Shown: piece by piece, positions 1-64,000 of the stretch
Layout of the letters: the number at the start of each line of letters is the position of its first letter
How positions within the stretch are numbered: the first letter of the stretch is position 1
Source: Kineococcus endophyticus
GTDB taxonomy: Bacteria; Actinomycetota; Actinomycetes; Actinomycetales; Kineococcaceae
Assembly: GCF_040796495.1 (NCBI RefSeq)
Contig: NZ_JBFNQN010000014.1
Span: 62,001-126,000, forward strand
DNA length: 64,000 nt
Direction of reading: 5' to 3'
Program-made: the position numbers and the translations under genes
The notes under the pieces: generated by a model
What the model saw: only the letters and a program-made list of their open reading frames with translations
The model's database searches: none
What the model was told of the DNA's origin: nothing

Positions 1-3000
1 CAGCACGGCGTTCACGAACTCCGTCGCCCACGACAGCATCTCGGCGTCGCGCAACGGTTTCCCGCCGATGCGCGCCGTCATGGGGGCCGGCACGAGGGCG
101 ACGTCGAGGGCGGGTTTGAGGATCGTCCCCGGGTAGAGCCGCTTGAGGCGAAGTTCCCGCGACTCCGGCAGGCTGACCGGCGCGAACCGCACCTGCTTGC
201 CCATGAGCGCGACCTCGCGCAGTCCGCCCTGGCGGGCGGCGATGCGGAACTTCGCGACCTCCAGCAGGTTGAGGACCGGCTGCGGCGGAGTGCCGTAGCG
301 GTCGACGAGCTCGGCGTGCAGCTCGACGAGGTCCTGCGCGGAGTCGGCGGCGGCCAGGCGCCGGTAGGCCTCCAGCCGCAGCCGCTCGGACGGCACGTAG
401 TCGTGCGGCAGGTGCGCGTCGACCGGCAGCTCGATCTTGACCTCGGTGGGTTCGGGTTCGGCGTCCTCGTTCGCCGCGCCGGGGACCTTGTTGCGCACGT
501 CGGCGACGGCGTCGGCCACCATCCGCATGTAGAGGTCGAACCCGACGCCGGCGATGTGGCCCGACTGCTCCCCGCCGAGCATGTTCCCGGCGCCGCGGAT
601 CTCGAGGTCCTTCATCGCGACGGCCATGCCCGAGCCGAGGTCGGTGTGCTGGGCGATGGTCGCGAGCCGGTCGTGCGCGGTCTCGGTGAGGGGCTTCTCC
701 GGCGGGAACAGGAAGTAGGCGTAGGCCCGTTCGCGACCACGCCCGACGCGGCCGCGGAGCTGGTGCAGCTGCGACAGCCCCATGGTGTCGGCGCGCTCGA
801 CGATGAGGGTGTTGGCGTTGGAGATGTCCAGGCCCGTCTCGACGATCGTCGTGCAGACGAGCACGTCGAAGCGCTTCTCCCAGAAGTCGACGACGACCTG
901 CTCGAGGCGGTGCTCACCCATCTGCCCGTGCGCCGTGGCGATGCGCGCCTCGGGGACGAGTTCCTTGAGGCGGGCCGCCGTGCGCTCGATGGAGGACACG
1001 CGGTTGTGGACGTAGAACACCTGGCCCTCGCGCAGGAGTTCGCGCCGGATCGCCGCGGTGACCTGCTTCTCCTCCTGGCCGCCCACGTAGGTCAGGACGG
1101 GGTGACGCTCCTCCGGCGGCGTCGCGAGCGTGGACATCTCGCGGATCCCGGTGACCGCCATCTCCAGCGTGCGCGGGATGGGCGTGGCGCTCATGGCGAG
1201 CACGTCGACGTTGGTGCGCAACGTCTTCAGCGCCTCCTTGTGCTCGACGCCGAAGCGCTGCTCCTCGTCGACGATCACCAGACCGAGGTCCTTGAACTTC
1301 ACCTCCCCGGAGATGAGGCGGTGGGTGCCGATGACGACGTCGACGGAACCGTCGGCGAGCCCGGCCATCGTCTCCTTCGCGTCCCCGCCGGGGGTGAACC
1401 GCGACAGCGGTTTGACCGACACCGGGAACTGCGCGTACCGCTCGGCGAACGTCTTGAAGTGCTGCTGCACGAGCAGCGTCGTGGGCACGAGGACGGCGAC
1501 CTGCTTGCCGTCCTGGACGGCCTTGAACGCGGCGCGCAGGGCGATCTCCGTCTTGCCGTACCCGACGTCACCGCAGATCAGCCGGTCCATCGGGATCGGC
1601 TTCATCATGTCGGCCTTGACCTCGTCGATGCTGGCCAGCTGGTCCGGCGTCTCGACGTAGGGGAAGGCGTCCTCCAGCTCGCGCTGCCAGGGGGTGTCGC
1701 CACCGAACTGGTACCCCTTGGTCGCCATCCGCGCGGAGTACAGGCGGATGAGGTCGCCGGCGATCTCCTTGACCGCCTTGCGCGCCTTGCTCTTGGTCTT
1801 GGCCCAGTCCGAGCCGCCCATCTTCGACAGCGTCGGCGCCTCGCCCCCGGTGTACCGGGTGACCTGGTCCAGGGTGTCGGTCGGCACGAACAACCGGTCC
1901 CCCGGCTGCCCGCGCTTGCTGGCGGCGTACTCCAGCACGAGGTACTCGCGCGTGGCGCCCTGGATGGTGCGCTGGACCATCTCGACGAACCGCCCGATGC
2001 CGTGCTGCTCGTGCACGACGAAGTCGCCGGGGCGCAGCGAGAGCGGGTCGACGGCGTTGCGGCGACGGCGCGGGGCCATGCGCCGCATGTCCTTCGTCGA
2101 CTGCCCACCCACGCCGGTGATGTCCGACTCGGTGACGAGCGCGGCCTTCAGGGCCTCGGCGACGAACCCGTGCTCGACGCTGGCGGTCGTCACCGTGACG
2201 ACCGCGGGCGCGGGCTCCTCCACGAGGTCGTCGACGAGCCGGGCGGGGACGTCCTCGCCCGAGAGCATCTCCACGAGGCGCTTGGCGGGCCCCTGGCCCT
2301 CGGTCGTCACGACGATGCGCCAGCCGGCGGAGGCCAGGTCGCGCAGCTCGTGCAGCGCCTTCTCCGTCTCGCCCCGGTACCCGGCGACGTCCCGCGCCCT
2401 GACGCGCAGGATGCGCACGTCCTCGAGGTCGCGCAGCTCCTCGTCCTCCACCAGGGAGGTGATGGACCACCACGGCCGGCCCGTCACCTCGGCGTGGGCG
2501 CGCACCTCGGCCAGGGAGGCGAACGAGGAGGCGCCGAGGTCGACGGGCGTCTGGCCCCCGTTGGCGGCGTTCATCCACGCGGCGTCCAGGAACTCCGCGC
2601 CCGTCGCGACCAGGTCGTGGGCACGGGCGCGGACCTTCTCCGGGTCGGCCAGGACGACGTGGGTGCCGGCGGGCAGCACGTCCAGCAGCGGTTCCATGCC
2701 GTCGACGAGGGCGGGCGCGAGCGACTCCATGCCCTCGACCGCGATGCCCTCGGCCAGCTTGGCCAGGACGTCGGCCGCGCCGGGCAGCGTCGCCTGCAGG
2801 GCGCGGGCGCGCTCGCGCACCTCCTCGGTCAGCAGCAGCTCGCGGCACGGGGGCGCCCACACGCCGTCGGGTTCCTTCTCCAGCGAGCGCTGGTCGGCCA
2901 CCGAGAAGGAGCGGACCTCCTCGACCTCGTCGCCGAAGAACTCCACCCGCAGCGGGTGCGGGCGCGTGGGCGGGAAGACGTCGAGGATGCCGCCGCGCAC

Positions 3001-3546
3001 GGCGAACTCGCCGCGGCGCTCGACCATGTCCACGCGCGTGTAGGCCGCGGCCGCGAGCGCCGCGACGGTGGCGTCCAGGCCCACCTCGTCGCCCGGCCGC
3101 AGGCGGACGGGCTCGAGGTCGGCCAGGCCCTTCACCAGCGGCTGCAGGACGGCGCGCACCGGTGCCACGACCACCCGCACCTCCCCCGCCGTCGGGTCGT
3201 CGGGCGAGGGGTGGGCCAGGCGCCGCAGCACCGACAGGCGCTGGGCGACCGTGTCGCTGCGCGGGGAGAGCCGCTCGTGCGGCAGCGTCTCCCAGGCCGG
3301 GAACTCCGCCACGTGGTCGTGCGGGAGGTAGCAGCGCAGCCACGTCGCCATGTCCTCGGCCTCGCGCCCCGTGGCGGTGACGACGAGCAGGGGGCGCTCG
3401 GCGGCGAAGGCCGCCACGAGCGCGGGGCGCACACCCAGCGGCGCGACGACGTCCAGAGCGCTGCTGCCGCCCTCGTGGGCGGTCTGGACGGCCGCGCGGA
3501 CGGCGGGTTCGGTGCGCAGGACGTCGAGCAGGCCGGTGAGGCTCAC
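1..3546 (-). CDS. mfd: Transcription-repair coupling factor Mfd (partial, C-terminus off the left edge)
   Basis: Mfd is a DNA translocase that displaces RNA polymerase stalled at lesions and recruits UvrA for nucleotide excision repair. The visible 1182 codons show a UvrB-like N-terminal part, then an RNA-polymerase-binding CarD-like domain near residue 505 (GDFVVHEQHGIGRF). The helicase core follows, with Walker A GDVGYGKTE near residue 658 and the DEEQRFGVEHKE box near 759. The family is about 1150-1220 residues, so probably only a few dozen residues are missing. The GTG start at 3546 has GGAG five bases upstream. The gene is divergent from the DUF4012 gene. Identification is firm from the motifs. 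Confidence 0.97.
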   Translation of the reverse strand, partial: MSLTGLLDVLRTEPAVRAAVQTAHEGGSSALDVVAPLGVRPALVAAFAAERPLLVVTATGREAEDMATWLRCYLPHDHVAEFPAWETLPHERLSPRSDTVAQRLSVLRRLAHPSPDDPTAGEVRVVVAPVRAVLQPLVKGLADLEPVRLRPGDEVGLDATVAALAAAAYTRVDMVERRGEFAVRGGILDVFPPTRPHPLRVEFFGDEVEEVRSFSVADQRSLEKEPDGVWAPPCRELLLTEEVRERARALQATLPGAADVLAKLAEGIAVEGMESLAPALVDGMEPLLDVLPAGTHVVLADPEKVRARAHDLVATGAEFLDAAWMNAANGGQTPVDLGASSFASLAEVRAHAEVTGRPWWSITSLVEDEELRDLEDVRILRVRARDVAGYRGETEKALHELRDLASAGWRIVVTTEGQGPAKRLVEMLSGEDVPARLVDDLVEEPAPAVVTVTTASVEHGFVAEALKAALVTESDITGVGGQSTKDMRRMAPRRRRNAVDPLSLRPGDFVVHEQHGIGRFVEMVQRTIQGATREYLVLEYAASKRGQPGDRLFVPTDTLDQVTRYTGGEAPTLSKMGGSDWAKTKSKARKAVKEIAGDLIRLYSARMATKGYQFGGDTPWQRELEDAFPYVETPDQLASIDEVKADMMKPIPMDRLICGDVGYGKTEIALRAAFKAVQDGKQVAVLVPTTLLVQQHFKTFAERYAQFPVSVKPLSRFTPGGDAKETMAGLADGSVDVVIGTHRLISGEVKFKDLGLVIVDEEQRFGVEHKEALKTLRTNVDVLAMSATPIPRTLEMAVTGIREMSTLATPPEERHPVLTYVGGQEEKQVTAAIRRELLREGQVFYVHNRVSSIERTAARLKELVPEARIATAHGQMGEHRLEQVVVDFWEKRFDVLVCTTIVETGLDISNANTLIVERADTMGLSQLHQLRGRVGRGRERAYAYFLFPPEKPLTETAHDRLATIAQHTDLGSGMAVAMKDLEIRGAGNMLGGEQSGHIAGVGFDLYMRMVADAVADVRNKVPGAANEDAEPEPTEVKIELPVDAHLPHDYVPSERLRLEAYRRLAAADSAQDLVELHAELVDRYGTPPQPVLNLLEVAKFRIAARQGGLREVALMGKQVRFAPVSLPESRELRLKRLYPGTILKPALDVALVPAPMTARIGGKPLRDAEMLSWATEFVNAVL

Positions 3547-3659
3547 GAACACTCCGGGGTCGGATCGGGCGGTGCGTCCAGCCTACGACCGCCCTCCGAC
3601 ACGAGCCCGGTCACGGCGAGGCCCCGGGGCACGGGGCCCACGGTCGCTACTGTCGCGGC

Positions 3660-5441
3660 GTGTCCGGCAACGCAGAGCAGCACCTGACCGAGCCCGCGCC
3701 CACCCCGGCCCGGCGGCGCCCGCCCGTCCTGCGCATCGTGCTGGGCCTGCTGCTCCTGCTCCTGCTCGCCTGGGCGGCCGCCGTGGCCGTCGCGAGCGTG
3801 CAGGCCGGTCGCGCCCTGCAGCGCGTCGCCGCCGAGGCGCCCCGCCTGGAGGGTGAGGTGCGGGCCGAGGACTGGTCCGGCGCCCGGGAGCGGGCCACCC
3901 GCGTCGCCGACGAGGCGGCGGCCGCCGACCGCGCCACGTCCCAGCTGCCGTACCGCCTGGCCACCCACGTGCCGTGGGCCGGCGCCCAGCTGCAGGCCGT
4001 GGCCGGCGGCGCGCACGCGGCCGCGCTGCTCACGGAGCCGCTGCCCGACGCCCTCGGCGTGGTCGACGGGGTCCTCGGCCAGGGCCTGGTCTCCGCCGAC
4101 CGCACCGTCAACGTCGCCGGGATCCAGCAGCTGACCCCGATCGTCCTGGACTACCAGACGCGCATCGAGGAGGCCCGGACCGCGCTGCACGACGGGGAGA
4201 GCCCGGAGGTGCTGTCCGTCATCAGCTCTCGCCTCGACCCCGTGACCGCGCAGCTGGACCAGGTGTCGGGCCCCCTGGGGACGGCGACGCAGGTGCTGCC
4301 GCAGCTGCCCGCGCTGCTCGGCGCGCAGGGGCCGCGCACCTACCTCGTCGCGTTCACCAACCCGGCCGAGGTCCGTCCCGTGCAGGGCATCGTGGGGGCC
4401 TACGCCTACCTGTCCGTCGAGGGCGGCCGCATCTCGCTGACCCGCACCGGGACGGACAACGACCTCTACGCCGCCCGCGCCGACGTGGGGCTGGTCGGGC
4501 AGGAGTACCTCGCGCTCTACGGCCAGGACGCGGCCCGCGTGCAGAACGTCACCCTCGGCGGCAGCGCCGACGAGGCCGGCGTCCTGACGTCCTCCCTCGT
4601 CACCGTGGCCGGGTTGCCCACCCCCGACGTCGTCGTCTTCGTCGACCCGGTGGGCCTGGGCCAGCTGCTCGGCACCGAGCACCCGCCGCTGCAGCTCGGG
4701 CCCTTCGGGGACGTCGCGACGGCCGACCTGGCCCGCACCCTGATGTTCGACGCGTACGTGCGCTTCGGCACCGACCAGGACGCCCGCAAGGCGTTCCTGG
4801 CCGTCACCTCCGCCGCGGCCTTCGAGGCCGTACTGTCCGACGGCCTGTCGACGGCCGCGCTCGACGGGGCCCGGGAGGCCGTGGACACCGGTCACCTCGC
4901 GGTGTGGTCCAGCCGGCCCGAGGAGCAGTCGGCGCTCGTGGCGGCAGGGGTGGCGGGCGTGCTCGGCCCGCCCCGCGACGCGGTCGCCCGCGTGGGGCTG
5001 ACGGGCGTGGTGCCCTCGAAGCTGGACTACTGGGTGGCCCCGACGTTCACGGTCTCCCCGCCCTGCTCGGGTGCCGGGACGGCGACGAGCTCCCTGTCCC
5101 TGTCCCTGGCGAACTCGGTGCCGGCCGAGGTGCCCTCGTACGTCTCCAACGCCGCCGCACCGCGCGCCGCCGACCGGCGCACGGCCGTCGAGACGGTCTC
5201 GCTCTGGGTCGCCCCGTGGGTCGGTCTGGACCAGGTGACGGTGGACGGCCAGCCGGTCGCGGCGGCCGTCGACAGCGAGGAGGGGTGGCGGCTGGTGCGG
5301 GTCACGGTGTCCGTGCGGCCGGGCACGTCCACGACGGTCGACTGGCGCTTCAGCGGGGCCGCCGGCGCCCTGCCCCGGACCGTGGAGGGCCCCACGACGG
5401 CGACGGCACCCACCGTGACGGCGGGCAGCTGTACTCCGTAG
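3660..5441 (+). CDS. DUF4012 domain membrane-anchored protein
   Basis: This 593-residue protein has a strong membrane segment at about residues 21-47, after a short proline-rich cytoplasmic tail, and a large extracytoplasmic domain. The pattern (GPRTYLVAFTNPAEVRPVQG, then a mixed alpha/beta domain) is that of DUF4012 proteins of actinobacteria. These are often found near cell-surface polysaccharide genes, but their function is not established. Here a small surface protein lies downstream, and a polyprenyl glycosylphosphotransferase lies about 6 kb further on. The GTG start has TACTGT ending exactly six bases before it, which suggests a leaderless transcript. The gene stands alone and is divergent from mfd. 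Confidence 0.8.
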   Translation: MSGNAEQHLTEPAPTPARRRPPVLRIVLGLLLLLLLAWAAAVAVASVQAGRALQRVAAEAPRLEGEVRAEDWSGARERATRVADEAAAADRATSQLPYRLATHVPWAGAQLQAVAGGAHAAALLTEPLPDALGVVDGVLGQGLVSADRTVNVAGIQQLTPIVLDYQTRIEEARTALHDGESPEVLSVISSRLDPVTAQLDQVSGPLGTATQVLPQLPALLGAQGPRTYLVAFTNPAEVRPVQGIVGAYAYLSVEGGRISLTRTGTDNDLYAARADVGLVGQEYLALYGQDAARVQNVTLGGSADEAGVLTSSLVTVAGLPTPDVVVFVDPVGLGQLLGTEHPPLQLGPFGDVATADLARTLMFDAYVRFGTDQDARKAFLAVTSAAAFEAVLSDGLSTAALDGAREAVDTGHLAVWSSRPEEQSALVAAGVAGVLGPPRDAVARVGLTGVVPSKLDYWVAPTFTVSPPCSGAGTATSSLSLSLANSVPAEVPSYVSNAAAPRAADRRTAVETVSLWVAPWVGLDQVTVDGQPVAAAVDSEEGWRLVRVTVSVRPGTSTTVDWRFSGAAGALPRTVEGPTTATAPTVTAGSCTP

Positions 5442-5596
5442 GTGTTCACCCGAACGTGTTGATGTCGTCACTCCCGTCACACCACGACCCGCGGATAGGG
5501 CCGATCGGCTGGACTCGGGGGTGACGTTCCGTCATCCTGGGGGCCGCCTCACGATCACAGGGTTCGCTGGGGCACTCGAAGTGGGGGGAATCCACC

Positions 5597-5941
5597 GTGC
5601 GCAAGACCACCGTCCGACTGGCTGCTGCCGGGGCTCTGACCGTCGCCGCTCTGGGCGCCACCTCCGGTGCGGCCCTCGCGAGCACCGGCTACGTCCCGAA
5701 CACGCCGACCCCGACCGTCTCCGACGTCGTCACCCCGTCGGCCAGCCCGACGACCGGCGGTTCCACGCCGGGTGCGTCGGTGTCCCGCACCACCACCCCG
5801 GCCGCCGTCGGCGACTCGAACGACGAGCTCGCCTACACCGGCGCCGACGTCCTGCCCTGGGCCGCGGCTGGCACCGTGCTGGTCCTCGGTGGCGCCGCGA
5901 TGGTCATCGCCGGGCGCCGCAAGCCGGGTCGCTCGCACTGA
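5597..5941 (+). CDS. Small secreted protein with LAxTG-type sortase signal
   Basis: This 114-residue protein has an N-terminal signal peptide (residues 1-28, ending ALA) and a Thr/Pro/Ser-rich linker (about 33-75). LAYTG at residues 78-82 is followed by a hydrophobic stretch and a basic tail (RRKPGRSH). That layout is a cell-wall sorting signal. The LAxTG form is the one used by class E sortases of high-GC actinobacteria. The body is too short to hold an enzymatic domain, so it may be a wall-linked spacer or chaplin-like coat protein; no family was recognised. The GTG start is preceded by a purine-rich GGGGGGAA ribosome site. No sortase gene lies in the window. Confidence 0.75.
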   Translation: MRKTTVRLAAAGALTVAALGATSGAALASTGYVPNTPTPTVSDVVTPSASPTTGGSTPGASVSRTTTPAAVGDSNDELAYTGADVLPWAAAGTVLVLGGAAMVIAGRRKPGRSH

Positions 5942-5953
5942 TCCGCTGAACGG

Positions 5954-5995
5954 ACGACGAAGGGCCGCCGGGTTTCCCCGGCGGCCCTTCGTCGT
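5954..5995. terminator. Strong hairpin between convergent genes
   Basis: A perfect 19-bp stem (5954-5972 with 5977-5995) and a four-base TTTC loop lie just after the sortase-signal gene stop and before the pth stop. The position between two converging genes and the symmetry suggest a bidirectional transcription terminator. There is no clear U-tract on either side, which is common in high-GC actinobacteria. Confidence 0.85.
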
Positions 5996-6024
5996 TCGTG
6001 TCCTCGTGCACGCAGGGGCGTCCC

Positions 6025-6621
6025 TCAGGCCGGCGCGTGGAACTTCTGCTGCGCCGCCTCGAGGCCCTCGAGGACGAGCTTCTCGACGGCGTCGGCGGCG
6101 TCCATCAGCAGGAACGGGAGGTCCTTCTTCTCCGTGCTCGAGAACTCCTTGAGCACGAAGTCGGCGGGGTCCTGCCGACCCGGCGGACGACCGATGCCGA
6201 CGCGCACCCGCGCGTAGTCCTTGTCCCCCAGCGACTTCGAGATGGAGCGCAGGCCGTTGTGGCCGCCCTCGCCGCCGCCGCGCTTGAGGCGGACGGCGCC
6301 GAAGTCGATGTCGAGCTCGTCGTGCAGGACGACGGTCCGCTCGACCGGGACGTCGAAGTAGCCGGCGAGCCCCGCAACGGGGCCGCCGGAGACGTTCATG
6401 TACGACGTGGGGGCCGCGAGGACGACCCGCGGCCCGGGCGCACCGCCGGGCAGGACGCCGAGGCGGACCTCGGCGACCCTGGCCCCGGACCGGTGCCGCT
6501 TGAAGGACCCGCCCGTGCGCGACGCCAGCTCGTCGAGCACCATCTGGCCGACGTTGTGCCGGGTGCGCTCGTACTCGGCACCGGGGTTTCCCAGGCCGAC
6601 GACGAGCCAGGCGTCGCTCAC
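6025..6621 (-). CDS. pth: Peptidyl-tRNA hydrolase
   Basis: Pth cleaves peptidyl-tRNAs that drop off ribosomes, releasing tRNA for reuse in the cytosol. The 198-residue product matches family length. It shows the N-terminal [17 protein letters not shown] with Asn12 and the catalytic His22, the HDELDIDFG segment with the catalytic Asp, and GGHNGLRS with the substrate-binding Asn. GTG at 6621 gives [14 protein letters not shown]; longer readings run into the rplY coding region and are discounted. It lies 28 bp downstream of rplY(ctc) and is probably co-transcribed with it, a common actinobacterial pairing. Confidence 0.95.
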
Positions 6622-6649
6622 GGGGTGCGGTCCTCCTGCGGGGTGGGGC

Positions 6650-7309
6650 TCAGGACTCGTCGGACTCGGACTTCTCCTCGGCCGGGGTCTCGCCGGCCTC
6701 GGAGTCGGACTCCTCGCGCACGATGCCGGCCTCGGCCTCGGCGGCCTCGAGCTCGGCCTCGACCTGGGCGGCGGTGGCGGCGGCGCTGACGACGACGACG
6801 AGCTGCTCGGCGTCACCGGCGAGGGTGACACCCGAGGGCAGCTGCACGTCGGAGGCGGCGACCTGGGAACCGGCCTCCAGGCCCTCGACGGACACGGTGA
6901 GGGAGGCGGGGATGTGCGTGGCCTCGGCCTCGACGGACAGCGTCGTCAGCTCCTGCTGGACGACGGTCTCCGGTCCGGCTTCGCCCTCGACGTGGACGGG
7001 GACGTCGACGACGACCTTCTCGCCACGACGCACGACGAGCAGGTCGACGTGCTCGATGAAGCCCTTGATCGGGTCGCGCTGGACGTCCTTGGGCAGGGTC
7101 AGGTGCGACTCGCCGTCGACGGTGATGTCGAGCAGGGCGTTGGAGGCGCGCAGCGCGAGCAGCGTCTCGTGGCCGGGCAGCGTGATGTGCAGCGGCGCCT
7201 CGCCGTGGCCGTAGACGACCGCGGGGATCTTGCTGGCGCGACGGATGGAGCGGGCGGCGCCCTTGCCGAAGCTGGTGCGCTTCTCGGCGGTGAGCTTGGT
7301 CTCGGCCAT
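6650..7309 (-). CDS. rplY: 50S ribosomal protein L25 / general stress protein Ctc
   Basis: This is a 5S-rRNA-binding ribosomal protein of the long Ctc type, 219 residues. The N-terminal L25 beta-barrel domain spans residues 1-95 ([20 protein letters not shown]). It is followed by the TL5/CTC beta domain and a highly acidic Glu/Ala/Ser tail of about 40 residues. ATG at 7309 is chosen because GAGGAG sits at the right distance upstream and because the protein family starts there; the reading frame is open further upstream without similarity. It sits between prs and pth, as in many actinobacteria. Confidence 0.95.
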
Positions 7310-7483
7310 GGTGGTGGTCTCCTCGATCTCGGGACGGACGGCGTGCAAGGCCCCGGGAGAGAACAGCGACTCATCCACCGCGTCGATCACGGTGTCCGCT
7401 CGATCTGGACCGAGCGCCACCCTCGCCGAGGCAACCGGCGGAGAGTCTACCCGCTCCGCCGGCCGCCTCCTGCGGTCAGCCGG

Positions 7484-8461
7484 TCAGCTGTGACCGTCGA
7501 AGAGGGAGGTCACCGACCCGTCGTCGAACACCTCGCGGATGGCGCGGGCCAGGAGCGGGGCGATCGAGAGGACCGTCAGCTGCGGGAACTGCTGCGACGG
7601 CGCGATGGGCAGGGTGTCCGTCACGATGAGCTCGGAGATGGGCGAGTTCTTCAGGCGGTCGACGGCCGGGCCGGACAGCACGGCGTGCGTGGCGGTGGCG
7701 ATGACGTCGGCGGCGCCGTTGGCCTTCAGCGCCTCGGCGGCCTGCACGATCGTGCCGGCGGTGTCGATGAGGTCGTCGACGAGGACGCAGGTGCGGCCCT
7801 CGACGTCACCGACGACCTCGTGCACCTTGACCTGGTTCGGCACGTTCGGGTCGCGGCGCTTGTGGATGATCGCCAGGGGCGCACCGAGGCGGTCGGACCA
7901 GAGGTCGGCCACGCGGACGCGGCCGGCGTCCGGGGAGACGATCGTGATGTTCGAGCGGTCGACGCGCTTGCCGACGTGGTCGGCCAGGATCGGCAGGGCC
8001 CACAGGTGGTCGACGGGACCGTCGAAGAACCCCTGGATCTGGGCGGTGTGCAGGTCGACCGACATGAGCCGGTCCGCGCCGGCGGTCTTGAACATGTCGG
8101 CGATGAGGCGGGCGGAGATGGGCTCGCGGCCGCGGCCCTTCTTGTCCTGCCGGGCGTAGCCGTAGAACGGCGCGACGACCGTGATGCGCTTGGCCGACGC
8201 CCGCTTGAGCGCGTCGACCATGATCAGGTGCTCCATGATCCACTGGTTGACGTTGGCGGTGTGGCTCTGGATGACGAACGCGTCCGACCCGCGCACGCTC
8301 TCCTCGAACCGCACGTAGATCTCGGAGTTCGCGAAGTCGTAGGCGCTGGTCGGGACGAGCTCGGCCCCCAGCTCCTTCGAGACCTGCTCCGCCAGCTCCG
8401 GGTGTGCCCGCCCGGAGATGAGGACCATGCGCTTCTCGCCCGTGGTGGTGATGCCGGTCAT
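7484..8461 (-). CDS. prs: Ribose-phosphate pyrophosphokinase (PRPP synthetase)
   Basis: Prs makes PRPP from ribose-5-phosphate and ATP, feeding purine, pyrimidine, histidine, tryptophan and NAD synthesis. The 325-residue product has the flexible catalytic loop [16 protein letters not shown] and the PRPP-binding signature [13 protein letters not shown], and is full length for the class I enzyme. Its ATG overlaps the glmU stop by three bases (ATGA arrangement), so translational coupling with glmU is likely. A 174-bp gap separates it from rplY. Confidence 0.97.
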
Positions 8462-9951
8462 CGGTCGGTCTCCTGCCCTTCGGCCTCGCCCGCGGTGGGG
8501 CCTTCGTTCACGGCCCGCTGCGCCGCCTGGGCCGCGGGAGTTCCTGGTCGCTTGTCGAGGGTCCAGCCCTCGAGGTTGCGCTGGGGCGCCACGTTGATCG
8601 CGAGCGCCCCGGGGGGCACGTCCTTGCGGATCACCGTGCCGGCCCCCGAGTAGGCGCCGTCGCCGACGGTGACCGGCGCGACGTACATGTTGTCGGACCC
8701 CATCCGGACGTGGTCGCCGATCGTGGTGTGCGACTTGGTCACGCCGTCGTAGTTCACGAAGACGGAGGCCGCACCGATGTTGGAGTGCTCCCCGATCGTC
8801 GCGTCCCCGACGTAGGACAGGTGCGGCACCTTCGAGCCCCGCCCGATGCGGGCGTTCTTCGTCTCGACGAAGGTGCCGATCTTGCCGTCGTCCCCGAGCC
8901 GGGTCCCCGGCCGCAGGAACGCGAACGGCCCGACGTGGGCGCCCGCGCCGAGGACGGCCGCGCTGCCGTGGGTGCGTTCGACGACCGCGCCGGCACCGAC
9001 CTCGACGTCGGTGAGCGTGGTGTCGGGGCCGACGACGGCACCCGTGGCGACGCGCGTGGCGCCGTGCAGCTGCACCCCGGGCCGCAGCGTCACGTCCTGG
9101 GCCAGCTCGACGTCGGCGTCCACCCACGTCGTGGCCGGGTCGAGGACCGTCACGCCGGCGAGCATCCAGCGGCGCAGCGTGCGGCGGTTGGCCTCGGCGG
9201 CGAGCTCGGCGAGCTGGGCGCGGTCGTTGACACCGCGGATCTCCCACTCGTCGTCCAGGGCGAGGGCCTCGACGCGGCCGCCGTCGGCGCGCAGCAGGGC
9301 CAGCACGTCGGTGAGGTAGACCTCCCCGGCCGCGTTGTCGCGGCCGACCCGGGCCAGGGCGCCCCGCAGGGCGGCGGCCTCGAACGCGTAGATGCCGGAG
9401 TTGACCTCGCGCACCGACCGCTGGGCCTCGGTGGCGTCCTTCTGCTCGACGATCGCGCTGACCCCGGCCTCGTCGCGCAGCACGCGCCCGTAGCCGGTCG
9501 GGTCGGCGAGCTCGGCGGTCAGGACCGTCATGGCGTTGCCGCCGGAGGTGTGCGCCTGCACGAGCCGGGCCAGCGTCTCGCCGGACAGCAGGGGGACGTC
9601 GCCGTAGGTCACCAGGACGGTGCCGGTCAGGCCGGCGGGCAGCGCCTCGAGCCCGCACTGGACCGCGCGGCCCGTCCCGGGGACGTCGTCCTGCAGCGCC
9701 ACCGTGACGTCCGGGTCGGCCGCCTGGACGGCGCCGGCGACGACCTCGGCCTGGTGCCGCAGGACGACGACGAGGTGCTCGGGGCCGACCTCGCGCGCCG
9801 CACGCAGCGCGTGCGCCACCAGCGGACGACCGCCGAGGGGGTGCAGCACCTTCGGCGTCGCGGACTTCATCCGGGTGCCCTCACCGGCCGCGAGCACGAC
9901 GACGGCTGCGGGACCGGGGGTTCGGACGGTGGCTGACGGTGCGGTGGTCAC
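8458..9951 (-). CDS. glmU: Bifunctional UDP-GlcNAc pyrophosphorylase / glucosamine-1-phosphate N-acetyltransferase
   Basis: GlmU performs the last two steps to UDP-GlcNAc: acetylation of GlcN-1-P and uridylyl transfer. The 497-residue product has the N-terminal nucleotidyltransferase motif [20 protein letters not shown] (near residue 20) and a C-terminal left-handed beta-helix with hexapeptide repeats. The acetyltransferase segment includes [19 protein letters not shown] and [10 protein letters not shown]. The GTG start has GAGGAG upstream. It is the first gene of a glmU-prs pair and lies just downstream of tRNA-Gln on the same strand. Confidence 0.97.
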
Positions 9952-10084
9952 GCGGGGCGCGCTCCTCGCGGCTCGTCCGGTCGGCTCGTCCGGCTCCCTC
10001 GCGGGATCCCGGGCCTGCGCCGGCCGGTGGCGTCGACGGACAGGGGCGAGGATATCCGCCCTCGCGACCCCGCCGGGACCAGCG

Positions 10085-10156
10085 CTCCCGGGAGAGGATT
10101 CGAACCCCTACTGGACGGGACCAAAACCCGCCGTGCTGCCGTTACACCACCCGGGA
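10085..10156 (-). tRNA. tRNA-Gln (anticodon TTG)
   Basis: Read on the minus strand, a 72-base cloverleaf is visible. The acceptor stem TCCCGGG pairs with CCCGGGA, with G as discriminator. The D-arm holds GTGTAACGGCAGCAC and the anticodon stem GCGGG/CCCGT flanks loop TTTTGGT with anticodon TTG. The T-arm has GGTTCGAATCC. No CCA is encoded. It lies upstream of glmU on the same strand. Confidence 0.95.
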
Positions 10157-10237
10157 CAGCGTCGTGCCGTCCCATCCTGCCAGGACCCGCGGCGCTCCCC
10201 CGGCAGGGCCCCGGAGCCCGTCCGGCAGGATGACCCC

Positions 10238-10894
10238 GTGACCCCCGGCCGTCCCCGCTCCCGCATGACGGGAGGCGAGCGCCGCGAGCAGCTCATCGGC
10301 GTGGGACGGTCCCTCTTCGCGTCCAAGGGCGTCGAGGGCACGACGGTCGAGGAGATCGCTGCGGCCGCAGGGGTGTCCAAACCGGTGGTGTACGAGCACT
10401 TCGGCGGCAAGGAGGGGCTGTACGCGGTCGTCGTCGACCGTGAGATCGCCGCCCTGCTCGGGGCCATCACCCGCGCCCTGTCGGGGCGAGGGTCGCCGCG
10501 CACGCTGCTGGAGCGCGCCACGATCGCCCTGCTGGACTACATCGAGTTCTCCACCGAGGGCTTCCGCATCCTCGTGCGGGACTCCCCCGCGACGCAGCCC
10601 ACCGGCACGTTCGCCAGCCTGATCTCCGACATCGCCCGGCAGGTCGAGCACCTGCTCGTCGACGCCTTCGCCGCCCGGGGGTACGCCCCGGAGCGGTCGG
10701 GCATGTACGCGCAGATGCTCGTCGGGATGGTCGCGATGACGGGCCAGTGGTGGCTGGACACCCGGGAGCCGGCGAAGGAGGAGGTGGCCGCGCACCTGGT
10801 GAACCTCGCCTGGAACGGCCTCACGGGGCTGGAGCCGGAACCCCGGCTGTCCCCCCGCGCCCGTCCCCGCCCGCCCGTGGGACCCGCGCTGTGA
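10238..10894 (+). CDS. TetR family transcriptional regulator
   Basis: This 218-residue one-component regulator has a TetR N-terminal helix-turn-helix at about residues 30-60 (TTVEEIAAAAGVSKPVVYEHF). The C-terminal helical ligand domain follows (MLVGMVAMTGQWWLDTREPAKEE). The ligand and targets are unknown. The GTG start is placed from CAGGAT at 10226-10231, six bases upstream, a leaderless arrangement almost identical to that of glpK in this window. Its stop overlaps the GTG of the downstream MarR gene (GTGA), so the two regulators are probably co-translated. Confidence 0.9.
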   Translation: MTPGRPRSRMTGGERREQLIGVGRSLFASKGVEGTTVEEIAAAAGVSKPVVYEHFGGKEGLYAVVVDREIAALLGAITRALSGRGSPRTLLERATIALLDYIEFSTEGFRILVRDSPATQPTGTFASLISDIARQVEHLLVDAFAARGYAPERSGMYAQMLVGMVAMTGQWWLDTREPAKEEVAAHLVNLAWNGLTGLEPEPRLSPRARPRPPVGPAL

Positions 10895-11421
10895 CCCTCC
10901 CCCGCGAGGCCGACGGACCGGGCCGGGACGCCCCCACGGACGAGGTCGACCTCATCGTCGCGGCGTGGCGCCGGGAGGCACCGCAGCTGGACGTCGAGCC
11001 GCTGGAGGTCCTGTCCCGCGTGGCCCGGCTGGCCCGCCACCTGGACCGGCTGCGCCGCAGCGCGTTCAGCGCGCACGACCTGGAGACGTGGGAGTTCGAC
11101 GTCCTCGCGGCCCTGCGCCGCGCGGGTGCCCCGCACGAGCTGTCCCCCGGGCAGCTGCTGGTGGAGACCCTCGTGACGAGCGGCACGATGACCAACCGCG
11201 TCGACCGGCTCGTCACGCGCGGGCTGGTGCAGCGCAACCCCGACCCGGGCGACCGGCGCAGCGTGCGCGTCCGGCTGACGCCCGCGGGATCCGACGTCGT
11301 CGACGCGGCGCTGGCCGACCTCGTCGAGGCCGAGCACCGGATGCTGGACGTCCTGGGACGCGAAGAGCGCCGAGCACTCGCGACGCTGCTGCGTCGGGTG
11401 TCGGCGCCCTTCGAGGGCTGA
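10891..11421 (+). CDS. MarR family transcriptional regulator
   Basis: This 176-residue winged-helix protein has the MarR core visible in TSGTMTNRVDRLVTRGLVQR and the wing NPDPGDRRSVRVRLTPAG. It is probably a dimeric repressor; the effector is not evident. The GTG start overlaps the stop of the TetR gene by four bases. The pair faces the polyprenyl glycosylphosphotransferase gene tail to tail with only about 20 bp between stops, so no regulated neighbour is obvious. Confidence 0.9.
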   Translation: MTLPREADGPGRDAPTDEVDLIVAAWRREAPQLDVEPLEVLSRVARLARHLDRLRRSAFSAHDLETWEFDVLAALRRAGAPHELSPGQLLVETLVTSGTMTNRVDRLVTRGLVQRNPDPGDRRSVRVRLTPAGSDVVDAALADLVEAEHRMLDVLGREERRALATLLRRVSAPFEG

Positions 11422-11442
11422 GCCCCCGGGTCCGGACAGGCC

Positions 11443-13026
11443 TCAGTAGGCCCCACGACCGCGGAGCACGGCCCCGGCGGTCTTCCAGAGGATCATGAAG
11501 TCGAACGTGAAGGACCAGTTCTCGACGTAGCGGACGTCGAGGCGGACCGACTCGTCCCAGTCGAGGTCGCTGCGGCCGTTGATCTGCCACAGACCGGTCA
11601 GACCGGGCTTGACGAGCAGACGGCGACGCATGTCGTAGCCGTACTCGTCGACCTCCTTCTGCAGCGGCGGGCGAGGCCCGACGAGGGACATCTCGCCGCG
11701 GACGACGTTGATGAGCTGCGGCAGCTCGTCGATCGAGTACCGGCGCAGGACGCGGCCGATGCGCGTGATGCGCGGGTCGACCTTCATCTTGAAGAGGACG
11801 CCGTTGCCGTCGGTGGACTCGCGCAGGTCGATGAGCAGCTTCTCCGCGTCGGTGACCATCGAGCGGAACTTCATCATCGGGAAGGTCTTGCCGTCCTTGC
11901 CGACGCGCTGCTGCTGGAAGAAGACCGGGCCCTTGCTGTCGATCTTGATGGCGAGGGCCAGGAAGAGGAACAGCGGGCTGAGGACCACGAGGGCGAGGCC
12001 GGCGCTGACCCGGTCGACCGTCGTCTTGGCCAGGCGACGGACACCCTCGAGCTCGGGCCGCTCGACGTGCAGCAGCGGCAGGCCGCACACGGGGCGGATC
12101 GCCACGCGCGGGCCGATGACCTCGGTCAGGGCCGGTGCGACGACGAGGTCGGCACGGGTGGCCTCCAGCTCCCAGCCCAGCCGGCGCAGACCGGGGCCGT
12201 CGAGCTCGGGGCAGGCGGTGACGGCCACGACGTCGGCGTCCACGCTCGTCACGGCGTGCCGGACGTCGTCCAGGCTGCCGATGACCGGGATGCCGAGCTC
12301 GCGCAGCTCCGCGTCGTCCTCGGCGCTTCCGCGGCCGCCGGGGACGCAGGCCCCGACGATGCGCATGCCGTGGTAGCTGGCGCGGTGCAGCTGGCGGGCC
12401 ATGCCGGCGACGGCAGCGCGGTGGCCGACGGCGACCACGGTCTGGCTGGCCTCACCGCGGGTGCGGCGCGCGTGCAGCTGCTGGCGCAGCGCGTAGCGAC
12501 CGATGAGCGTCAGGAAGATGGCGATCGGGAAGGCGACCACGACGTAGCCGCGGGCGATCTCCAGGCCGAAGGCCCAGGAGCTGGTGCCCACGAGGGCGAC
12601 GACGGCGAGCCCGGCGGTCAGGACGCGGTGGAACTCCTCCGAGCCGACCCCGAGGAAGCGCGGCTCGTAGGTGCGCAGTGCCCCCATCGCCACGACCCAC
12701 AGGACGGGGAGCAGCACGGCGCAGGCGACGACCGCCCGACCGGAGGTCAGCGACAGGTCGGCGGGTGAACCGTTGAAGCGGGCGAAGAAGCCCACGAAGG
12801 CCGCGAAGGCCGCGGCCAGCGCGTCCACGGCGACGATCTTCTGGACGTACGTGCGCTGCCACGCCGGGGTGCGCTCGGGGAACCCGAGGCTGCCGCGCTG
12901 GCGCGGGACGAGCAGACGTTCGCGACGCACGGCGTCAGCGGTCCCGTCTGCGGGTGAGGTGCCGAGCAACTGGTCGTCGAGCTCCCCGGGAGCCGTCCTG
13001 GCCCCGGGCACGTCGCTGATGCTCAA
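11443..13026 (-). CDS. Exopolysaccharide polyprenyl glycosylphosphotransferase (WcaJ/WbaP type)
   Basis: This is an initiating enzyme of surface polysaccharide synthesis: it transfers a sugar-1-phosphate from a nucleotide sugar to undecaprenyl phosphate at the membrane. The 527-residue protein has about four N-terminal membrane helices, a nucleotide-sugar-like soluble middle part, and another helix. The conserved bacterial sugar transferase domain closes it (KGPVFFQQQRVGKDGK, DELPQLINVVRGEMSLVGPR, KPGLTGLWQINGRSDL). TTG at 13026 follows a GGGGGG tract and gives a family-like start; a downstream GTG is possible. No glycosyltransferase cluster accompanies it here. Confidence 0.88.
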   Translation of the reverse strand: MSISDVPGARTAPGELDDQLLGTSPADGTADAVRRERLLVPRQRGSLGFPERTPAWQRTYVQKIVAVDALAAAFAAFVGFFARFNGSPADLSLTSGRAVVACAVLLPVLWVVAMGALRTYEPRFLGVGSEEFHRVLTAGLAVVALVGTSSWAFGLEIARGYVVVAFPIAIFLTLIGRYALRQQLHARRTRGEASQTVVAVGHRAAVAGMARQLHRASYHGMRIVGACVPGGRGSAEDDAELRELGIPVIGSLDDVRHAVTSVDADVVAVTACPELDGPGLRRLGWELEATRADLVVAPALTEVIGPRVAIRPVCGLPLLHVERPELEGVRRLAKTTVDRVSAGLALVVLSPLFLFLALAIKIDSKGPVFFQQQRVGKDGKTFPMMKFRSMVTDAEKLLIDLRESTDGNGVLFKMKVDPRITRIGRVLRRYSIDELPQLINVVRGEMSLVGPRPPLQKEVDEYGYDMRRRLLVKPGLTGLWQINGRSDLDWDESVRLDVRYVENWSFTFDFMILWKTAGAVLRGRGAY

Positions 13027-13266
13027 AGTCCCCCCTGGACTGGTGCGTCGCCCACCGGTCACCGGCGGCGGCACCGCGGCGCCGCCCCCACGGGACCAGC
13101 GGTGCGTGGCACAGAGTAGGGGAAGGCCACCCGAACGACGCAAGGGGTGACAGCCGCTGTGACGATCGACCTGCAGGAATCGACCGGATGGCCTCACCCG
13201 TTTGACGCAATGGTCACTGAAGATCGCAGAGAGTGATCGGACCGCTCAGGCGCCTACCCTGGAGGG
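13027..13266. promoter_or_regulatory. Divergent promoter region between glycosylphosphotransferase and ABC-F genes
   Basis: This 240-bp intergenic region serves two divergent genes. Toward the ABC-F gene, TACCCT at 13255-13260 ends six bases before the GTG, a leaderless layout that also contains GGAGG. Toward the glycosylphosphotransferase, a minus-strand TACTCT (13118 down to 13113) could be a -10 element, leaving a leader of about 80 bases. The assignments are by pattern only. Confidence 0.5.
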
Positions 13267-15045
<1,779 letters not shown>

Positions 15046-15723
15046 GCGGCTGGTCCGGCACGGAGCACGAGCCCTCCTCCTCGATCCGGCGAGCGAGGGC
15101 CCGGTAACCCCGGCGCGATGCGTTGCGCGACGTCCCGCAGTCCGCGCGGTGTCAGAACGTCGCTCGACGCCTCGAGCGCCGGATGAGCGGGCGCTCGGTC
15201 GAACGAGCCGGGGCAGCTCGACGTCAGCGCTGGTGCGTCGCGTCCCGACACCTCGAACGCAGTGCGAGGTGGTGGAACGTCGCACAGCGGCTCGCCTGGC
15301 ACCGGTGACATCAGCGAGATCGCAGGGTCGTCCGACGTTCGGCTCGCGGGATGACCGTGACGTCGTGCGTCGCGGTCGGCGTCCTGTGCGCGTGTGGGTG
15401 GTCCGACCCAGACCGACCCTGCTGATGACTGGTCGACTCCCGGAGCGCTGTCACAGCCTGCTGGGCGTCTGGTCCGTACCGTGATCGACCTGGACCCGGC
15501 ACGTCCAGCCGACGCCTCTGAGCACGTCCCGGTCACGCGCGGCCAGCGTCATCAACCGTGCGGTGGCGCACCGCGGCCTGGTCAAGATCAGGGTGAGATC
15601 CGGGGCATCCCTGATGTCACCGATCCCTGCCGCGGAGTGAAGCTCGACCCGCGGAGCGGAGCCGGGGTTCACGACGCAGCCTGCGGGGATGCCCGGGTTG
15701 AGTCGTCGTCGAAGGAGGACAGC
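15046..15723. other. 678-bp gap without a recognisable gene; contains an imperfect inverted repeat
   Basis: No reading frame here has a convincing start, ribosome site or known family. Base use is less biased to G/C at third positions than in neighbouring genes. An imperfect inverted repeat occurs at 15233-15255 with 15265-15285. Its left arm with two flanking bases (TGGTGCGTCGCGTCCCG) resembles part of the arm of the larger hairpin at 16047-16129 (TGGTACGTCGCAACCCG). It may be degraded mobile or lost-gene sequence. Confidence 0.4.
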
Positions 15724-15993
15724 GTGAGCAGCGCAGACGAGTGGATCCAGGAGCGAGTCAACCCCCACGGTCGGGGACTGCCGGTGACAGCCGAGAGCTT
15801 GGCCGAGCTGCTGGTGCGAGTCTCGATGTACGGCATTGCCGTCCGCGATGAGCAGGATCCGGTCATGGGCAGCATGTGGGGCCATGTCTTGACGCTGGTG
15901 GACAAGTTGGGGGAGCACGCCGGCTTGGAGGTCAACGCGGTCAGCGACGTCTACCGCGCCGAGGTCGCCCGGCTGCAGCTCCCCGTCGATTGA
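15724..15993 (+). CDS. Small hypothetical protein, atypical composition
   Basis: This encodes an 89-residue acidic, probably cytosolic protein that I do not recognise. It starts VSSADEWIQERVNPHG and contains ESLAELLVRVSMYGI and HVLTLVDKLGEHAG. The alternating helices resemble small adaptor or immunity-type proteins, but no function can be assigned. AAGGAGGA lies about five bases before the GTG, a strong ribosome site that supports translation. Codons such as GAT, CAT, ATT and TTG are more frequent than in neighbours, hinting at transfer. It is isolated between a 678-bp gap and a long inverted repeat. Confidence 0.6.
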   Translation: MSSADEWIQERVNPHGRGLPVTAESLAELLVRVSMYGIAVRDEQDPVMGSMWGHVLTLVDKLGEHAGLEVNAVSDVYRAEVARLQLPVD

Positions 15994-16046
15994 GCTGCCG
16001 ACGCGATGTCTGATGGCTGCGCGGTCAACTCGAGGGCGGTTCTCGA

Positions 16047-16129
16047 CGTGCCGCCCCCGGAAGTGGTACGTCGCAACCCGTCCAGAGCGGATGAACGGGT
16101 CGGGACGTACCACTCCAGCGGGCGGCACG
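16047..16129. repeat. 83-bp inverted repeat (35-bp arms, 13-base loop)
   Basis: Arms 16047-16081 and 16095-16129 match at 30 of 35 positions; each starts CGTGCCGCCC at its outer end. It lies 53 bp after the small ORF stop and just before the ispE stop, so it could act as a terminator for converging transcripts. The length and the related shorter copy near 15233-15285 also fit a miniature mobile or REP-like element. Confidence 0.75.
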
Positions 16130-16152
16130 ACCAGGCCCCGCGGTGCAAGCCC

Positions 16153-17088
16153 TCAGGCCACGGCCTCCAGCACGCGCGCGCCGACGGCGGGCCCGGAGGC
16201 GGTTCGCAGCCGCCCCTCCCCCACGACGGGCGCCAGCACGGCCGCGACGTCGCGCGCGGCGGTGGCCGACTCCGCGAGCAGCGCCACGGTCGGCCCGGAG
16301 CCCGACACGACGGCGCCGAGGGCTCCGGCGGCCCGGCCGGCGTCGAGGGTGCGGGTCAGCTGCGGGGCCAGGGCGCAGGCGGCGTCGGCGAGGTCGTTGG
16401 ACAGGGCCGCGGCCAGGGCCCGGGGGTCGCCGTCGCGCAGCGCCGCCTCGACGGCCTCCAGCCGCCCGTCGGCCCCCGGCCCGGTCCAGCCCGGCCCGCG
16501 CTGCCGGTCGCACTCGGCGAAGACGCGCGGTGTCGAGAGCCCGGTGTCGTCGAGGACGAAGACCCAGTGGAACGCGCCGCGCGTGAGGACGGGCACGAGC
16601 TGCTCGCCGCGCCCGGTGCCGACGGCCGTGCGCCCGTGCAGGCCGAAGGGGACGTCGGACCCGAGGTCGGCGCCCAGGGCGGCGAGTCCGTCCAGGCCGG
16701 TCCGCAGCTGCCAGAGCGCGTCGCAGGCCACGAGGGCGGCAGCCGCGTCCGCCGACCCACCCGCCATGCCGCCCGCGACGGGCACCTCCTTGCGGACGTG
16801 CAGGTGCACGGGTTCCTCGACGCCGGCACGCTCGGCGAGGAGCCGGGCCGCGCGCAAGGCGAGGTTCCTGCCGTCCAGGGGCACGCCGGACACGTCGGTG
16901 CCGCCCGCGCCCTCCACCGTGATGCCCCAGGTGTCGGCGGGCGTGGCCGTGACGTCCTCGTGCAGGGACACGGCCTGGAACACCGTCACGAGGTCGTGGA
17001 ACCCGTCGTCGCGCAACGGCCCGACCTGCAGCAGCAGGTTGACCTTGGCGGGGGCTCGCGCGGTGACGCCGGGTCGGTTCTCGGACAC
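16153..17088 (-). CDS. ispE: 4-diphosphocytidyl-2-C-methyl-D-erythritol kinase
   Basis: IspE phosphorylates CDP-methylerythritol in the MEP route to isoprenoid precursors. The 311-residue GHMP kinase shows the N-terminal ARAPAKVNLLLQVG, the glycine-rich ATP loop PVAGGMAGGSADAAAAL (near residue 105), and the C-terminal GSGPTVALL motif. GTG at 17088 gives MSENRPGVTARAPAKVN, the usual actinobacterial beginning. It ends the metG-tatD-rpf-rsmA-ispE run, 11 bp after rsmA. Confidence 0.95.
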   Translation of the reverse strand: MSENRPGVTARAPAKVNLLLQVGPLRDDGFHDLVTVFQAVSLHEDVTATPADTWGITVEGAGGTDVSGVPLDGRNLALRAARLLAERAGVEEPVHLHVRKEVPVAGGMAGGSADAAAALVACDALWQLRTGLDGLAALGADLGSDVPFGLHGRTAVGTGRGEQLVPVLTRGAFHWVFVLDDTGLSTPRVFAECDRQRGPGWTGPGADGRLEAVEAALRDGDPRALAAALSNDLADAACALAPQLTRTLDAGRAAGALGAVVSGSGPTVALLAESATAARDVAAVLAPVVGEGRLRTASGPAVGARVLEAVA

Positions 17089-17099
17089 GGGGATCGACC

Positions 17100-17966
17100 C
17101 TAGTGTCCCGCCTCGGCGATCCGGGCGAAGTCGGCGACCGTGAGCTGCTCCCCGCGCGCCTGCGGGTCGACGTCGGCGGCGCGCAGCAGTTCCTCGGCCC
17201 GCACCGGGGACCCCGCCCAGGTGGCGAGCGCGGCGCGCAACGTCTTGCGGCGCTGGGCGAAGGCGGCGTCGACGACGGCGAAGACCTCTTCGCGCGAGGC
17301 GGCCGTCGCGGGGGCGGGCCGCCGGGTGAAGGCGACGAGCCCGGAGTCCACGCGCGGCACGGGCCAGAAGACCGGAGGCGGGACGGACCCGGCCCGGCGC
17401 GCCTCGGCGTACCACGCGGTCTTGACGCTGGGGACGCCGTAGGTGCGGCTGCCGGGGCCGGCCACGAGGCGGTCGGCGACCTCGGACTGCACCATGACGA
17501 CGCCGTGCCGGAGGGAGTCGAACCGCTGCAGCATCGTCAGCAGGACGGGGACGGCGACGTTGTACGGCAGGTTGGCGACCAGGGCCGTGGGGGCGGGGCC
17601 TGGCAGTTCGGCCACCTGCACCGCGTCGGCGACCACGACGTCGAACGAGGTGCCCTGACGCGCGCGGTCCCGCACGGTGGTGGGGAGTTCGGCGGCCAGA
17701 ACGGGGTCGATCTCGACCGCGACGACGCGGTCGGCCACCTCGAGCAGCGCCAGGGTCAGCGAGCCGAGCCCGGGGCCGACCTCGACCACCACGTCGGTGG
17801 CGGTGAGGTCGGCGACCCGGACGATGCGGCGCACCGTGTTGGCGTCGACGACGAAGTTCTGGCCGAGCTGCTTCGTCGGCCGGACGCCGAGCCGGTCGGC
17901 CAGCTCGCGGACGTCGCGGGCCGACAGGAGGGAACTGGTCAGAGGTTCTTGCCGCACACGGGCCAT
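17100..17966 (-). CDS. rsmA: 16S rRNA (adenine1518/1519-N6)-dimethyltransferase RsmA/KsgA
   Basis: RsmA dimethylates two adjacent adenines in helix 45 of 16S rRNA late in small-subunit assembly. The 288-residue protein has the SAM-binding motif [17 protein letters not shown], the acidic VAVEID, and the N6-adenine methylase motif NLPYN. The entry motif [11 protein letters not shown] is near residue 30. ATG at 17966 overlaps the end of the rpf gene by 28 bases; an internal GTG a few codons later would also fit. The order rpf-rsmA-ispE is conserved in actinobacteria. Confidence 0.95.
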
Positions 17967-19102
17967 TGTCCGGCACCGGCGCGCTGGTACAGCAGCTTGG
18001 CGCGGTACGTCTGCTCGGACGCCGACGCCTGGCTCGGCAGACCGCTGCCGCCCACGGCGCGCCACGTCTGGACGGAGAACTGGTAGAGGCCGTGGTACTT
18101 GCCGCTGGCCGAGACGATGGAGGGGTTGCCGCCGGACTCGCAGCGGGCCAGGCCGGCCCAGTTGAGGGAGTCGACGCCGCCGCCGACGGACCCGCCGCCG
18201 CCACCACCGCTGGACGCGGCGGCCGGGGCGGGAGCCGGCTTGGCCTTCGTGCCGACCTGGACGACCTCCTCGACGGGGGCCGTGTCGACGACCTCGCCGG
18301 TGGCGTTGTGCTCGGCGCGCACGCCGTCGCGGAAGAGGTCGGCGAAGGTCACCGTCTTGGACCCGTCGACCCCGGCGGTGACGACCTTCTTCTCACCGGT
18401 GAAGAGCTGGTCGGTCTGCTCGGTGCGGCTGCCGTGCGGGATGCCCACCGTCTCGGTGCTCGTGGAGCGGTCGACGCGCACGACGGTGACGGTCATGCCC
18501 GCGGCGAGGCGGTCCTTGCCCGCGTTCGACATCTCGTCGCCCGGGCGCATCGTCACGCCGGCCTCGGCGAGGAGGGCGTTGACGTCGGCGCCGGTGCTGG
18601 TGAGCTGGCGCGTCTGGCCGTCGGCGACGAGCGTCACGGCCTTGGACGTCGTGACGTCGAGCGACAGGCCCTGGCGGCCGAGCGGTTCGGAGCGGGAGGC
18701 CGACAGCTTGGCGCCGTCGGCGCGCACGTCGAGGTCGGCGAGCGCCGCGTCGACGGTCTGGGCCGTCGTCCAGTAGGTCTTGGTCTCACCGTCGACGGTG
18801 AGGGTCAGCTGGCGGCCGTAACGGACGACGATCGTCTGGCCGTCCTGCAGCTGGGTGGTCGCGGCGGGGGCCACGATGTCGTGCTCGCCGACGGTGATGC
18901 CCCGGTCGGCGAGGACGTCGCCGACGGTGCCGCCGAAGGCGCTGGCCTGGGTGCGCTGCCCGTCGGCGTCGATGACGACGTCCTTGTCGAGCGCCGTGAA
19001 GGCGACCGTCCCGCCGACCACCGCCGCGAGGCAGGTGCCGCCCGCGACGAGCCGGACCGTGCGGGAGGTGGTGCGGGCAGCGGAGACCAGGGGGAACGGC
19101 AC
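17939..19102 (-). CDS. rpfB: Resuscitation-promoting factor (DUF348-G5-transglycosylase-like)
   Basis: This secreted peptidoglycan-cleaving factor promotes outgrowth from dormancy in actinobacteria. The 387-residue protein has an N-terminal hydrophobic anchor (about residues 12-35). Repeated DUF348 ubiquitin-like domains follow ([24 protein letters not shown]), then a G5 region ([18 protein letters not shown]), a Gly-rich hinge, and an Rpf lysozyme-like domain. That domain carries the catalytic Glu in LARCESGGN and ends CGKNL. GTG at 19102 has GAAGGA about eight bases upstream; a longer reading adds residues unlike a signal peptide. The layout matches RpfB. Confidence 0.92.
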
Positions 19103-19363
19103 GAGAGGTCCTTCGACGATGTGCCCGGGCACGAGGTCTGGACGCGAGCGCACCTCGGAGGGACCCCCGTCCCCAGGTGCAGCGTGTGGTCCGGCCACCT
19201 CGATCCGGCCGACTGGAGCGGACCGTAACCGCTCCGAGACCTCTTCGACAAGCTGCCGTGATCCCTGAACACGCTGCGCCACGACCGGCGACGCTCCACC
19301 CGTCCGGATCTGCACCCGTTGCGCCGATCGGGTGACTCGCACCGGCACAGGCCGTGACGAAGG

Positions 19364-20182
19364 TCACCAGGGACCGTAGACGGCCTCCGTGGTGGCGGCG
19401 ATGGTCGCGCAGAGCTCGTCGAGGTCCGCCCCGAGCGTCTGCGCCATGGAGCGCACCGTCAGGGGCACGAGGTACCCGGCGTTGAGACGCCCGCGGTGGG
19501 GCACCGGCGTCAGGTACGGCGCGTCGGTCTCGACCATGATCCGGTCCCGCGGTGCGACCCGCAGCGCCTCCCGCAGGTCACCCGCGTTCTTGAACGTCAC
19601 GGTGCCGGCGAAGGAGAGGTAGTACCCCGCGTCGGCGCAGACGCGCGCCATGGCGGCGTCCCCGGAGAAGCAGTGGAAGACGGTGCGCTCGGGGGCGCCC
19701 TCCTCGACCAGCACGCGCAGGACGTCGTCGTGGGCGTCGCGGTCGTGGATCTGCAGCGCGAGCCCGAGCTCCTTGGCCAGCGCGATGTGGGCGCGGAAGG
19801 ACTCCTCCTGCAGGTGCCACTGCTCCGGCGGCGTCCGGAAGTGGTCCAGCCCGGTCTCCCCCACGACGCGCACGCGCGGGTGCCGGGCCAGCGTGGCGAT
19901 CTCGGCGAGGGCGGCGTCGTACTCCCCCGCGGCCACCAGGTCCGGGACCTCGTTCGGGTGCAGCGCGACCCCGCCGAGCAGCTGCGGGTGCCGGTCCAGC
20001 GCCGCGACCGTCCACCGCGCGGCGGGCAGGTCGCAGCCGATCTGGACGCTGCGGGGAACCCCCGCCGCCGCGGCCGCCGCCAGCAGCGCCTCGACGTCCT
20101 CCTCGGACTCGGAGTCGAGGTGCGTGTGGTTGTCGGCGACCGGGACGGCGAGGGGTTCCGGTGCGGGTGGGCGTCCCGTCAC
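19364..20182 (-). CDS. tatD: TatD family metal-dependent hydrolase (DNase)
   Basis: This TIM-barrel nuclease-type amidohydrolase has 272 residues, the family norm. Metal-binding motifs visible are NHTHLDSE near the start, the GETGLDHF glutamate, [13 protein letters not shown] and ETDAPYL. Proteins of this family have 3'-5' exonuclease activity in DNA repair or turnover. Its GTG overlaps the metG stop (GTGA), so it is translationally coupled to metG. A 260-bp gap follows before rpfB; it holds a short hairpin at 19215-19235 and no gene. Confidence 0.93.
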
Positions 20183-21981
20183 TGCTGCAGCCGCGCGAGT
20201 TCCTCCTCGACGACCGCGGCGACGTCGAGCTTGGTGAAGATCGGCGTCGGCGCGGCGACCGGCGTCCCCGGCACGATCGGCGCCGGACCCCAGGCGGGCA
20301 GGGTCTCGCCCCGGCGGTAGTCGCCGGAGAGGACCGGGTACGGCCGGCCGTCGTCGAGGTCGGTGACCTCCCGCAGTTCCGGCAGCGGCGAGACGGTCCC
20401 CGTACCACCGAAGGCCTCGTGCACCTTCTGCGCCGAGTGCGGCAGGTACGGCGACAGCAGCGTCCGGCAGTCCGAGACCGCCTGCGCCGTGACGTGCAGG
20501 ACGGTCCGCATCCGGTCGGGGTCGGAGTTCTTGATCTTCCAGGGTTCCTGGTCGGTCAGGTACTTGTTGACCTCGCCGACGACGCGCATGGCCTCGCCGA
20601 GCCCGGCGCGCTGACGGTGGTGCTCGATGAGGTCGCCCACGACGCCGAACCCCGCGCGGGTGGTGTCGAGCAGCGTCCGGTCGGCGTCGGTGAGCTCACC
20701 GGCCGCCGGGATCTCGCCGACGTTCTTGGCGATGAGCGAGGCGGTGCGGTTGACGAGGTTGCCCCAGCCGGCGACGAGTTCGCTGGTCGCGCGGGTGGCG
20801 AACTCCTGCCACGTGAAGTCGGAGTCGTTGTTCTCCGGTCCGGCTGCGGAGATGAAGTACCGCAACGCGTCCGGCTGGTAGCGCGCCAGGACGTCGCGCA
20901 CGTGGATGACGACCCCGCGGCTGGAGGAGAACTGCTTGCCCTCCATGGTGAGGAACTCGCTCGCCACGACCTCGGTGGGCAGGTTGAGGTTCCCGAACCT
21001 CCCCGGCTCGCCACCGCGCGACCCGCGGCCGTCGTAGGCGAGGAGTTCCGCCGGCCAGATCTGGGAGTGGAAGGTGATGTTGTCCTTGCCCATGAAGTAG
21101 TACGACTCCGCGGACGGGTCCGTCCACCACGCGCGCCAGGCGTCGTCGTCACCGGACCGGCGGGCCCACTCGACCGAGGCCGACAGGTAGCCGATGACGG
21201 CGTCGAACCATACGTAGAGCCGCTTGGCCGGGTTCTCCTCCCACCCGGCGAGCGGGACGGGGATGCCCCAGTCGATGTCCCGCGTCATGGCGCGGGGCTT
21301 CATGTCCTCCAGGAGGTTCTTGGAGAAGTTCAGGACGTTCGGCCGCCAGCGCCCCGTGTCGGCGCGCGTCTGCAGCCAGGAGCCGAGCGCGTCGGCCACG
21401 GCGGGCAGGTCGAGGTAGAAGTGCTCGGTCTCGACGAACACCGGCGTCTCGCCGTTGATGCGGCTGCGCGGGTTCTTCAGCTCGATCGCGTCGAGCTGGT
21501 TGCCGCAGTTGTCGCACTGGTCGCCGCGGGCGCCGTCGAAGCCGCAGATCGGGCACGTGCCCTCGACGTAGCGGTCGGGCAGCGTCCGTCCGGTGGACGG
21601 GGAGATCGCGCCCATCCCCTTCTGCGCGACCATGTACCCGTTGCGGTGGACCGTGCGGAACATCTCCTGCACGACGGCGTAGTGGTTCGCCGTGGTGGTC
21701 CGGGTGAAGAGGTCGTAGGACAACCCCAGGCCCTGCAGGTCCTCGGTGATGACCCGGTTGTAGCGGTCGGCCAGCCCCTGCGGGCTCAGGCCCTCCTGCT
21801 CGGCCTGCACGAGGATCGGCGTCCCGTGCTCGTCGGTGCCCGAGACCATGAGGACGTCGTGACCCGCCATCCGCATGTACCGGCTGAACACGTCGGAGGG
21901 GACGCCGAAGCCGGCGACGTGGCCGATGTGGCGGGGGCCGTTGGCGTAGGGCCAGGCCACCGCGGACAGGACGTGGGTCAT
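20179..21981 (-). CDS. metG: Methionyl-tRNA synthetase
   Basis: MetG charges tRNA-Met with methionine. The 600-residue class I enzyme shows HIGH within [13 protein letters not shown] and the zinc knuckle [17 protein letters not shown]. The KMSKS loop is in the actinobacterial form KQFSSSRG, and the anticodon-binding helical domain follows. It lacks the C-terminal EMAP-like domain seen in some bacteria. A minus-strand TAGACT (21994 down to 21989) ends seven bases before the ATG, suggesting a leaderless transcript. The TAG of that element is also the stop codon of the upstream acyltransferase gene. Confidence 0.97.
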
Positions 21982-21991
21982 GCCGCCGAGT

Positions 21992-23131
21992 CTAGGGGGC
22001 CGGTCGCACCCGGGACCGGGCCCCGCCGGGCAGGGCGAACAACCAGCCCGCGCCGATCCGGCCGGCCAGCGTCTGCACGGCCAGGCACAGCCACACGAGG
22101 GCCGCGGTGACGACCAGCGGGTAGGCGACGACGACGACCGCGAGCGCCGGGTGCGGCAGCCGGCCGAAGGCGGGGTTCGTCACCGCGCCGAGCGGCCGCT
22201 GCACGAGGAGCAGGACGATGCCGTGCACGACGTACACGGGCAGGGTCCGCCGGCCCAGCCGCAGCAGGGGCTGGCTGAGGCGCGGCAACCGCTGGGTCAG
22301 CAGGACGGCCAGGCAGACGCCGACCACGATCGCGGCTGCGCGCGTGGGGATCTCGACGAGCGCGTCGACGAGGACGGGCGGGTGGACGAGGCGGACGGCG
22401 GCCAGCACGAGCACGAGCAGACCCCCGACCCCCACGACGAGCGCGGGCCGTTGCCGGGCGGTCAACGACCGGACGGCGTCGGGGAAGCGGGCCCCCGCGA
22501 GGAACCACACGAGGTTCTCCACGACGGAGTGCGTGTCTCCGGACCCGGGCAGGACGCCGCAGAAGGAGACGACGGCGAGCACCGCGGCCGCCGCGACGGG
22601 AACGGCGGCGGGCCAGCGGCGCGTCAGCCGGGCCAGCACGAAGTACACGGCGAGCGCGTAGAGGTACCACAGGCCGGTCGAGGCCGTGGCCACCGCGGCG
22701 GGGAGGTCGCGGAGACGTTCCGGCGCCATGAAGGTCGGGACGGCGACGGCCGTCGAGACCGCGAACCCGATGAGCAGCCAGACCACGTGCAGGTAGAGGT
22801 TCTGCCCCACCCGCGGCCGCAGCACGACCCGCCACGGACGCGTGAGGGCGGCGGCCGCGAACAGCCCGGAGATGGCGAAGAAGAGCGGCATCCGCAAGGG
22901 GCGCAGGACGACGTCGACGTCGTCCCAGACGGGCGGGGCACCCGCCGCCCAGGGGGCACCGGCGAGGTCGAGGAGGATGTAGGCGACGTGGCCGAGGACG
23001 ACCAGCAGGATGCAGACGGCCTTGGCGGCGTCGGGCCACGCGGCCCGTGACCGACCGGGCGACGACCCGTCCGGGGCGACCGACGCCACCGGCGCCGCGA
23101 CGCCCCCTTCCGCCACCACTTCTCCTGCCAT
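21992..23131 (-). CDS. Acyltransferase family 3 membrane protein
   Basis: This 379-residue integral membrane protein has about ten helices and the acyltransferase-3 entry motif [18 protein letters not shown], including the conserved His. Members O-acetylate surface sugars, peptidoglycan or lipids; the substrate here is unknown. A first helix after about 30 cytoplasmic residues supports ATG at 23131, preceded by GGGAGGGGGG. The stop codon is embedded in the likely -10 box of metG. Confidence 0.85.
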
Positions 23132-23259
23132 GGGACCCCCCTCCCGACACTTGCCGCGGCACACCGTAGCGGTGGCTCCGGGCGGGGGGAACCCTCGCTC
23201 ACCCCGGGCACCGGACCCGTCGGCGCGCGCCGCGTTCGAACGGGCCGTACGGTCGCCGG

Positions 23260-23490
23260 GTGAGCGAGCAGACCTCCGGCCAGGACCAGAACCCCGACCC
23301 CACGCAGAACGCCGAGAAGGACCCCGAGACCTGGGTCACCGGCGACGAACCGATGACCGGCCCCCAGCGCAGCTACCTGCAGACGCTGGCGCGCGAGGCC
23401 GGCCGTGAGCTCCCCGACGACCTCGACAAGGCGCGGGCCTCCGAGCTCATCGACGAGCTGCAGCAGGAGACGGGCCGCGGGAACTCCTGA
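23260..23490 (+). CDS. DUF3072 domain small protein
   Basis: This 76-residue hydrophilic protein carries the DUF3072 core DPETWVTGDEPMTGPQRSYL followed by a helical end (SELIDELQQETGRG). The family is common in actinobacteria and its function is unknown; the end resembles a SAP/HeH-like helix pair. The GTG start follows TACGGT (23248-23253) by exactly six bases, a leaderless layout. It is followed 16 bp later by the VOC gene, which has its own -10-like element. Confidence 0.85.
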   Translation: MSEQTSGQDQNPDPTQNAEKDPETWVTGDEPMTGPQRSYLQTLAREAGRELPDDLDKARASELIDELQQETGRGNS

Positions 23491-23506
23491 ACGGTAGCGT
23501 CCGGGC

Positions 23507-24247
23507 GTGGACAGCCGTCTGGTGAACGTCGTGGTCGACGCCGTCGACCCGGTCCGGCTCGCGCACTGGTGGCGGCGGGCCCTGGAGTGGCGGCTCGGCT
23601 ACGCCGACGCGCACGAGACGGACGTCGTGCCGCCTGAGGGCGAACCCGGCGTCGAGCTGGTGTTCCTCCCCGGCGGGGCCCCCAGGGCGCCCGGGTCCCC
23701 GCCGAACCGGGTGCACCTGGACCTCGACTCCTCCTCTCCCGCCGACCAGCGCGAGACGGTGGAGTTCCTGCTCGACACCGGGGCGCAGCGCGTCGACGTC
23801 GGCCAGGGCGACGCCCCGTGGGTCGTCCTGGCCGACCCCGAGGGCAACGAGTTCTGCGTCCTGGACCCACGACCGGAGTACGACGGGACCGGGCGCGTGG
23901 CCGCCGTGGTGTGCCTGGCGGCCGACCCCCCGGCGCTGGCGGAGTTCTGGGCACCCCTGGCGGGGATGCCCTTGGCGCGCAGCACTTCCCGGGTGGCGCA
24001 GCTGCGCGGGACGTCCGGTCCCTTCCTCGAGTTCGTCGCCTCGCCCACCCCGCACACGGTGAAGAACCGCTGGCACCTCGACGTGCGGGCGACGCGGTCC
24101 GGGCGCGGCCGGGAACGCGTGCTGTCCCGCGCGCTGGAGACGGGCGCCCGCAGGGCCGACATCGGCCAGGGGCCGGGGGTCACGTGGACGGTGCTGGCCG
24201 ACCCCGAGGGCAACGAGTTCTGCGTCCTGTCCGGAGCCGTCGAGTAG
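23507..24247 (+). CDS. Tandem VOC / glyoxalase-like domain protein
   Basis: This 246-residue protein consists of two glyoxalase-like (VOC) domains in tandem. Each begins with a strand-helix unit followed by a W-rich segment, and each ends with the duplicated motif DPEGNEFCVL (near residues 115 and 235). It resembles the Glyoxalase_6 group of actinobacteria; the substrate is unknown. The internal duplication is clear. The GTG start lies six bases after TAGCGT (23495-23500), so it is likely leaderless. It is convergent with the oxidoreductase gene, with only about 11 bp between stops. Confidence 0.88.
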   Translation: MDSRLVNVVVDAVDPVRLAHWWRRALEWRLGYADAHETDVVPPEGEPGVELVFLPGGAPRAPGSPPNRVHLDLDSSSPADQRETVEFLLDTGAQRVDVGQGDAPWVVLADPEGNEFCVLDPRPEYDGTGRVAAVVCLAADPPALAEFWAPLAGMPLARSTSRVAQLRGTSGPFLEFVASPTPHTVKNRWHLDVRATRSGRGRERVLSRALETGARRADIGQGPGVTWTVLADPEGNEFCVLSGAVE

Positions 24248-24258
24248 TCCCGGGGCAG

Positions 24259-25221
24259 TCAGGGCAGCAGCAGCGACTTCCCCGTCGTCCGCCGGCCCTC
24301 GAGGTCCTCGTGCGCCCGGCGCGCGTCGGCGAGCGGGTACGTCCCGCCGACGCGGACGACGATCTCTCCGGCGGCGACCCACCCGAAGAGCTCGTCCGTG
24401 CGGGCCAGCAGCTCCTGGCGGGTCTGCGTGTACGCGCCGAGGCTCGGGCGGGTGAGGAACAGGGACCCCAGCGCGTTGAGGCGCTGGACGTCGAAGGGTG
24501 GCACCTGACCGCTGGACCCGCCGAACAGCGCCACCAGCCCGCGCGGGCGCAGCGCGGTCAGGCTGGCCTCGAAGGTGTCCTTGCCGACGCTGTCGTAGAC
24601 GACGTCGACCCCACGACCGCCCGTGAGGTCGCGCGCCGCGGCGGGCGCCTGCGCGTAGCCCACGACCTCGTCGGCCCCGGCGGCCCGTGCCAGCTCGGCC
24701 TTGGCCGGGGTGGAGACGGTCGCCAGGACGTGGGCGCCCTTGCGCTTGAGCACCTGGGTGAGCAGCAGCCCGACCCCGCCGGCCCCGGCGTGCACCAGCG
24801 CCCACGTGCCGGCCTGCACCGGGAACGTGTCCGTCGCGAGGTAGTGCGCCGTGAGCCCCTGGAGCAGGACGGCCGCGCAGACCGTCGGGTCGAGACCGTC
24901 GGGAACGGGCACCAGCTCACCGGCCGCGACGAGGACCTGCTCGGCGTAGCTGCCGGGCGCCTCCTTCCAGGCGACGGGCTGCCCCACGGTGAACCCCTCG
25001 ACCCCGGGTCCGAGCGCCGCGACCCGACCGGCTCCCTCGCTGCCCAGCACCGCGGGCAGCTCGAGGGGGTAGACCCCGCTGCGGCGGTAGGTGTCGATGA
25101 AGTTCACGCCGGCCGCCGCGACGTCGACGAGCACCTGTCCCGGCCCCGGCTCGGGGTCGGGGAGGTCGACGAGGGTGAGGACCTCCGGCCCTCCGGTCCG
25201 TTCCACCTGGACTGCGCGCAC
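24259..25221 (-). CDS. NADPH:quinone oxidoreductase (zinc-independent MDR family)
   Basis: This 320-residue medium-chain dehydrogenase/reductase is of the Qor type. The N-terminal catalytic domain has AAGVNFIDTYRRSGVYP. The NADPH-binding motif VHAGAGGVGLLLTQVL is near residue 145, and VVYDSVGKDTFEASL follows. The cysteine zinc cluster of alcohol dehydrogenases is absent. It probably reduces quinones or enones. GTG at 25221 matches the family start (VRAVQVERTGGPEVL). It lies 38 bp downstream of the LacI-type regulator and may be co-transcribed with it. Confidence 0.9.
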   Translation of the reverse strand: MRAVQVERTGGPEVLTLVDLPDPEPGPGQVLVDVAAAGVNFIDTYRRSGVYPLELPAVLGSEGAGRVAALGPGVEGFTVGQPVAWKEAPGSYAEQVLVAAGELVPVPDGLDPTVCAAVLLQGLTAHYLATDTFPVQAGTWALVHAGAGGVGLLLTQVLKRKGAHVLATVSTPAKAELARAAGADEVVGYAQAPAAARDLTGGRGVDVVYDSVGKDTFEASLTALRPRGLVALFGGSSGQVPPFDVQRLNALGSLFLTRPSLGAYTQTRQELLARTDELFGWVAAGEIVVRVGGTYPLADARRAHEDLEGRRTTGKSLLLP

Positions 25222-25259
25222 GGGCGCAGCCTGCCAGCCCGCGACACGCACCTCCAGTG

Positions 25260-26306
25260 TCAGCCGCCGGTGCTCTCCCGCACGACGAGGTGACCCGTCA
25301 CGGTCAGCAGCCGCTCGGGCCCGTCGAAGCCGGCGAGCCGGTCCGACAGCAGCCGCAGCGACATCTCGGCCATCTCGGAGCGGTCGAGCGCGATCGACGT
25401 CAGGGTCGGCGCCGAGTACTGCGCCTGCTCGACGTCGTCGACGCCGAGGACGGCGACGTCCTGCGGCACGCGCAGACCGAGGCGGCGCAGGGCGTGCAGG
25501 GCGCCGAACGCCACGAGGTCGTTCGCGGCGAAGATCGCGTCGACGTCCGGGCGCGCCGTGAGCAGGGCCGTCGTGCCGAGGAACCCGTCCTGCCGGGTCC
25601 ACTCCGCCAGCGGCTGCAGCAGCTCGGGGTCGAACGTCAGGCGGGCCCGGCGCAGCGCGCGCCGGTACCCCTCGACGCGCTGGGCGACGACCGGTGGCCG
25701 GGAGGTCCCCGGGTCCTTGTCCCCCACGAAGGCGATGGTCCGGCGGCCGATCTCCAGGAGGTGGCGCACCGCGCTGTCGCCGAGGTCGACGGAGTCGATC
25801 GTCACCCGGTCGACCCCGGAACCCTCGCCGTACTCCCCGACGAGCACGGCCGGGGTGGTGTCCCGCCGCTGCTGGAACTCCTCCACCGGCAGGGTCTGGG
25901 GCGCGAAGATCAGCCCGTCGACGAGGCGGACGGGGAAACCCGTCGCGACCTCGCGCTCTCGGTCGAGGTCGCCGTCGGTCTGCTCGACCAGCAGCGTGAG
26001 CCCCCGCCCGCGCGCCGCGTCCACGAGGGTGGAGGCGAGCTCGCCGTAGTACGGGCTGGTGACGTCGGGCAGCGCGAGGGCCACCAGACCGGTCCGGCCC
26101 TGCCGCAGCTGCCGGCCGATCCCGTTGGGGCGGTAGTCGAGCTGGGCGATGAAGGCCTTGACCTTCTCGCGCATCTCCGGCCGCACGTGCGGGTGGTCGT
26201 TGACGACGTTGGACACCGTCTTGATCGACACGCCGGCGGCCTCGGCGACGTCCCGCAACGTCGTGGGGCGCGGGGTCGCGCGCGACGGCACGGGCGGGGA
26301 GGGCAC
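25260..26306 (-). CDS. LacI family transcriptional regulator, divergent from GH51
   Basis: This 348-residue regulator has the N-terminal LacI helix-turn-helix and hinge (TTLRDVAEAAGVSIKTVSNV, residues about 16-36) and a periplasmic-binding-protein-like sensor domain (GLVALALPDVTSPYYGEL; DAIFAANDLVAFGAL). Its position divergent from an alpha-L-arabinofuranosidase gene suggests that it senses arabinose or an arabino-oligosaccharide. A 16-bp near-palindrome in the shared intergenic region is its likely operator. Two GTG starts are possible (26306 and 26291); the outer one is used. Confidence 0.9.
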   Translation of the reverse strand: MPSPPVPSRATPRPTTLRDVAEAAGVSIKTVSNVVNDHPHVRPEMREKVKAFIAQLDYRPNGIGRQLRQGRTGLVALALPDVTSPYYGELASTLVDAARGRGLTLLVEQTDGDLDREREVATGFPVRLVDGLIFAPQTLPVEEFQQRRDTTPAVLVGEYGEGSGVDRVTIDSVDLGDSAVRHLLEIGRRTIAFVGDKDPGTSRPPVVAQRVEGYRRALRRARLTFDPELLQPLAEWTRQDGFLGTTALLTARPDVDAIFAANDLVAFGALHALRRLGLRVPQDVAVLGVDDVEQAQYSAPTLTSIALDRSEMAEMSLRLLSDRLAGFDGPERLLTVTGHLVVRESTGG

Positions 26307-26437
26307 CGCCGCATTGTGCCACCGGCTGTCTTGACGCCGCCCCCGCTTTCGCGTTGACTGCCTTCCAACGTTGCAAGAGCGCGACGCCGCAGGACCCGCC
26401 CGCACACCGACGTGACGCGAACCCAGGAGAGCCACCC
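26307..26437. promoter_or_regulatory. Divergent LacI/GH51 control region with operator
   Basis: The half-sites CTTCCAAC (26362-26369) and GTTGCAAG (26370-26377) form a 16-bp palindrome with one mismatched pair and a central CG, the typical form of a LacI-family operator. TTGACT at 26353-26358 could be the -35 element for the GH51 gene; the operator would then fill the spacer and -10 zone and block transcription when bound. AGGAGA precedes the GH51 GTG. Confidence 0.7.
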
Positions 26438-27949
26438 GTGCGCACCGCCCGCCTCGCCCTCGACCCCGCCTTCACCGTGGGTCCGGTCCCCCGCCGGCTG
26501 TTCGGCTCGTTCGTCGAGCACATGGGCCGCTGCGTCTACACCGGGATCTTCGAACCGGACCACCCCAGCGCCGACGAGGACGGTCTGCGCACCGACGTCC
26601 TCGAACTCACCAGGGAACTCGGCCCGACCGTCGTGCGCTACCCCGGCGGGAACTTCGTCTCCGGGTTCGAGTGGGAGGACTCCGTCGGCCCGCGCGAGGA
26701 CCGCCCCCGCCGGATCGACCGCGCCTGGCGCTCGGTGGAGACCAACCAGTTCGGGCTCGCCGAGTTCGACGCCTGGGCCCGCAAGGTCGGCACCGAGCCG
26801 ATGATGGCCGTCAACCTCGGGACCCGCGGTCTGCAGGAGGCCTGCGACCTCCTCGAGTACAGCAACCACACCTCGGGCACGAAGTTCTCCGACCTGCGCA
26901 TCCAGCACGGCTCCAAGGACCCGTTCGGCATCAAGCTCTGGTGCCTGGGGAACGAGCTCGACGGTCCCTGGCAGACGGGCCACAAGACGGCCGCGGAGTA
27001 CGGTCGCCTCGCCGCCGAGACCGGCATGGCGATGCGCACGGTCGACCCGGACATCGAACTCGTCGCGGTCGGTTCCTCCAGCCGCGCGATGCCGACGTTC
27101 GGCGAGTGGGAGCAGACCGTCCTCGAACTTTCGTACCACGCGGTGGACTACGTCTCCCTGCACGCCTACTACCAGGAGCACGACGGCGACGCGGCGAGCT
27201 TCCTGGCCTCCGCCGTCGACATGGACCTGTTCATCGACCAGGTCGTCGCGACGGCGGACGCGGTGCGCGCGAAGGGCAAGCACACCAAGAAGATCAACCT
27301 GAGCTTCGACGAGTGGAACGTCTGGTACCAGTCCAAGCCGCACCACGGCCCGGGCGTGGAACCGTGGGACGTCGCCCCGCGCGTCATCGAGGACGAGTAC
27401 TCGGTCACCGACGCCGTCGTCGTCGGAACCCTGCTGAACTCCCTGCTGCGCCACGCCGACCGCGTGCACATCGGCGCCCAGGCCCAGCTCGTCAACGTCA
27501 TCGGCCTGCTGCGCAGCGAGCCGGGCGGGGAGGCGTGGAAGCAGACCATCGCCCACCCCTTCGAGCAGGTCCGCCGCCTCGCCACCGGGAACGTCCTGCA
27601 GGTGGTCACCACGTCGGAGAAGTACGAGACGGCGAAGTTCGACGCCGTCGACGTGGTCGACGCCTCGGCGACCTACGACGAGGAGTTCCTCACCGTGTTC
27701 CTCGCCAACCGCGACCAGGAGCAGCCGGCCTCCGTCGAGGTCCCGCTGCGGGCGTTCGACGTCGACCGCGTCGCCACCGCCAAGGTGCTCGCCGCCACCG
27801 AGGGGCAGGACCGCCACACGACGAACCTCGAGGGCGACCACTCGGCCGTCGGCCTGCGCCCCCTCGAGGACGTCACCGTCACCGACGGGCTCGCGACGGT
27901 GGTCCTGCCGCCGCTGTCCTGGGCCGTCGTGCAGTTCCGCAAGGGCTGA
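26438..27949 (+). CDS. Alpha-N-arabinofuranosidase, glycoside hydrolase family 51
   Basis: This intracellular retaining enzyme removes alpha-L-arabinofuranosyl residues from arabinan or arabinoxylan fragments. The 503-residue protein has no signal peptide and has family length. It shows the GH51 signatures RLFGSFVEHMGRCVYTGIF, RYPGGNFVSGFEW, the acid/base Glu in WCLGNELDGPW, and the nucleophile Glu in LSFDEWNVWY. The GTG start follows AGGAGA. The divergent LacI gene probably represses it. No arabinose transporter or ara genes are nearby. Confidence 0.95.
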   Translation: MRTARLALDPAFTVGPVPRRLFGSFVEHMGRCVYTGIFEPDHPSADEDGLRTDVLELTRELGPTVVRYPGGNFVSGFEWEDSVGPREDRPRRIDRAWRSVETNQFGLAEFDAWARKVGTEPMMAVNLGTRGLQEACDLLEYSNHTSGTKFSDLRIQHGSKDPFGIKLWCLGNELDGPWQTGHKTAAEYGRLAAETGMAMRTVDPDIELVAVGSSSRAMPTFGEWEQTVLELSYHAVDYVSLHAYYQEHDGDAASFLASAVDMDLFIDQVVATADAVRAKGKHTKKINLSFDEWNVWYQSKPHHGPGVEPWDVAPRVIEDEYSVTDAVVVGTLLNSLLRHADRVHIGAQAQLVNVIGLLRSEPGGEAWKQTIAHPFEQVRRLATGNVLQVVTTSEKYETAKFDAVDVVDASATYDEEFLTVFLANRDQEQPASVEVPLRAFDVDRVATAKVLAATEGQDRHTTNLEGDHSAVGLRPLEDVTVTDGLATVVLPPLSWAVVQFRKG

Positions 27950-27952
27950 CGC

Positions 27953-28315
27953 TCAAGGGTTCGCGAGCCGGCGGCGCACCAGTTCGGCGAGTTCGACGGA
28001 CTCGCCGTCGCGCGCGCCGCGGCCGACCTGCAGGGGTGGTTCCGCGGGGTCCAGATGGACCCCGCGGAACCGCGCCCGCACGCTGGGCGCCACGTCCAGC
28101 ACGTAGTACTCCCCCTGCTCGCCGACCCCGAGGGACCCGTCGGCGCGCAGGTACCACCCCACGACGTCGGTGCGGTACCGCGCCGTCCCGGCCCGCGCGC
28201 GCAGGGGCGCCGGCGCCTCACCGCGGTGCCGCAGTTCCGACACCAGGGCGCGCAGCAGCTCCCGGGCGCGCTCCGTCTCGGCCGCCCGCGACCGCTCCCA
28301 CCACTCCGCCGTCAC
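27953..28315 (-). CDS. Hypothetical protein, 120 residues
   Basis: This charged cytosolic protein starts with an Arg/Glu-rich helix (EWWERSRAAETERARELLRA). A beta-rich half follows (RTDVVGWYLRADGSLGVGEQ, EYYVLDVAP). No family was recognised with certainty. Its stop lies three bases from the convergent GH51 stop. The GTG start at 28315 lacks a strong ribosome site. Codon use fits the host, so it is likely real, but the function is unknown. Confidence 0.6.
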   Translation of the reverse strand: MTAEWWERSRAAETERARELLRALVSELRHRGEAPAPLRARAGTARYRTDVVGWYLRADGSLGVGEQGEYYVLDVAPSVRARFRGVHLDPAEPPLQVGRGARDGESVELAELVRRRLANP

Positions 28316-28346
28316 GGCTCCATGACAGCACCCCCGGCCGGCCGGC

Positions 28347-29237
28347 TCAGAGCAGCAGGTCGCCCACCCCGGCCAGCGGACGCCACGCCGGCACCGGCTC
28401 CCCGACCGCGGCCGGGACCAGGACGGGCAGGCGGTCGGCGGCCACGAGCGGGCCGAGGTCCAGCGCGGTGAGCTCGGCCACGTCCTCGACGGGGACCTGG
28501 AACGTGCGGAACCCGCCGAGCTCGGGGACGTCCTGCGCCTCCGGGGTGCCGACGATCTGCTCGACCAGGGGCGTCTGGTCCAGCACGAACCCCGCGCTCG
28601 CCAGGACGGGCACCGTCCCGTCCGGGCCGGGCAGCAGGTAGGCCGCGACCTTGTAGAACCGCCGCGGGATGCGCACCCCGCGGTACTCCGGGTCGTCCGC
28701 GGCGAACACCGGTCCGGTCACGACCACCAGGCGCTGCCCCCACTGCCGGGCGTGGTCCAGGACGTGGTCCTCCAGCCCCAGCCACAGGTCCACCGCCTGG
28801 TTGAAGCGCGAGGCCTGCGGGGCGGCGTTCGTGTACGAGAACGTGTCCGCGTTCGCCCGCGCCGCCTCCGGACCCCAGCCCGGGTCGCGCCGGCGCACGA
28901 GGTGGCCGCGGTCGAAGTCGTTGCGGGCGTAGAGCTGCGCCCCCGCCTGCTCGTCTGGTCCGAGGCGCGGGTCGAGGAACCACGCGTCGCCCGACCGCGG
29001 CACGTCGACGAGGGCGGCGCCGTCGACGGCGACGACGGTGGCCGCCGCGAGCCGGCGGTCGGGCCGGTGCACGACCGAGAAGTGCGTGTAGGGCAGGACG
29101 ACGACCTCGGCCCCGTCCCGCGGCACCGGCAGCGGCACGGGCGGCCCCGGGGCGAGGAAGTGCGGGTCGTAGCCCGCGCGGCGCGAGAGGTCGGGGACGG
29201 CGTCGGTCCGGCTCACGGAGTGGTCCACGGAGGCCAC
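28347..29237 (-). CDS. DNA/RNA non-specific endonuclease (beta-beta-alpha metal)
   Basis: This 296-residue protein carries the DNA/RNA non-specific endonuclease signature. YARNDFDRGHLVRRRDPGWG includes the catalytic DRGH histidine, and the metal-binding Asn lies in the later helix (FSYTNAAPQASRFNQAVDLW). The family hydrolyses DNA and RNA with Mg2+. No signal peptide is visible, unlike secreted nucleases, so it may be intracellular, or its true start may differ. Alternative GTG starts exist at 29237 and 29228; the longer is given. No immunity gene is obvious, though the 120-residue hypothetical gene lies directly downstream. Confidence 0.85.
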   Translation of the reverse strand: MASVDHSVSRTDAVPDLSRRAGYDPHFLAPGPPVPLPVPRDGAEVVVLPYTHFSVVHRPDRRLAAATVVAVDGAALVDVPRSGDAWFLDPRLGPDEQAGAQLYARNDFDRGHLVRRRDPGWGPEAARANADTFSYTNAAPQASRFNQAVDLWLGLEDHVLDHARQWGQRLVVVTGPVFAADDPEYRGVRIPRRFYKVAAYLLPGPDGTVPVLASAGFVLDQTPLVEQIVGTPEAQDVPELGGFRTFQVPVEDVAELTALDLGPLVAADRLPVLVPAAVGEPVPAWRPLAGVGDLLL

Positions 29238-29381
29238 CCTGCACCCGGCCTCCGACACGGGTCCCGCACGGCGGGTGACGGGCGGGTGACGATCAGGTGT
29301 CTCGGCGGTGGTGCACGCCTTGACCGATCTGGTGACCCTGAGTAGACAAGGATTCACAACTTGTCGAGAGGGCGGTCCCAC

Positions 29382-30020
29382 GTGCGCGTGACCCGGGCGG
29401 TCGCCCTGCTCCCCGTGCTGCCCGCCGACGTCCCGCTCCTGGAGAACAGCCTCGAGCACCTCATCGAGGCGGCCGACGAGGCGTCCGCGGCGGGCATCGC
29501 GACCACGCTGCTGCTCACCACGTCGGCGCCTCCCGCCGCGACGGCACCGGTCCTGGCGAGCTGGGGCCCGCTCGTCGACCTCCTCGACGACGTCGACCTC
29601 GAGGTCGAGCACCACCCCGCGCCCGAGGGGGTGGACGACCCGGCGGCGGAGGTCGCCGGGCTCCTGACCCGGGCCGCCGACGGGTTGCGCCGCCGTCTGT
29701 CCGACGCGCCGGGCACCGTGGTCCTCACCAGCACCCCGGACGTCGCGGTCGGCCCGGACTGGATCACCGAGCACGTCCGCCACCACCGCGCCGGCGCGAC
29801 CGCGAGCACCGGTCCGGTGCGTCGCACCGGCGGGCCCGACGCGCCCGAGGGGGACCACCGGCACGACACCGTGGCGAACCTCGCCGTGCGCGCCGACCTG
29901 CTGCCCGGCGGCGTCCTCGCCGTCCTGAGCGCCGGGACGGGGGCCGGTCGCCTCGCCCTGGTGCACGCCCTGACCCCCGTCGTGGCCAGTCCCGCCGTCA
30001 CGATCCCGTCGTCCCCCTGA
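29382..30020 (+). CDS. Hypothetical protein with nucleotide-sugar-transferase-like opening
   Basis: This 212-residue protein is of unrecognised family. The beginning (RAVALLPVLPADVPLLENSL) and middle (GTVVLTSTPDVAVGPDWITE) recall glycosyltransferase GT-A folds, but no DXD motif is clear, so this is a weak analogy. It is Ala/Val-rich, without a signal peptide or membrane helices. A plausible promoter precedes it: TTGACC (29320-29325), a 17-base spacer, and TAGACA (29343-29348). It is convergent with the PadR gene; the two reading frames overlap at their ends. Confidence 0.6.
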   Translation: MRVTRAVALLPVLPADVPLLENSLEHLIEAADEASAAGIATTLLLTTSAPPAATAPVLASWGPLVDLLDDVDLEVEHHPAPEGVDDPAAEVAGLLTRAADGLRRRLSDAPGTVVLTSTPDVAVGPDWITEHVRHHRAGATASTGPVRRTGGPDAPEGDHRHDTVANLAVRADLLPGGVLAVLSAGTGAGRLALVHALTPVVASPAVTIPSSP

Positions 30021-30660
30021 GGTCCTCGGCGAGGATCGCGAGCAGGTTCCGACGCGCCTCCTCCAGGACGTCACCGGCCCGCCGGACGTCCTCGGGGCGT
30101 CCCGTCAGCTCGATCTGCTGGTAGGTCATGACCAGCGCGCCGAGCTGGCGCCGGAACTCGTGCCGCCGTTCGCGGTCGGGTCCGCCGTCCAGGGACTCCC
30201 ACGGCGGCGGGGTGTCGCCGTACTCCTGCTCCACGTAGCGCCGGCCCTCCTCGGTGAGGGTGAACTGCTTGGCGTCCGCGGGGTCCGCGACGACGAGTCC
30301 CTCGTCCTGCAGCTGCTGCAGGATCGGGTACACCGATCCCGGGCTGGGCTTCCAGGCGCCGTCGCTGCGGCGCGCCACCTCGCCGATGATGCGGTAACCG
30401 TTGCTGGGCCCTTCGGCCAGCAGCACGAGGACGGCCGCGCGGACGTCACCGCGCTGGCGCCGACCACGACCTCCGCCCCGGCCGCCGAACCCTCCGGGTC
30501 CTCCGAACCCCGGACCCCGGTGACCGCCCGGACCGAAACCCGGCAGGTCGAAGGGGAAACCGGGACCGAACCCGCCGAACGGGCCACCGCCCCCGGGGTG
30601 GTGCCGTCGCGCCTGCTCGAACTGCCCGCCGCGCGGGCCGCTGAACCGTGTGCCTCTCAT
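29998..30660 (-). CDS. PadR family transcriptional regulator with Gly-rich N-terminus
   Basis: This 220-residue regulator has a PadR winged-helix domain (LLAEGPSNGYRIIGEVARRS, WKPSPGSVYPILQQLQDEGL) and a C-terminal helix of the DUF2089/Vir type. It is preceded by an unusual 60-residue Gly/Pro/Phe-rich segment (repeated GPGF and GGFGG units). ATG at 30660 has GGAGGT six bases upstream. A CGATATATCG palindrome lies about 50 bases upstream and is a probable autoregulatory operator. Its 3' end overlaps the convergent gene by 23 bases. Confidence 0.9.
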   Translation of the reverse strand: MRGTRFSGPRGGQFEQARRHHPGGGGPFGGFGPGFPFDLPGFGPGGHRGPGFGGPGGFGGRGGGRGRRQRGDVRAAVLVLLAEGPSNGYRIIGEVARRSDGAWKPSPGSVYPILQQLQDEGLVVADPADAKQFTLTEEGRRYVEQEYGDTPPPWESLDGGPDRERRHEFRRQLGALVMTYQQIELTGRPEDVRRAGDVLEEARRNLLAILAEDLRGTTGS

Positions 30661-30825
30661 GGCTGTACCTCCGTGTCGAGCGAGGCTGAGTGCCTCGCGA
30701 TGCCTCAACGATATATCGGAATGGGTCGCTTGAGAAGAGGACCGTCTTCCGAGGCCCTCCCGCGCCCGCACAGCCGGTGCTAGGTTTCCGGCAAGCGCTT
30801 ACCCACTCCGACGACGGAGGTCCGG
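30661..30825. promoter_or_regulatory. Divergent region with PadR-type and LacI-type operators
   Basis: Two palindromes are visible. CGATATATCG (30709-30718) stands out as AT-rich in this genome and fits PadR-family sites. GGCAAGC/GCTTACC (30790-30803, one mismatched pair) fits a LacI-family operator. TAGGTT at 30781-30786 could be the -10 for the downstream acyltransferase gene, placing the second palindrome over its start of transcription. Confidence 0.6.
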
Positions 30826-32478
30826 ATGCCTGGTGGTCCCATCCCCACGACGCGCGGAGCGCACGGGTTCGACGTCGAACCGTGGCGCTTCCGGCACGAG
30901 GCGGACGCGGAGGAACGGCAGGCGCAGGCCGCGTTCGCAGAGCAGCACGCCTGGCGCCTCGGGACGGACGCCTTCGTCAGCCCGCTCGCCGCGGTCGAGA
31001 CCGAGGACCTCGCGCTCGGCGACCGCAGCTACGTCGCCGCGCACGCGTACGTCAGCGGGTCCGTCCACCTCGGGGCCGACAGCACGGTGAACTACGGCGC
31101 CGTCGTCCGCGGCACCGTCCAGGGCGGGAACGGGGTGCGCATCGGGGCCCACACGTCACTGCTGGCGTTCAACCACGGGATGGAACCAGGCACGGAGGTG
31201 TTCCGGCAACCGCTCACCTCCCGCGGGATCACCGTCGGCGACGACGTGTGGATCGGTTCCCACGTCGTGGTCCTGGACGGGGTGAGCGTGGGCGACCACG
31301 CCGTCCTGGCCGCCGGTGCGGTCGTGACGAAGGACGTCCCCGCCGGGGCCGTGGTCGGGGGCAACCCCGCCCGGCGGATCCGCTGGCGGGTCCCCCCTGC
31401 CGGACACGCCTCCGACGACCTCGCCGACGCGCTCGCGCGGTTCGAACGGCGCGCCCGGGAGCAGGCGGCCGACGTCCTCTCCCGCAGCTGGGACCCCGGG
31501 TTGCCCGGCGGGCAGTTCGTCGACCGGCCCGGCGCCGGCCCCACCGTCCGTGCGCAGTGCGACGCCCTCGAGGTCGCGGCCCTCCTCTCCGACGGCGCCC
31601 CCGGCCCGTTGCCGCTCGACGAGCACCTCGACCGGCTGCAGTCGTTGCAGGACAGCGGGAACGGTCTGGTCCGACGGTTCGACGCGACGGGCTCCCCCGT
31701 TCCCGGGACCCCCGACCCGGACGACGGCGACGTCCTGTACCACGTGCTCTGCGTGGGGTACGCGCTCGACCTGCACGGCCGCAGGTTCCGCCACCCCGTG
31801 CACCAGGTGGCCCGCACGACGCCCGCGGAGCTCGTCACGGCCCTCGACGGCCTGCCCTGGACGACGCGCGCCTGGGGCGCGGGGGCGTGGGTCGACGCGT
31901 TCGGGACGGCGCTGCGCTGGAACCTCGACCTCGGGGAACCCGGACAGCCCGGGACCACGGCGGCGTTGTTCGGCTGGCTGACGCTGGAGTGCGACCCCCG
32001 TACCGGCGTGTGGGGAACGCCTCCGGCGGGCGAGGGCGCCCTGCAGACGGTGAACGGGTTCTACCGCGCCTCCCGCGGGACCTTCGCGCAGTTCGACGTC
32101 CCGCTCCCCCACCCCGACCGCCTCGTCGACACCGTCCTGGCCCACCTGCGCGACCAGCGGTTCTTCGCCGCCGACCGGCGCAACGCCTGCAACGTCCTCG
32201 ACGTCGCCCACCCGTTGTGGCTGGCCGGGAAGCAGACCGCGCACCGCCGCGAGGAGGTGGTCACCGCCGCGCGCGCTCTGCTCACCGACGCGCTGCGGAC
32301 GTGGCAGGACGGCCGGGGTTTCTCCTTCGCCGTCGGTCGCGACCCGGGCCTGCAGGGCACGGAGATGTGGCTGGCCATCGTGTGGCTGCTCGCCGACCTC
32401 TGCGGCGTCGGCGACGTGCTGGGGTTCCGGCCGCGGGGTGTCCACCGGCCGGAACCGGCGCTGACCCTGCACCCCTGA
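30826..32478 (+). CDS. Hexapeptide acyltransferase fused to an alpha-toroid-like C-terminal domain
   Basis: This 550-residue protein has two parts. Residues about 45-195 form a left-handed beta-helix acyltransferase of the maltose/galactoside O-acetyltransferase type ([40 protein letters not shown]). Residues about 210-540 are rich in Trp, His and paired helices ([35 protein letters not shown]) and resemble alpha/alpha toroid folds of glycan-active proteins. Such fusions are uncommon. It may acetylate a sugar bound by the toroid domain. A LacI-type operator precedes it. The substrate is unknown. Confidence 0.7.
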
Positions 32479-32494
32479 CCGGCTCCCGCCACAC

Positions 32495-34099
32495 CTACGA
32501 GGCGACGGCGGCAACGCTCGTCGGGTGCCGCAGCGCCCGTCCGGGAACCGCCCCGGTCCGGACGCCGTCGGCGACGACCGGAACTCCTCCGACGACCACG
32601 TGCGGGATCCCGACCGCCTGCCGCCGAGGCTCCTCGAAGGTCGCTCCGGCCGCGACGGTGGCGGGGTCGAACAGGACGAGGTCGGCGACGGCTCCGGGCC
32701 GCAGCACCCCGCGGTCGGTGAGTCCCAGCCGGCGGGCCGGGCGGGAGGTCAGGTGCGCCACGCACTCCTCCAGGCCGAGGACCCCCTCCTCACGCACGTA
32801 GTGGCCGAGGTAGTGCGGGAACGTCCCCCAGGCCCTCGGGTGCGGTCGCGCGCCCACGAGCAGCCCGTCGCTGCCGCCGCAGTGCTGCGGGTGCTGCATG
32901 ATCGCGCGCACGTTCTCCTCGTGCCCCACGTGCTGCAGGATGGTCGTCCCCAGGCGGTCGCGGCGCAGCACGTCGACGAAGACGTCGAACGGGTCGGCCC
33001 CGCGGACGACGGCGACGTCCGCGACGGTGGAACCGACGAGACCGGACAGCTCGGGGTTCCGGACCCCGGAGACCTGCAGCGTCCCCCACTCCGCGACGAC
33101 CCCGTGGCAGCCGTCGGAACCCTCGACCTCGAGCGCGTACCGGATGCGCCGCAACGCCTCCGGGTCCTCGAGCCGGGCCAGCACCGCGGCGGGTCCCCCG
33201 GTCGACGCCCAGCTCGGCAGCACGGCGGCGAGGGTCGTCGACCCGGGCAGGTAGGGGTAGGTGTCGAGGGTGACGTCCACCCCGTCGGCGAGCGCCGCGT
33301 CGACGAGCGCGAGGAACTCCCCGGCCCGGCCGGCGTTGACGGCGAAGTTCATCGTCGCGTGCGTCAGGTGCAGGGCCACCCCGGACCGTCGGGCGACCTC
33401 GACGACCTCCGCGTAGGCCTCCAGCGCACCCCGGCCGTAGGACCGCTGGTGGGGTGCGTAGAAACCCCTCGCCCGCGCCACGACCTCGCACAGGGCGACG
33501 AGTTCGGCGGTGTCGGCGAACATCCCGGGGACGTAGGTCAACCCGCTGGACATCCCGAAGGCCCCGTCGGCCATCCCGGCCGCCACGAGGTCCTGCATGC
33601 GGACGAGTTCGGCGGCGGTGGCGGCCCGGTCCTCCGTGCCCACGACGACCGTGCGGACGGTCCCCTGCGGCACCAGGTAGGCGACGTTGACGGCGGCGCC
33701 GCGGTCCACCCGGTCCAGGTACTCCCCGACGGTGCGCCAGTCCCACGCGAGGTCGGGCACACCGTTCCAGCCGGCGAGCTGTTCGCGCAGCACGTCCAGC
33801 GCGTCGTCGTCGACGGGGGCGTAGCTCAGTCCGTCCTGCCCCACCACCTCGGTCGTGACGCCCTGGGTCGTCTTGGCCAGGTGCTCGGGGTCGGTGAGGA
33901 CGGCGAGGTCGGAGTGCGCATGCAGGTCGATGAACCCCGGGGCGAGGACGAGACCTGTCGCGTCGAGGACGCGCGCCCCAGCGGTGGTCCCCACGTCACC
34001 GAGTTCGGCGATCCGGCCGTCCACGACGAGCGCGTCCCCCCGCCTCGCGGGCGCCCCCGTGCCGTCGACCAGTGTGGCGCCGCGGACGAGGAGGTTCAC
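32495..34099 (-). CDS. N-acyl-D-amino-acid deacylase family amidohydrolase
   Basis: This 534-residue metal-dependent amidohydrolase belongs to the D-aminoacylase group. It shows the metal-binding HAHSDLAV after APGFID, the Cys/His-type second site region, LHLTHATMNF, and the closing GAVADLVLFDP. The reaction would be removal of an acyl group from an N-acyl-D-amino acid or N-acyl amino sugar acid. Its GTG overlaps the stop of the PLP enzyme gene (GTGA), so the two are coupled. With the PLP deaminase, kinase and RidA next door, an N-acetylglucosaminate-type substrate is an attractive inference. Confidence 0.88.
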   Translation of the reverse strand: MNLLVRGATLVDGTGAPARRGDALVVDGRIAELGDVGTTAGARVLDATGLVLAPGFIDLHAHSDLAVLTDPEHLAKTTQGVTTEVVGQDGLSYAPVDDDALDVLREQLAGWNGVPDLAWDWRTVGEYLDRVDRGAAVNVAYLVPQGTVRTVVVGTEDRAATAAELVRMQDLVAAGMADGAFGMSSGLTYVPGMFADTAELVALCEVVARARGFYAPHQRSYGRGALEAYAEVVEVARRSGVALHLTHATMNFAVNAGRAGEFLALVDAALADGVDVTLDTYPYLPGSTTLAAVLPSWASTGGPAAVLARLEDPEALRRIRYALEVEGSDGCHGVVAEWGTLQVSGVRNPELSGLVGSTVADVAVVRGADPFDVFVDVLRRDRLGTTILQHVGHEENVRAIMQHPQHCGGSDGLLVGARPHPRAWGTFPHYLGHYVREEGVLGLEECVAHLTSRPARRLGLTDRGVLRPGAVADLVLFDPATVAAGATFEEPRRQAVGIPHVVVGGVPVVADGVRTGAVPGRALRHPTSVAAVAS

Positions 34100-35379
34100 C
34101 CGAACACCGTGCGCACCCAGTCGACGAGGACCGGTTGCGGGGCGAGGGCGTCGTCGACCACGGGCAGCAGCCCCCACTTGTCGAAGGCCGTGCAGGGGTG
34201 GGAGATCCCCAGCCGCAGCACGTCCCCGACCCGCAGGTCGACGTCGGCGGGGAACCGGACGAAGGCGTGCTGGTCGTTCATCGCGCTGACCGCGTACCCG
34301 GCGAGGTCCTCGGTGTCGCCGTCACCTCCGCGGCGCACGGCCTGGACGACGGGCAGTCCCTCGTCGAAGGGCAGGTCGCGCTTGCCGGCGTCGGCGAGCG
34401 CCAGGCCGGGTTCGGGCCGCGAGACGACGCGAACCCACCCGTGCAGCGCGGACCGCAGGCGCCCGGACCGCACGCGGTTCACGGGGGTGACCTCGCGGTA
34501 GAACCCGTCGTCGTGGCCGACGTAGGCCCCCGACCGCAGGACGACGCGGACACCCGCGGCCGGGTCGTGCAGCCGGGCGAGGCGTTCGACGACGACGTCG
34601 TAGTAGGCGCTGCCGCCCGCGGACACCACGAGGCCGCCCGGGACGTCCGCGGGGTACACGTCCTCCTCGGTGAGCCGCCCGTGCAGCGCGGCGAGGTCGT
34701 CGACCCAGGCCCGGACGGTCGCCAGGCTCGCGTCGGAGGCGTCGTGGGCGAAGGCGCCCTCGTACCCGGCGACGCCGGCCAGGCGGAGCCCGGGGGTCTC
34801 GCGCACGGCGCGCGCGACGGCGACGGCGGCGTCGAGGGACCGGGCCCCCGTGCGCCCGCCGGTGCCACCGAGCTCGACCAGGACGTCGAGGGGCTGGGCG
34901 GCGTCCCGGACGTGGGGGGCCATCCGCTCGACGACGTCGACGCCGTCGGCCCAGACGAGCACGCGGCCGGACCGGGGTGCGGACAACCACCGCAGCACGG
35001 CGGGGTCCAGGACGGGGTAGGCGGCCTGCACCCAGTCGACGCCCTCGCGCAGGGCGACGGACAACTGCCAGGGCGTCGCGACCGTGAGACCGATGGCGCC
35101 GGCCGCCAACTGCTCGCGCCACAGGGAGGGCGCCATCGTCGTCTTGCCGTGCGGCGCGAGGTCCACGCCCACTTCGGCCGTCCAGCGCGCGAGCGTCGCG
35201 ACGTTGTCGGCGAGCGCCCCGGCGTCGAGGGTCAGGAGCGGGGTGGGCAGGTCCTGCAACCGGGGACGGCGTGCGGCGAAGGCCGCGGCGTCCTCGCCCC
35301 AGGCCGTGACGGGGACGGCTTTGAACCGGGGGTCGAGGGGTCCGAGGTGGTGCGCGTCGTAGGCCACGGAACTCTCCAC
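34096..35379 (-). CDS. D-serine dehydratase-like / D-threonine aldolase-like PLP enzyme
   Basis: This 427-residue fold-type III PLP enzyme has the N-terminal alanine-racemase-like barrel with the PLP lysine in APHGKTTMAP (near residue 75). Its C-terminal D-Ser-dehydratase-like domain carries the metal-binding His and Cys in ISHPCTAFDKW. Family members deaminate D-serine, cleave D-3-hydroxyamino acids, or deaminate D-glucosaminate. The adjacent kinase of the keto-deoxygluconate type favours the last. GTG at 35379 is chosen because earlier starts would read through the operator palindrome. Confidence 0.85.
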   Translation of the reverse strand: MESSVAYDAHHLGPLDPRFKAVPVTAWGEDAAAFAARRPRLQDLPTPLLTLDAGALADNVATLARWTAEVGVDLAPHGKTTMAPSLWREQLAAGAIGLTVATPWQLSVALREGVDWVQAAYPVLDPAVLRWLSAPRSGRVLVWADGVDVVERMAPHVRDAAQPLDVLVELGGTGGRTGARSLDAAVAVARAVRETPGLRLAGVAGYEGAFAHDASDASLATVRAWVDDLAALHGRLTEEDVYPADVPGGLVVSAGGSAYYDVVVERLARLHDPAAGVRVVLRSGAYVGHDDGFYREVTPVNRVRSGRLRSALHGWVRVVSRPEPGLALADAGKRDLPFDEGLPVVQAVRRGGDGDTEDLAGYAVSAMNDQHAFVRFPADVDLRVGDVLRLGISHPCTAFDKWGLLPVVDDALAPQPVLVDWVRTVFG

Positions 35380-35442
35380 GAGTCGTTGCACTGCGCGCAA
35401 CGGCCGTTGCGCGCGATCGTCACGCCGTTCTAGCATCGGCCC
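35380..35442. promoter_or_regulatory. Divergent control region with perfect 22-bp palindrome
   Basis: Half-site GCGCGCAACGG (35393-35403) is followed directly by its exact complement CCGTTGCGCGC (35404-35414). On the plus side, TAGCAT (35431-35436) ends six bases before the kinase GTG, and TTGCGC (35407-35412) inside the palindrome could be its -35 at an 18-base spacing. On the minus side, TAGAAC shares the same CTAG. The site probably binds the IclR regulator encoded downstream. Confidence 0.75.
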
Positions 35443-36390
35443 GTGCCGAGGTCAAAGGTCCCGTCCCCGGGTGCGGTCGTGTGCGTCGGTGAGGCGCTCG
35501 TGGTGCTCACCCCGACGCAGGACGTCCCCCTCGCCGACGCCGAGACCTTCACCCGCACCGTCGGCGGCGCGGAACTCAACGTCGCCCTGACCCTCGGCCG
35601 GCTCGGCGTCGACGTGGCCTGGGTCTCCCGCCTCGGTGACGACGGGTTCGCCGACCACGTGCGGGCGCTGGCCACCGACGCCGGGATCGACGTCAGCGCC
35701 GTCGCCACCGACCCCGTCCGCCCCACGGGGCTGTACGTGAAGGCTCCCGGGACGGCCGCGGACGGGTCGCGGCGATCGCGCATGCACTACTACCGCAGCG
35801 GGTCGGCCGCCTCCGCCCTCTCCCCCGCCGACCTGGACGACCCGGCCGTGGCCGCCGTCCTGGACCGCGCCGCCGTCGTGCACGTCAGCGGCATCACCAC
35901 CGGGTTGTCGGACTCCGCGGCGCAGTTCTGCGCCGCGCTGGCGACCCGGGTGCACGCCGCGGGGACGACGCTGTCGGTCGACCTGAACCACCGCCCGGTG
36001 CTGTGGCGCGACCGCGACGACACCCCGCTGCGGGACCTGGCGGCCGCGGCCGACGAACTCCTGCTCGGCGCCGACGAGGCGCGCGCGGTGTTCGGCACCG
36101 ACGACCCCGCCCGGCTGCGGGAACTGTTCCCCCGTGCCCGGCGGGTCCTGCTCAAGCAGGAGGAGCACGGCGTCCTGGTCCTCGAACCGGGCGCCCCCGA
36201 CCGGCACGTCCCCGCGCTGAGCGTCGAGGTCGTCGAACCCGTCGGTGCCGGCGACGCGTTCGCCGCGGGGTACCTCGCCGCCCGGCAGCGGGACCTCGCC
36301 GTCGACGACGCCGTCGTCTTCGGGCACCGCTGCGCCGCAGCGGCTCTCGTCGTGCGCGCCGACCGCCCGCTGGACGTGCCGTCGCTGTGA
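35443..36390 (+). CDS. PfkB family sugar kinase (2-keto-3-deoxygluconate kinase-like)
   Basis: This 315-residue ribokinase-fold enzyme has the N-terminal glycine pair in TRTVGGAELNVALTLGRLG and the catalytic PfkB signature VEPVGAGDAFAAGYLAA (Asp near residue 270). The MHYYRSGSAAS segment is typical of 2-keto-3-deoxygluconate kinases. It would phosphorylate the keto-deoxy acid released by the divergent PLP deaminase. TAGCAT lies six bases before the GTG, a leaderless start. The stop overlaps the GTG of the IclR gene. Confidence 0.88.
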   Translation: MPRSKVPSPGAVVCVGEALVVLTPTQDVPLADAETFTRTVGGAELNVALTLGRLGVDVAWVSRLGDDGFADHVRALATDAGIDVSAVATDPVRPTGLYVKAPGTAADGSRRSRMHYYRSGSAASALSPADLDDPAVAAVLDRAAVVHVSGITTGLSDSAAQFCAALATRVHAAGTTLSVDLNHRPVLWRDRDDTPLRDLAAAADELLLGADEARAVFGTDDPARLRELFPRARRVLLKQEEHGVLVLEPGAPDRHVPALSVEVVEPVGAGDAFAAGYLAARQRDLAVDDAVVFGHRCAAAALVVRADRPLDVPSL

Positions 36391-37175
36391 GCCAGAGCCT
36401 CCTGCGGGCCCTGCAGCTCCTCGACCTCGTCGCCACCGGCACCGGCTCGCTCGGCGGCCTGGCCGAGGCGACGGGGGCCCACAAGAGCACCGTGCTGCGC
36501 CTGCTGCGCGACCTGGAGGACACCGGTCTCGTCCACCGCGGCCCCGACCACCGGTACGTCCTGGGGGCGCACCTGTACCGCCTGGCCGACCTCGCGCTGG
36601 AGCACGTCGACGTCCTGCGCACCGCGGCGCCGCGGCTGCGGGCGCTGCGCGACGAGGTCGGGCAGACCGTCCACGTCGCCGTCCTCGACGGGCACGGCGC
36701 GCGCGCCCGGGCGACCTACGTCGACAAGCTGGAACCGCGCGACGCCCCCGTGCGGATGGCCTCGCGCATCGGGTCCGAGGCCCTCCTGCACTGCACGGCC
36801 GTCGGCAAGGTCCTGCTCGCCGGCCTGTCCCCCGCCGACCGCGCCGAGGTCGTCGCCGCGTTGGACCTGGCCCGCCGCACGGGGCGCACCATCGTCGACC
36901 CGGCACTGTTCCTCGCCGAACTCCAGGACGTGGCCGACCGCGGCTGGGCGCAGGACCACGCCGAGAACGAGACGTTCGTGAACTGCGTCGCCGCCCCGGT
37001 CACCGGGCCGCGCGGCGAGGTCCTGGCCGCGGTGTCGCTGTCGGTGCCCGACGTCCTGCTGCCGCACGAGGCCGTCCTGGACCTCGTGCCCCCGCTGTTG
37101 TCCGCGACCGCGGACATCGCCCGCGACTGCGGGTTCCGTCCCCCACCGCAAACCTCCGGAGGAGTTCCGCTGTGA
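36387..37175 (+). CDS. IclR family transcriptional regulator of the amino-sugar-acid cluster
   Basis: This 262-residue protein has an N-terminal IclR winged helix (LGGLAEATGAHKSTVLRLLR) and a C-terminal ligand-binding domain (HCTAVGKVLLAGLSP, ETFVNCVAAPVTG). Its GTG overlaps the kinase stop (GTGA). IclR proteins commonly bind palindromes between divergent operons, so the 22-bp palindrome at 35393-35414 is the natural target. The ligand may be a pathway intermediate. Confidence 0.92.
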   Translation: MSQSLLRALQLLDLVATGTGSLGGLAEATGAHKSTVLRLLRDLEDTGLVHRGPDHRYVLGAHLYRLADLALEHVDVLRTAAPRLRALRDEVGQTVHVAVLDGHGARARATYVDKLEPRDAPVRMASRIGSEALLHCTAVGKVLLAGLSPADRAEVVAALDLARRTGRTIVDPALFLAELQDVADRGWAQDHAENETFVNCVAAPVTGPRGEVLAAVSLSVPDVLLPHEAVLDLVPPLLSATADIARDCGFRPPPQTSGGVPL

Positions 37176-37579
37176 GCCACCCCAAGACCGCCGTCTCCAC
37201 GACCGACGCGCCCGCCCCCGCGCACACGTTCTCCCAGGGCGTCCGCAAGGGCCCGCTGCTGCAGGTCTCCGGTCAGGGTCCCGTCGACCCCGCGACCGGG
37301 GAGTACCTGCACCCCGGTGACGTGAAGGCGCAGACCCTGCGGACCCTGCGCAACGTCGAGGCCGTCCTGCGCGCCGGCGGAGCGACCCTCGAGGACGTCG
37401 TGATGCTGCGCGTCTACCTGACGACCCGGGACGACTTCGCCGCGATGAACGAGGCCTACGGCGAGTTCGTGGGGCGGAACTGCCCCTCGGGTGTCCTGCC
37501 CGCGCGCACCACCGTCATGACGGGTCTGCCGCGCGAGGAGATGCTCGTCGAGATCGACGCGCTCGCCGTCCTGGACTGA
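37172..37579 (+). CDS. RidA family (YjgF/YER057c) enamine/imine deaminase
   Basis: This 135-residue RidA-fold protein has the conserved active-site Arg in LPARTTV and the Glu of the C-terminal VEIDALAV. RidA proteins hydrolyse reactive enamine/imine intermediates released by PLP dehydratases, so it fits as partner of the deaminase at 34096-35379. The GTG start overlaps the IclR stop; AGGAG lies about nine bases upstream. It is the last gene of the kinase-IclR-ridA unit, convergent with the GGDEF/EAL gene at a 6-bp gap. Confidence 0.9.
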   Translation: MSHPKTAVSTTDAPAPAHTFSQGVRKGPLLQVSGQGPVDPATGEYLHPGDVKAQTLRTLRNVEAVLRAGGATLEDVVMLRVYLTTRDDFAAMNEAYGEFVGRNCPSGVLPARTTVMTGLPREEMLVEIDALAVLD

Positions 37580-37585
37580 GGGGTC

Positions 37586-38986
37586 TCAGCCCAGTTCGAC
37601 GACCTGCCCGGCCATGCCCTCGGCGCGGGCCCACGCCATCGCCTGCTCCGCGGGCAGCGGCCGGGCGAAGAAGAAACCCTGCAGCTCGTCGCACCCCAAC
37701 GCGCACAACCGGTCCGCCGCGGCGACGGTCTCCACGCCCTCGGCGACGACGGCCAGGCCCAGCTTGTGCGCCAGCGCGATGACGGAGGAGACGATCACGT
37801 CGTCCTCGGGGTGGGCGACGAGTTCGCTGACGAACTGGCGGTCGATCTTGAGCTCGTGGACGGCCAGCCCACGCAGGTGCACCAGGCTGGTCGACCCGGC
37901 GCCGAAGTCGTCGACGGCGACCCGGACCCCGCGTTCGCGCAACCGGGCGACGGTGGCGCGCGCGCCGACGGGGTCGTGGATGATCGCCGTCTCGGTGATC
38001 TCCAGGACGAGGTCGGCGGGCCTCCACCGGGTGAGGGCGAGCGCCTCCTCGACGATGCCGAGCAGGCCGGTGTCGAGGCTGACGGCGGAGATGTTCACGG
38101 CCATCGAGGTCTGCAGGCCCTGCGCCCGCCACGTCGCGGCCTGCCGCAGCGCGGTGATGAGGACCCAGCGGGTCAGGGCGTGGATGAGGTGGGTGCGTTC
38201 GACGAACGGCAGGAAGTCGGCGGGCAGCAGCAGTCCCCGCACGGGGTGGTCCCAGCGGACGAGGGCCTCGAAACCCAGCAACCGACCGCCGTCCCCGGAC
38301 ACCTTGGGCTGGTAGTGCAGGACCAGCTGGTCCTCGTCCATGGCGCCGCGCAGCTGCCCGAGCAGTTCCAGGGCGCCCGTGGAGTGGGGGTCGCTGGCGG
38401 CGTCGTAGCGCAGCACCCCGACGCGGGAGCGCTTGGCCGCGTACATCGCGATGTCCGCGCGTTGCAGGAGTTCCCCCAGCGAGCGCCCGTCGGGGCCGGA
38501 GACCGCGACGCCGATGCTGCCCTGCAGGTCGATGGGGACGACGCCGGCGTGCAGTCCGCCGACCGAGAGCGCCGCGAGCAGCCGCTTGGCGAGGACCTCC
38601 AGCTCGGCGTCCTGGGGGTCGGGCACGAGGACGGCGAACTCGTCCCCGCCCAGGCGCGTGATCGTGCCCCGGTCGGCGAGGGTGGCGGACAGGACCTGCG
38701 CGACCTGGACGAGGACCTCGTCCCCCGCCGCGTGCCCCAGGGTGTCGTTGACGTCCTTGAACCCGTCGAGGTCGAGCAGCAGCAGGCCGAGCCGGCCCTC
38801 GCGCGCCAGCAGGGGTTCGGCGGTCTCGTGCAGGGCCCGGCGGTTGCCCAGGCCGGTGAGCGGGTCGGTGCGCGCGAGGTCGGCGCGGACGCGGTCGCGC
38901 TGGCGCACGAGGACCGTCAGGGCCACCGCGGACACCACCGAGACCAGGACGGCGACGACCCAGGCGGCGGCGGAGGCGGGACTCAC
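37586..38986 (-). CDS. Membrane-anchored GGDEF-EAL protein (c-di-GMP turnover)
   Basis: This 466-residue protein has one N-terminal helix (about residues 8-28), a GGDEF domain with intact LGGDEFAVL (near residue 115), and an EAL domain with intact FEALVRWDHP, ETETAIIHD, VDDFGAGSTSL and EGVETVAA. Both active sites look complete, so it may be bifunctional or switch with signals. No RxxD inhibitory site is seen just before GGDEF. It has no sensory domain beyond the short membrane anchor. It is a single gene, downstream of the histidine phosphatase on the same strand. Confidence 0.93.
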   Translation of the reverse strand: MSPASAAAWVVAVLVSVVSAVALTVLVRQRDRVRADLARTDPLTGLGNRRALHETAEPLLAREGRLGLLLLDLDGFKDVNDTLGHAAGDEVLVQVAQVLSATLADRGTITRLGGDEFAVLVPDPQDAELEVLAKRLLAALSVGGLHAGVVPIDLQGSIGVAVSGPDGRSLGELLQRADIAMYAAKRSRVGVLRYDAASDPHSTGALELLGQLRGAMDEDQLVLHYQPKVSGDGGRLLGFEALVRWDHPVRGLLLPADFLPFVERTHLIHALTRWVLITALRQAATWRAQGLQTSMAVNISAVSLDTGLLGIVEEALALTRWRPADLVLEITETAIIHDPVGARATVARLRERGVRVAVDDFGAGSTSLVHLRGLAVHELKIDRQFVSELVAHPEDDVIVSSVIALAHKLGLAVVAEGVETVAAADRLCALGCDELQGFFFARPLPAEQAMAWARAEGMAGQVVELG

Positions 38987-39025
38987 GCCCGCCCATCGGC
39001 AGCTCCCGCCGCGACTTGAGCGGTC

Positions 39026-39631
39026 TCAGCCGATCGGGGGAACGCTCCAGCGCTCGAGCACGGGCCGGCCGTGCTCGTGGCCCAGCTGGCCCCACGTGCC
39101 GGCCTCGAGCGCGAAGAGGGCGCCGGCCGTCGGTGACAGGCCCAGCCAGGTGGCCAGGAGGATCCGCAGGAAGTGCCCGTGCGCGACGAGGACGACGTCA
39201 CGCCCCTCGGGCCCGACGAGGGCCTCGGCCCGTCGCAGCGCGCTGCGGGCGCGGACGGCGACCTGGTGGACGGTCTCCCCCGGCGTGTCCCCGGGCAGGA
39301 CGCCGTCGTGCCAGACGGAGAACGGCCGGCCGAGCTCGGCGGAGATCTCGTCCGTCGTCCGCCCCTCGTAGGCGCCGTAGTCCCACTCCACGAGGTCGTC
39401 GTCGACCTGCAGACCGCCCGGGGCGGTGCCGAGGCCGGCGAGCTCGGCGGTGCGCCGGGCCCGCTGCCGGGGGCTGACCAGCACCGCGGCGACGTCGCGG
39501 CCGGCGAACACCGGGGCGAGGCGGCGGGCCTGGTCCTCCCCTGCCTGCGTGAGGGGCACGTCCGTGCTGCCGGTGTGCTGACCGGACAGGCTCCAGGCGG
39601 TCTGACCGTGGCGGACGAGGAGGATCGACAC
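39026..39631 (-). CDS. Histidine phosphatase family protein (phosphoglycerate mutase-like)
   Basis: This 201-residue enzyme has the catalytic LLVRHGQTAW motif at its start and the second histidine in VAHGHFLRIL; WDYGAYEGRT is the usual mid motif. It resembles acid phosphatases and broad-specificity phosphatases rather than glycolytic mutase. The minus-strand TAGCCT (39643 down to 39638) ends six bases before the GTG at 39631, indicating a leaderless transcript whose -10 overlaps that of the divergent regulator gene. Confidence 0.92.
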   Translation of the reverse strand: MSILLVRHGQTAWSLSGQHTGSTDVPLTQAGEDQARRLAPVFAGRDVAAVLVSPRQRARRTAELAGLGTAPGGLQVDDDLVEWDYGAYEGRTTDEISAELGRPFSVWHDGVLPGDTPGETVHQVAVRARSALRRAEALVGPEGRDVVLVAHGHFLRILLATWLGLSPTAGALFALEAGTWGQLGHEHGRPVLERWSVPPIG

Positions 39632-39654
39632 TCCGGGAGGCTAGCGTTCGGCCG
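39632..39654. promoter_or_regulatory. 23-bp divergent leaderless promoter pair sharing CTAG
   Basis: On the plus strand TAGCGT (39642-39647) ends seven bases before the GTG at 39655. On the minus strand TAGCCT (39643-39638) ends six bases before the GTG at 39631. The two -10 hexamers overlap by two bases, so the two polymerases cannot bind together. Confidence 0.65.
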
Positions 39655-40749
39655 GTGACGGACGCGACGGCAGGCCCCGCGGACGGCCCGGCGGCGCGGC
39701 GCGAACGGATCGCGGCGCTCGTCGCGGCCCGCGGCACGGCCCGGGTGGCCGACCTCGCGGTCGAACTCGGAGCGGCCGCCGTCACGGTGCGCCGGGACGT
39801 CGAGGCGCTGGCGGCGGCGGGGCGGCTGCACCGGCGGCACGGGGTCGTCAGCGCGGCCCGGCGGGACGCCCCGGCCCTGGGGCGCGTCGTCGCGATCGGC
39901 GAGCCCAACGGCTACCTCGGGGTCATCCTGCGCGGGGCCGACGCGGCCGTCGCCGCGCACGGCGGCCGCTACGTCCTGGAGGTCGCCCGGGACCAGGCCG
40001 CGGCCGCGGCGGCGGTGCGGCGGGCCCTGCGGACCCCGGACCTCGCCGGCGTCCTCTACGCCCCGCGCTGGCGCTCGGTCGAGGAGGTGGCCACGGACCC
40101 GGTGGCCGGGATCTGCCCGCCGGAGGTCCCGCTCGTCGTCGTGGAGCGGTTCGCCCCGCGGGGATCGGCTCTGGCGCAACGGGACGCGGTGCGCAGCGAC
40201 CACGCGACGGGCGTCCACCTGGCGCTGTCGCACCTGCGGGCGCACGGACACCGGCGGATCGTGCTGTTCTGCCGGGACGACTCCCCCTCGGCGCGGACCG
40301 TGCGCGGGTGCTTCCGGGACGCGCTGCGCTCCCTCGGTCTGCCCGTGCTGTCCGAGCCGCTGCTGAGCAGCGACGGCGCCGACGCGACCCACGGCGCGCA
40401 GGCGCCCGACCCCGCCGAGGCCGTCCGCCGGTTGAAGGCGACGGCCCTGCTCGTGCACTCCGACACCGACGCGCTGTCCCTGGTCCCCCGCCTCGCGGGC
40501 GCGGGGCTGCGGGTGCCGGACGACGTGAGCGTCGTGGCCTACGACGACGTCGTGGCCGGCCTCGGCGACGTGCGGCTGACGGCCGTCGCCCCGCCGAAGC
40601 GGGAGGTGGGCCGGGCCGCGGTGGACCTGCTCGCGTGGCGGCGCGCGGCTCCGGACGCCCCGTGCCGGCACCTCGAGATCGCCCCGCACCTCGTCGAACG
40701 CCACAGCGTCCGCTCGATCGAACGATCGCGGGCGATCGTTCGATCTTGA
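39655..40749 (+). CDS. Hybrid regulator: DeoR-type winged helix with LacI-type sensor domain
   Basis: This 364-residue regulator starts with a DeoR helix-turn-helix (RVADLAVELGAAAVTVRRDV, about residues 31-50). It continues with a periplasmic-binding-protein-like domain of the LacI/GntR type (LRAHGHRRIVLFCRDDSPS, VPDDVSVVAYDD). This pairing occurs in a minority of sugar regulators. The last codons encode SIERSRAIVRS and contain a near-perfect operator-like inverted repeat (40716-40745). It probably controls the following dehydrogenase/DUF2264 genes and itself. Confidence 0.88.
   Translation: MTDATAGPADGPAARRERIAALVAARGTARVADLAVELGAAAVTVRRDVEALAAAGRLHRRHGVVSAARRDAPALGRVVAIGEPNGYLGVILRGADAAVAAHGGRYVLEVARDQAAAAAAVRRALRTPDLAGVLYAPRWRSVEEVATDPVAGICPPEVPLVVVERFAPRGSALAQRDAVRSDHATGVHLALSHLRAHGHRRIVLFCRDDSPSARTVRGCFRDALRSLGLPVLSEPLLSSDGADATHGAQAPDPAEAVRRLKATALLVHSDTDALSLVPRLAGAGLRVPDDVSVVAYDDVVAGLGDVRLTAVAPPKREVGRAAVDLLAWRRAAPDAPCRHLEIAPHLVERHSVRSIERSRAIVRS
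40716..40745. promoter_or_regulatory. 30-bp inverted repeat (14-bp arms) at the regulator's 3' end
   Basis: GATCGAACGATCGC (40716-40729), then GG, then the exact complement GCGATCGTTCGATC (40732-40745). It ends one base before the stop codon of the regulator and 37 bp before the dehydrogenase ATG. TTGACG follows at 40746. It is a probable operator placed inside coding sequence; as RNA it would also form a strong hairpin. Confidence 0.75.
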
Positions 40750-40782
40750 CGCCCCCGCCGGGCCGCCGGAACAGTCCGGCGC

Positions 40783-41775
40783 ATGATGCGCGCCGCGCTG
40801 GCGATGAGCCCGCCCACCTACGACCGGGTCGTCGACGGTCCGTTCCTGGACCGGCTGGGCCGGTGCGTGGACCTGTCCCCCGGCGTCCTGACGGAGTTCT
40901 CCACCCCCGCCGCGCGGGCCGTGCTCGCCGAGGTGGACGTCCTGGTCACCGGGTGGGGGTGCCCCGTCCTGGACCCCGCCGCGGTCGGGTCCGCGCCCCG
41001 GTTGCGGGCCGTCGTGCACGCCGCGGGGTCGGTGCGCGCGCACGTCACCCCGGCCGTGTGGGAACGCGGGATCGTCGTGTCCTCCGCGGCCGCGCAGAAC
41101 GCCGTGCCGGTCGCGGAGTTCACGCTGGCCGTCGTGCTGCTGGCGGGCAAGGACGTGCTGGCCGCCGCCCGCGGGTTCCACACCCGACGGTCGCGACCGG
41201 CCCCCTTGCCCGAGGGCCGGGGGAACTTCGGGGCCACCGTGGGCATCCTGTCGGCCTCCCTCGTGGGCCGCCGCGTGCTGGAACTGCTGCGCCCCTTCGA
41301 CCTCGAGGTGCTCGTGCACGACCCCTACGTGCCGGACGCCGAACTGCGCGCCCTCGGCGCCGAACCCGTGGGCCTGCTCGACCTCGCCGAGCGCAGCGAC
41401 GTGTTCAGCGTGCACACCCCGCTGCTGCCCGAGACGCGCGGCCTCGTCGACGCCCGCGTCCTCGCCGCGCTGCCCGACGGGGCGACCCTCGTGAACACCG
41501 CGCGCGGGGCCGTCGTCGACGCCGCGGCGCTGGAGGGCGAACTCCTGTCCGGCCGCCTCACCGCCGTCCTCGACGTCACCGACCCCGAACCCCTGCCGGC
41601 GCACTCCCCCCTGTGGGACCTGCCGAACGTCCTGCTGACCCCGCACGTCGCCGGGTCGCAGGGCAACGAGTTGCGGCGGTTGACGTCCGCCGCGGCCGCC
41701 GAGGTCGAACGGCTGGCCGCCGGACTCCCGTTGCTGCACCCCGTGGCCCACCCGGCCCTGTCCCGCACCGCCTGA
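40783..41775 (+). CDS. D-isomer-specific 2-hydroxyacid dehydrogenase family protein
   Basis: This 330-residue NAD-dependent oxidoreductase has the catalytic set in place: Arg in NTARGAVVD, Glu in VTDPEPLPAHSP, and His in LTPHVAGSQG. The dinucleotide loop reads VGILSASLVGRR, where the middle glycine of GxGxxG is replaced by Ser; this variant is seen in dehydrogenases paired with DUF2264 proteins. The substrate is unknown, probably a sugar-derived acid. ATG at 40783 follows the operator-like repeat, and DUF2264 starts 10 bp after the stop. Confidence 0.85.
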   Translation: MMRAALAMSPPTYDRVVDGPFLDRLGRCVDLSPGVLTEFSTPAARAVLAEVDVLVTGWGCPVLDPAAVGSAPRLRAVVHAAGSVRAHVTPAVWERGIVVSSAAAQNAVPVAEFTLAVVLLAGKDVLAAARGFHTRRSRPAPLPEGRGNFGATVGILSASLVGRRVLELLRPFDLEVLVHDPYVPDAELRALGAEPVGLLDLAERSDVFSVHTPLLPETRGLVDARVLAALPDGATLVNTARGAVVDAAALEGELLSGRLTAVLDVTDPEPLPAHSPLWDLPNVLLTPHVAGSQGNELRRLTSAAAAEVERLAAGLPLLHPVAHPALSRTA

Positions 41776-41785
41776 GGGGAACCCC

Positions 41786-43696
41786 GTGCCGCTGCTGTCC
41801 CAGGTCCCCGAGGACCGGGTCCTCTCCCCCGTCACGGGCTGGACCCGGGCGCACTGGCTGGCCACGGCCGACGACCTGCTGCTGGCGGTCAGGCCCTGGG
41901 CCACCCCGGGCTTCGGCCGGATCGACCTGCCCGGTGAACCCGCGCGGGCCGGCTGGACGTCCGACGGGCTGGAGGGTTTCGCCCGCACGTTCCTCGTCGC
42001 AGCGTTCCGCGTCGCCGGCACGGGCGGCGACGACCCGCACGGGCACCTCGCGCACTACCGCCGCGGACTGCTCGCGGGAACCCGCACCCCGGGTGCGGAC
42101 GACGCCGAGTCCTGGCCCCCCGTCCGGTCGGTCCACGACGGCGGCCAGCCCATGGTGGAGTCCGCCTCGATCGCCCTCGCGCTCGACCTCACGCGGGAGT
42201 GGTTGTGGGACGGGCTGTCCGGCCGCGAGCAGGACCAGGTCGAGGCCTGGTTGCGTGGCAGCCTGCGCCACGAACCCGCGCCCAACAACTGGTACCTGTT
42301 CCCCCTCGCCGTGGCGTCGTTCCTCACCGGCGCCGACCGCGGCGACGCCGAGACGGAGCACGCGGTCGACCGCGGGCTGGAACTCCTCGAGGGCTGGTAC
42401 CGGGGCGAGGGCTGGTACTCCGACGGCGACGGCCGGATGTTCGACCACTACGTCGGCTGGGCGATGCACCTGTACCCCGTGCTGCACGCGCACCTGCGGG
42501 CGGACACCGTTCTGGCCCGACGGGTCGGCGGCCGGTTGCGCGAGTTCCTCGAGGTGTTCGCCCGCACGTTCGACGCGAACGGCGCGCCGCTGCACCAGGG
42601 CCGCTCCCTCACCTACCGGTTCGCCGCGGCCGGTTCCGTCGCCGCCGGCGCCGTCACGGGGGCGACGCCGTGGTCCCCCGGGGTCAGCCGGTCGCTGCTG
42701 TCAGGGGCCGTGCGGCACTTCCTGGACCGCGGCGCGACCCGCGACGGGGTGTTCGTCCGCGGGTGGTACGGCCCGCACGCCGCGACGGTGCAGCCGTACT
42801 CCGGGCCGGGGTCGCCGTACTGGCTGTCGAAGGCGTTCCTCGCGCTGCTGGCGCCCGCCGACCACCCGCTGTGGACGGCCGTGGAGGAACCCGTCCCGGC
42901 CGCCGGGCCCGCGCGCACGACCCCCGTCGCCCCGGCGGGCTGGCTGGTGCAGAACACCCCCGACGGTCTGGTCCGCGTGCACAACCACGGGTCCGACCAC
43001 TCCCGGCCCGGGCAGCCGACGGCCGTCGATCCGCTCTACGCCCGCCTGGCCTACTCGACCCGCACCGGGCCGACGTCGGCCGCGAACGTCGCCGACAACA
43101 CCGTCGCGGTGCACCGCCCGGACGGGCGGGGCGGACTGCGGGACGGCGTGCGGGCAGGGTTCGAGCCGGCCGGGACCGGACCGGGGTGGGCGGCCAGCCG
43201 GCACCGGCCGGTCTTCCCCGGCGGGCACCTGCCGCAGGCGCAGGTGCTGACCGTCGTGGCGGCACGCGGGGCGTGGGAGGTGCGCGTCTTCGCGTGGGAG
43301 GCGGTCCCCGCCGGCACCGCGGTCAGCGCCACCGGCTGGGCCCTCGCGGCCGGCCGGCCCGAGGAGCTCACGACGGACCTCGCCGGGACGGGGGTCGGGC
43401 TGTCGACGGCGGACCTGCACAGCCGCTTCGCGGCGGTCGCGGGGTTCGACGTCGCCGACGTCGTGCGGGCTCCCGCCGGCACGGCCTACGGCGCCTGGGC
43501 GCTCGTTCCCCGGCTGCGGGGCGTCGCGGGTCCCTCGCCCGCGGTCGTGCTGGCCGCCCTGACCGCGGCCGACCCCGGCGCGGCACCCGACGTGCGGGTC
43601 GCCGCGCGGGACGTCGCCGTCGTCTTCGCCGACGGTGCCCGGTGCCGGATCACCCTGCCGCCCAGCCCGGGAGACGCCCCGGCGGTGGAGTGGTAA
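41786..43696 (+). CDS. DUF2264 domain protein (probable glycan-active alpha-toroid enzyme)
   Basis: This 636-residue protein carries the DUF2264 signatures NNWYLFPLAVASFL and EGWYSDGDGRMFDHYVGWAM. The Trp/Tyr/His-rich helical pairs indicate an (alpha/alpha) toroid like those of unsaturated glucuronyl hydrolases and polysaccharide lyases; a beta-rich C-terminal half follows. No signal peptide is visible, so it likely acts on imported oligosaccharides. It is preceded by a dehydrogenase and a sugar-type regulator, supporting a carbohydrate role. The GTG start is 10 bp after the previous stop. Confidence 0.85.
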   Translation: MPLLSQVPEDRVLSPVTGWTRAHWLATADDLLLAVRPWATPGFGRIDLPGEPARAGWTSDGLEGFARTFLVAAFRVAGTGGDDPHGHLAHYRRGLLAGTRTPGADDAESWPPVRSVHDGGQPMVESASIALALDLTREWLWDGLSGREQDQVEAWLRGSLRHEPAPNNWYLFPLAVASFLTGADRGDAETEHAVDRGLELLEGWYRGEGWYSDGDGRMFDHYVGWAMHLYPVLHAHLRADTVLARRVGGRLREFLEVFARTFDANGAPLHQGRSLTYRFAAAGSVAAGAVTGATPWSPGVSRSLLSGAVRHFLDRGATRDGVFVRGWYGPHAATVQPYSGPGSPYWLSKAFLALLAPADHPLWTAVEEPVPAAGPARTTPVAPAGWLVQNTPDGLVRVHNHGSDHSRPGQPTAVDPLYARLAYSTRTGPTSAANVADNTVAVHRPDGRGGLRDGVRAGFEPAGTGPGWAASRHRPVFPGGHLPQAQVLTVVAARGAWEVRVFAWEAVPAGTAVSATGWALAAGRPEELTTDLAGTGVGLSTADLHSRFAAVAGFDVADVVRAPAGTAYGAWALVPRLRGVAGPSPAVVLAALTAADPGAAPDVRVAARDVAVVFADGARCRITLPPSPGDAPAVEW

Positions 43697-43707
43697 GAAC
43701 TGTCGCC

Positions 43708-44235
43708 GTGGATCCCTTCAGCGACGTGATGACCGCCAACGCCGAGTACGCCAAGACCTTCGTCGACGACGGACGCCCCGGGGTCGCCGGGGTCGGGCTC
43801 GCCGTCATCACCTGCATGGACTCGCGCATCTCCCCGCTGGAGATGCTGGGCCTGGCCAAGGGCGACGCGAAGATCCTGCGCAACGCCGGCGCCCGCGTCA
43901 CCGACGACACCCTGCGCACCCTCGTCCTGGCCCACTACCTGCTCGGGGTCGAGCGCGTGCTCCTCCTCGCGCACACCGACTGCGGGATGACGAAGAACAC
44001 CGACCCCGACGTGCACGCGAAGGTGCTCGCCCAGGGCGTGGACTCGCGCAGCATCGACTTCCGCACCATCGCCGACCAGCGCGCCACCCTCGTCCACGAC
44101 GTCCAGCGCATCCGGTCCTGGCCGTTCCTGCCGCCGACGATGCCCGTGGCCGGCGGGATCTACGACGTGCGCAGCGGCGCCATCGAGATGGTCGTGCCGT
44201 CCGACGCGACGGCGGAGGACCTGCCCCGGGCCTGA
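43708..44235 (+). CDS. Beta-class carbonic anhydrase
   Basis: This 175-residue zinc enzyme interconverts CO2 and bicarbonate. Zinc ligands and the catalytic dyad are visible as Cys and Asp-Arg in ITCMDSRISP and His/Cys in AHTDCGMTK; RNAGARVTDD completes the fold. It belongs to the short actinobacterial subgroup (Rv1284-like). The GTG at 43708 is 11 bp after the DUF2264 stop, and the next gene follows 13 bp later, so it is probably transcribed with a sugar-related run to which it has no obvious link. Confidence 0.92.
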   Translation: MDPFSDVMTANAEYAKTFVDDGRPGVAGVGLAVITCMDSRISPLEMLGLAKGDAKILRNAGARVTDDTLRTLVLAHYLLGVERVLLLAHTDCGMTKNTDPDVHAKVLAQGVDSRSIDFRTIADQRATLVHDVQRIRSWPFLPPTMPVAGGIYDVRSGAIEMVVPSDATAEDLPRA

Positions 44236-44248
44236 GGGGCGGAACCCC

Positions 44249-45004
44249 GTGCCCGGCCCCATCCAGTCCGTCGAGCGCGCCGTGGCCGTGCTGCGCCTGC
44301 TCGCCGGGGCCGGGCAGGGGCTCGGGATCGTCGACATCGCGAACGCCCTGGGCCTGGCCAAGACGACGGCGCACGGCATCGTGCGCACGCTCGTCGGCGT
44401 CGGACTCGTCGTCCAGGACGAGGACGGCGACTACCGCGCCGCACCGGACCTGTCCGACCTCGGCCGACCGCGCATCGACGCCAACGACCTGCGCGCCCGC
44501 GCGGTGAACTGGGCCGACTCCCTGGCCAGCCGGACCGGGGAGTCGGTCCTCCTGGCCACGCTGTCCGAGGGGCGCGCCCTGGTCGTGCACCACGTGTTCC
44601 GCCCCGACGACAGCGCCCAGCAGTTGCGCACCGGCACGTCGATGCCGGCGCACGCGTGCGCGCTCGGCAAGGTGCTGCTCGCCTCGGCACCCGTGCGCCC
44701 CGACCGCCGGCGGCTCATCGCCATGACCGGGCGCACCGTCGTCGACCCGGCCGTCCTGCGGCGCACGCTGGCCGCCGTGCGCGAGCAGGGCTGGGCCCTG
44801 GAGGTCGAGGAGGCCCTGCCGGGCGTGGCGGGCATCGCCGCCCCCGTGCGCGACCACGGCGGCATCGTCGTGGGCGCGATCGGGGTCGACGGCGACGTCG
44901 ACCGGATCGTCGACGCGCGGGGGCGCCCGCGCGCCGGCCTCGTGCCCGCCGTCCGGCAGGCGGCCCGGTCGATCTCCCGCGGCCTCGGCGCGCGGGACCG
45001 CTGA
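44249..45004 (+). CDS. IclR family regulator adjacent to glpK (GylR-like)
   Basis: This 251-residue IclR protein has an N-terminal winged helix ([34 protein letters not shown]) and an effector domain ([35 protein letters not shown]). Its position 37 bp before glycerol kinase matches the GylR type that represses glycerol use and is relieved by glycerol-3-phosphate. The assignment to glpK is from context. Confidence 0.88.
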
Positions 45005-45041
45005 ACCCCGTGCCCGGCGGGCCGTCGGGCAGGATGACGCC

Positions 45042-46562
45042 GTGAGCGACCACCGACCCGAGCACCAGGGCTACGTCGTCGCGATCGACCAGGGCACCAC
45101 GTCGACGCGGTGCATCCTCTTCGACCACGCGGGCCGGCTCGTCGCGGTCGCGCAGCGCGAGCACCGCCAGCACTACCCCCGTCCCGGCTGGGTCGAGCAC
45201 GACGCTGCCGAGATCTGGCGCAACGTCGCCCGCCTCGTCCCGCAGGCCATGGCGCAGGTCGACGCCGGCCCGGCCGACGTCGTGGCCATCGGCATCACGA
45301 ACCAGCGCGAGACCGTCGTCGCGTGGGACCGGCGCACGGGCGACCCCGTCGGCCCGGCGGTGGTGTGGCAGGACACCCGCACGGCGGACCTCGTCGAGGA
45401 GCTGTCCGCGCAGGGCGGCGCCGACCGGTTCACCGACGTGTGCGGGCTGCCGCTGACGACGTACTTCTCCGGCCCCCGGATCGCGTGGCTGCTGCAGGCG
45501 GACGCGGGGTTGCGGCGACGGGCCGAGGCCGGCGACGTGCTGTTCGGCACGATCGACTCCTGGCTCGTCTGGAACCTCACGGGCGGGCCGGACGGCGGGC
45601 GGCACGTGACGGACGTGACGAACGCGAGCCGCACGATGCTCATGGACCTCGCGACGCTGGACTACTCCCCCCAGATGCTCGAGGTGTTCGGCGTCCCGCG
45701 CCGCAGCCTGCCGGAGATCGTGCCGAGTTCGCAGGTGTACGGCCGCGCCCGCACCGTCGTGCCCGGCGCCGTCATCGGGGCCGCCCTCGGCGACCAGCAG
45801 GCCGCGCTGTTCGGCCAGACCTGCTTCTCCCCCGGCGACGCCAAGTGCACGTACGGGACGGGCAGCTTCCTGCTGATGAACACCGGCTCGGAGATCACCC
45901 GGTCCTCCCACGGACTGCTGACGACGGTGGCCCACCAGGTCGCGGGAGAACCCCCGGTCTACGCGCTGGAGGGTTCCATCGCGGTGACGGGCGCTCTCGT
46001 GCAGTGGTTGCGCGACAACCTCGGCCTCATCTCCACCGCCCCGGAGGTGGAAACCCTGGCCCGCACCGTCCCCGACAACGGCGGCTGCTACTTCGTGCCG
46101 GCGTTCTCGGGGTTGTTCGCGCCGCACTGGCGGGCGGAGGCGCGCGGGCTGCTCATCGGGTTGACGGGGTACGTCACGAAGGGCCACATCGCCCGCGCCG
46201 CTCTGGAGTCCACGGCCTGGCAGACCCGCGAGGTCGTCGAGGCCATGGACGCCGACTCCGGCCTGCGGCTGAACTCGCTGCGCGTCGACGGCGGCATGAC
46301 GTCGAACAACCTCCTCATGCAGACGGTCGCCGACGTCCTCGACGCCCCCGTGGTGCGGCCCATGGTGAGCGAGACCGTCTCCCTGGGCGCGGCCTACTCG
46401 GCCGGCCTCGCCGTGGGTTTCTGGCCCGACCGCGAGGCGCTGCGCCGCCGCTGGCACCGCGCCGGGCAGTGGACGCCGTCGATGGAACCCGAGCTCCGCG
46501 ACCGCGGGTGGGAGGACTGGCAGGAGGCCGTCCGGCGGACGTTCGGGTGGATCCGGCACTGA
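45042..46562 (+). CDS. glpK: Glycerol kinase
   Basis: GlpK phosphorylates glycerol to sn-glycerol-3-phosphate with ATP. The 506-residue FGGY kinase has the phosphate-1 motif [11 protein letters not shown], the substrate Arg-Glu in [25 protein letters not shown], and the adenosine motif [14 protein letters not shown]. It lacks an accompanying glpF or glpD. The GTG start follows CAGGAT (45030-45035) by six bases, in a 21-bp context nearly identical to that before the TetR gene at 10238, suggesting its own leaderless promoter. Confidence 0.96.
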
Positions 46563-46648
46563 CCCTCACCCATCGAGAACTCTTCGGAACCGTTGCGGCA
46601 CAGTACGTTCGTCTTGTTCGAACGAGTCCTGAGCGGTAGGATCAGGAC
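46563..46648 (+). promoter_or_regulatory. Leaderless promoter of the DUF222/HNH gene
   Basis: TTGTTC (46614-46619), a 17-base spacer and TAGGAT (46637-46642) are followed by six bases and then the ATG, so transcription would start at or near the start codon. CGTTCG/CGAACG arms (46606-46611, 46619-46624) form an inverted repeat across the -35. Confidence 0.65.
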
Positions 46649-48157
46649 ATGACGGCGACGGTTCAGGAGCACGCGGAACACCCCGCGCACCCTGTGCCGC
46701 CGACCCGGTCGTCGCGGTTCCCTCTCGACGCCGACGGGTTCACCGACCTCGACCTCGACGCCCACCTCGCCGCCTTGCGCCGCGCCGCCGACCAAGCCCA
46801 CGCCCGCGAACTGCTCGGGCTGGCCGACCTCATCACCCAACTCAGCACCCACCCCCACCCCGACCAGGCCGGGGAACTGTCCGACCGCCGCATCCAGATC
46901 ATGGGCCGCCACCACGGCCACCCCTTCGCGGCCTGGACCCCACTGCAGGCGGCCATCGAACTGGTCGCCCTTCACCACTCCCGCAGCTGCGGCGTCCCCA
47001 TCGAATCGGCCCTCACCCACGTCTGGACCGCCCACACCGCCGGCACCGCCGAACGCCCCGTCTGGGAAGCCGTCGCCGCAGGTGAAGTCACCGCCCGCCA
47101 AGCCCGCACCATCCTGGCCCAGTCCCGCCGCCTCACCGCCCACACCGGAACCCTCACCGCAGACGCCGACGGGGAGGTCACCGAGGGTCCCGCGCTGCTG
47201 GAGGGCGAGGCTCTCACCGCGGCCCTGGACCGGTTCCACACCACCGCGCTGACCTGGGCCCGCGAGGGGAAGGTCGGCTCGGCCCTGCACGGCCGCTGCT
47301 TCCGGTTGCTGGAACGGATGACCCCGCACCACGAACGCGTCGTCCGCCACACCCGCCACCCCGGACGCGAAGCGGTCCTGACCGACTGCGACGACGGCGC
47401 CACCGCCCACCTGTCCCTCGAACTCCCCCTCGGCCTGGGACGGCGGTTGATGACGTTCGCGACCGCCTGCGCCGACGCCACCACCGACCACACCAGAACC
47501 CACGGCCTGCACGACACCCGCGACCACGCCACCCGCGTCAACGACGCCCTCGTCGACGTCCTGCGCGACGGCCTCACCCGCTTCACCCCCGCCACCTCCG
47601 ACGAGCAGCACCAGCAACCGGCCGACGCCGAGCACCCCGTCACCACCGGCCGCACCCACCGCCCCGCGACCAGCGTCCACGTCCTGCTGCGCATCGACGC
47701 GACCACCCTGTTCGGCACCGACGAGGACAACGGTGGGGAACTTCCCGAGAACTCGGCCTGGGTGGACGGCCTCGGCCCGGTGTCCATCGAGACGGCGCGT
47801 GAATTGGCCGCCGACCCCGACGCGGTCTGGCGCACGGTCGTCACCGCCCCCGGCACCCGCGACGTGATCGACGTCGCCGCCGACGTCTACCGCCCCTCCG
47901 CCGCCCTGCGCCGGTTCGTCGTCGCCCGCGACGCCACCTGCCGCGGCCCGGGGTGCGTGCGCCCGGCAGCGGACTGCGACCTGGACCACGTCGTCCCCTG
48001 GCCCGAAGGCCCCACCACCGCCGACAACCTCCAAGCCCTGTGCCGGACACACCACCGGTTCAAGACGCAGTTCGTGTGGGAGCACGTCGACGACCGCGCC
48101 GCACGGGTCGCGGTGCTGCGCGCTGCCCGCGACGCCGACGACCCACCACCCTTCTAG
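46649..48157 (+). CDS. DUF222 domain HNH endonuclease
   Basis: This 502-residue protein is of the large actinobacterial DUF222/HNH family. The DUF222 region (residues about 30-350) is followed by an HNH nuclease motif at the C-terminus (CRGPGCVRPAADCDLDHVV, then TTADNLQALCRTHHRFKT) with the zinc Cys pairs and catalytic His. These genes occur in many copies per genome; the role is unsettled (DNA damage, phage or mobile-intron origin). ATG with TAGGAT six bases upstream indicates leaderless expression. Confidence 0.92.
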   Translation: MTATVQEHAEHPAHPVPPTRSSRFPLDADGFTDLDLDAHLAALRRAADQAHARELLGLADLITQLSTHPHPDQAGELSDRRIQIMGRHHGHPFAAWTPLQAAIELVALHHSRSCGVPIESALTHVWTAHTAGTAERPVWEAVAAGEVTARQARTILAQSRRLTAHTGTLTADADGEVTEGPALLEGEALTAALDRFHTTALTWAREGKVGSALHGRCFRLLERMTPHHERVVRHTRHPGREAVLTDCDDGATAHLSLELPLGLGRRLMTFATACADATTDHTRTHGLHDTRDHATRVNDALVDVLRDGLTRFTPATSDEQHQQPADAEHPVTTGRTHRPATSVHVLLRIDATTLFGTDEDNGGELPENSAWVDGLGPVSIETARELAADPDAVWRTVVTAPGTRDVIDVAADVYRPSAALRRFVVARDATCRGPGCVRPAADCDLDHVVPWPEGPTTADNLQALCRTHHRFKTQFVWEHVDDRAARVAVLRAARDADDPPPF

Positions 48158-48158
48158 G

Positions 48159-48249
48159 GCGTCAGCAGGGCGTCAGCGCTGCCTCGCAGGGTGTCAGGTG
48201 TGCGTCAAGGACGTTCCCCGTCCGGCGCCGGCGGCCTAGCGTCGCCGTC
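48159..48249 (+). promoter_or_regulatory. GCGTCA repeat array and promoter of the SAV_915-like gene
   Basis: GCGTCA occurs at 48159-48164, 48170-48175 and 48202-48207, with GTGTCA at 48191-48196; adjacent members are 11 bp apart within each pair, and the pairs are 21 bp apart. TAGCGT (48237-48242) ends seven bases before the ATG. The same repeat in the same orientation relative to the gene precedes the kdp operon and the APC permease. Confidence 0.65.
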
Positions 48250-48540
48250 ATGTCCACCAGCGCCACCAGTTCACCAGCCCGGTTGTTCGTCCCCGTCCGC
48301 CGCCACGGCACCGCGGTGGTCCTGCGGACGTTCCTCGACCCCGGCGGGGTGCGGACGGGAGTGGGGTTCACGTCGCGGGACCTGCTGCGCGAGGTGCTCG
48401 GGGCGGAGTGCGCGTGCGTGGAACTCGGCGTCGGCGCACTGCGGCTGCTGCTGGAGGCGCGCGGCACCACGGCGCTGACCGTCGACCCGCGGCTCAGCCT
48501 CGCCCCCGCCAAGCCCCCGGCGCGTCTCGTGGCGGCCTGA
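48250..48540 (+). CDS. SAV_915-like small protein
   Basis: This 96-residue protein opens with ARLFVPVRRHGTAVVLRTFL and has VGFTSRDLLREVLG and TALTVDPRLSLAP. It resembles the SAV_915 / SseB-like small proteins of actinobacteria, whose function is not known. It is cytosolic with no membrane segment. Its promoter carries four GCGTCA-type repeats like those of the kdp genes, which hints at co-regulation by KdpE. The ATG lies seven bases after a TAGCGT element. It is convergent with the permease, with a 3-bp gap between stops. Confidence 0.7.
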   Translation: MSTSATSSPARLFVPVRRHGTAVVLRTFLDPGGVRTGVGFTSRDLLREVLGAECACVELGVGALRLLLEARGTTALTVDPRLSLAPAKPPARLVAA

Positions 48541-48543
48541 CGA

Positions 48544-50502
48544 TCAGCCGGCGTGCACCCGCGGGCGCTGCGCCGGGTCGGGGACGGCGCGGCGCACGAC
48601 CTCACGGGTCACCGGTGCGACCTCCCCGACCCCGAGGAACAGGAACCGCACGATGTTGGCCAGCGGGTTCCCCTCGGACCACTCGAACCACACGTCGGGC
48701 AGGACGCCGGTGCGGTCGCGCACCGCGAGGGCGACGGCCGCCACGGAGTTCGCCACGGCCGCACTGCGGACGGTGAGGACGCGGTGGCCGAACCGCTCCT
48801 CCCCGCACACCCGCAGCTTCGTCTCGAAGTCGGAGGCGTCCGCGACGGTGACCTCGAGGAACACGGCCGGTTCGTCGGAGGGGATGTGCTGGTCGCGGCG
48901 CTCGTCGTACCACTTCTCGGCGTACTCGGCGGCGTCCCGGGCGTCGGGTTCGTTGGCGATGATGTTCAGCGCACCGCGCGACGCGGCCTCGTCGAGGAAC
49001 CGCTGCGCCGTCTCGTCGAACTCGACGCCGTCGGCCCGCAGCTCGAACGCGCGCAGGGCGCGGGACACGAGCGAGACGGTGATGATCGCCGCGATGAAGC
49101 AGGCGGCGATCTTGACACCCTCGGGCCGTTCGACGACGTTCGCGACGGTCGTGTAGAGGAACACCACGGTCACCACCGCGAAGAACGCCCGCGCGCCCTT
49201 CTGCCCGTGGCGGTGCGCCGACAGGGTCACGGCGACGGTCGCGGACGTGATGAGGACGAGCACGCCCGTGGCGTAGGCGCCGCCCTGGGCGTCGACGTCG
49301 GCGTCGAAGATCCACGTCACGAGGAACGCGACGAGGGTGAAGAGGATCACCAGCGGCCGGACCGACCGCGCCCACTGCGGCGCCATCCCGTACCGCGGGA
49401 GGTACCGCGGCACGAGGTTCAGCAACCCGGCCATGGCGGACGCACCGGCGAACCACAGGATGGCGATGGTCGAGACGTCGTACGCGGTGCCGAAACCGTT
49501 GCCGAGGTACTCGTGCGCCAGGTACGCGAGAGCGCGCCCGTTCGCCCCGCCGCCGGGCTGGAACTCGTGGGCCGGGATGAGCACGGACGTGGCGAAGCTG
49601 GAGGCCAGCAGGAAGGCGCTCATCGTCAGGGCCGCGACCGTCAGCAGCCGGCGGGTCCCCGCGATGCGCTGCAGCAGCGCCTGTCCGCGCGAGCCGCCCT
49701 CGACCTGCGGCATGACCAGCACGCCCGTCTCGAAGCCGGACAGGCCCAGGGCGAGCTGCGGGAAGACGATGAGCGCGGCGCCGACGACCGCGAACGGGGA
49801 ACTGCCCTGCGCCAGGACCGCCTCCCACCAGCGGTGCACCGACACGGGCTGACCGATGACGTGGACGACGGCGTCGAGCACCACGACGAGGTTCAGGCCG
49901 AGGAAGACGACCACCAGGACGACCGCGACCCCGATGGCCTCGGAGAACCCGCGCAGGAAGACCGCGCCCAGCAGCGCGAGCAGGACGAGGGTCACCCCCA
50001 GCTGGTGCCCCTCGAGGAACTGCGGCACGTAGGGGTTCTCGAGGGCGTGCTTGGTCGCGTCGGCGGCCGACAGCGTCATGGTGATGAGGAAGTCGGTCGC
50101 GGCGAAGCCGAGGAGCACGAGGACGAACAGCTTGCCGCCCCACCACGGCAGCACCTTCTCCAGCATCGCGATCGAGCCCTCCCCGTGCGGGCTCTCGCGC
50201 GCGACCCGCCGGTACACCGGCAGCGCACCGAAGAGGGTCACGAGGACGAGGACGAGCGTCGCCACCGGCGAGATGACGCCGGCGGCCAGGAAGGCGATCG
50301 CCGGCTGGTAGCCGAGGGTGGAGAAGTAGTCGACCCCGGTGAGGCACACGACCTTCCACCACGGGTGCCCGGCGTGCTCGCGGTGCGGCTTGCGGTGGGG
50401 ACCGGGCTGGTGGGCCGCGCGGTCGGTGAGACCGTCGAGCAACCAGGACCGGGCGGAGTCCCGCAGGGGACGGGCGGGGGACTGCGTAGACACGACGTTC
50501 AT
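48544..50502 (-). CDS. APC superfamily permease with cytosolic C-terminal domain (candidate K+ importer)
   Basis: This 652-residue protein has about twelve membrane helices (residues about 55-480), beginning [20 protein letters not shown] soluble 150-residue C-terminal domain follows ([20 protein letters not shown]). This architecture is shared by KimA/KUP-like potassium importers and by some amino-acid permeases. It lies directly downstream of kdpE, and its promoter has two GCGTCA boxes like the kdp promoter, so potassium uptake is a reasonable inference, not proven. ATG at 50502 is chosen over 50529 by the shorter distance from the boxes and normal family start. Confidence 0.75.
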
Positions 50503-50562
50503 GGACGCACCGACCCGACGGCTCGGCAAGCCGATCGGCCGATCTTGACGCCTCGTTGACGC
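50503..50562 (-). promoter_or_regulatory. Permease control region with two 11-bp-spaced boxes
   Basis: Read toward the permease, GCGTCA occurs at 50562-50557 and 50551-50546, 11 bp apart, separated by ACGAG as in the kdp promoter. A 12-bp palindrome GATCGGCCGATC (50533-50544) follows. The boxes begin right after the kdpE stop codon. Confidence 0.65.
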
Positions 50563-51243
50563 TCAGAGCTCGAACCGGTACCCCATCCCGGGTTCGGTGA
50601 TGAGGTGCCTGGGCGCGGACGGCACCTCCTCCAGCTTGCGGCGCAGCTGACCGACGTAGACCCGCAGGTAGTTCGTCTCGCGGCCGTAGGCCGGGCCCCA
50701 CACCTCCTGCAGCAGCTGCGTCTGCCCCACGAGCCGCCCGGCGTTCGTCACCAGGACCTGCAGCAGGTGCCACTCGGTCGGGGTGAGCTTGACCGGTTCC
50801 CCGTCCCGCGACACCGTCCGGCGGGCCAGGTCGATGTGGAGACCGCCCGCGTCGAGCACCTCGGGTGCGGAGCTGTCGGTGCCGGCGCCCCGTCGGACCG
50901 CCGCCCGCAACCGCGCCAGCAGCACGTCCATCGCGAAGGGTTTCGTGACGTAGTCGTCGGCCCCGGCGTCGAGGGCGTCGACGGCGTCGGCCGAGGCCGT
51001 GCGGGCGGTGAGCACGATGATCGGCACCGGGCTCCAGCCGCGGATGCCGGCGATGACGTCGAGTCCGTCGAGGTCGGGCAGCCCGAGGTCGAGCAGCACG
51101 ACGTCCGGGTGGGTGGCCGCGGCGGCCTCGAGCGCGCCGGCCCCGTCCGCGGCCACCGTGACGTCCCAGCCGCGGGCGGAGAGGTTGATCGACAGCGCCC
51201 TCCGCAGACCGGGTTCGTCGTCGACCACCAGCACTCTGCTCAC
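50563..51243 (-). CDS. kdpE: KdpE response regulator (OmpR/PhoB family)
   Basis: KdpE is the DNA-binding partner of KdpD that activates kdp transcription when K+ is scarce. The 226-residue protein has a receiver domain with phospho-acceptor Asp in VVLLDLGLPDLDG (near residue 51), LTAR and YVTKPF. The C-terminal winged helix has LTPTEWHLLQVLV and ETNYLRVYVGQLRRKLE. Its GTG overlaps the kdpD stop (GTGA). Winged-helix regulators of this group bind direct repeats about 11 bp apart, matching the arrays found upstream of kdp and the permease. Confidence 0.96.
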   Translation of the reverse strand: MSRVLVVDDEPGLRRALSINLSARGWDVTVAADGAGALEAAAATHPDVVLLDLGLPDLDGLDVIAGIRGWSPVPIIVLTARTASADAVDALDAGADDYVTKPFAMDVLLARLRAAVRRGAGTDSSAPEVLDAGGLHIDLARRTVSRDGEPVKLTPTEWHLLQVLVTNAGRLVGQTQLLQEVWGPAYGRETNYLRVYVGQLRRKLEEVPSAPRHLITEPGMGYRFEL

Positions 51244-53861
51244 GCGCTCGATCCTGCCGCAGGTTCGGGGGCCAGCTCGTGCGCGTGCCCGGCCAGGGGC
51301 AGCTCGAGGACCATCGTCAGCCCGCCGCCGGGGGTGTCCTCGGCGTCGAGCCTGCCGCCGACGGCCTCGGCCAGGCCGCGGGCGACGGCCAGGCCGAGTC
51401 CCAGGCCCGCGGTCGAGCGGTCCCCGAGCCGCTGGAACGGCGTGAAGGCGCGCTCCTGCGCGGCCCCCGGCAGGCCCGGACCGTGGTCGACGACGAGGAG
51501 CCGGACGGCGCGGTGCCCGTCCTCGGTCGCCACGACCGCGTCCACCTGCACCCCCGAGCTCCCCGAGCCGGCGCCGTGCCGCACGGCGTTCTGCGCGAGG
51601 TTGGCCACGACGCGCTGCAGCAGACCGGGGTCGGTGGAGACCGGCGGCAGGTCGGCGGGGACGCGCACGTCGACGCCCGGCAGGTCGCGCACGGCGGCCG
51701 CCACGACCTCGTCGAGGTCGACGACGACCAGGTGGGGTTCGACGACCCCGCTGCGCACGCGCGTGAGGTCGAGCAGGTCGTCGATGAGGGCCTGGAGGCG
51801 GTCCGCGGAGTGGGCGACCTCGTCGAGTAGCTCGGTCCGGACCTCCTCGGGCAGCTCGATGTCCGTGGCGCGCAGGCTGTCGAGCGACGCCTTCAACGTG
51901 GCCAGCGGAGTGCGCAGGTCGTGCGAGACGGCCGTCAGCAGGGCTCCGCGGACGGCGTCGCCCTCCTCCAGCCGCCGTACCTGGGCCGCCTCGGCGCGCA
52001 GCCGCTGACGCTGGCGCACCGCGGCGATCTGCGCGGCGAAGACCTCCAGGACGCGGCGGTCACCGGCGACGAGGAGGCGCCCGCGCAGCACGAGGCAGGT
52101 GAGGTCGTCGACGACGACCTCGGCGTCCGCGTCGGCCGGCTGGGTGCAGACCGGGTCCCCCGTCGCCGCGGCCACGGTCCACGGCGAACGCACGTCGGTG
52201 CGTTCGAGCAGCGTCACGGAGTCGACGGCGAACGTCTCCCGGGTGTGTCGCAGAGCCTCGCTCAGCGGGTCGGTCGCCAGCAGGGCCGTGCGGGTCAGGA
52301 CGGACAGGGCCTCGGACTCCGCACGGGAGCGCTGGGCCTCCCGCGTGCGGCGCGCCGAGGTGTCGACGAGGGACGACACGGCGAACGCCACGAGCAGGAA
52401 GACGACGAGGGCGACCGCGTTCGCGGGCTGGGCGATCGTGAACTGGTGCACCGGCTCCGTGAAGAACCAGTTCACGGCCAGCCCCGCGGCCAGGGCCGCG
52501 GCCAGCGCGGGCAGGACACCGCCGGCCAGGGCGGCCGCCACCACGACGACGAGGAAGATCATCAGGTCGGTCGAGAGGTCCTGGCGCGGGAACAGCAGCA
52601 GCCCGCCGGTGACGGCGAGCGGACCCAGCAGGGCGACGACCCAGCCGAGGATCCGGCGCTCCCCCGACAGGGCCGCGCGGGCGGGCCGGGGCAGGCCGAA
52701 CGGCTTGGCCTGCTCCTCGTGCGTCACGACCAGGACGTCGATGGCCCCGGAACCGCGCACCACGGCGTCGCCCACGCTGCGGCGCACGAGGGAGGACAAC
52801 GGCCGGTGCCGACTGGCCCCCACGACGATCTGCGAGGCGTTGACCCCGCGGGCGAACTCCAGCAGCGAGGTGGCCACGTCCTCCCCCACGACCTGGTGGT
52901 AGGTGCCGCCGAGGGCCTCGACGAGCGCGCGCTGCTCGGCCAGCCGCGCCGGGGAGCTGCGGACCAGGCCGTCGCCCCGGGCCACGTGGACGGCGTGCAG
53001 TTCCCCGCCCGCGCCGCGACCGGCCAGCCGTGCAGCGCGCCGCACGAGGGTGGCGCCCTCCGGTCCGCCGGTGAGGGCGACGACGACGCGTTCGCGGGCC
53101 GGCCAGGTGGCCTCGATGCCCTGCTGGGCGCGGTAGCGCTCGAGGCCCTCGTCGACGCGGTCGGCCAGCCACAGCAGCGCCAGCTCGCGCAGCGCCGTCA
53201 GGTTCCCCGTGCGGAAGTAGTTCGACAGCGCCGCGTCGACGCGGTCCGCGGCGTAGACGTTGCCGTGGGAGAGCCTGCGCTGCAGCGCCTCCGGGGTCAT
53301 GTCGACGAGCTGGACCTGGTCGGCGGCGCGCAGCACGGCGTCCGGGATCGTCTCGCGCTGCTCGATGCCGGTGATGTGCTCGACGACGTCGTTGAGGGAC
53401 TCGAGGTGCTGGATGTTCACCGTGGACACGACGTCGATGCCGGCGGCGAGGATCTGCTCGACGTCCTGCCAACGCTTGGCGTTGCCCCCCTCCTCCACGA
53501 CGCCGGGGGCGTTCGTGTGCGCGAGTTCGTCGACGACGACGACCTCGGGGCGGCGGCGCAGGACGGCGTCGACGTCGAGTTCGGAGACGTCGAGTCCCCG
53601 GTGCCCGACCGTCCGGCGCGGCAGCACCTCCAGCCCGTCGAGCAGGGCCTCGGTGCGTTCCCGGCGGTGGCACTCCACGAGCCCCACCACCACGTCCGTG
53701 CCCCGGTCCCGGCGCCGGTGCGCCTCGTCGAGGGCGGCGAAGGTCTTGCCGACGCCGGGGGCGGCGCCGAGGAACACCCGGAGCCGCCCCCGGCGGACGA
53801 ACTCGCTCCGCGGGGTGCGGGTCGGCCTGCTGTCGGGGTCCACCTCAGCAGTGTGCGACAT
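51240..53861 (-). CDS. kdpD: KdpD osmosensitive K+ sensor histidine kinase
   Basis: KdpD senses low K+ and turgor and phosphorylates KdpE. The 873-residue protein has the N-terminal KdpD domain with Walker A FLGAAPGVGKT (near residue 35) and VVVDELAHTNAPG. A universal-stress-like domain (about 245-370), four membrane helices (about 395-500), a GAF-like part, the H-box AVSHDLRTPLATL, NLAQNAVRHG and a C-terminal ATPase domain follow. It starts 12 bp after the kdpC stop. Placement inside the operon implies autoregulation. Confidence 0.96.
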   Translation of the reverse strand: MSHTAEVDPDSRPTRTPRSEFVRRGRLRVFLGAAPGVGKTFAALDEAHRRRDRGTDVVVGLVECHRRERTEALLDGLEVLPRRTVGHRGLDVSELDVDAVLRRRPEVVVVDELAHTNAPGVVEEGGNAKRWQDVEQILAAGIDVVSTVNIQHLESLNDVVEHITGIEQRETIPDAVLRAADQVQLVDMTPEALQRRLSHGNVYAADRVDAALSNYFRTGNLTALRELALLWLADRVDEGLERYRAQQGIEATWPARERVVVALTGGPEGATLVRRAARLAGRGAGGELHAVHVARGDGLVRSSPARLAEQRALVEALGGTYHQVVGEDVATSLLEFARGVNASQIVVGASRHRPLSSLVRRSVGDAVVRGSGAIDVLVVTHEEQAKPFGLPRPARAALSGERRILGWVVALLGPLAVTGGLLLFPRQDLSTDLMIFLVVVVAAALAGGVLPALAAALAAGLAVNWFFTEPVHQFTIAQPANAVALVVFLLVAFAVSSLVDTSARRTREAQRSRAESEALSVLTRTALLATDPLSEALRHTRETFAVDSVTLLERTDVRSPWTVAAATGDPVCTQPADADAEVVVDDLTCLVLRGRLLVAGDRRVLEVFAAQIAAVRQRQRLRAEAAQVRRLEEGDAVRGALLTAVSHDLRTPLATLKASLDSLRATDIELPEEVRTELLDEVAHSADRLQALIDDLLDLTRVRSGVVEPHLVVVDLDEVVAAAVRDLPGVDVRVPADLPPVSTDPGLLQRVVANLAQNAVRHGAGSGSSGVQVDAVVATEDGHRAVRLLVVDHGPGLPGAAQERAFTPFQRLGDRSTAGLGLGLAVARGLAEAVGGRLDAEDTPGGGLTMVLELPLAGHAHELAPEPAAGSSA

Positions 53862-53873
53862 CGGGGCGGCCGC

Positions 53874-54467
53874 TCAGGGGGCGAGCTGCTGCAGCGCGAG
53901 GTTGAGCTGCAGGACGTTGACGACCGGCTCCCCGAGGAAGCCGAGCTGACGGCCCTCGGTGTGCGCCGCGACGAGCGAGGCCACCTGCTGCTCGCTCAGC
54001 CCGCGGGCCGCGGCGACCCGGGCGACCTGCTGCCGGGCGTACTCCGGGGAGATGTCCGGGTCCAGGCCGGACCCCGACGCCGTGAGGGCGTCGGGCGCGA
54101 CGTCGGCCGGGGCGGTGCCGTCGGCGGCGGCGAGGGTCGCCCGACGCTCCTCGACGGCCTTGAGCAGGTCGGAGTTCTCCGGGCCGAGGTTCGAGGCGCC
54201 GCTGGAGGTCGGGTCGTAGCCGTCCTTCCCGGCCGCCGAGGGGCGCGGCCAGAACCACTCGTTCCCCGTGAACTGCTGGCCGATGATCGCCGAGCCGACC
54301 GGTGTGCCGGCGCTGGTGACGATCTGCCCGTCCGCCCGCCCCGGGGTGAGCCGGCCGATCCCGAACACGAGCAGCGGGTAGAGCAACCCCAGCACGACGG
54401 TGGCGGCGAGGAGCAGGCCGAGGCCGGTGCGGGCCTGGCGGAACAGGTTCGTGAAGGTGAGGGACAT
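53874..54467 (-). CDS. kdpC: K+-transporting ATPase KdpC subunit
   Basis: KdpC is a single-span accessory subunit that stabilises the KdpFABC complex and aids ATP binding. The 197-residue protein has one membrane helix near residues 13-38 (LLLAATVVLGLLYPLLVFGI). The conserved periplasmic motifs are IIGQQFTGNEWFWPRPSA, SGASNLGPEN, and the closing LGFLGEPVVNVLQLNLAL. It lies 5 bp after the kdpB stop. Confidence 0.96.
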   Translation of the reverse strand: MSLTFTNLFRQARTGLGLLLAATVVLGLLYPLLVFGIGRLTPGRADGQIVTSAGTPVGSAIIGQQFTGNEWFWPRPSAAGKDGYDPTSSGASNLGPENSDLLKAVEERRATLAAADGTAPADVAPDALTASGSGLDPDISPEYARQQVARVAAARGLSEQQVASLVAAHTEGRQLGFLGEPVVNVLQLNLALQQLAP

Positions 54468-54472
54468 CCGTC

Positions 54473-56596
54473 TCAGCCGATTCCGGGGATCTGGGAGATG
54501 AGCAGGTCGAGGAGCTTGATGCCCACGAACGGCACCACCACCCCGCCGAGGCCGTACACGAACAGGTTGCGGCGCAGCAGGGCGGCGGCGCTGGAGGGCC
54601 GGTAGCGGACACCGCGCAGGGCCAGCGGGATGAGCGCCACGATGACGAGCGCGTTGAACACGACCGCGGAGACGATGGCCGACTCCGGGGTCGCCAGACG
54701 CATGACGTTCAGCACGTCGAGCTGCGGGAACGTCGTGACGAACATCGCCGGGATGATGGCGAAGTACTTGGCGATGTCGTTGGCGATGGAGAACGTCGTC
54801 AGCGCGCCGCGGGTGATGAGGAGCTGCTTGCCGATCTCGACGATCTCGATGAGCTTGGTCGGGTTGGAGTCCAGGTCGACCATGTTCCCGGCCTCCTTGG
54901 CCGCGGTCGTCCCGGTGTTCATGGCGACCCCGACGTCGGCCTGGGCGAGGGCGGGGGCGTCGTTCGTGCCGTCGCCCATCATCGCCACGAGGCGACCGCC
55001 GGACTGCTCGCGGCGGATGAGCTCGAGCTTGTCCTCCGGCGTGGCCTCGGCGAGGACGTCGTCCACGCCTGCCTCGACGGCGATGGCCCGCGCGGTCCGC
55101 TCGTTGTCACCCGTCACCATGACGGTGCGGATCCCCATGGCGCGCAACTGCTCGAAGCGTTCGCGCATGCCCTCCTTGACGACGTCCTTGAGGTGGATGA
55201 CCCCCAGGACGCGGGCGCTGTCCCGCCCGTCCGTGACGACGTTCTCCGCCACGACGAGCGGGGTGCCGCCGGCGGTGGAGATGTCCTCGACGACCTGCCC
55301 GACCTCGGCCGGGACGTCCCCGCCGAGGGTGCGGACCCAGTGCGTGGCGGCGGCCGCGGCGCCCTTGCGGATCTGGCGCGCTCCCGTCTCCGTGGCGATG
55401 TCGACCCCCGACATGCGCGTCTGGGCGGTGAACGGCACGAACTCGGCACCGGGCAGTTCGCCCTCGGACCGGGCGCGCAGCCCGAACTGCTCCTTGACGA
55501 GGACGACGACGGAGCGGCCCTCGGGGGTGGCGTCGGCCAGACTGGACAGCTGGGCGGCGTCGGCCAGGACCGCCAGGGTCACCCCCGGCGCCGCGACCAG
55601 TTCGTGCGCCTGCCGGTTCCCCAGGGTGATGGTCCCGGTCTTGTCGAGCAGCAGCGTCCCGACGTCCCCGGCCGCCTCGACCGCGCGGCCCGACATGGCC
55701 AGCACGTTGCGCTGCACGAGGCGGTCCATGCCGGCGATGCCGATGGCCGACAGCAGGGCCCCGATCGTCGTCGGGATGAGGCAGACGAGCAGGGCCACGA
55801 GCACGACGGTGCTCTGCGGCTTCCCCGAGTAGACCGCCATGGGCTGCAGGGTGACGACGGCCAGCAGGAACACCAGGGTGAGGCTGGCCAGCAGGATGTT
55901 CAGCGCGATCTCGTTGGGCGTGCGCTGGCGGGCCGACCCCTCGACGAGGGCGATCATCCGGTCGACGAAGCTCTCCCCCGGCTTGGCGGAGACGCGCACG
56001 ACGATGCGGTCGGACAGCACCGTGGTGCCACCCGTGACGGCGCTGCGGTCGCCGCCGGACTCGCGGATGACGGGGGCGGACTCCCCCGTGATGGCGGACT
56101 CGTCGACGCTGGCGACGCCCTCGACGACGTCGCCGTCACCGGGGACGGTCTCGCCGGCCTCGACGACGACGAGGTCACCGACGCGCAACTGGCTGGAGGA
56201 GATCCGTTCCTCCTCCCGTCCGTCGACGAGGCGCCGCGCGACCGTCTCGCTGCTCACCTTGCGCAGCGACGCGGCCTGCGCCCGGCCACGCCCCTCGGCC
56301 ACGGCTTCGGCGAGGTTGGCGAACAGGACCGTGATCCACAGCCACGCGACGATGACCCACGAGAACACCGACGGGTCCGACACCGCCAGGACCGTGGTCA
56401 GGACCGCGCCGACGGCGACGACGAACATGACGGGCGTCTTGACGAGGTGGCGCGGGTCGAGCTTGCGGAACGCGTCCGGCAGCGACTGCACGAGCTGCGC
56501 GGGGCTGAAGGCGCCGCTGGAGACGCGGTGCGGGGCGGCCGGTTCGGGCTCCGGCGCACCGGGGGCAGGGGTGGGGGTGCTGGTGACGGTGCTCAC
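54473..56596 (-). CDS. kdpB: K+-transporting ATPase KdpB (P-type ATPase)
   Basis: KdpB is the ATP-hydrolysing P-type subunit that drives K+ uptake through KdpA. The 707-residue protein has the actuator TGES in [13 protein letters not shown], the phosphorylation site [13 protein letters not shown] (Asp near residue 308), the hinge [17 protein letters not shown], and seven membrane helices in the KdpB layout. Its GTG overlaps the kdpA stop by four bases. Confidence 0.97.
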
Positions 56597-58266
56597 GACT
56601 GGACTCCAGTGAGGGCCTCGGCGATGGGGCCGAGGGCCAGGGCGGGGAAGAACGTCAGGGCGGTGACCACGACGACGACGGCGAGGTGCATGCCGGCGAA
56701 GGTCGGGGTGCGGGTGGGCAGCGTGCCGGCCGTCGCGGCCGCGGGCTTCTGCACCGCGAAGGCCCCCGCGAGCGCCAGGACGAACAGCATGGGCAGGAAC
56801 CGGCCGAGGTAGATCGCCAGTCCCAGCGCGATGTTGTAGAACGGCGTGTTCGCCGACAGCCCGGCGAAGGCCGACCCGTTGTTGTTCGCCGCCGAGGCGA
56901 AGGCGTAGAGCATCTCGGTCAGCCCGTGCGGGCCGCTGTTGAGCAGCGCCGAGCGCGTGTCCGGGCTCGAGAGGGCGATCGCCGCACCGACGAGCAGGAC
57001 GCCGGGGGTGACGAGGATGTAGAGCGCGGCGTAGGTGATCTCGCGCTGGCGGATCCCCTTGCCCAGGTACTCGGGGGTGCGCCCCACCATGAGCCCGGCG
57101 ACGAACACCGTGATGATCGCCAGGACGAGCATCCCGTAGAGGCCGGAACCGACCCCGCCGGGCGTGACCTCACCCATCATCATGTTGAGCATCACCATGC
57201 CCCCGCCGAGGGCGGTGTAGCTGTCGTGGAACGAGTTCACCGCCCCGGTCGACGTGGACGTCGTCGCGGTCGCGAACAGCGCGGACGCCCACTCCCCGAA
57301 CCGGCTCTCCTTGCCCTCCAGGGCCGCGCCCACCGCCTGCGGGACGGTGCCGAGCGCGTGCGTCTCGGCCCAGGTCGTCACGGCCAGCGAGACGCCGAAG
57401 ACGGCGCCCATGACCGACAGGACCGCCAGGCCCTGCTTCCGGTCGCCGACCATCGTGCCGAACGTGCGCGGCAGGGAGAACGGGATGACGAGGATCAGGA
57501 AGACCTCGAACAGGTTGCTGAACGCGTTCGGGTTCTCGAACGGGTGCGCGGAGTTCGCGTTGAAGAACCCGCCCCCGTTCGTGCCGAGTTCCTTGATGAC
57601 CTCTTGCGAGGCGATCGGGCCCCCGACGATGGTCTGCGAGCCACCGGCCAGCGTGGTGTAGGTGGTGTCACCCGCGAAGTTCTGCACGACCCCCGTGAGC
57701 AGCAGGACGACGGCCCCGACGATCGACAGGGGCAGCAGGATGCGCAGCGTCCCCCGGGTGAGGTCGACCCAGAAGTTGCCGATCGTCCCCGAACCGCGCG
57801 AGACCAGGCCGCGGACGAGCGCCACCGCGACCGCGAGCCCGACCGCCGCCGACAGGAAGTTCTGGACCGTCAGCCCCGCCATCTGGGCGAGGTGCCCGAG
57901 GGCCGCCTCGCCGGAGTACGACTGCCAGTTCGTGTTGCCCACGAACGACACGGCCGTGTTCCACGCCTGCGTCGCCTCCATCCGGGGCCGGCCCAGGGAC
58001 AGCGGCAGGACGTTCTGGACGCGCAGCAACGCGTAGAGGAAGAGGATCGAGACGGTCGAGAACGCCAGGACGGACAGGGCGTAGGTCGGCCAGCGGGTGT
58101 CGGCGTCGCCGTCGACGCGCAGGATCCGGTAGAACCCGCGCTCGACGCGCAGGTGCCGCGTGCTCGTGAACGTGCGGGCCATGAAGTCGCCGAGCGGGAC
58201 GTGCACCGCGGCGAGCAGGACGATGAGCAGGCCGATCTGGAGCAGGCCGGCCGTGGTGTCGGTCAT
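56593..58266 (-). CDS. kdpA: K+-transporting ATPase KdpA (channel-like subunit)
   Basis: KdpA is the K+-selective, channel-derived subunit of KdpFABC. The 557-residue protein has about ten helices and four pore loops with filter-type glycines: [44 protein letters not shown] and [13 protein letters not shown] at 58266 has GGAGAA at proper spacing and lies 14 bp after kdpF. Confidence 0.97.
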
Positions 58267-58280
58267 CTGTGGGTTCTCCG

Positions 58281-58370
58281 TCAGAACTTCTCGGGGCGCA
58301 GCAGCGCGTACAGCAGGTAGCCGGCGATCACGACGGCGAGCACGAGGCCCACCGCCGCCGATGCGGTCAC
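58281..58370 (-). CDS. kdpF: K+-transporting ATPase KdpF small subunit
   Basis: This 29-residue single-helix peptide ([18 protein letters not shown] followed by [10 protein letters not shown]) stabilises the Kdp complex in the membrane. The ending [10 protein letters not shown] is the family hallmark. Its GTG overlaps the stop codon of an even smaller upstream ORF (GTGA), so its translation is probably coupled to that ORF. Confidence 0.93.
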
Positions 58371-58450
58371 CGGCGCTCCAGCGAGCGCACCAGCAGGGCG
58401 CAGACCGCGGCGAGGGCGAGGGTCAGGGCGACGAACCCGACGTCGAGCAC
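58367..58450 (-). CDS. 27-residue membrane microprotein, first gene of the kdp operon
   Basis: The ORF encodes [20 protein letters not shown] followed by VRSLERR: a short polar start, one hydrophobic helix of about 18 residues, and a basic cytoplasmic tail. GGAG lies seven bases before the GTG. Its stop overlaps the kdpF start by three bases, so it is translationally coupled to kdpF. It has the size of KdpF but not its LRPEKF ending, so it is a separate peptide, possibly an extra Kdp subunit or a leader controlling kdpF. No known family was recognised. Confidence 0.65.
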
Positions 58451-58575
58451 GGGAACTCCAGGGTGAGGGCGGGACGAACCCCACCACCACAGCACCGCGG
58501 GCATCCTCCACCGCCCGTCCTGACGCGTCCTTGACGCCGACCGGCGTCCTCGTTGACGCCTTCCTGACGGGTGGC
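58451..58575 (-). promoter_or_regulatory. kdp operon control region with five in-phase 11-bp boxes
   Basis: Read toward kdp, the units at 58570-58565 (CCGTCA), 58559-58554, 58537-58532 and 58526-58521 (all GCGTCA) lie on an exact 11-bp grid, with a degenerate member at 58548-58543. This is the expected layout for cooperative binding by KdpE dimers. The -10 and -35 elements are not certain; the last box is about 70 bp before the first start codon. Confidence 0.7.
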
Positions 58576-59997
58576 TCAGCCCTTCGGGGCGAAGTCCCGC
58601 GGACGGAACCGGCCCTCGTGCAGCCGGCCCTCGATGTCCTCCAGGCTGTGGCCGGTCAGCTCCGGCATGCGCTTGAACAGGAAGACGAAGGCCGCGATGT
58701 TGAAGGCCGCGTACAGCCAGAAGGTCTGCCCGGTGCCGATGGTGTCGATGACGCTCAGCAGGGTCAGCGTGATGAGCAGGTTGGTGCCCCACAGGGCGGC
58801 GGACTGGGCGGCGGCCCCGGCCGAGCGGACGGCGAGCGGGTAGATCTCCGAGCCGGTCAGCCAGCCCATGAGCTGGATCCCGCCGGCCGTGAAGGCCATG
58901 AACACCACGAGGGTGGCGATGATCCACGGCACCTGGGCCTTGCCGCTGTGGCCGGTGACGAAGAACGTGCCGAGCACCACCATGGCCAGCGCGGCGCCCG
59001 GCAGCGTGATGAGCGTCAGGCGGCGGCGGCCGACCCGGTCGATGATCGCCAGGCCCACGAGCTGGGCGAGCAGGTAGGTCGCCCCCAGGGCCACCGAGAC
59101 CCGCAGCGCCGTCGAGTCCGGGAAGCCGTTGTCGGTGAGGATCGTCGGGGAGTAGTAGACGATCATCTCGATGCCGGACAGCTGGGTGAACACCGCGAGT
59201 CCGCAGCCGACGACGACCGCCGGCCGGACCCAGCCCTCGCGCCAGCCCCGCCACCCGCGGGTGCTGGACCGGCTCTCCTCGTGGACCAGCCCGCCGATCT
59301 CCGCCAGTTCCGCGTCGACGTCTGCGCCGCCGGGTCGGACCCTCTCCAGCGAGGTGCGCGCGTCGTCCTCGCGGTCGGCCTTGAGCAGCCAGCGCGGGCT
59401 CTCGGGCAGCCGCAGCATGAGGACGAGCATCACCGCGGCCGGCACGGCGGCCGCCCCGATCGAGACCCGCCAGTCGACGGCCTCGCTGGCCCCGACGATC
59501 GTGGCGACGAGGATGCCGACCCCGATGGCGATCTGGAAGCACAGGACCAGCCGACCCCGGTAGGCCGTCGGCGAGAGCTCCGCCACGTACGTGGGGGCGG
59601 TCTGCGTCGCCCCGCCCACGGCGAAACCGAGCACCACCCGGGCCAGGGACAGCAGTTCGGGGTTCGGGGCGAAGGCGGCGCCCAGGGTGCCGACGACGAA
59701 CACGACGGCGACCACGAGCAGGGTCCCGCGTCGCCCCCGGCGCTCGCTGAGCCGGCTGCACGTCAGCGCCCCCACGACCGCGCCGGCGAGGATGGAGGCC
59801 GCGATGACCTGTTCCCAGCCGTTGCCGATGTCGAAGTCCTCCCCGATCTGCAGCAGCGCGCCGGAGATGATCCCGGTGTCGTACCCGTAGAGCAGGCCGG
59901 AGACGGCCGAGACCAGCGCCACGACGACGACGGCACCGGTCAGCTCCCCTCCCCGCGTCGCCTCGGAGGTGTGAGCTGCGCCACGGGACCGGTCCAC
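58576..59997 (-). CDS. MFS sugar porter family transporter
   Basis: This 473-residue protein has twelve membrane helices and sugar-porter signatures: GYDTGIISGALLQI in helix 1, RLSERRGRRGTLL, PTYVAELSPTAYRGRLV, LPESPRWLLKADR, TQLSGIEMIVYYSPTIL, DRVGRRRLTLI. It probably imports a hexose, pentose or polyol by H+ symport; the substrate is unknown. GTG at 59997 gives about 28 cytoplasmic residues before helix 1; no strong ribosome site is seen, so the start is uncertain. The stop abuts the kdp boxes. Confidence 0.9.
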   Translation of the reverse strand: MDRSRGAAHTSEATRGGELTGAVVVVALVSAVSGLLYGYDTGIISGALLQIGEDFDIGNGWEQVIAASILAGAVVGALTCSRLSERRGRRGTLLVVAVVFVVGTLGAAFAPNPELLSLARVVLGFAVGGATQTAPTYVAELSPTAYRGRLVLCFQIAIGVGILVATIVGASEAVDWRVSIGAAAVPAAVMLVLMLRLPESPRWLLKADREDDARTSLERVRPGGADVDAELAEIGGLVHEESRSSTRGWRGWREGWVRPAVVVGCGLAVFTQLSGIEMIVYYSPTILTDNGFPDSTALRVSVALGATYLLAQLVGLAIIDRVGRRRLTLITLPGAALAMVVLGTFFVTGHSGKAQVPWIIATLVVFMAFTAGGIQLMGWLTGSEIYPLAVRSAGAAAQSAALWGTNLLITLTLLSVIDTIGTGQTFWLYAAFNIAAFVFLFKRMPELTGHSLEDIEGRLHEGRFRPRDFAPKG

Positions 59998-60383
59998 GTT
60001 CCCGACCCAAGCACCGCTACGCCGACCGCGCCCGCCGGAACCGTCGCCCGGTCCCTGACGCCTCACCCCCTGCCCCGCAGCGGTCGCCTCCTCCTGTCCG
60101 GAGTCGTCCTCGTCGTCCTGGCCGTCGTCTGCGACGCAGCCGGGCTGCGCGGTGCGGCCGCCACGGTCCTGTTCCTCGGCGCGGTGCTGGCCGGGTCGCT
60201 GCACTCCCGACCGGCGTTCGCCCTCCTCACGGCGGCCACGACGGGGTCCTGCGCCTCGGTGGCGGGCGCTGGCAGGAGCTGCTGCTGTTCGCGGTCGCCG
60301 CGCTGCTGACCTGCGTCACCCACCGCGGTCGGCGCACGGTTCGTCCACAGGAGCCCGGAGGGCGGACCGCGCGCAGCACGTAG
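59971..60383 (+). pseudogene. Possible frameshifted small membrane protein
   Basis: In one frame a hydrophobic run LLLSGVVLVVLAVVCDAAG and then AGSLHSRPAFALLTAA is read to about 60245. The +1-shifted frame continues with GRWQELLLFAVAALLTCVTH to a stop at 60381. Together they would make a two- to three-helix protein, but a single frame does not. This may be a decayed gene, a sequencing error or chance in a GC-rich gap. The start is uncertain, and the proposed GTG overlaps the divergent transporter start. Otherwise this 395-bp gap shows no gene. Confidence 0.3.
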
Positions 60384-60392
60384 GCTGCGCGG

Positions 60393-63300
60393 GTGCTCGT
60401 CGTCCACGGCCTCTGGACCCGCGAGCAGCGGTTGGCCCTGTGGGTCGAGGCGCCCCGCCGCCGCCCCGGACCGGCACGCCCCGCCGACCTCGCGGCACTG
60501 CCCCGGACCTGGGACGCCCTGATCTCAGCGCTGGCCTCCCCGGTCACCGGCACGCTCCCGGTCTCGTTGCCCTGCACACCGTCCGGCCGGCCCGCGGCCT
60601 CCACGGGGCGACCCCGCACGGACCTGCGGCTGCTGCCGGTCGACCTGGACGTCGTCGAGCTGACCGGCGAGCGGGCCGTGACGCTGCTCTTGGAACTCAG
60701 CGCGCCGGCCGGGGACGGGGTGCGCCTGTCCGACGGGCTGGCCTGGCTCGTGCACGTGGCCGCGGGGGCCCGCCGGGCCGTCGACGCCGGACACGTGGTG
60801 CCGGACCTCGCGCCCGCGGGTGACCGGGGGTTCACCGCGCGCTGGGTCCCCGCCCCCGACCGCGCCGTCGGACGGTGGCGCACCGCGGTGGCCCAGGCGT
60901 GCCCGCCCGTGCTGCGGGCCGAACGCTCCCACCGTGGTCCCGCGCACGGGCCGCCACAGGCCCTGGACCTGCTCGACGACCTGTGCGGGGTCGTCGTCGA
61001 CGTCCTCGTCGCGGCCCGCACGGCCCACGTCGTGCCGCACGACCTGCCCGACGGCGCGAGCGCACGCGCGTGGATCGGCGCGCTGCGCACGGGCGAGCCC
61101 CTGCGCGGGGAGGGCTGGGCCGCCCTGTCGCGCCGCGTCCGGGAGTGGCAGCGCAGCGGTGAGGACGCCGGGTACGACGTGCTGCTGCGCGTCGTCGAAC
61201 CCGAACCGTGGGAGGACGTCCCCGCGCACCTGGCCGACGGGCATCTCGACGGGGACGACTCCCCCGAAGCTCCCGACCAGAGCTGGCGGTTGCAGGTGCG
61301 CTTGCGGCCGCTGGACGACCCGAGCCTCGTGCTGACGCTCGAGGAGGCGCGCACCGAGACGCGCGCGGGCGGTTCGGCGGCTGGTGAGGACCCGCTCCTG
61401 GTCCTGCTCACGGGCGCCGCCCGGGCCGGCGCGGCGCACCCGCCGCTCAAGCGGCTGCTCAGCGGACGGGCCGACGCCGCCGCGCAGGACGGCGTGGACC
61501 TGACGATCGAGGAACTGCTCGACCTCGTCGAGCAGGGTGGTCCGCGCCTGACCGCGGCCGGCGTCGCGCTGCAGCTCCCGCGGCACTGGACGAAGAAGGC
61601 CCTGACGTTCTCGCTGTCGGCGTCGGCGTCCCAGCCGGGCGCCATCACCGACCCGCAGGTGCGCAAGGACGACCTGCTCGACTTCCGCTGGCAGGCGGCC
61701 CTCGGCGACTCCCCCGTCACCGAGGCCGAACTCCTCGCCCTCGCGGCGTCGAAGTCGTCCCTCGTGCGGTTCCGCGGTGAGTGGGTCCAGGTGGACCCCG
61801 AGGCGCTCGCGCGCAGCGCCCGGTTCCTGCGCACGCGGGGCAACGGCAAGGCGTCGCTGCTCGACGTGCTGGCCACCGTCGGCACCGGCAAGGACCTCCC
61901 CGGTCCGGTGACGTCGGTCGACGCGCGCGGGGTGCTCGGCGACGTGCTGTCCGGGCAGGCGGCGGAGCGGCTGCCGGAACTGCCCGACCCGCCCGGGCTG
62001 CACGCCGTCCTGCGGCCCTACCAGCGGCGGGGGTTGACCTGGCTGGCGACGATGTCCCGCCTCGGGCTCGGCGCCGTCCTCGCCGACGACATGGGACTGG
62101 GCAAGACGCTGCAGCTGCTGGCGCTGCTCGCGCACGAACGCGGCGACGAGCCCGGGCCCACGTTGCTCGTGTGCCCGATGTCGGTCGTCGGCAACTGGGC
62201 CGCCGAGGCCGCGAAGTTCGCCCCCGACCTGCGCGTCCACGTCCACCACGGGACGGGACGGCCCCGCGGCGCGGAGTTCACGGCGCTCGTCGCGCAGCGC
62301 GACCTCGTGGTCACCACGTACGGCCTCCTGGTGCGCGACGTCGCCGACCTCGCGGCGGCCGACTGGCACCGCGTCGCCCTCGACGAGGCCCAGTACGTCA
62401 AGAACGCCGCCACCCGGCAGGCCCGCGCCGTGCGGGCCGTGGGGTCCCGGCACCGCGTCGCCCTGACCGGGACGCCGGTGGAGAACCGGCTCGAGGACCT
62501 GCGGGCCGTCCTGGACGCGACGAACCCCGGACTGCTCGGCAGCGCCGCGACGTTCCGCGACCGGTTCGCCGTCCCCATCGAGAAGCTCGGTCACGCCGAA
62601 CCCGCCGAACGCCTCGCCCTCGTGACGCGGCCGTTCGTCCTGCGCCGGGTCAAGACGGACCCCGCCGTCGCCGGCGACCTGCCCGAGAAGATCGAGATGA
62701 CGGTGCGGGCCAACCTCACCCCGGAGCAGGCGGCGCTGTACCGGCGCGCCGTCGACGACCTCACCGAACGACTGCAGGACAAGGACTCCGACCCCGGTGG
62801 CCTGTCCCGGCGCGGGCTGATCCTCGCCGCCCTCACCCGGCTGAAGCAGATCTGCAACCACCCCGCGCACTACCTCGGGGACTCCTCCGGGGTCCTGCAC
62901 CGCGGCCGGCACCGCTCGGGGAAGCTGCAATTGCTGGACGACATCGTCACCTCGGCGCGGTCGGAGGGCGAGAAGGTCCTGTGCTTCACGCAGTTCGCCG
63001 AGTTCGGCCACCTGCTCGGCCCGCACCTGGCCGGGCTCACGGGCGAACCGGTCCCGTTCCTGCACGGCGGGGTGAGCCGGCGAGGTCGCGACGCCATGGT
63101 CGCGGAGTTCGCCGAGGCCGACGGTCCGGGTGTCATGCTGCTGTCCCTCAAGGCCGGCGGGACGGGTCTGAACCTGGTGGCCGCCAACCACGTCGTGCAC
63201 GTGGACCGCTGGTGGAACCCGGCGGTGGAGGACCAGGCGACCGACCGGGCGTTCCGCATCGGTCAGCGCCGGCAGGTGCAGGTCCGCAAGCTCGTCAGCG

Positions 63301-63455
63301 TGGGCACCGTGGAGGAACGGGTGGACGCCGTCATCAGCCGCAAGCGCGACCTCGCCGACCGCGTCGTCGGCAGCGGCGAGGGCTGGATCACCGACCTGGA
63401 CACCGACGCGCTGCGGGAACTGCTGCGGCTCGGCGACGACGCGGTGGGTGAGTGA
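60393..63455 (+). CDS. SNF2/Rad54-family DEAD-box helicase
   Basis: This 1020-residue translocase has an N-terminal bacterial SNF2-associated region (residues 1-540), then SNF2 N (LRPYQRRGLTWLATM, Walker A DDMGLGKTLQ, Walker B LDEAQYVKN, LTGTPVENRLEDL) and the helicase C domain (FLHGGVSRRGRD, DRWWNPAVEDQATDRAFRIG). It is similar to HepA/RapA-like proteins of unknown bacterial role, probably DNA repair or remodelling. TAGGCT (60381-60386) ends six bases before the GTG. The stop overlaps the ATG of the SWIM gene (TGATG), a conserved pairing. Confidence 0.94.
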   Translation: MLVVHGLWTREQRLALWVEAPRRRPGPARPADLAALPRTWDALISALASPVTGTLPVSLPCTPSGRPAASTGRPRTDLRLLPVDLDVVELTGERAVTLLLELSAPAGDGVRLSDGLAWLVHVAAGARRAVDAGHVVPDLAPAGDRGFTARWVPAPDRAVGRWRTAVAQACPPVLRAERSHRGPAHGPPQALDLLDDLCGVVVDVLVAARTAHVVPHDLPDGASARAWIGALRTGEPLRGEGWAALSRRVREWQRSGEDAGYDVLLRVVEPEPWEDVPAHLADGHLDGDDSPEAPDQSWRLQVRLRPLDDPSLVLTLEEARTETRAGGSAAGEDPLLVLLTGAARAGAAHPPLKRLLSGRADAAAQDGVDLTIEELLDLVEQGGPRLTAAGVALQLPRHWTKKALTFSLSASASQPGAITDPQVRKDDLLDFRWQAALGDSPVTEAELLALAASKSSLVRFRGEWVQVDPEALARSARFLRTRGNGKASLLDVLATVGTGKDLPGPVTSVDARGVLGDVLSGQAAERLPELPDPPGLHAVLRPYQRRGLTWLATMSRLGLGAVLADDMGLGKTLQLLALLAHERGDEPGPTLLVCPMSVVGNWAAEAAKFAPDLRVHVHHGTGRPRGAEFTALVAQRDLVVTTYGLLVRDVADLAAADWHRVALDEAQYVKNAATRQARAVRAVGSRHRVALTGTPVENRLEDLRAVLDATNPGLLGSAATFRDRFAVPIEKLGHAEPAERLALVTRPFVLRRVKTDPAVAGDLPEKIEMTVRANLTPEQAALYRRAVDDLTERLQDKDSDPGGLSRRGLILAALTRLKQICNHPAHYLGDSSGVLHRGRHRSGKLQLLDDIVTSARSEGEKVLCFTQFAEFGHLLGPHLAGLTGEPVPFLHGGVSRRGRDAMVAEFAEADGPGVMLLSLKAGGTGLNLVAANHVVHVDRWWNPAVEDQATDRAFRIGQRRQVQVRKLVSVGTVEERVDAVISRKRDLADRVVGSGEGWITDLDTDALRELLRLGDDAVGE

Positions 63456-64000
63456 TGGCCCCCTCGCGGCCCTTCTCCGAGTACGGCAGGCGACGTCCCG
63501 GCGGCGGGGCGAAGCTGCGGTCCCAGCGCGGGCGCATCGCGCAGAACTGGTGGTCGCAACGCTTCGTCGACGCCGTCGAACGCGGCGGCGACCGCGGCCG
63601 CCTGCAGCGCGGCCGCACCTACGCCCGCGCCGGTCAGGTCGTCGAACTGCGGCCGCGCCCCGGCGCCGTCGGGGCCCGCGTGCAGGGCTCCCGTCCACGG
63701 CCCTACCTCGTGGAGGTCACCGTGCGGCGCTGGACCGCCGCCGAGGTGGACGCCGTCGTGGCGACCGTGGTGGAGAACCCCCTGCTGCTCGCCCCGCTGT
63801 TCTCCGGCGACGTCCCGCCCGGTCTGGTGGACCTCCTCGCCGGCATCGGCGTGGAACTCCTGCCCACCGACGCCGAGGTCACCTACGACTGCAGCTGCCC
63901 CGACGACGGCGAACCCTGCAAGCACGCCGCCGCCGTCGTCTACGCCCTGGCCGAGCAGCTCGACGCCACCCCGGCGACGACGCTCACCCTGCGCGGGGTG
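63455..64000 (+). CDS. SWIM zinc finger protein (partial, runs off right edge)
   Basis: The visible 182 codons show an N-terminal region starting APSRPFSEYGRRRPGGGAKL, a Trp-rich segment (AQNWWSQRFVDAVE), and a SWIM zinc-binding motif CSCPDDGEPCKHAAAVVYAL near residue 150. SWIM proteins encoded right after an SNF2 helicase are common in actinobacteria and are thought to be its partner in DNA binding. The overlap of start and stop codons (TGATG) argues for coupled translation. The C-terminal part is outside the window. Confidence 0.88.
   Translation, partial: MAPSRPFSEYGRRRPGGGAKLRSQRGRIAQNWWSQRFVDAVERGGDRGRLQRGRTYARAGQVVELRPRPGAVGARVQGSRPRPYLVEVTVRRWTAAEVDAVVATVVENPLLLAPLFSGDVPPGLVDLLAGIGVELLPTDAEVTYDCSCPDDGEPCKHAAAVVYALAEQLDATPATTLTLRGV

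Follow-up and report, generated by a model that had tools for sequence, protein, structure and literature searches.

In the genome of Kineococcus endophyticus (G000, 5.04 Mb), GCGTCARG-type boxes stand in direct-repeat pairs 11 bp apart before the kdp operon, a gene for a KimA-like permease and a gene for a small SAV_915 family protein. We propose that these boxes are operators of the response regulator KdpE, through which the Kdp ATPase, the KimA-like symporter and the SAV_915 protein would be induced jointly at low K+, and put the probability of this reading at about 0.87. The conservation of the boxes, their fit to the KdpE site of Mycobacterium smegmatis, the KimA-like fold of the permease and the presence or absence of boxes before TrkH-type genes together make a KdpE regulon, put forward in the initial annotation and here taken to cover several K+ importers, well supported by sequence. 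Most likely, a single K+-starvation switch, KdpE, turns on several K+-uptake systems together.

Boxes and genes in the window

The window, the whole 64,000-nucleotide stretch of DNA that was analysed, spans G000:C14:62001-126000 and contains the following features.

58521..58570, minus strand: kdp operator of four GCGTCARG-type boxes, with starts at 58570, 58559, 58537 and 58526 (gaps 11, 22 and 11 bp)
58486..58491, minus strand: -10-like TGTGGT, putative promoter element, 35 bp after the last kdp box start
58367..58450, minus strand: 27-aa ORF overlapping the kdpF start (GTG start chosen by conservation; in 8 of 9 genus leaders)
58281..58370, minus strand: kdpF, 29 aa, assigned by position and shape, no family model
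56593..58266, minus strand: kdpA (PF03814, TIGR00680)
54473..56596, minus strand: kdpB (TIGR01497)
53874..54467, minus strand: kdpC (PF02669, TIGR00681)
51240..53861, minus strand: kdpD sensor kinase (KdpD, Usp, DUF4118, HisKA and HATPase domains)
50563..51243, minus strand: kdpE response regulator, the proposed binder (PF00072, PF00486)
50546..50562, minus strand: permease operator, a single pair of boxes with starts at 50562 and 50551
48544..50502, minus strand: candidate KimA-like K+/H+ symporter, 652 aa (AlphaFold2 model; start codon by eye)
48250..48540, plus strand: SAV_915 family small protein, 96 aa, uncharacterized function (NF042914, 44.9 bits against a cut-off of 40)
48237..48242, plus strand: -10-like TAGCGT, putative promoter element, 35 bp after the last SAV_915 box start
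48159..48207, plus strand: SAV_915 operator of four boxes, with starts at 48159, 48170, 48191 and 48202 (gaps 11, 21 and 11 bp)

The minus-strand order is kdpF, kdpA, kdpB, kdpC, kdpD and kdpE, followed by the 652-aa transporter. The 27-aa ORF reads MLDVGF...LERR, and MLDV...GVE ORFs also precede kdpF at loci L129 and L137. No Rfam family was found at gathering thresholds between 46000 and 61000.

The initial annotation had described GCGTCA boxes on an 11-bp grid. The core is retained, with the box length corrected to 8 bp, GCGTCARG. The two boxes before the permease, at 50562-50546, have the coordinates and letters claimed, and the shared flanks are also as described, with GCGTCAACGAGG common to the kdp and permease leaders and GCGTCAAGGACG to the kdp and SAV_915 leaders. 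Five grid positions had been counted before kdp; the grid holds there but carries four boxes, of which that at 58570 reads CCGTCA, the third position (58548) being GACGCC. The SAV_915 leader does contain four boxes, one of them (48191) reading GTGTCA, but its gaps show that the grid is not unbroken. In the usual layout two 11-bp pairs stand with an inner gap of about 21 bp.

The distance from the last box start to the -10-like element runs from 58526 to 58491 at kdp and from 48202 to 48237 at SAV_915. TGTGGT recurs as the identical word at the identical offset in some kdp leaders of the genus, CCTAGCGT at the -10-like element is present in all three SAV_915 orthologs, and a comparable offset can be seen by eye in several further leaders. 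No clear -10 element was seen in the permease leader (50502-50562, minus strand) or its orthologs. A TTGCC-like word, which is TTGCT in the G009 permease leader, lies 22-23 bp after the last box start in three permease orthologs and 33 bp after it in two.

Frequency and conservation of the paired boxes

The window contains three exact GCGTCA-N5-GCGTCA pairs, one in each of the kdp, permease and SAV_915 leaders, against 0.03 expected from dinucleotide shuffles, none of 100 reaching three. As the initial annotation had suggested, we also scanned the whole genome, which holds five exact pairs and none of a reversed-pattern control. One of the five (L005) lies within a 485-aa ORF, and another (L001) at the 3' end of a tadA-like ORF beside a tRNA-Ser-like stretch (names by eye). 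GCGTCA pairs at all spacings from 6 to 30 number 52 in this genome, about two per spacing, which makes the five at spacing 11 no more than a mild excess. When one mismatch is allowed, there are 45 pairs against 40 in the control, a count near the control and uninformative. The exact pair is thus mildly over-represented, which by itself is weak evidence, and the claim rests on clustering, position and conservation, not on the genome-wide count.

Twelve genomes of the family were searched, and KdpA was present in nine. Full box arrays precede kdp in seven of the nine genus operons; the G010 contig breaks off within the array, of which the visible part fits, and G002, with no array in 3.18 kb upstream, is the one clear exception among the nine. 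The permease has eight matches in seven genomes. A box pair stands before all five close orthologs (78-100% identity), with a one-letter change in G009, and the three remaining matches (55-57%) have no exact box upstream, G010 offering only 63 upstream bases. SAV_915 is present in 3 of the 12 family genomes with four boxes in each leader; the gaps are 11, 11 and 11 in G001 and G005, where G000 has 11, 21 and 11, and one G005 box is two letters off GCGTCA.

The consensus of 58 genus boxes, three weak GCGTCG boxes of G004 included, is GCGTCA followed by A (38) or G (20) and then G (52 of 58). Positions 7-8 (RG) were not used in choosing the boxes; the spacing within the genus is not an independent result, since boxes were chosen with a partner 11 bp away. 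The strict pattern CGTCARG-N4-CGTCARG has 32 matches across the 12 genomes. Of these, 22 belong to kdp, the permease, SAV_915 or a TrkH gene, and every match with a CGTCAAG box (20 of 20) lies at one of these four. Tandem arrays of 11-bp units were also seen at G008:C56:229807-229857 (CGTCAGGCGCC) and G002:C75:21196-21234 (GCGTCACGCCG).

Outside the genus we applied a matrix built from the 58 genus boxes only. The test set comprised 70 kdpA starts in 69 genomes, taken from 198 genomes of the order, each of two split KdpA genes being represented by its first piece only. On the sense strand of the last 600 bases, spacing 11 gave a mean best score of 15.3 bits, with 46 of 70 upstreams above 12 bits. 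Among the other spacings from 8 to 40 except 11, 21 and 32 the mean best score was at most 2.4, and further peaks appeared only at 21 and 32. The antisense strand of the same 70 upstreams was without a peak: its mean was -0.5, and 3 upstreams exceeded 12 bits. Over 900 bases, 47 of 70 scored more than 12 bits, a level that 0.2% of 1400 single-base shuffles attained; the 47 come from 22 of the 34 genera and 11 of the 13 families. The figure of 47 may be a lower bound, since in several of the remaining upstreams the grid is kept but its letters differ, as with CCGTTAGGGATCCGTGAGGA in L129.

Beyond the order, where 25 of 45 KdpA-positive genomes were covered, the 15 cases from other orders of the class include 10 with spacing 11 and 11 with spacing 32; among the 10 from other classes, 3 have a spacing-11 pair. 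The conservation upstream of orthologous kdp operons that the initial annotation had named as a check is thus borne out in genus (7/9), order (47/70) and class (10/15). The second conserved spacing gives the layout box-11-box-21-box-11-box, and its conservation across order and class suggests that this layout is likely old. The near-control one-mismatch count and the modest excess of five exact pairs over about two per spacing are what chance repeats in GC-rich DNA, clustered by accident, might produce. Such accident is at odds with the window excess and with the strand- and spacing-specific conservation in independent genomes. On the window shuffles and the order-wide matrix conservation we reject chance clustering, which is scarcely credible.

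Candidate members of the regulon

The gene called an APC permease in the initial annotation is better described, from the predicted fold of its product, as KimA-like. The protein has no Pfam, NCBIfam or PDB match (PDB searched by single sequence and by profile), and AA_permease_2 matches 1 of 26 permease relatives. The top structural matches of its AlphaFold2 model are KimA, and structure comparison indicates the membrane fold and cytosolic domain found there. Bacillus subtilis KimA, a K+/H+ symporter of the KUP family, is the best fold match over 514 residues, cytosolic domain included, although only 14% identical in sequence. We compared the KimA K+-site residues D36, Y43, T121, S125, T230, E233 and Y377 by spacing. 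By this measure of spacing only, the invariant D58/Y65, T141/S145 and S255/E258 of the window permease are spaced as in the KimA K+ site, and Y410 is a candidate for Y377. From the model we infer that the permease is a K+ transporter.

Among the best 80 of 590 permease-like stretches, Kdp genes lie within 6 kb of the permease in 25. In Streptomyces loci of this set (L206-L284), paired boxes, often GCGTCAAGCTTGCGTTAAGA, occur on the strand opposite the permease, mostly 85-190 bp upstream of it. At nine Streptomyces-type loci the longest ORFs of the permease-divergent genes were mostly implausible; a plausible protein was found only at L257 (4962-5762) and L276 (4959-5759), where by eye it resembles the DUF4118 membrane part of KdpD. 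G009 carries two kdpDE copies (L092, L093), the KdpE near the KimA-like permease being 88% identical and that in the kdp operon 66%.

In one relative, G008, KdpE and KdpD are present and KdpA was not found. A perfect pair, GCGTCAAGGACGCGTCAAG, stands there before a TrkH-type gene, whose product matches TIGR00933 over the whole model at 297 bits (E 2.2e-88), below the 331-bit cut-off; it is a TrkH-family relative below the cut-off. In G002, a genome with KdpE, the closest TrkH counterpart (78% identity) is preceded by a pair with one changed letter, and in G003, where no KdpE was found at E 1e-60, the closest (76% identity) has no pair. The other 13 TrkH-like matches have no pair in 250 upstream bases, allowing up to two mismatches. 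The G008 locus L090 (G008:C43:128000-147000) keeps the kdpDE pair without the Kdp pump.

SAV_915 is the least secure member of the regulon. A search for it near permeases in other genera gave two weak matches only (E 0.07 and 0.57). KdpE might control kdp, the permease and the TrkH gene, with the SAV_915 leader belonging to a different OmpR/PhoB-family regulator that reads the near-identical box GCGTCAG. In keeping with such a division, the SAV_915 boxes of G000, G001 and G005 are mostly of the CGTCAG form, not CGTCAAG, and the gene is remote from kdp in two of these genomes, 1.6 Mb away in G001 and on a different contig in G005. Related regulators are also many, as the KdpE search returned 45-79 first-look candidates per genome. 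Yet each of the three SAV_915 arrays has one CGTCAAG box, the kdp arrays likewise mix CGTCAGG and CGTCAAG, and the offset to the -10-like element in the window equals that at kdp. We consider a separate regulator for SAV_915 possible but unlikely, and retain the gene as a candidate KdpE target.

KdpE as the proposed binder and comparison with known sites

As the initial annotation had noted, kdpE is encoded among these genes, as a receiver and winged-helix ORF adjoining kdpD. The best of 102 NCBIfam models for its product is KdpE NF007820, at 237 bits below the 325-bit cut-off, a score that lowers the equivalog claim but not the partnership with KdpD; the best PDB match is Escherichia coli KdpE (4kny). 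At E 1e-60, KdpE was found in 10 of the 12 family genomes and in neither G003 nor G011. Some other OmpR/PhoB-family regulator could read all the boxes and co-regulate kdp, as 11-bp direct repeats are common in this family (PhoP is an example) and KdpE binding here is deduced from sequence. Against this, the M. smegmatis KdpE site fits the matrix, kdp-leader conservation extends across many genera, and G003 and G011 lack a CGTCAAG-type pair, as does the TrkH leader of G003 any pair. A regulator other than KdpE thus seems improbable.

In the model we favour, KdpE regulation would begin at low K+ with phosphorylation of KdpE by KdpD, the known chemistry of the family. A KdpE dimer would bind head-to-tail to two GCGTCARG half-sites spaced by 11 bp, two dimers occupying the two pairs at kdp and SAV_915 and one dimer the single pair at the permease. 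The inner gap between pairs is 22 bp at kdp and 21 at SAV_915, 21 being the common value in relatives. Given the 35 bp from last box to -10-like element at kdp and SAV_915, the proximal dimer would lie immediately upstream of the -35 region, a position that may let it recruit RNA polymerase, and the second dimer would stand behind it. The Kdp ATPase, the KimA-like K+/H+ symporter and the small SAV_915 protein would then be induced jointly.

For the Actinomycetes as a whole, we lean towards a model in which KdpE heads a K+-starvation regulon with one operator code, GCGTCARG pairs in 11/21/11 layout, and a membership rewired between species to take in the KimA-like symporter, the TrkH-type transporter (also where KdpDE occurs without the pump) or the SAV_915 protein. 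A defined operator would make KdpE targets predictable from sequence, and would link two further K+ importer classes and one uncharacterized protein family to K+ starvation. Our searches of open-access papers gave no actinobacterial KdpE site beyond that of M. smegmatis. As far as these searches show, reading the GC-rich half-site as a repeat is new, and so are the two-pair layout and the proposed KimA-like, TrkH-type and SAV_915 targets; the 11-bp direct repeat as a KdpE site is already known from E. coli.

PhoB has a direct-repeat operator, and the half-site letters and regulons of PhoP and PhoB differ from the KdpE case. The operators of PhoP and E. coli PhoB resemble the present boxes in being direct repeats read by the same regulator family; for M. 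tuberculosis PhoP these are 7-bp motifs with a 4-bp spacer. The E. coli KdpE site, TTTATA-N5-TTTACA, consists of 6-bp direct repeats with a 5-bp spacer at -72 to -50 (PMC3264566). It shares the 11-bp period, but its half-sites are AT-rich and unrelated in letters, and there is one pair. Recognition-helix residues R193 and R200 matter for binding by E. coli KdpE, and the window KdpE retains the helix motif YLRxYxGxLRxKLE.

The closest comparison is M. smegmatis KdpE, whose 22-bp minimal site upstream of kdpFABC was mapped by footprint and EMSA (PMC5401905). There the minimal site is one pair, unlike the two-pair layout, the words 'direct repeat' are absent from the main text, and the passages considered name no other K+ transporter among the targets of KdpE. 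Its half-sites, CCGTAAAG and CCATCAAG, fit the Kineococcus matrix 11 bp apart: as CCGTAAAG-N3-CCATCAAG the site scores 13.1 bits at spacing 11, a score reached by 1 of 100,000 shuffles. The M. smegmatis site thereby becomes readable as an 11-bp direct repeat.
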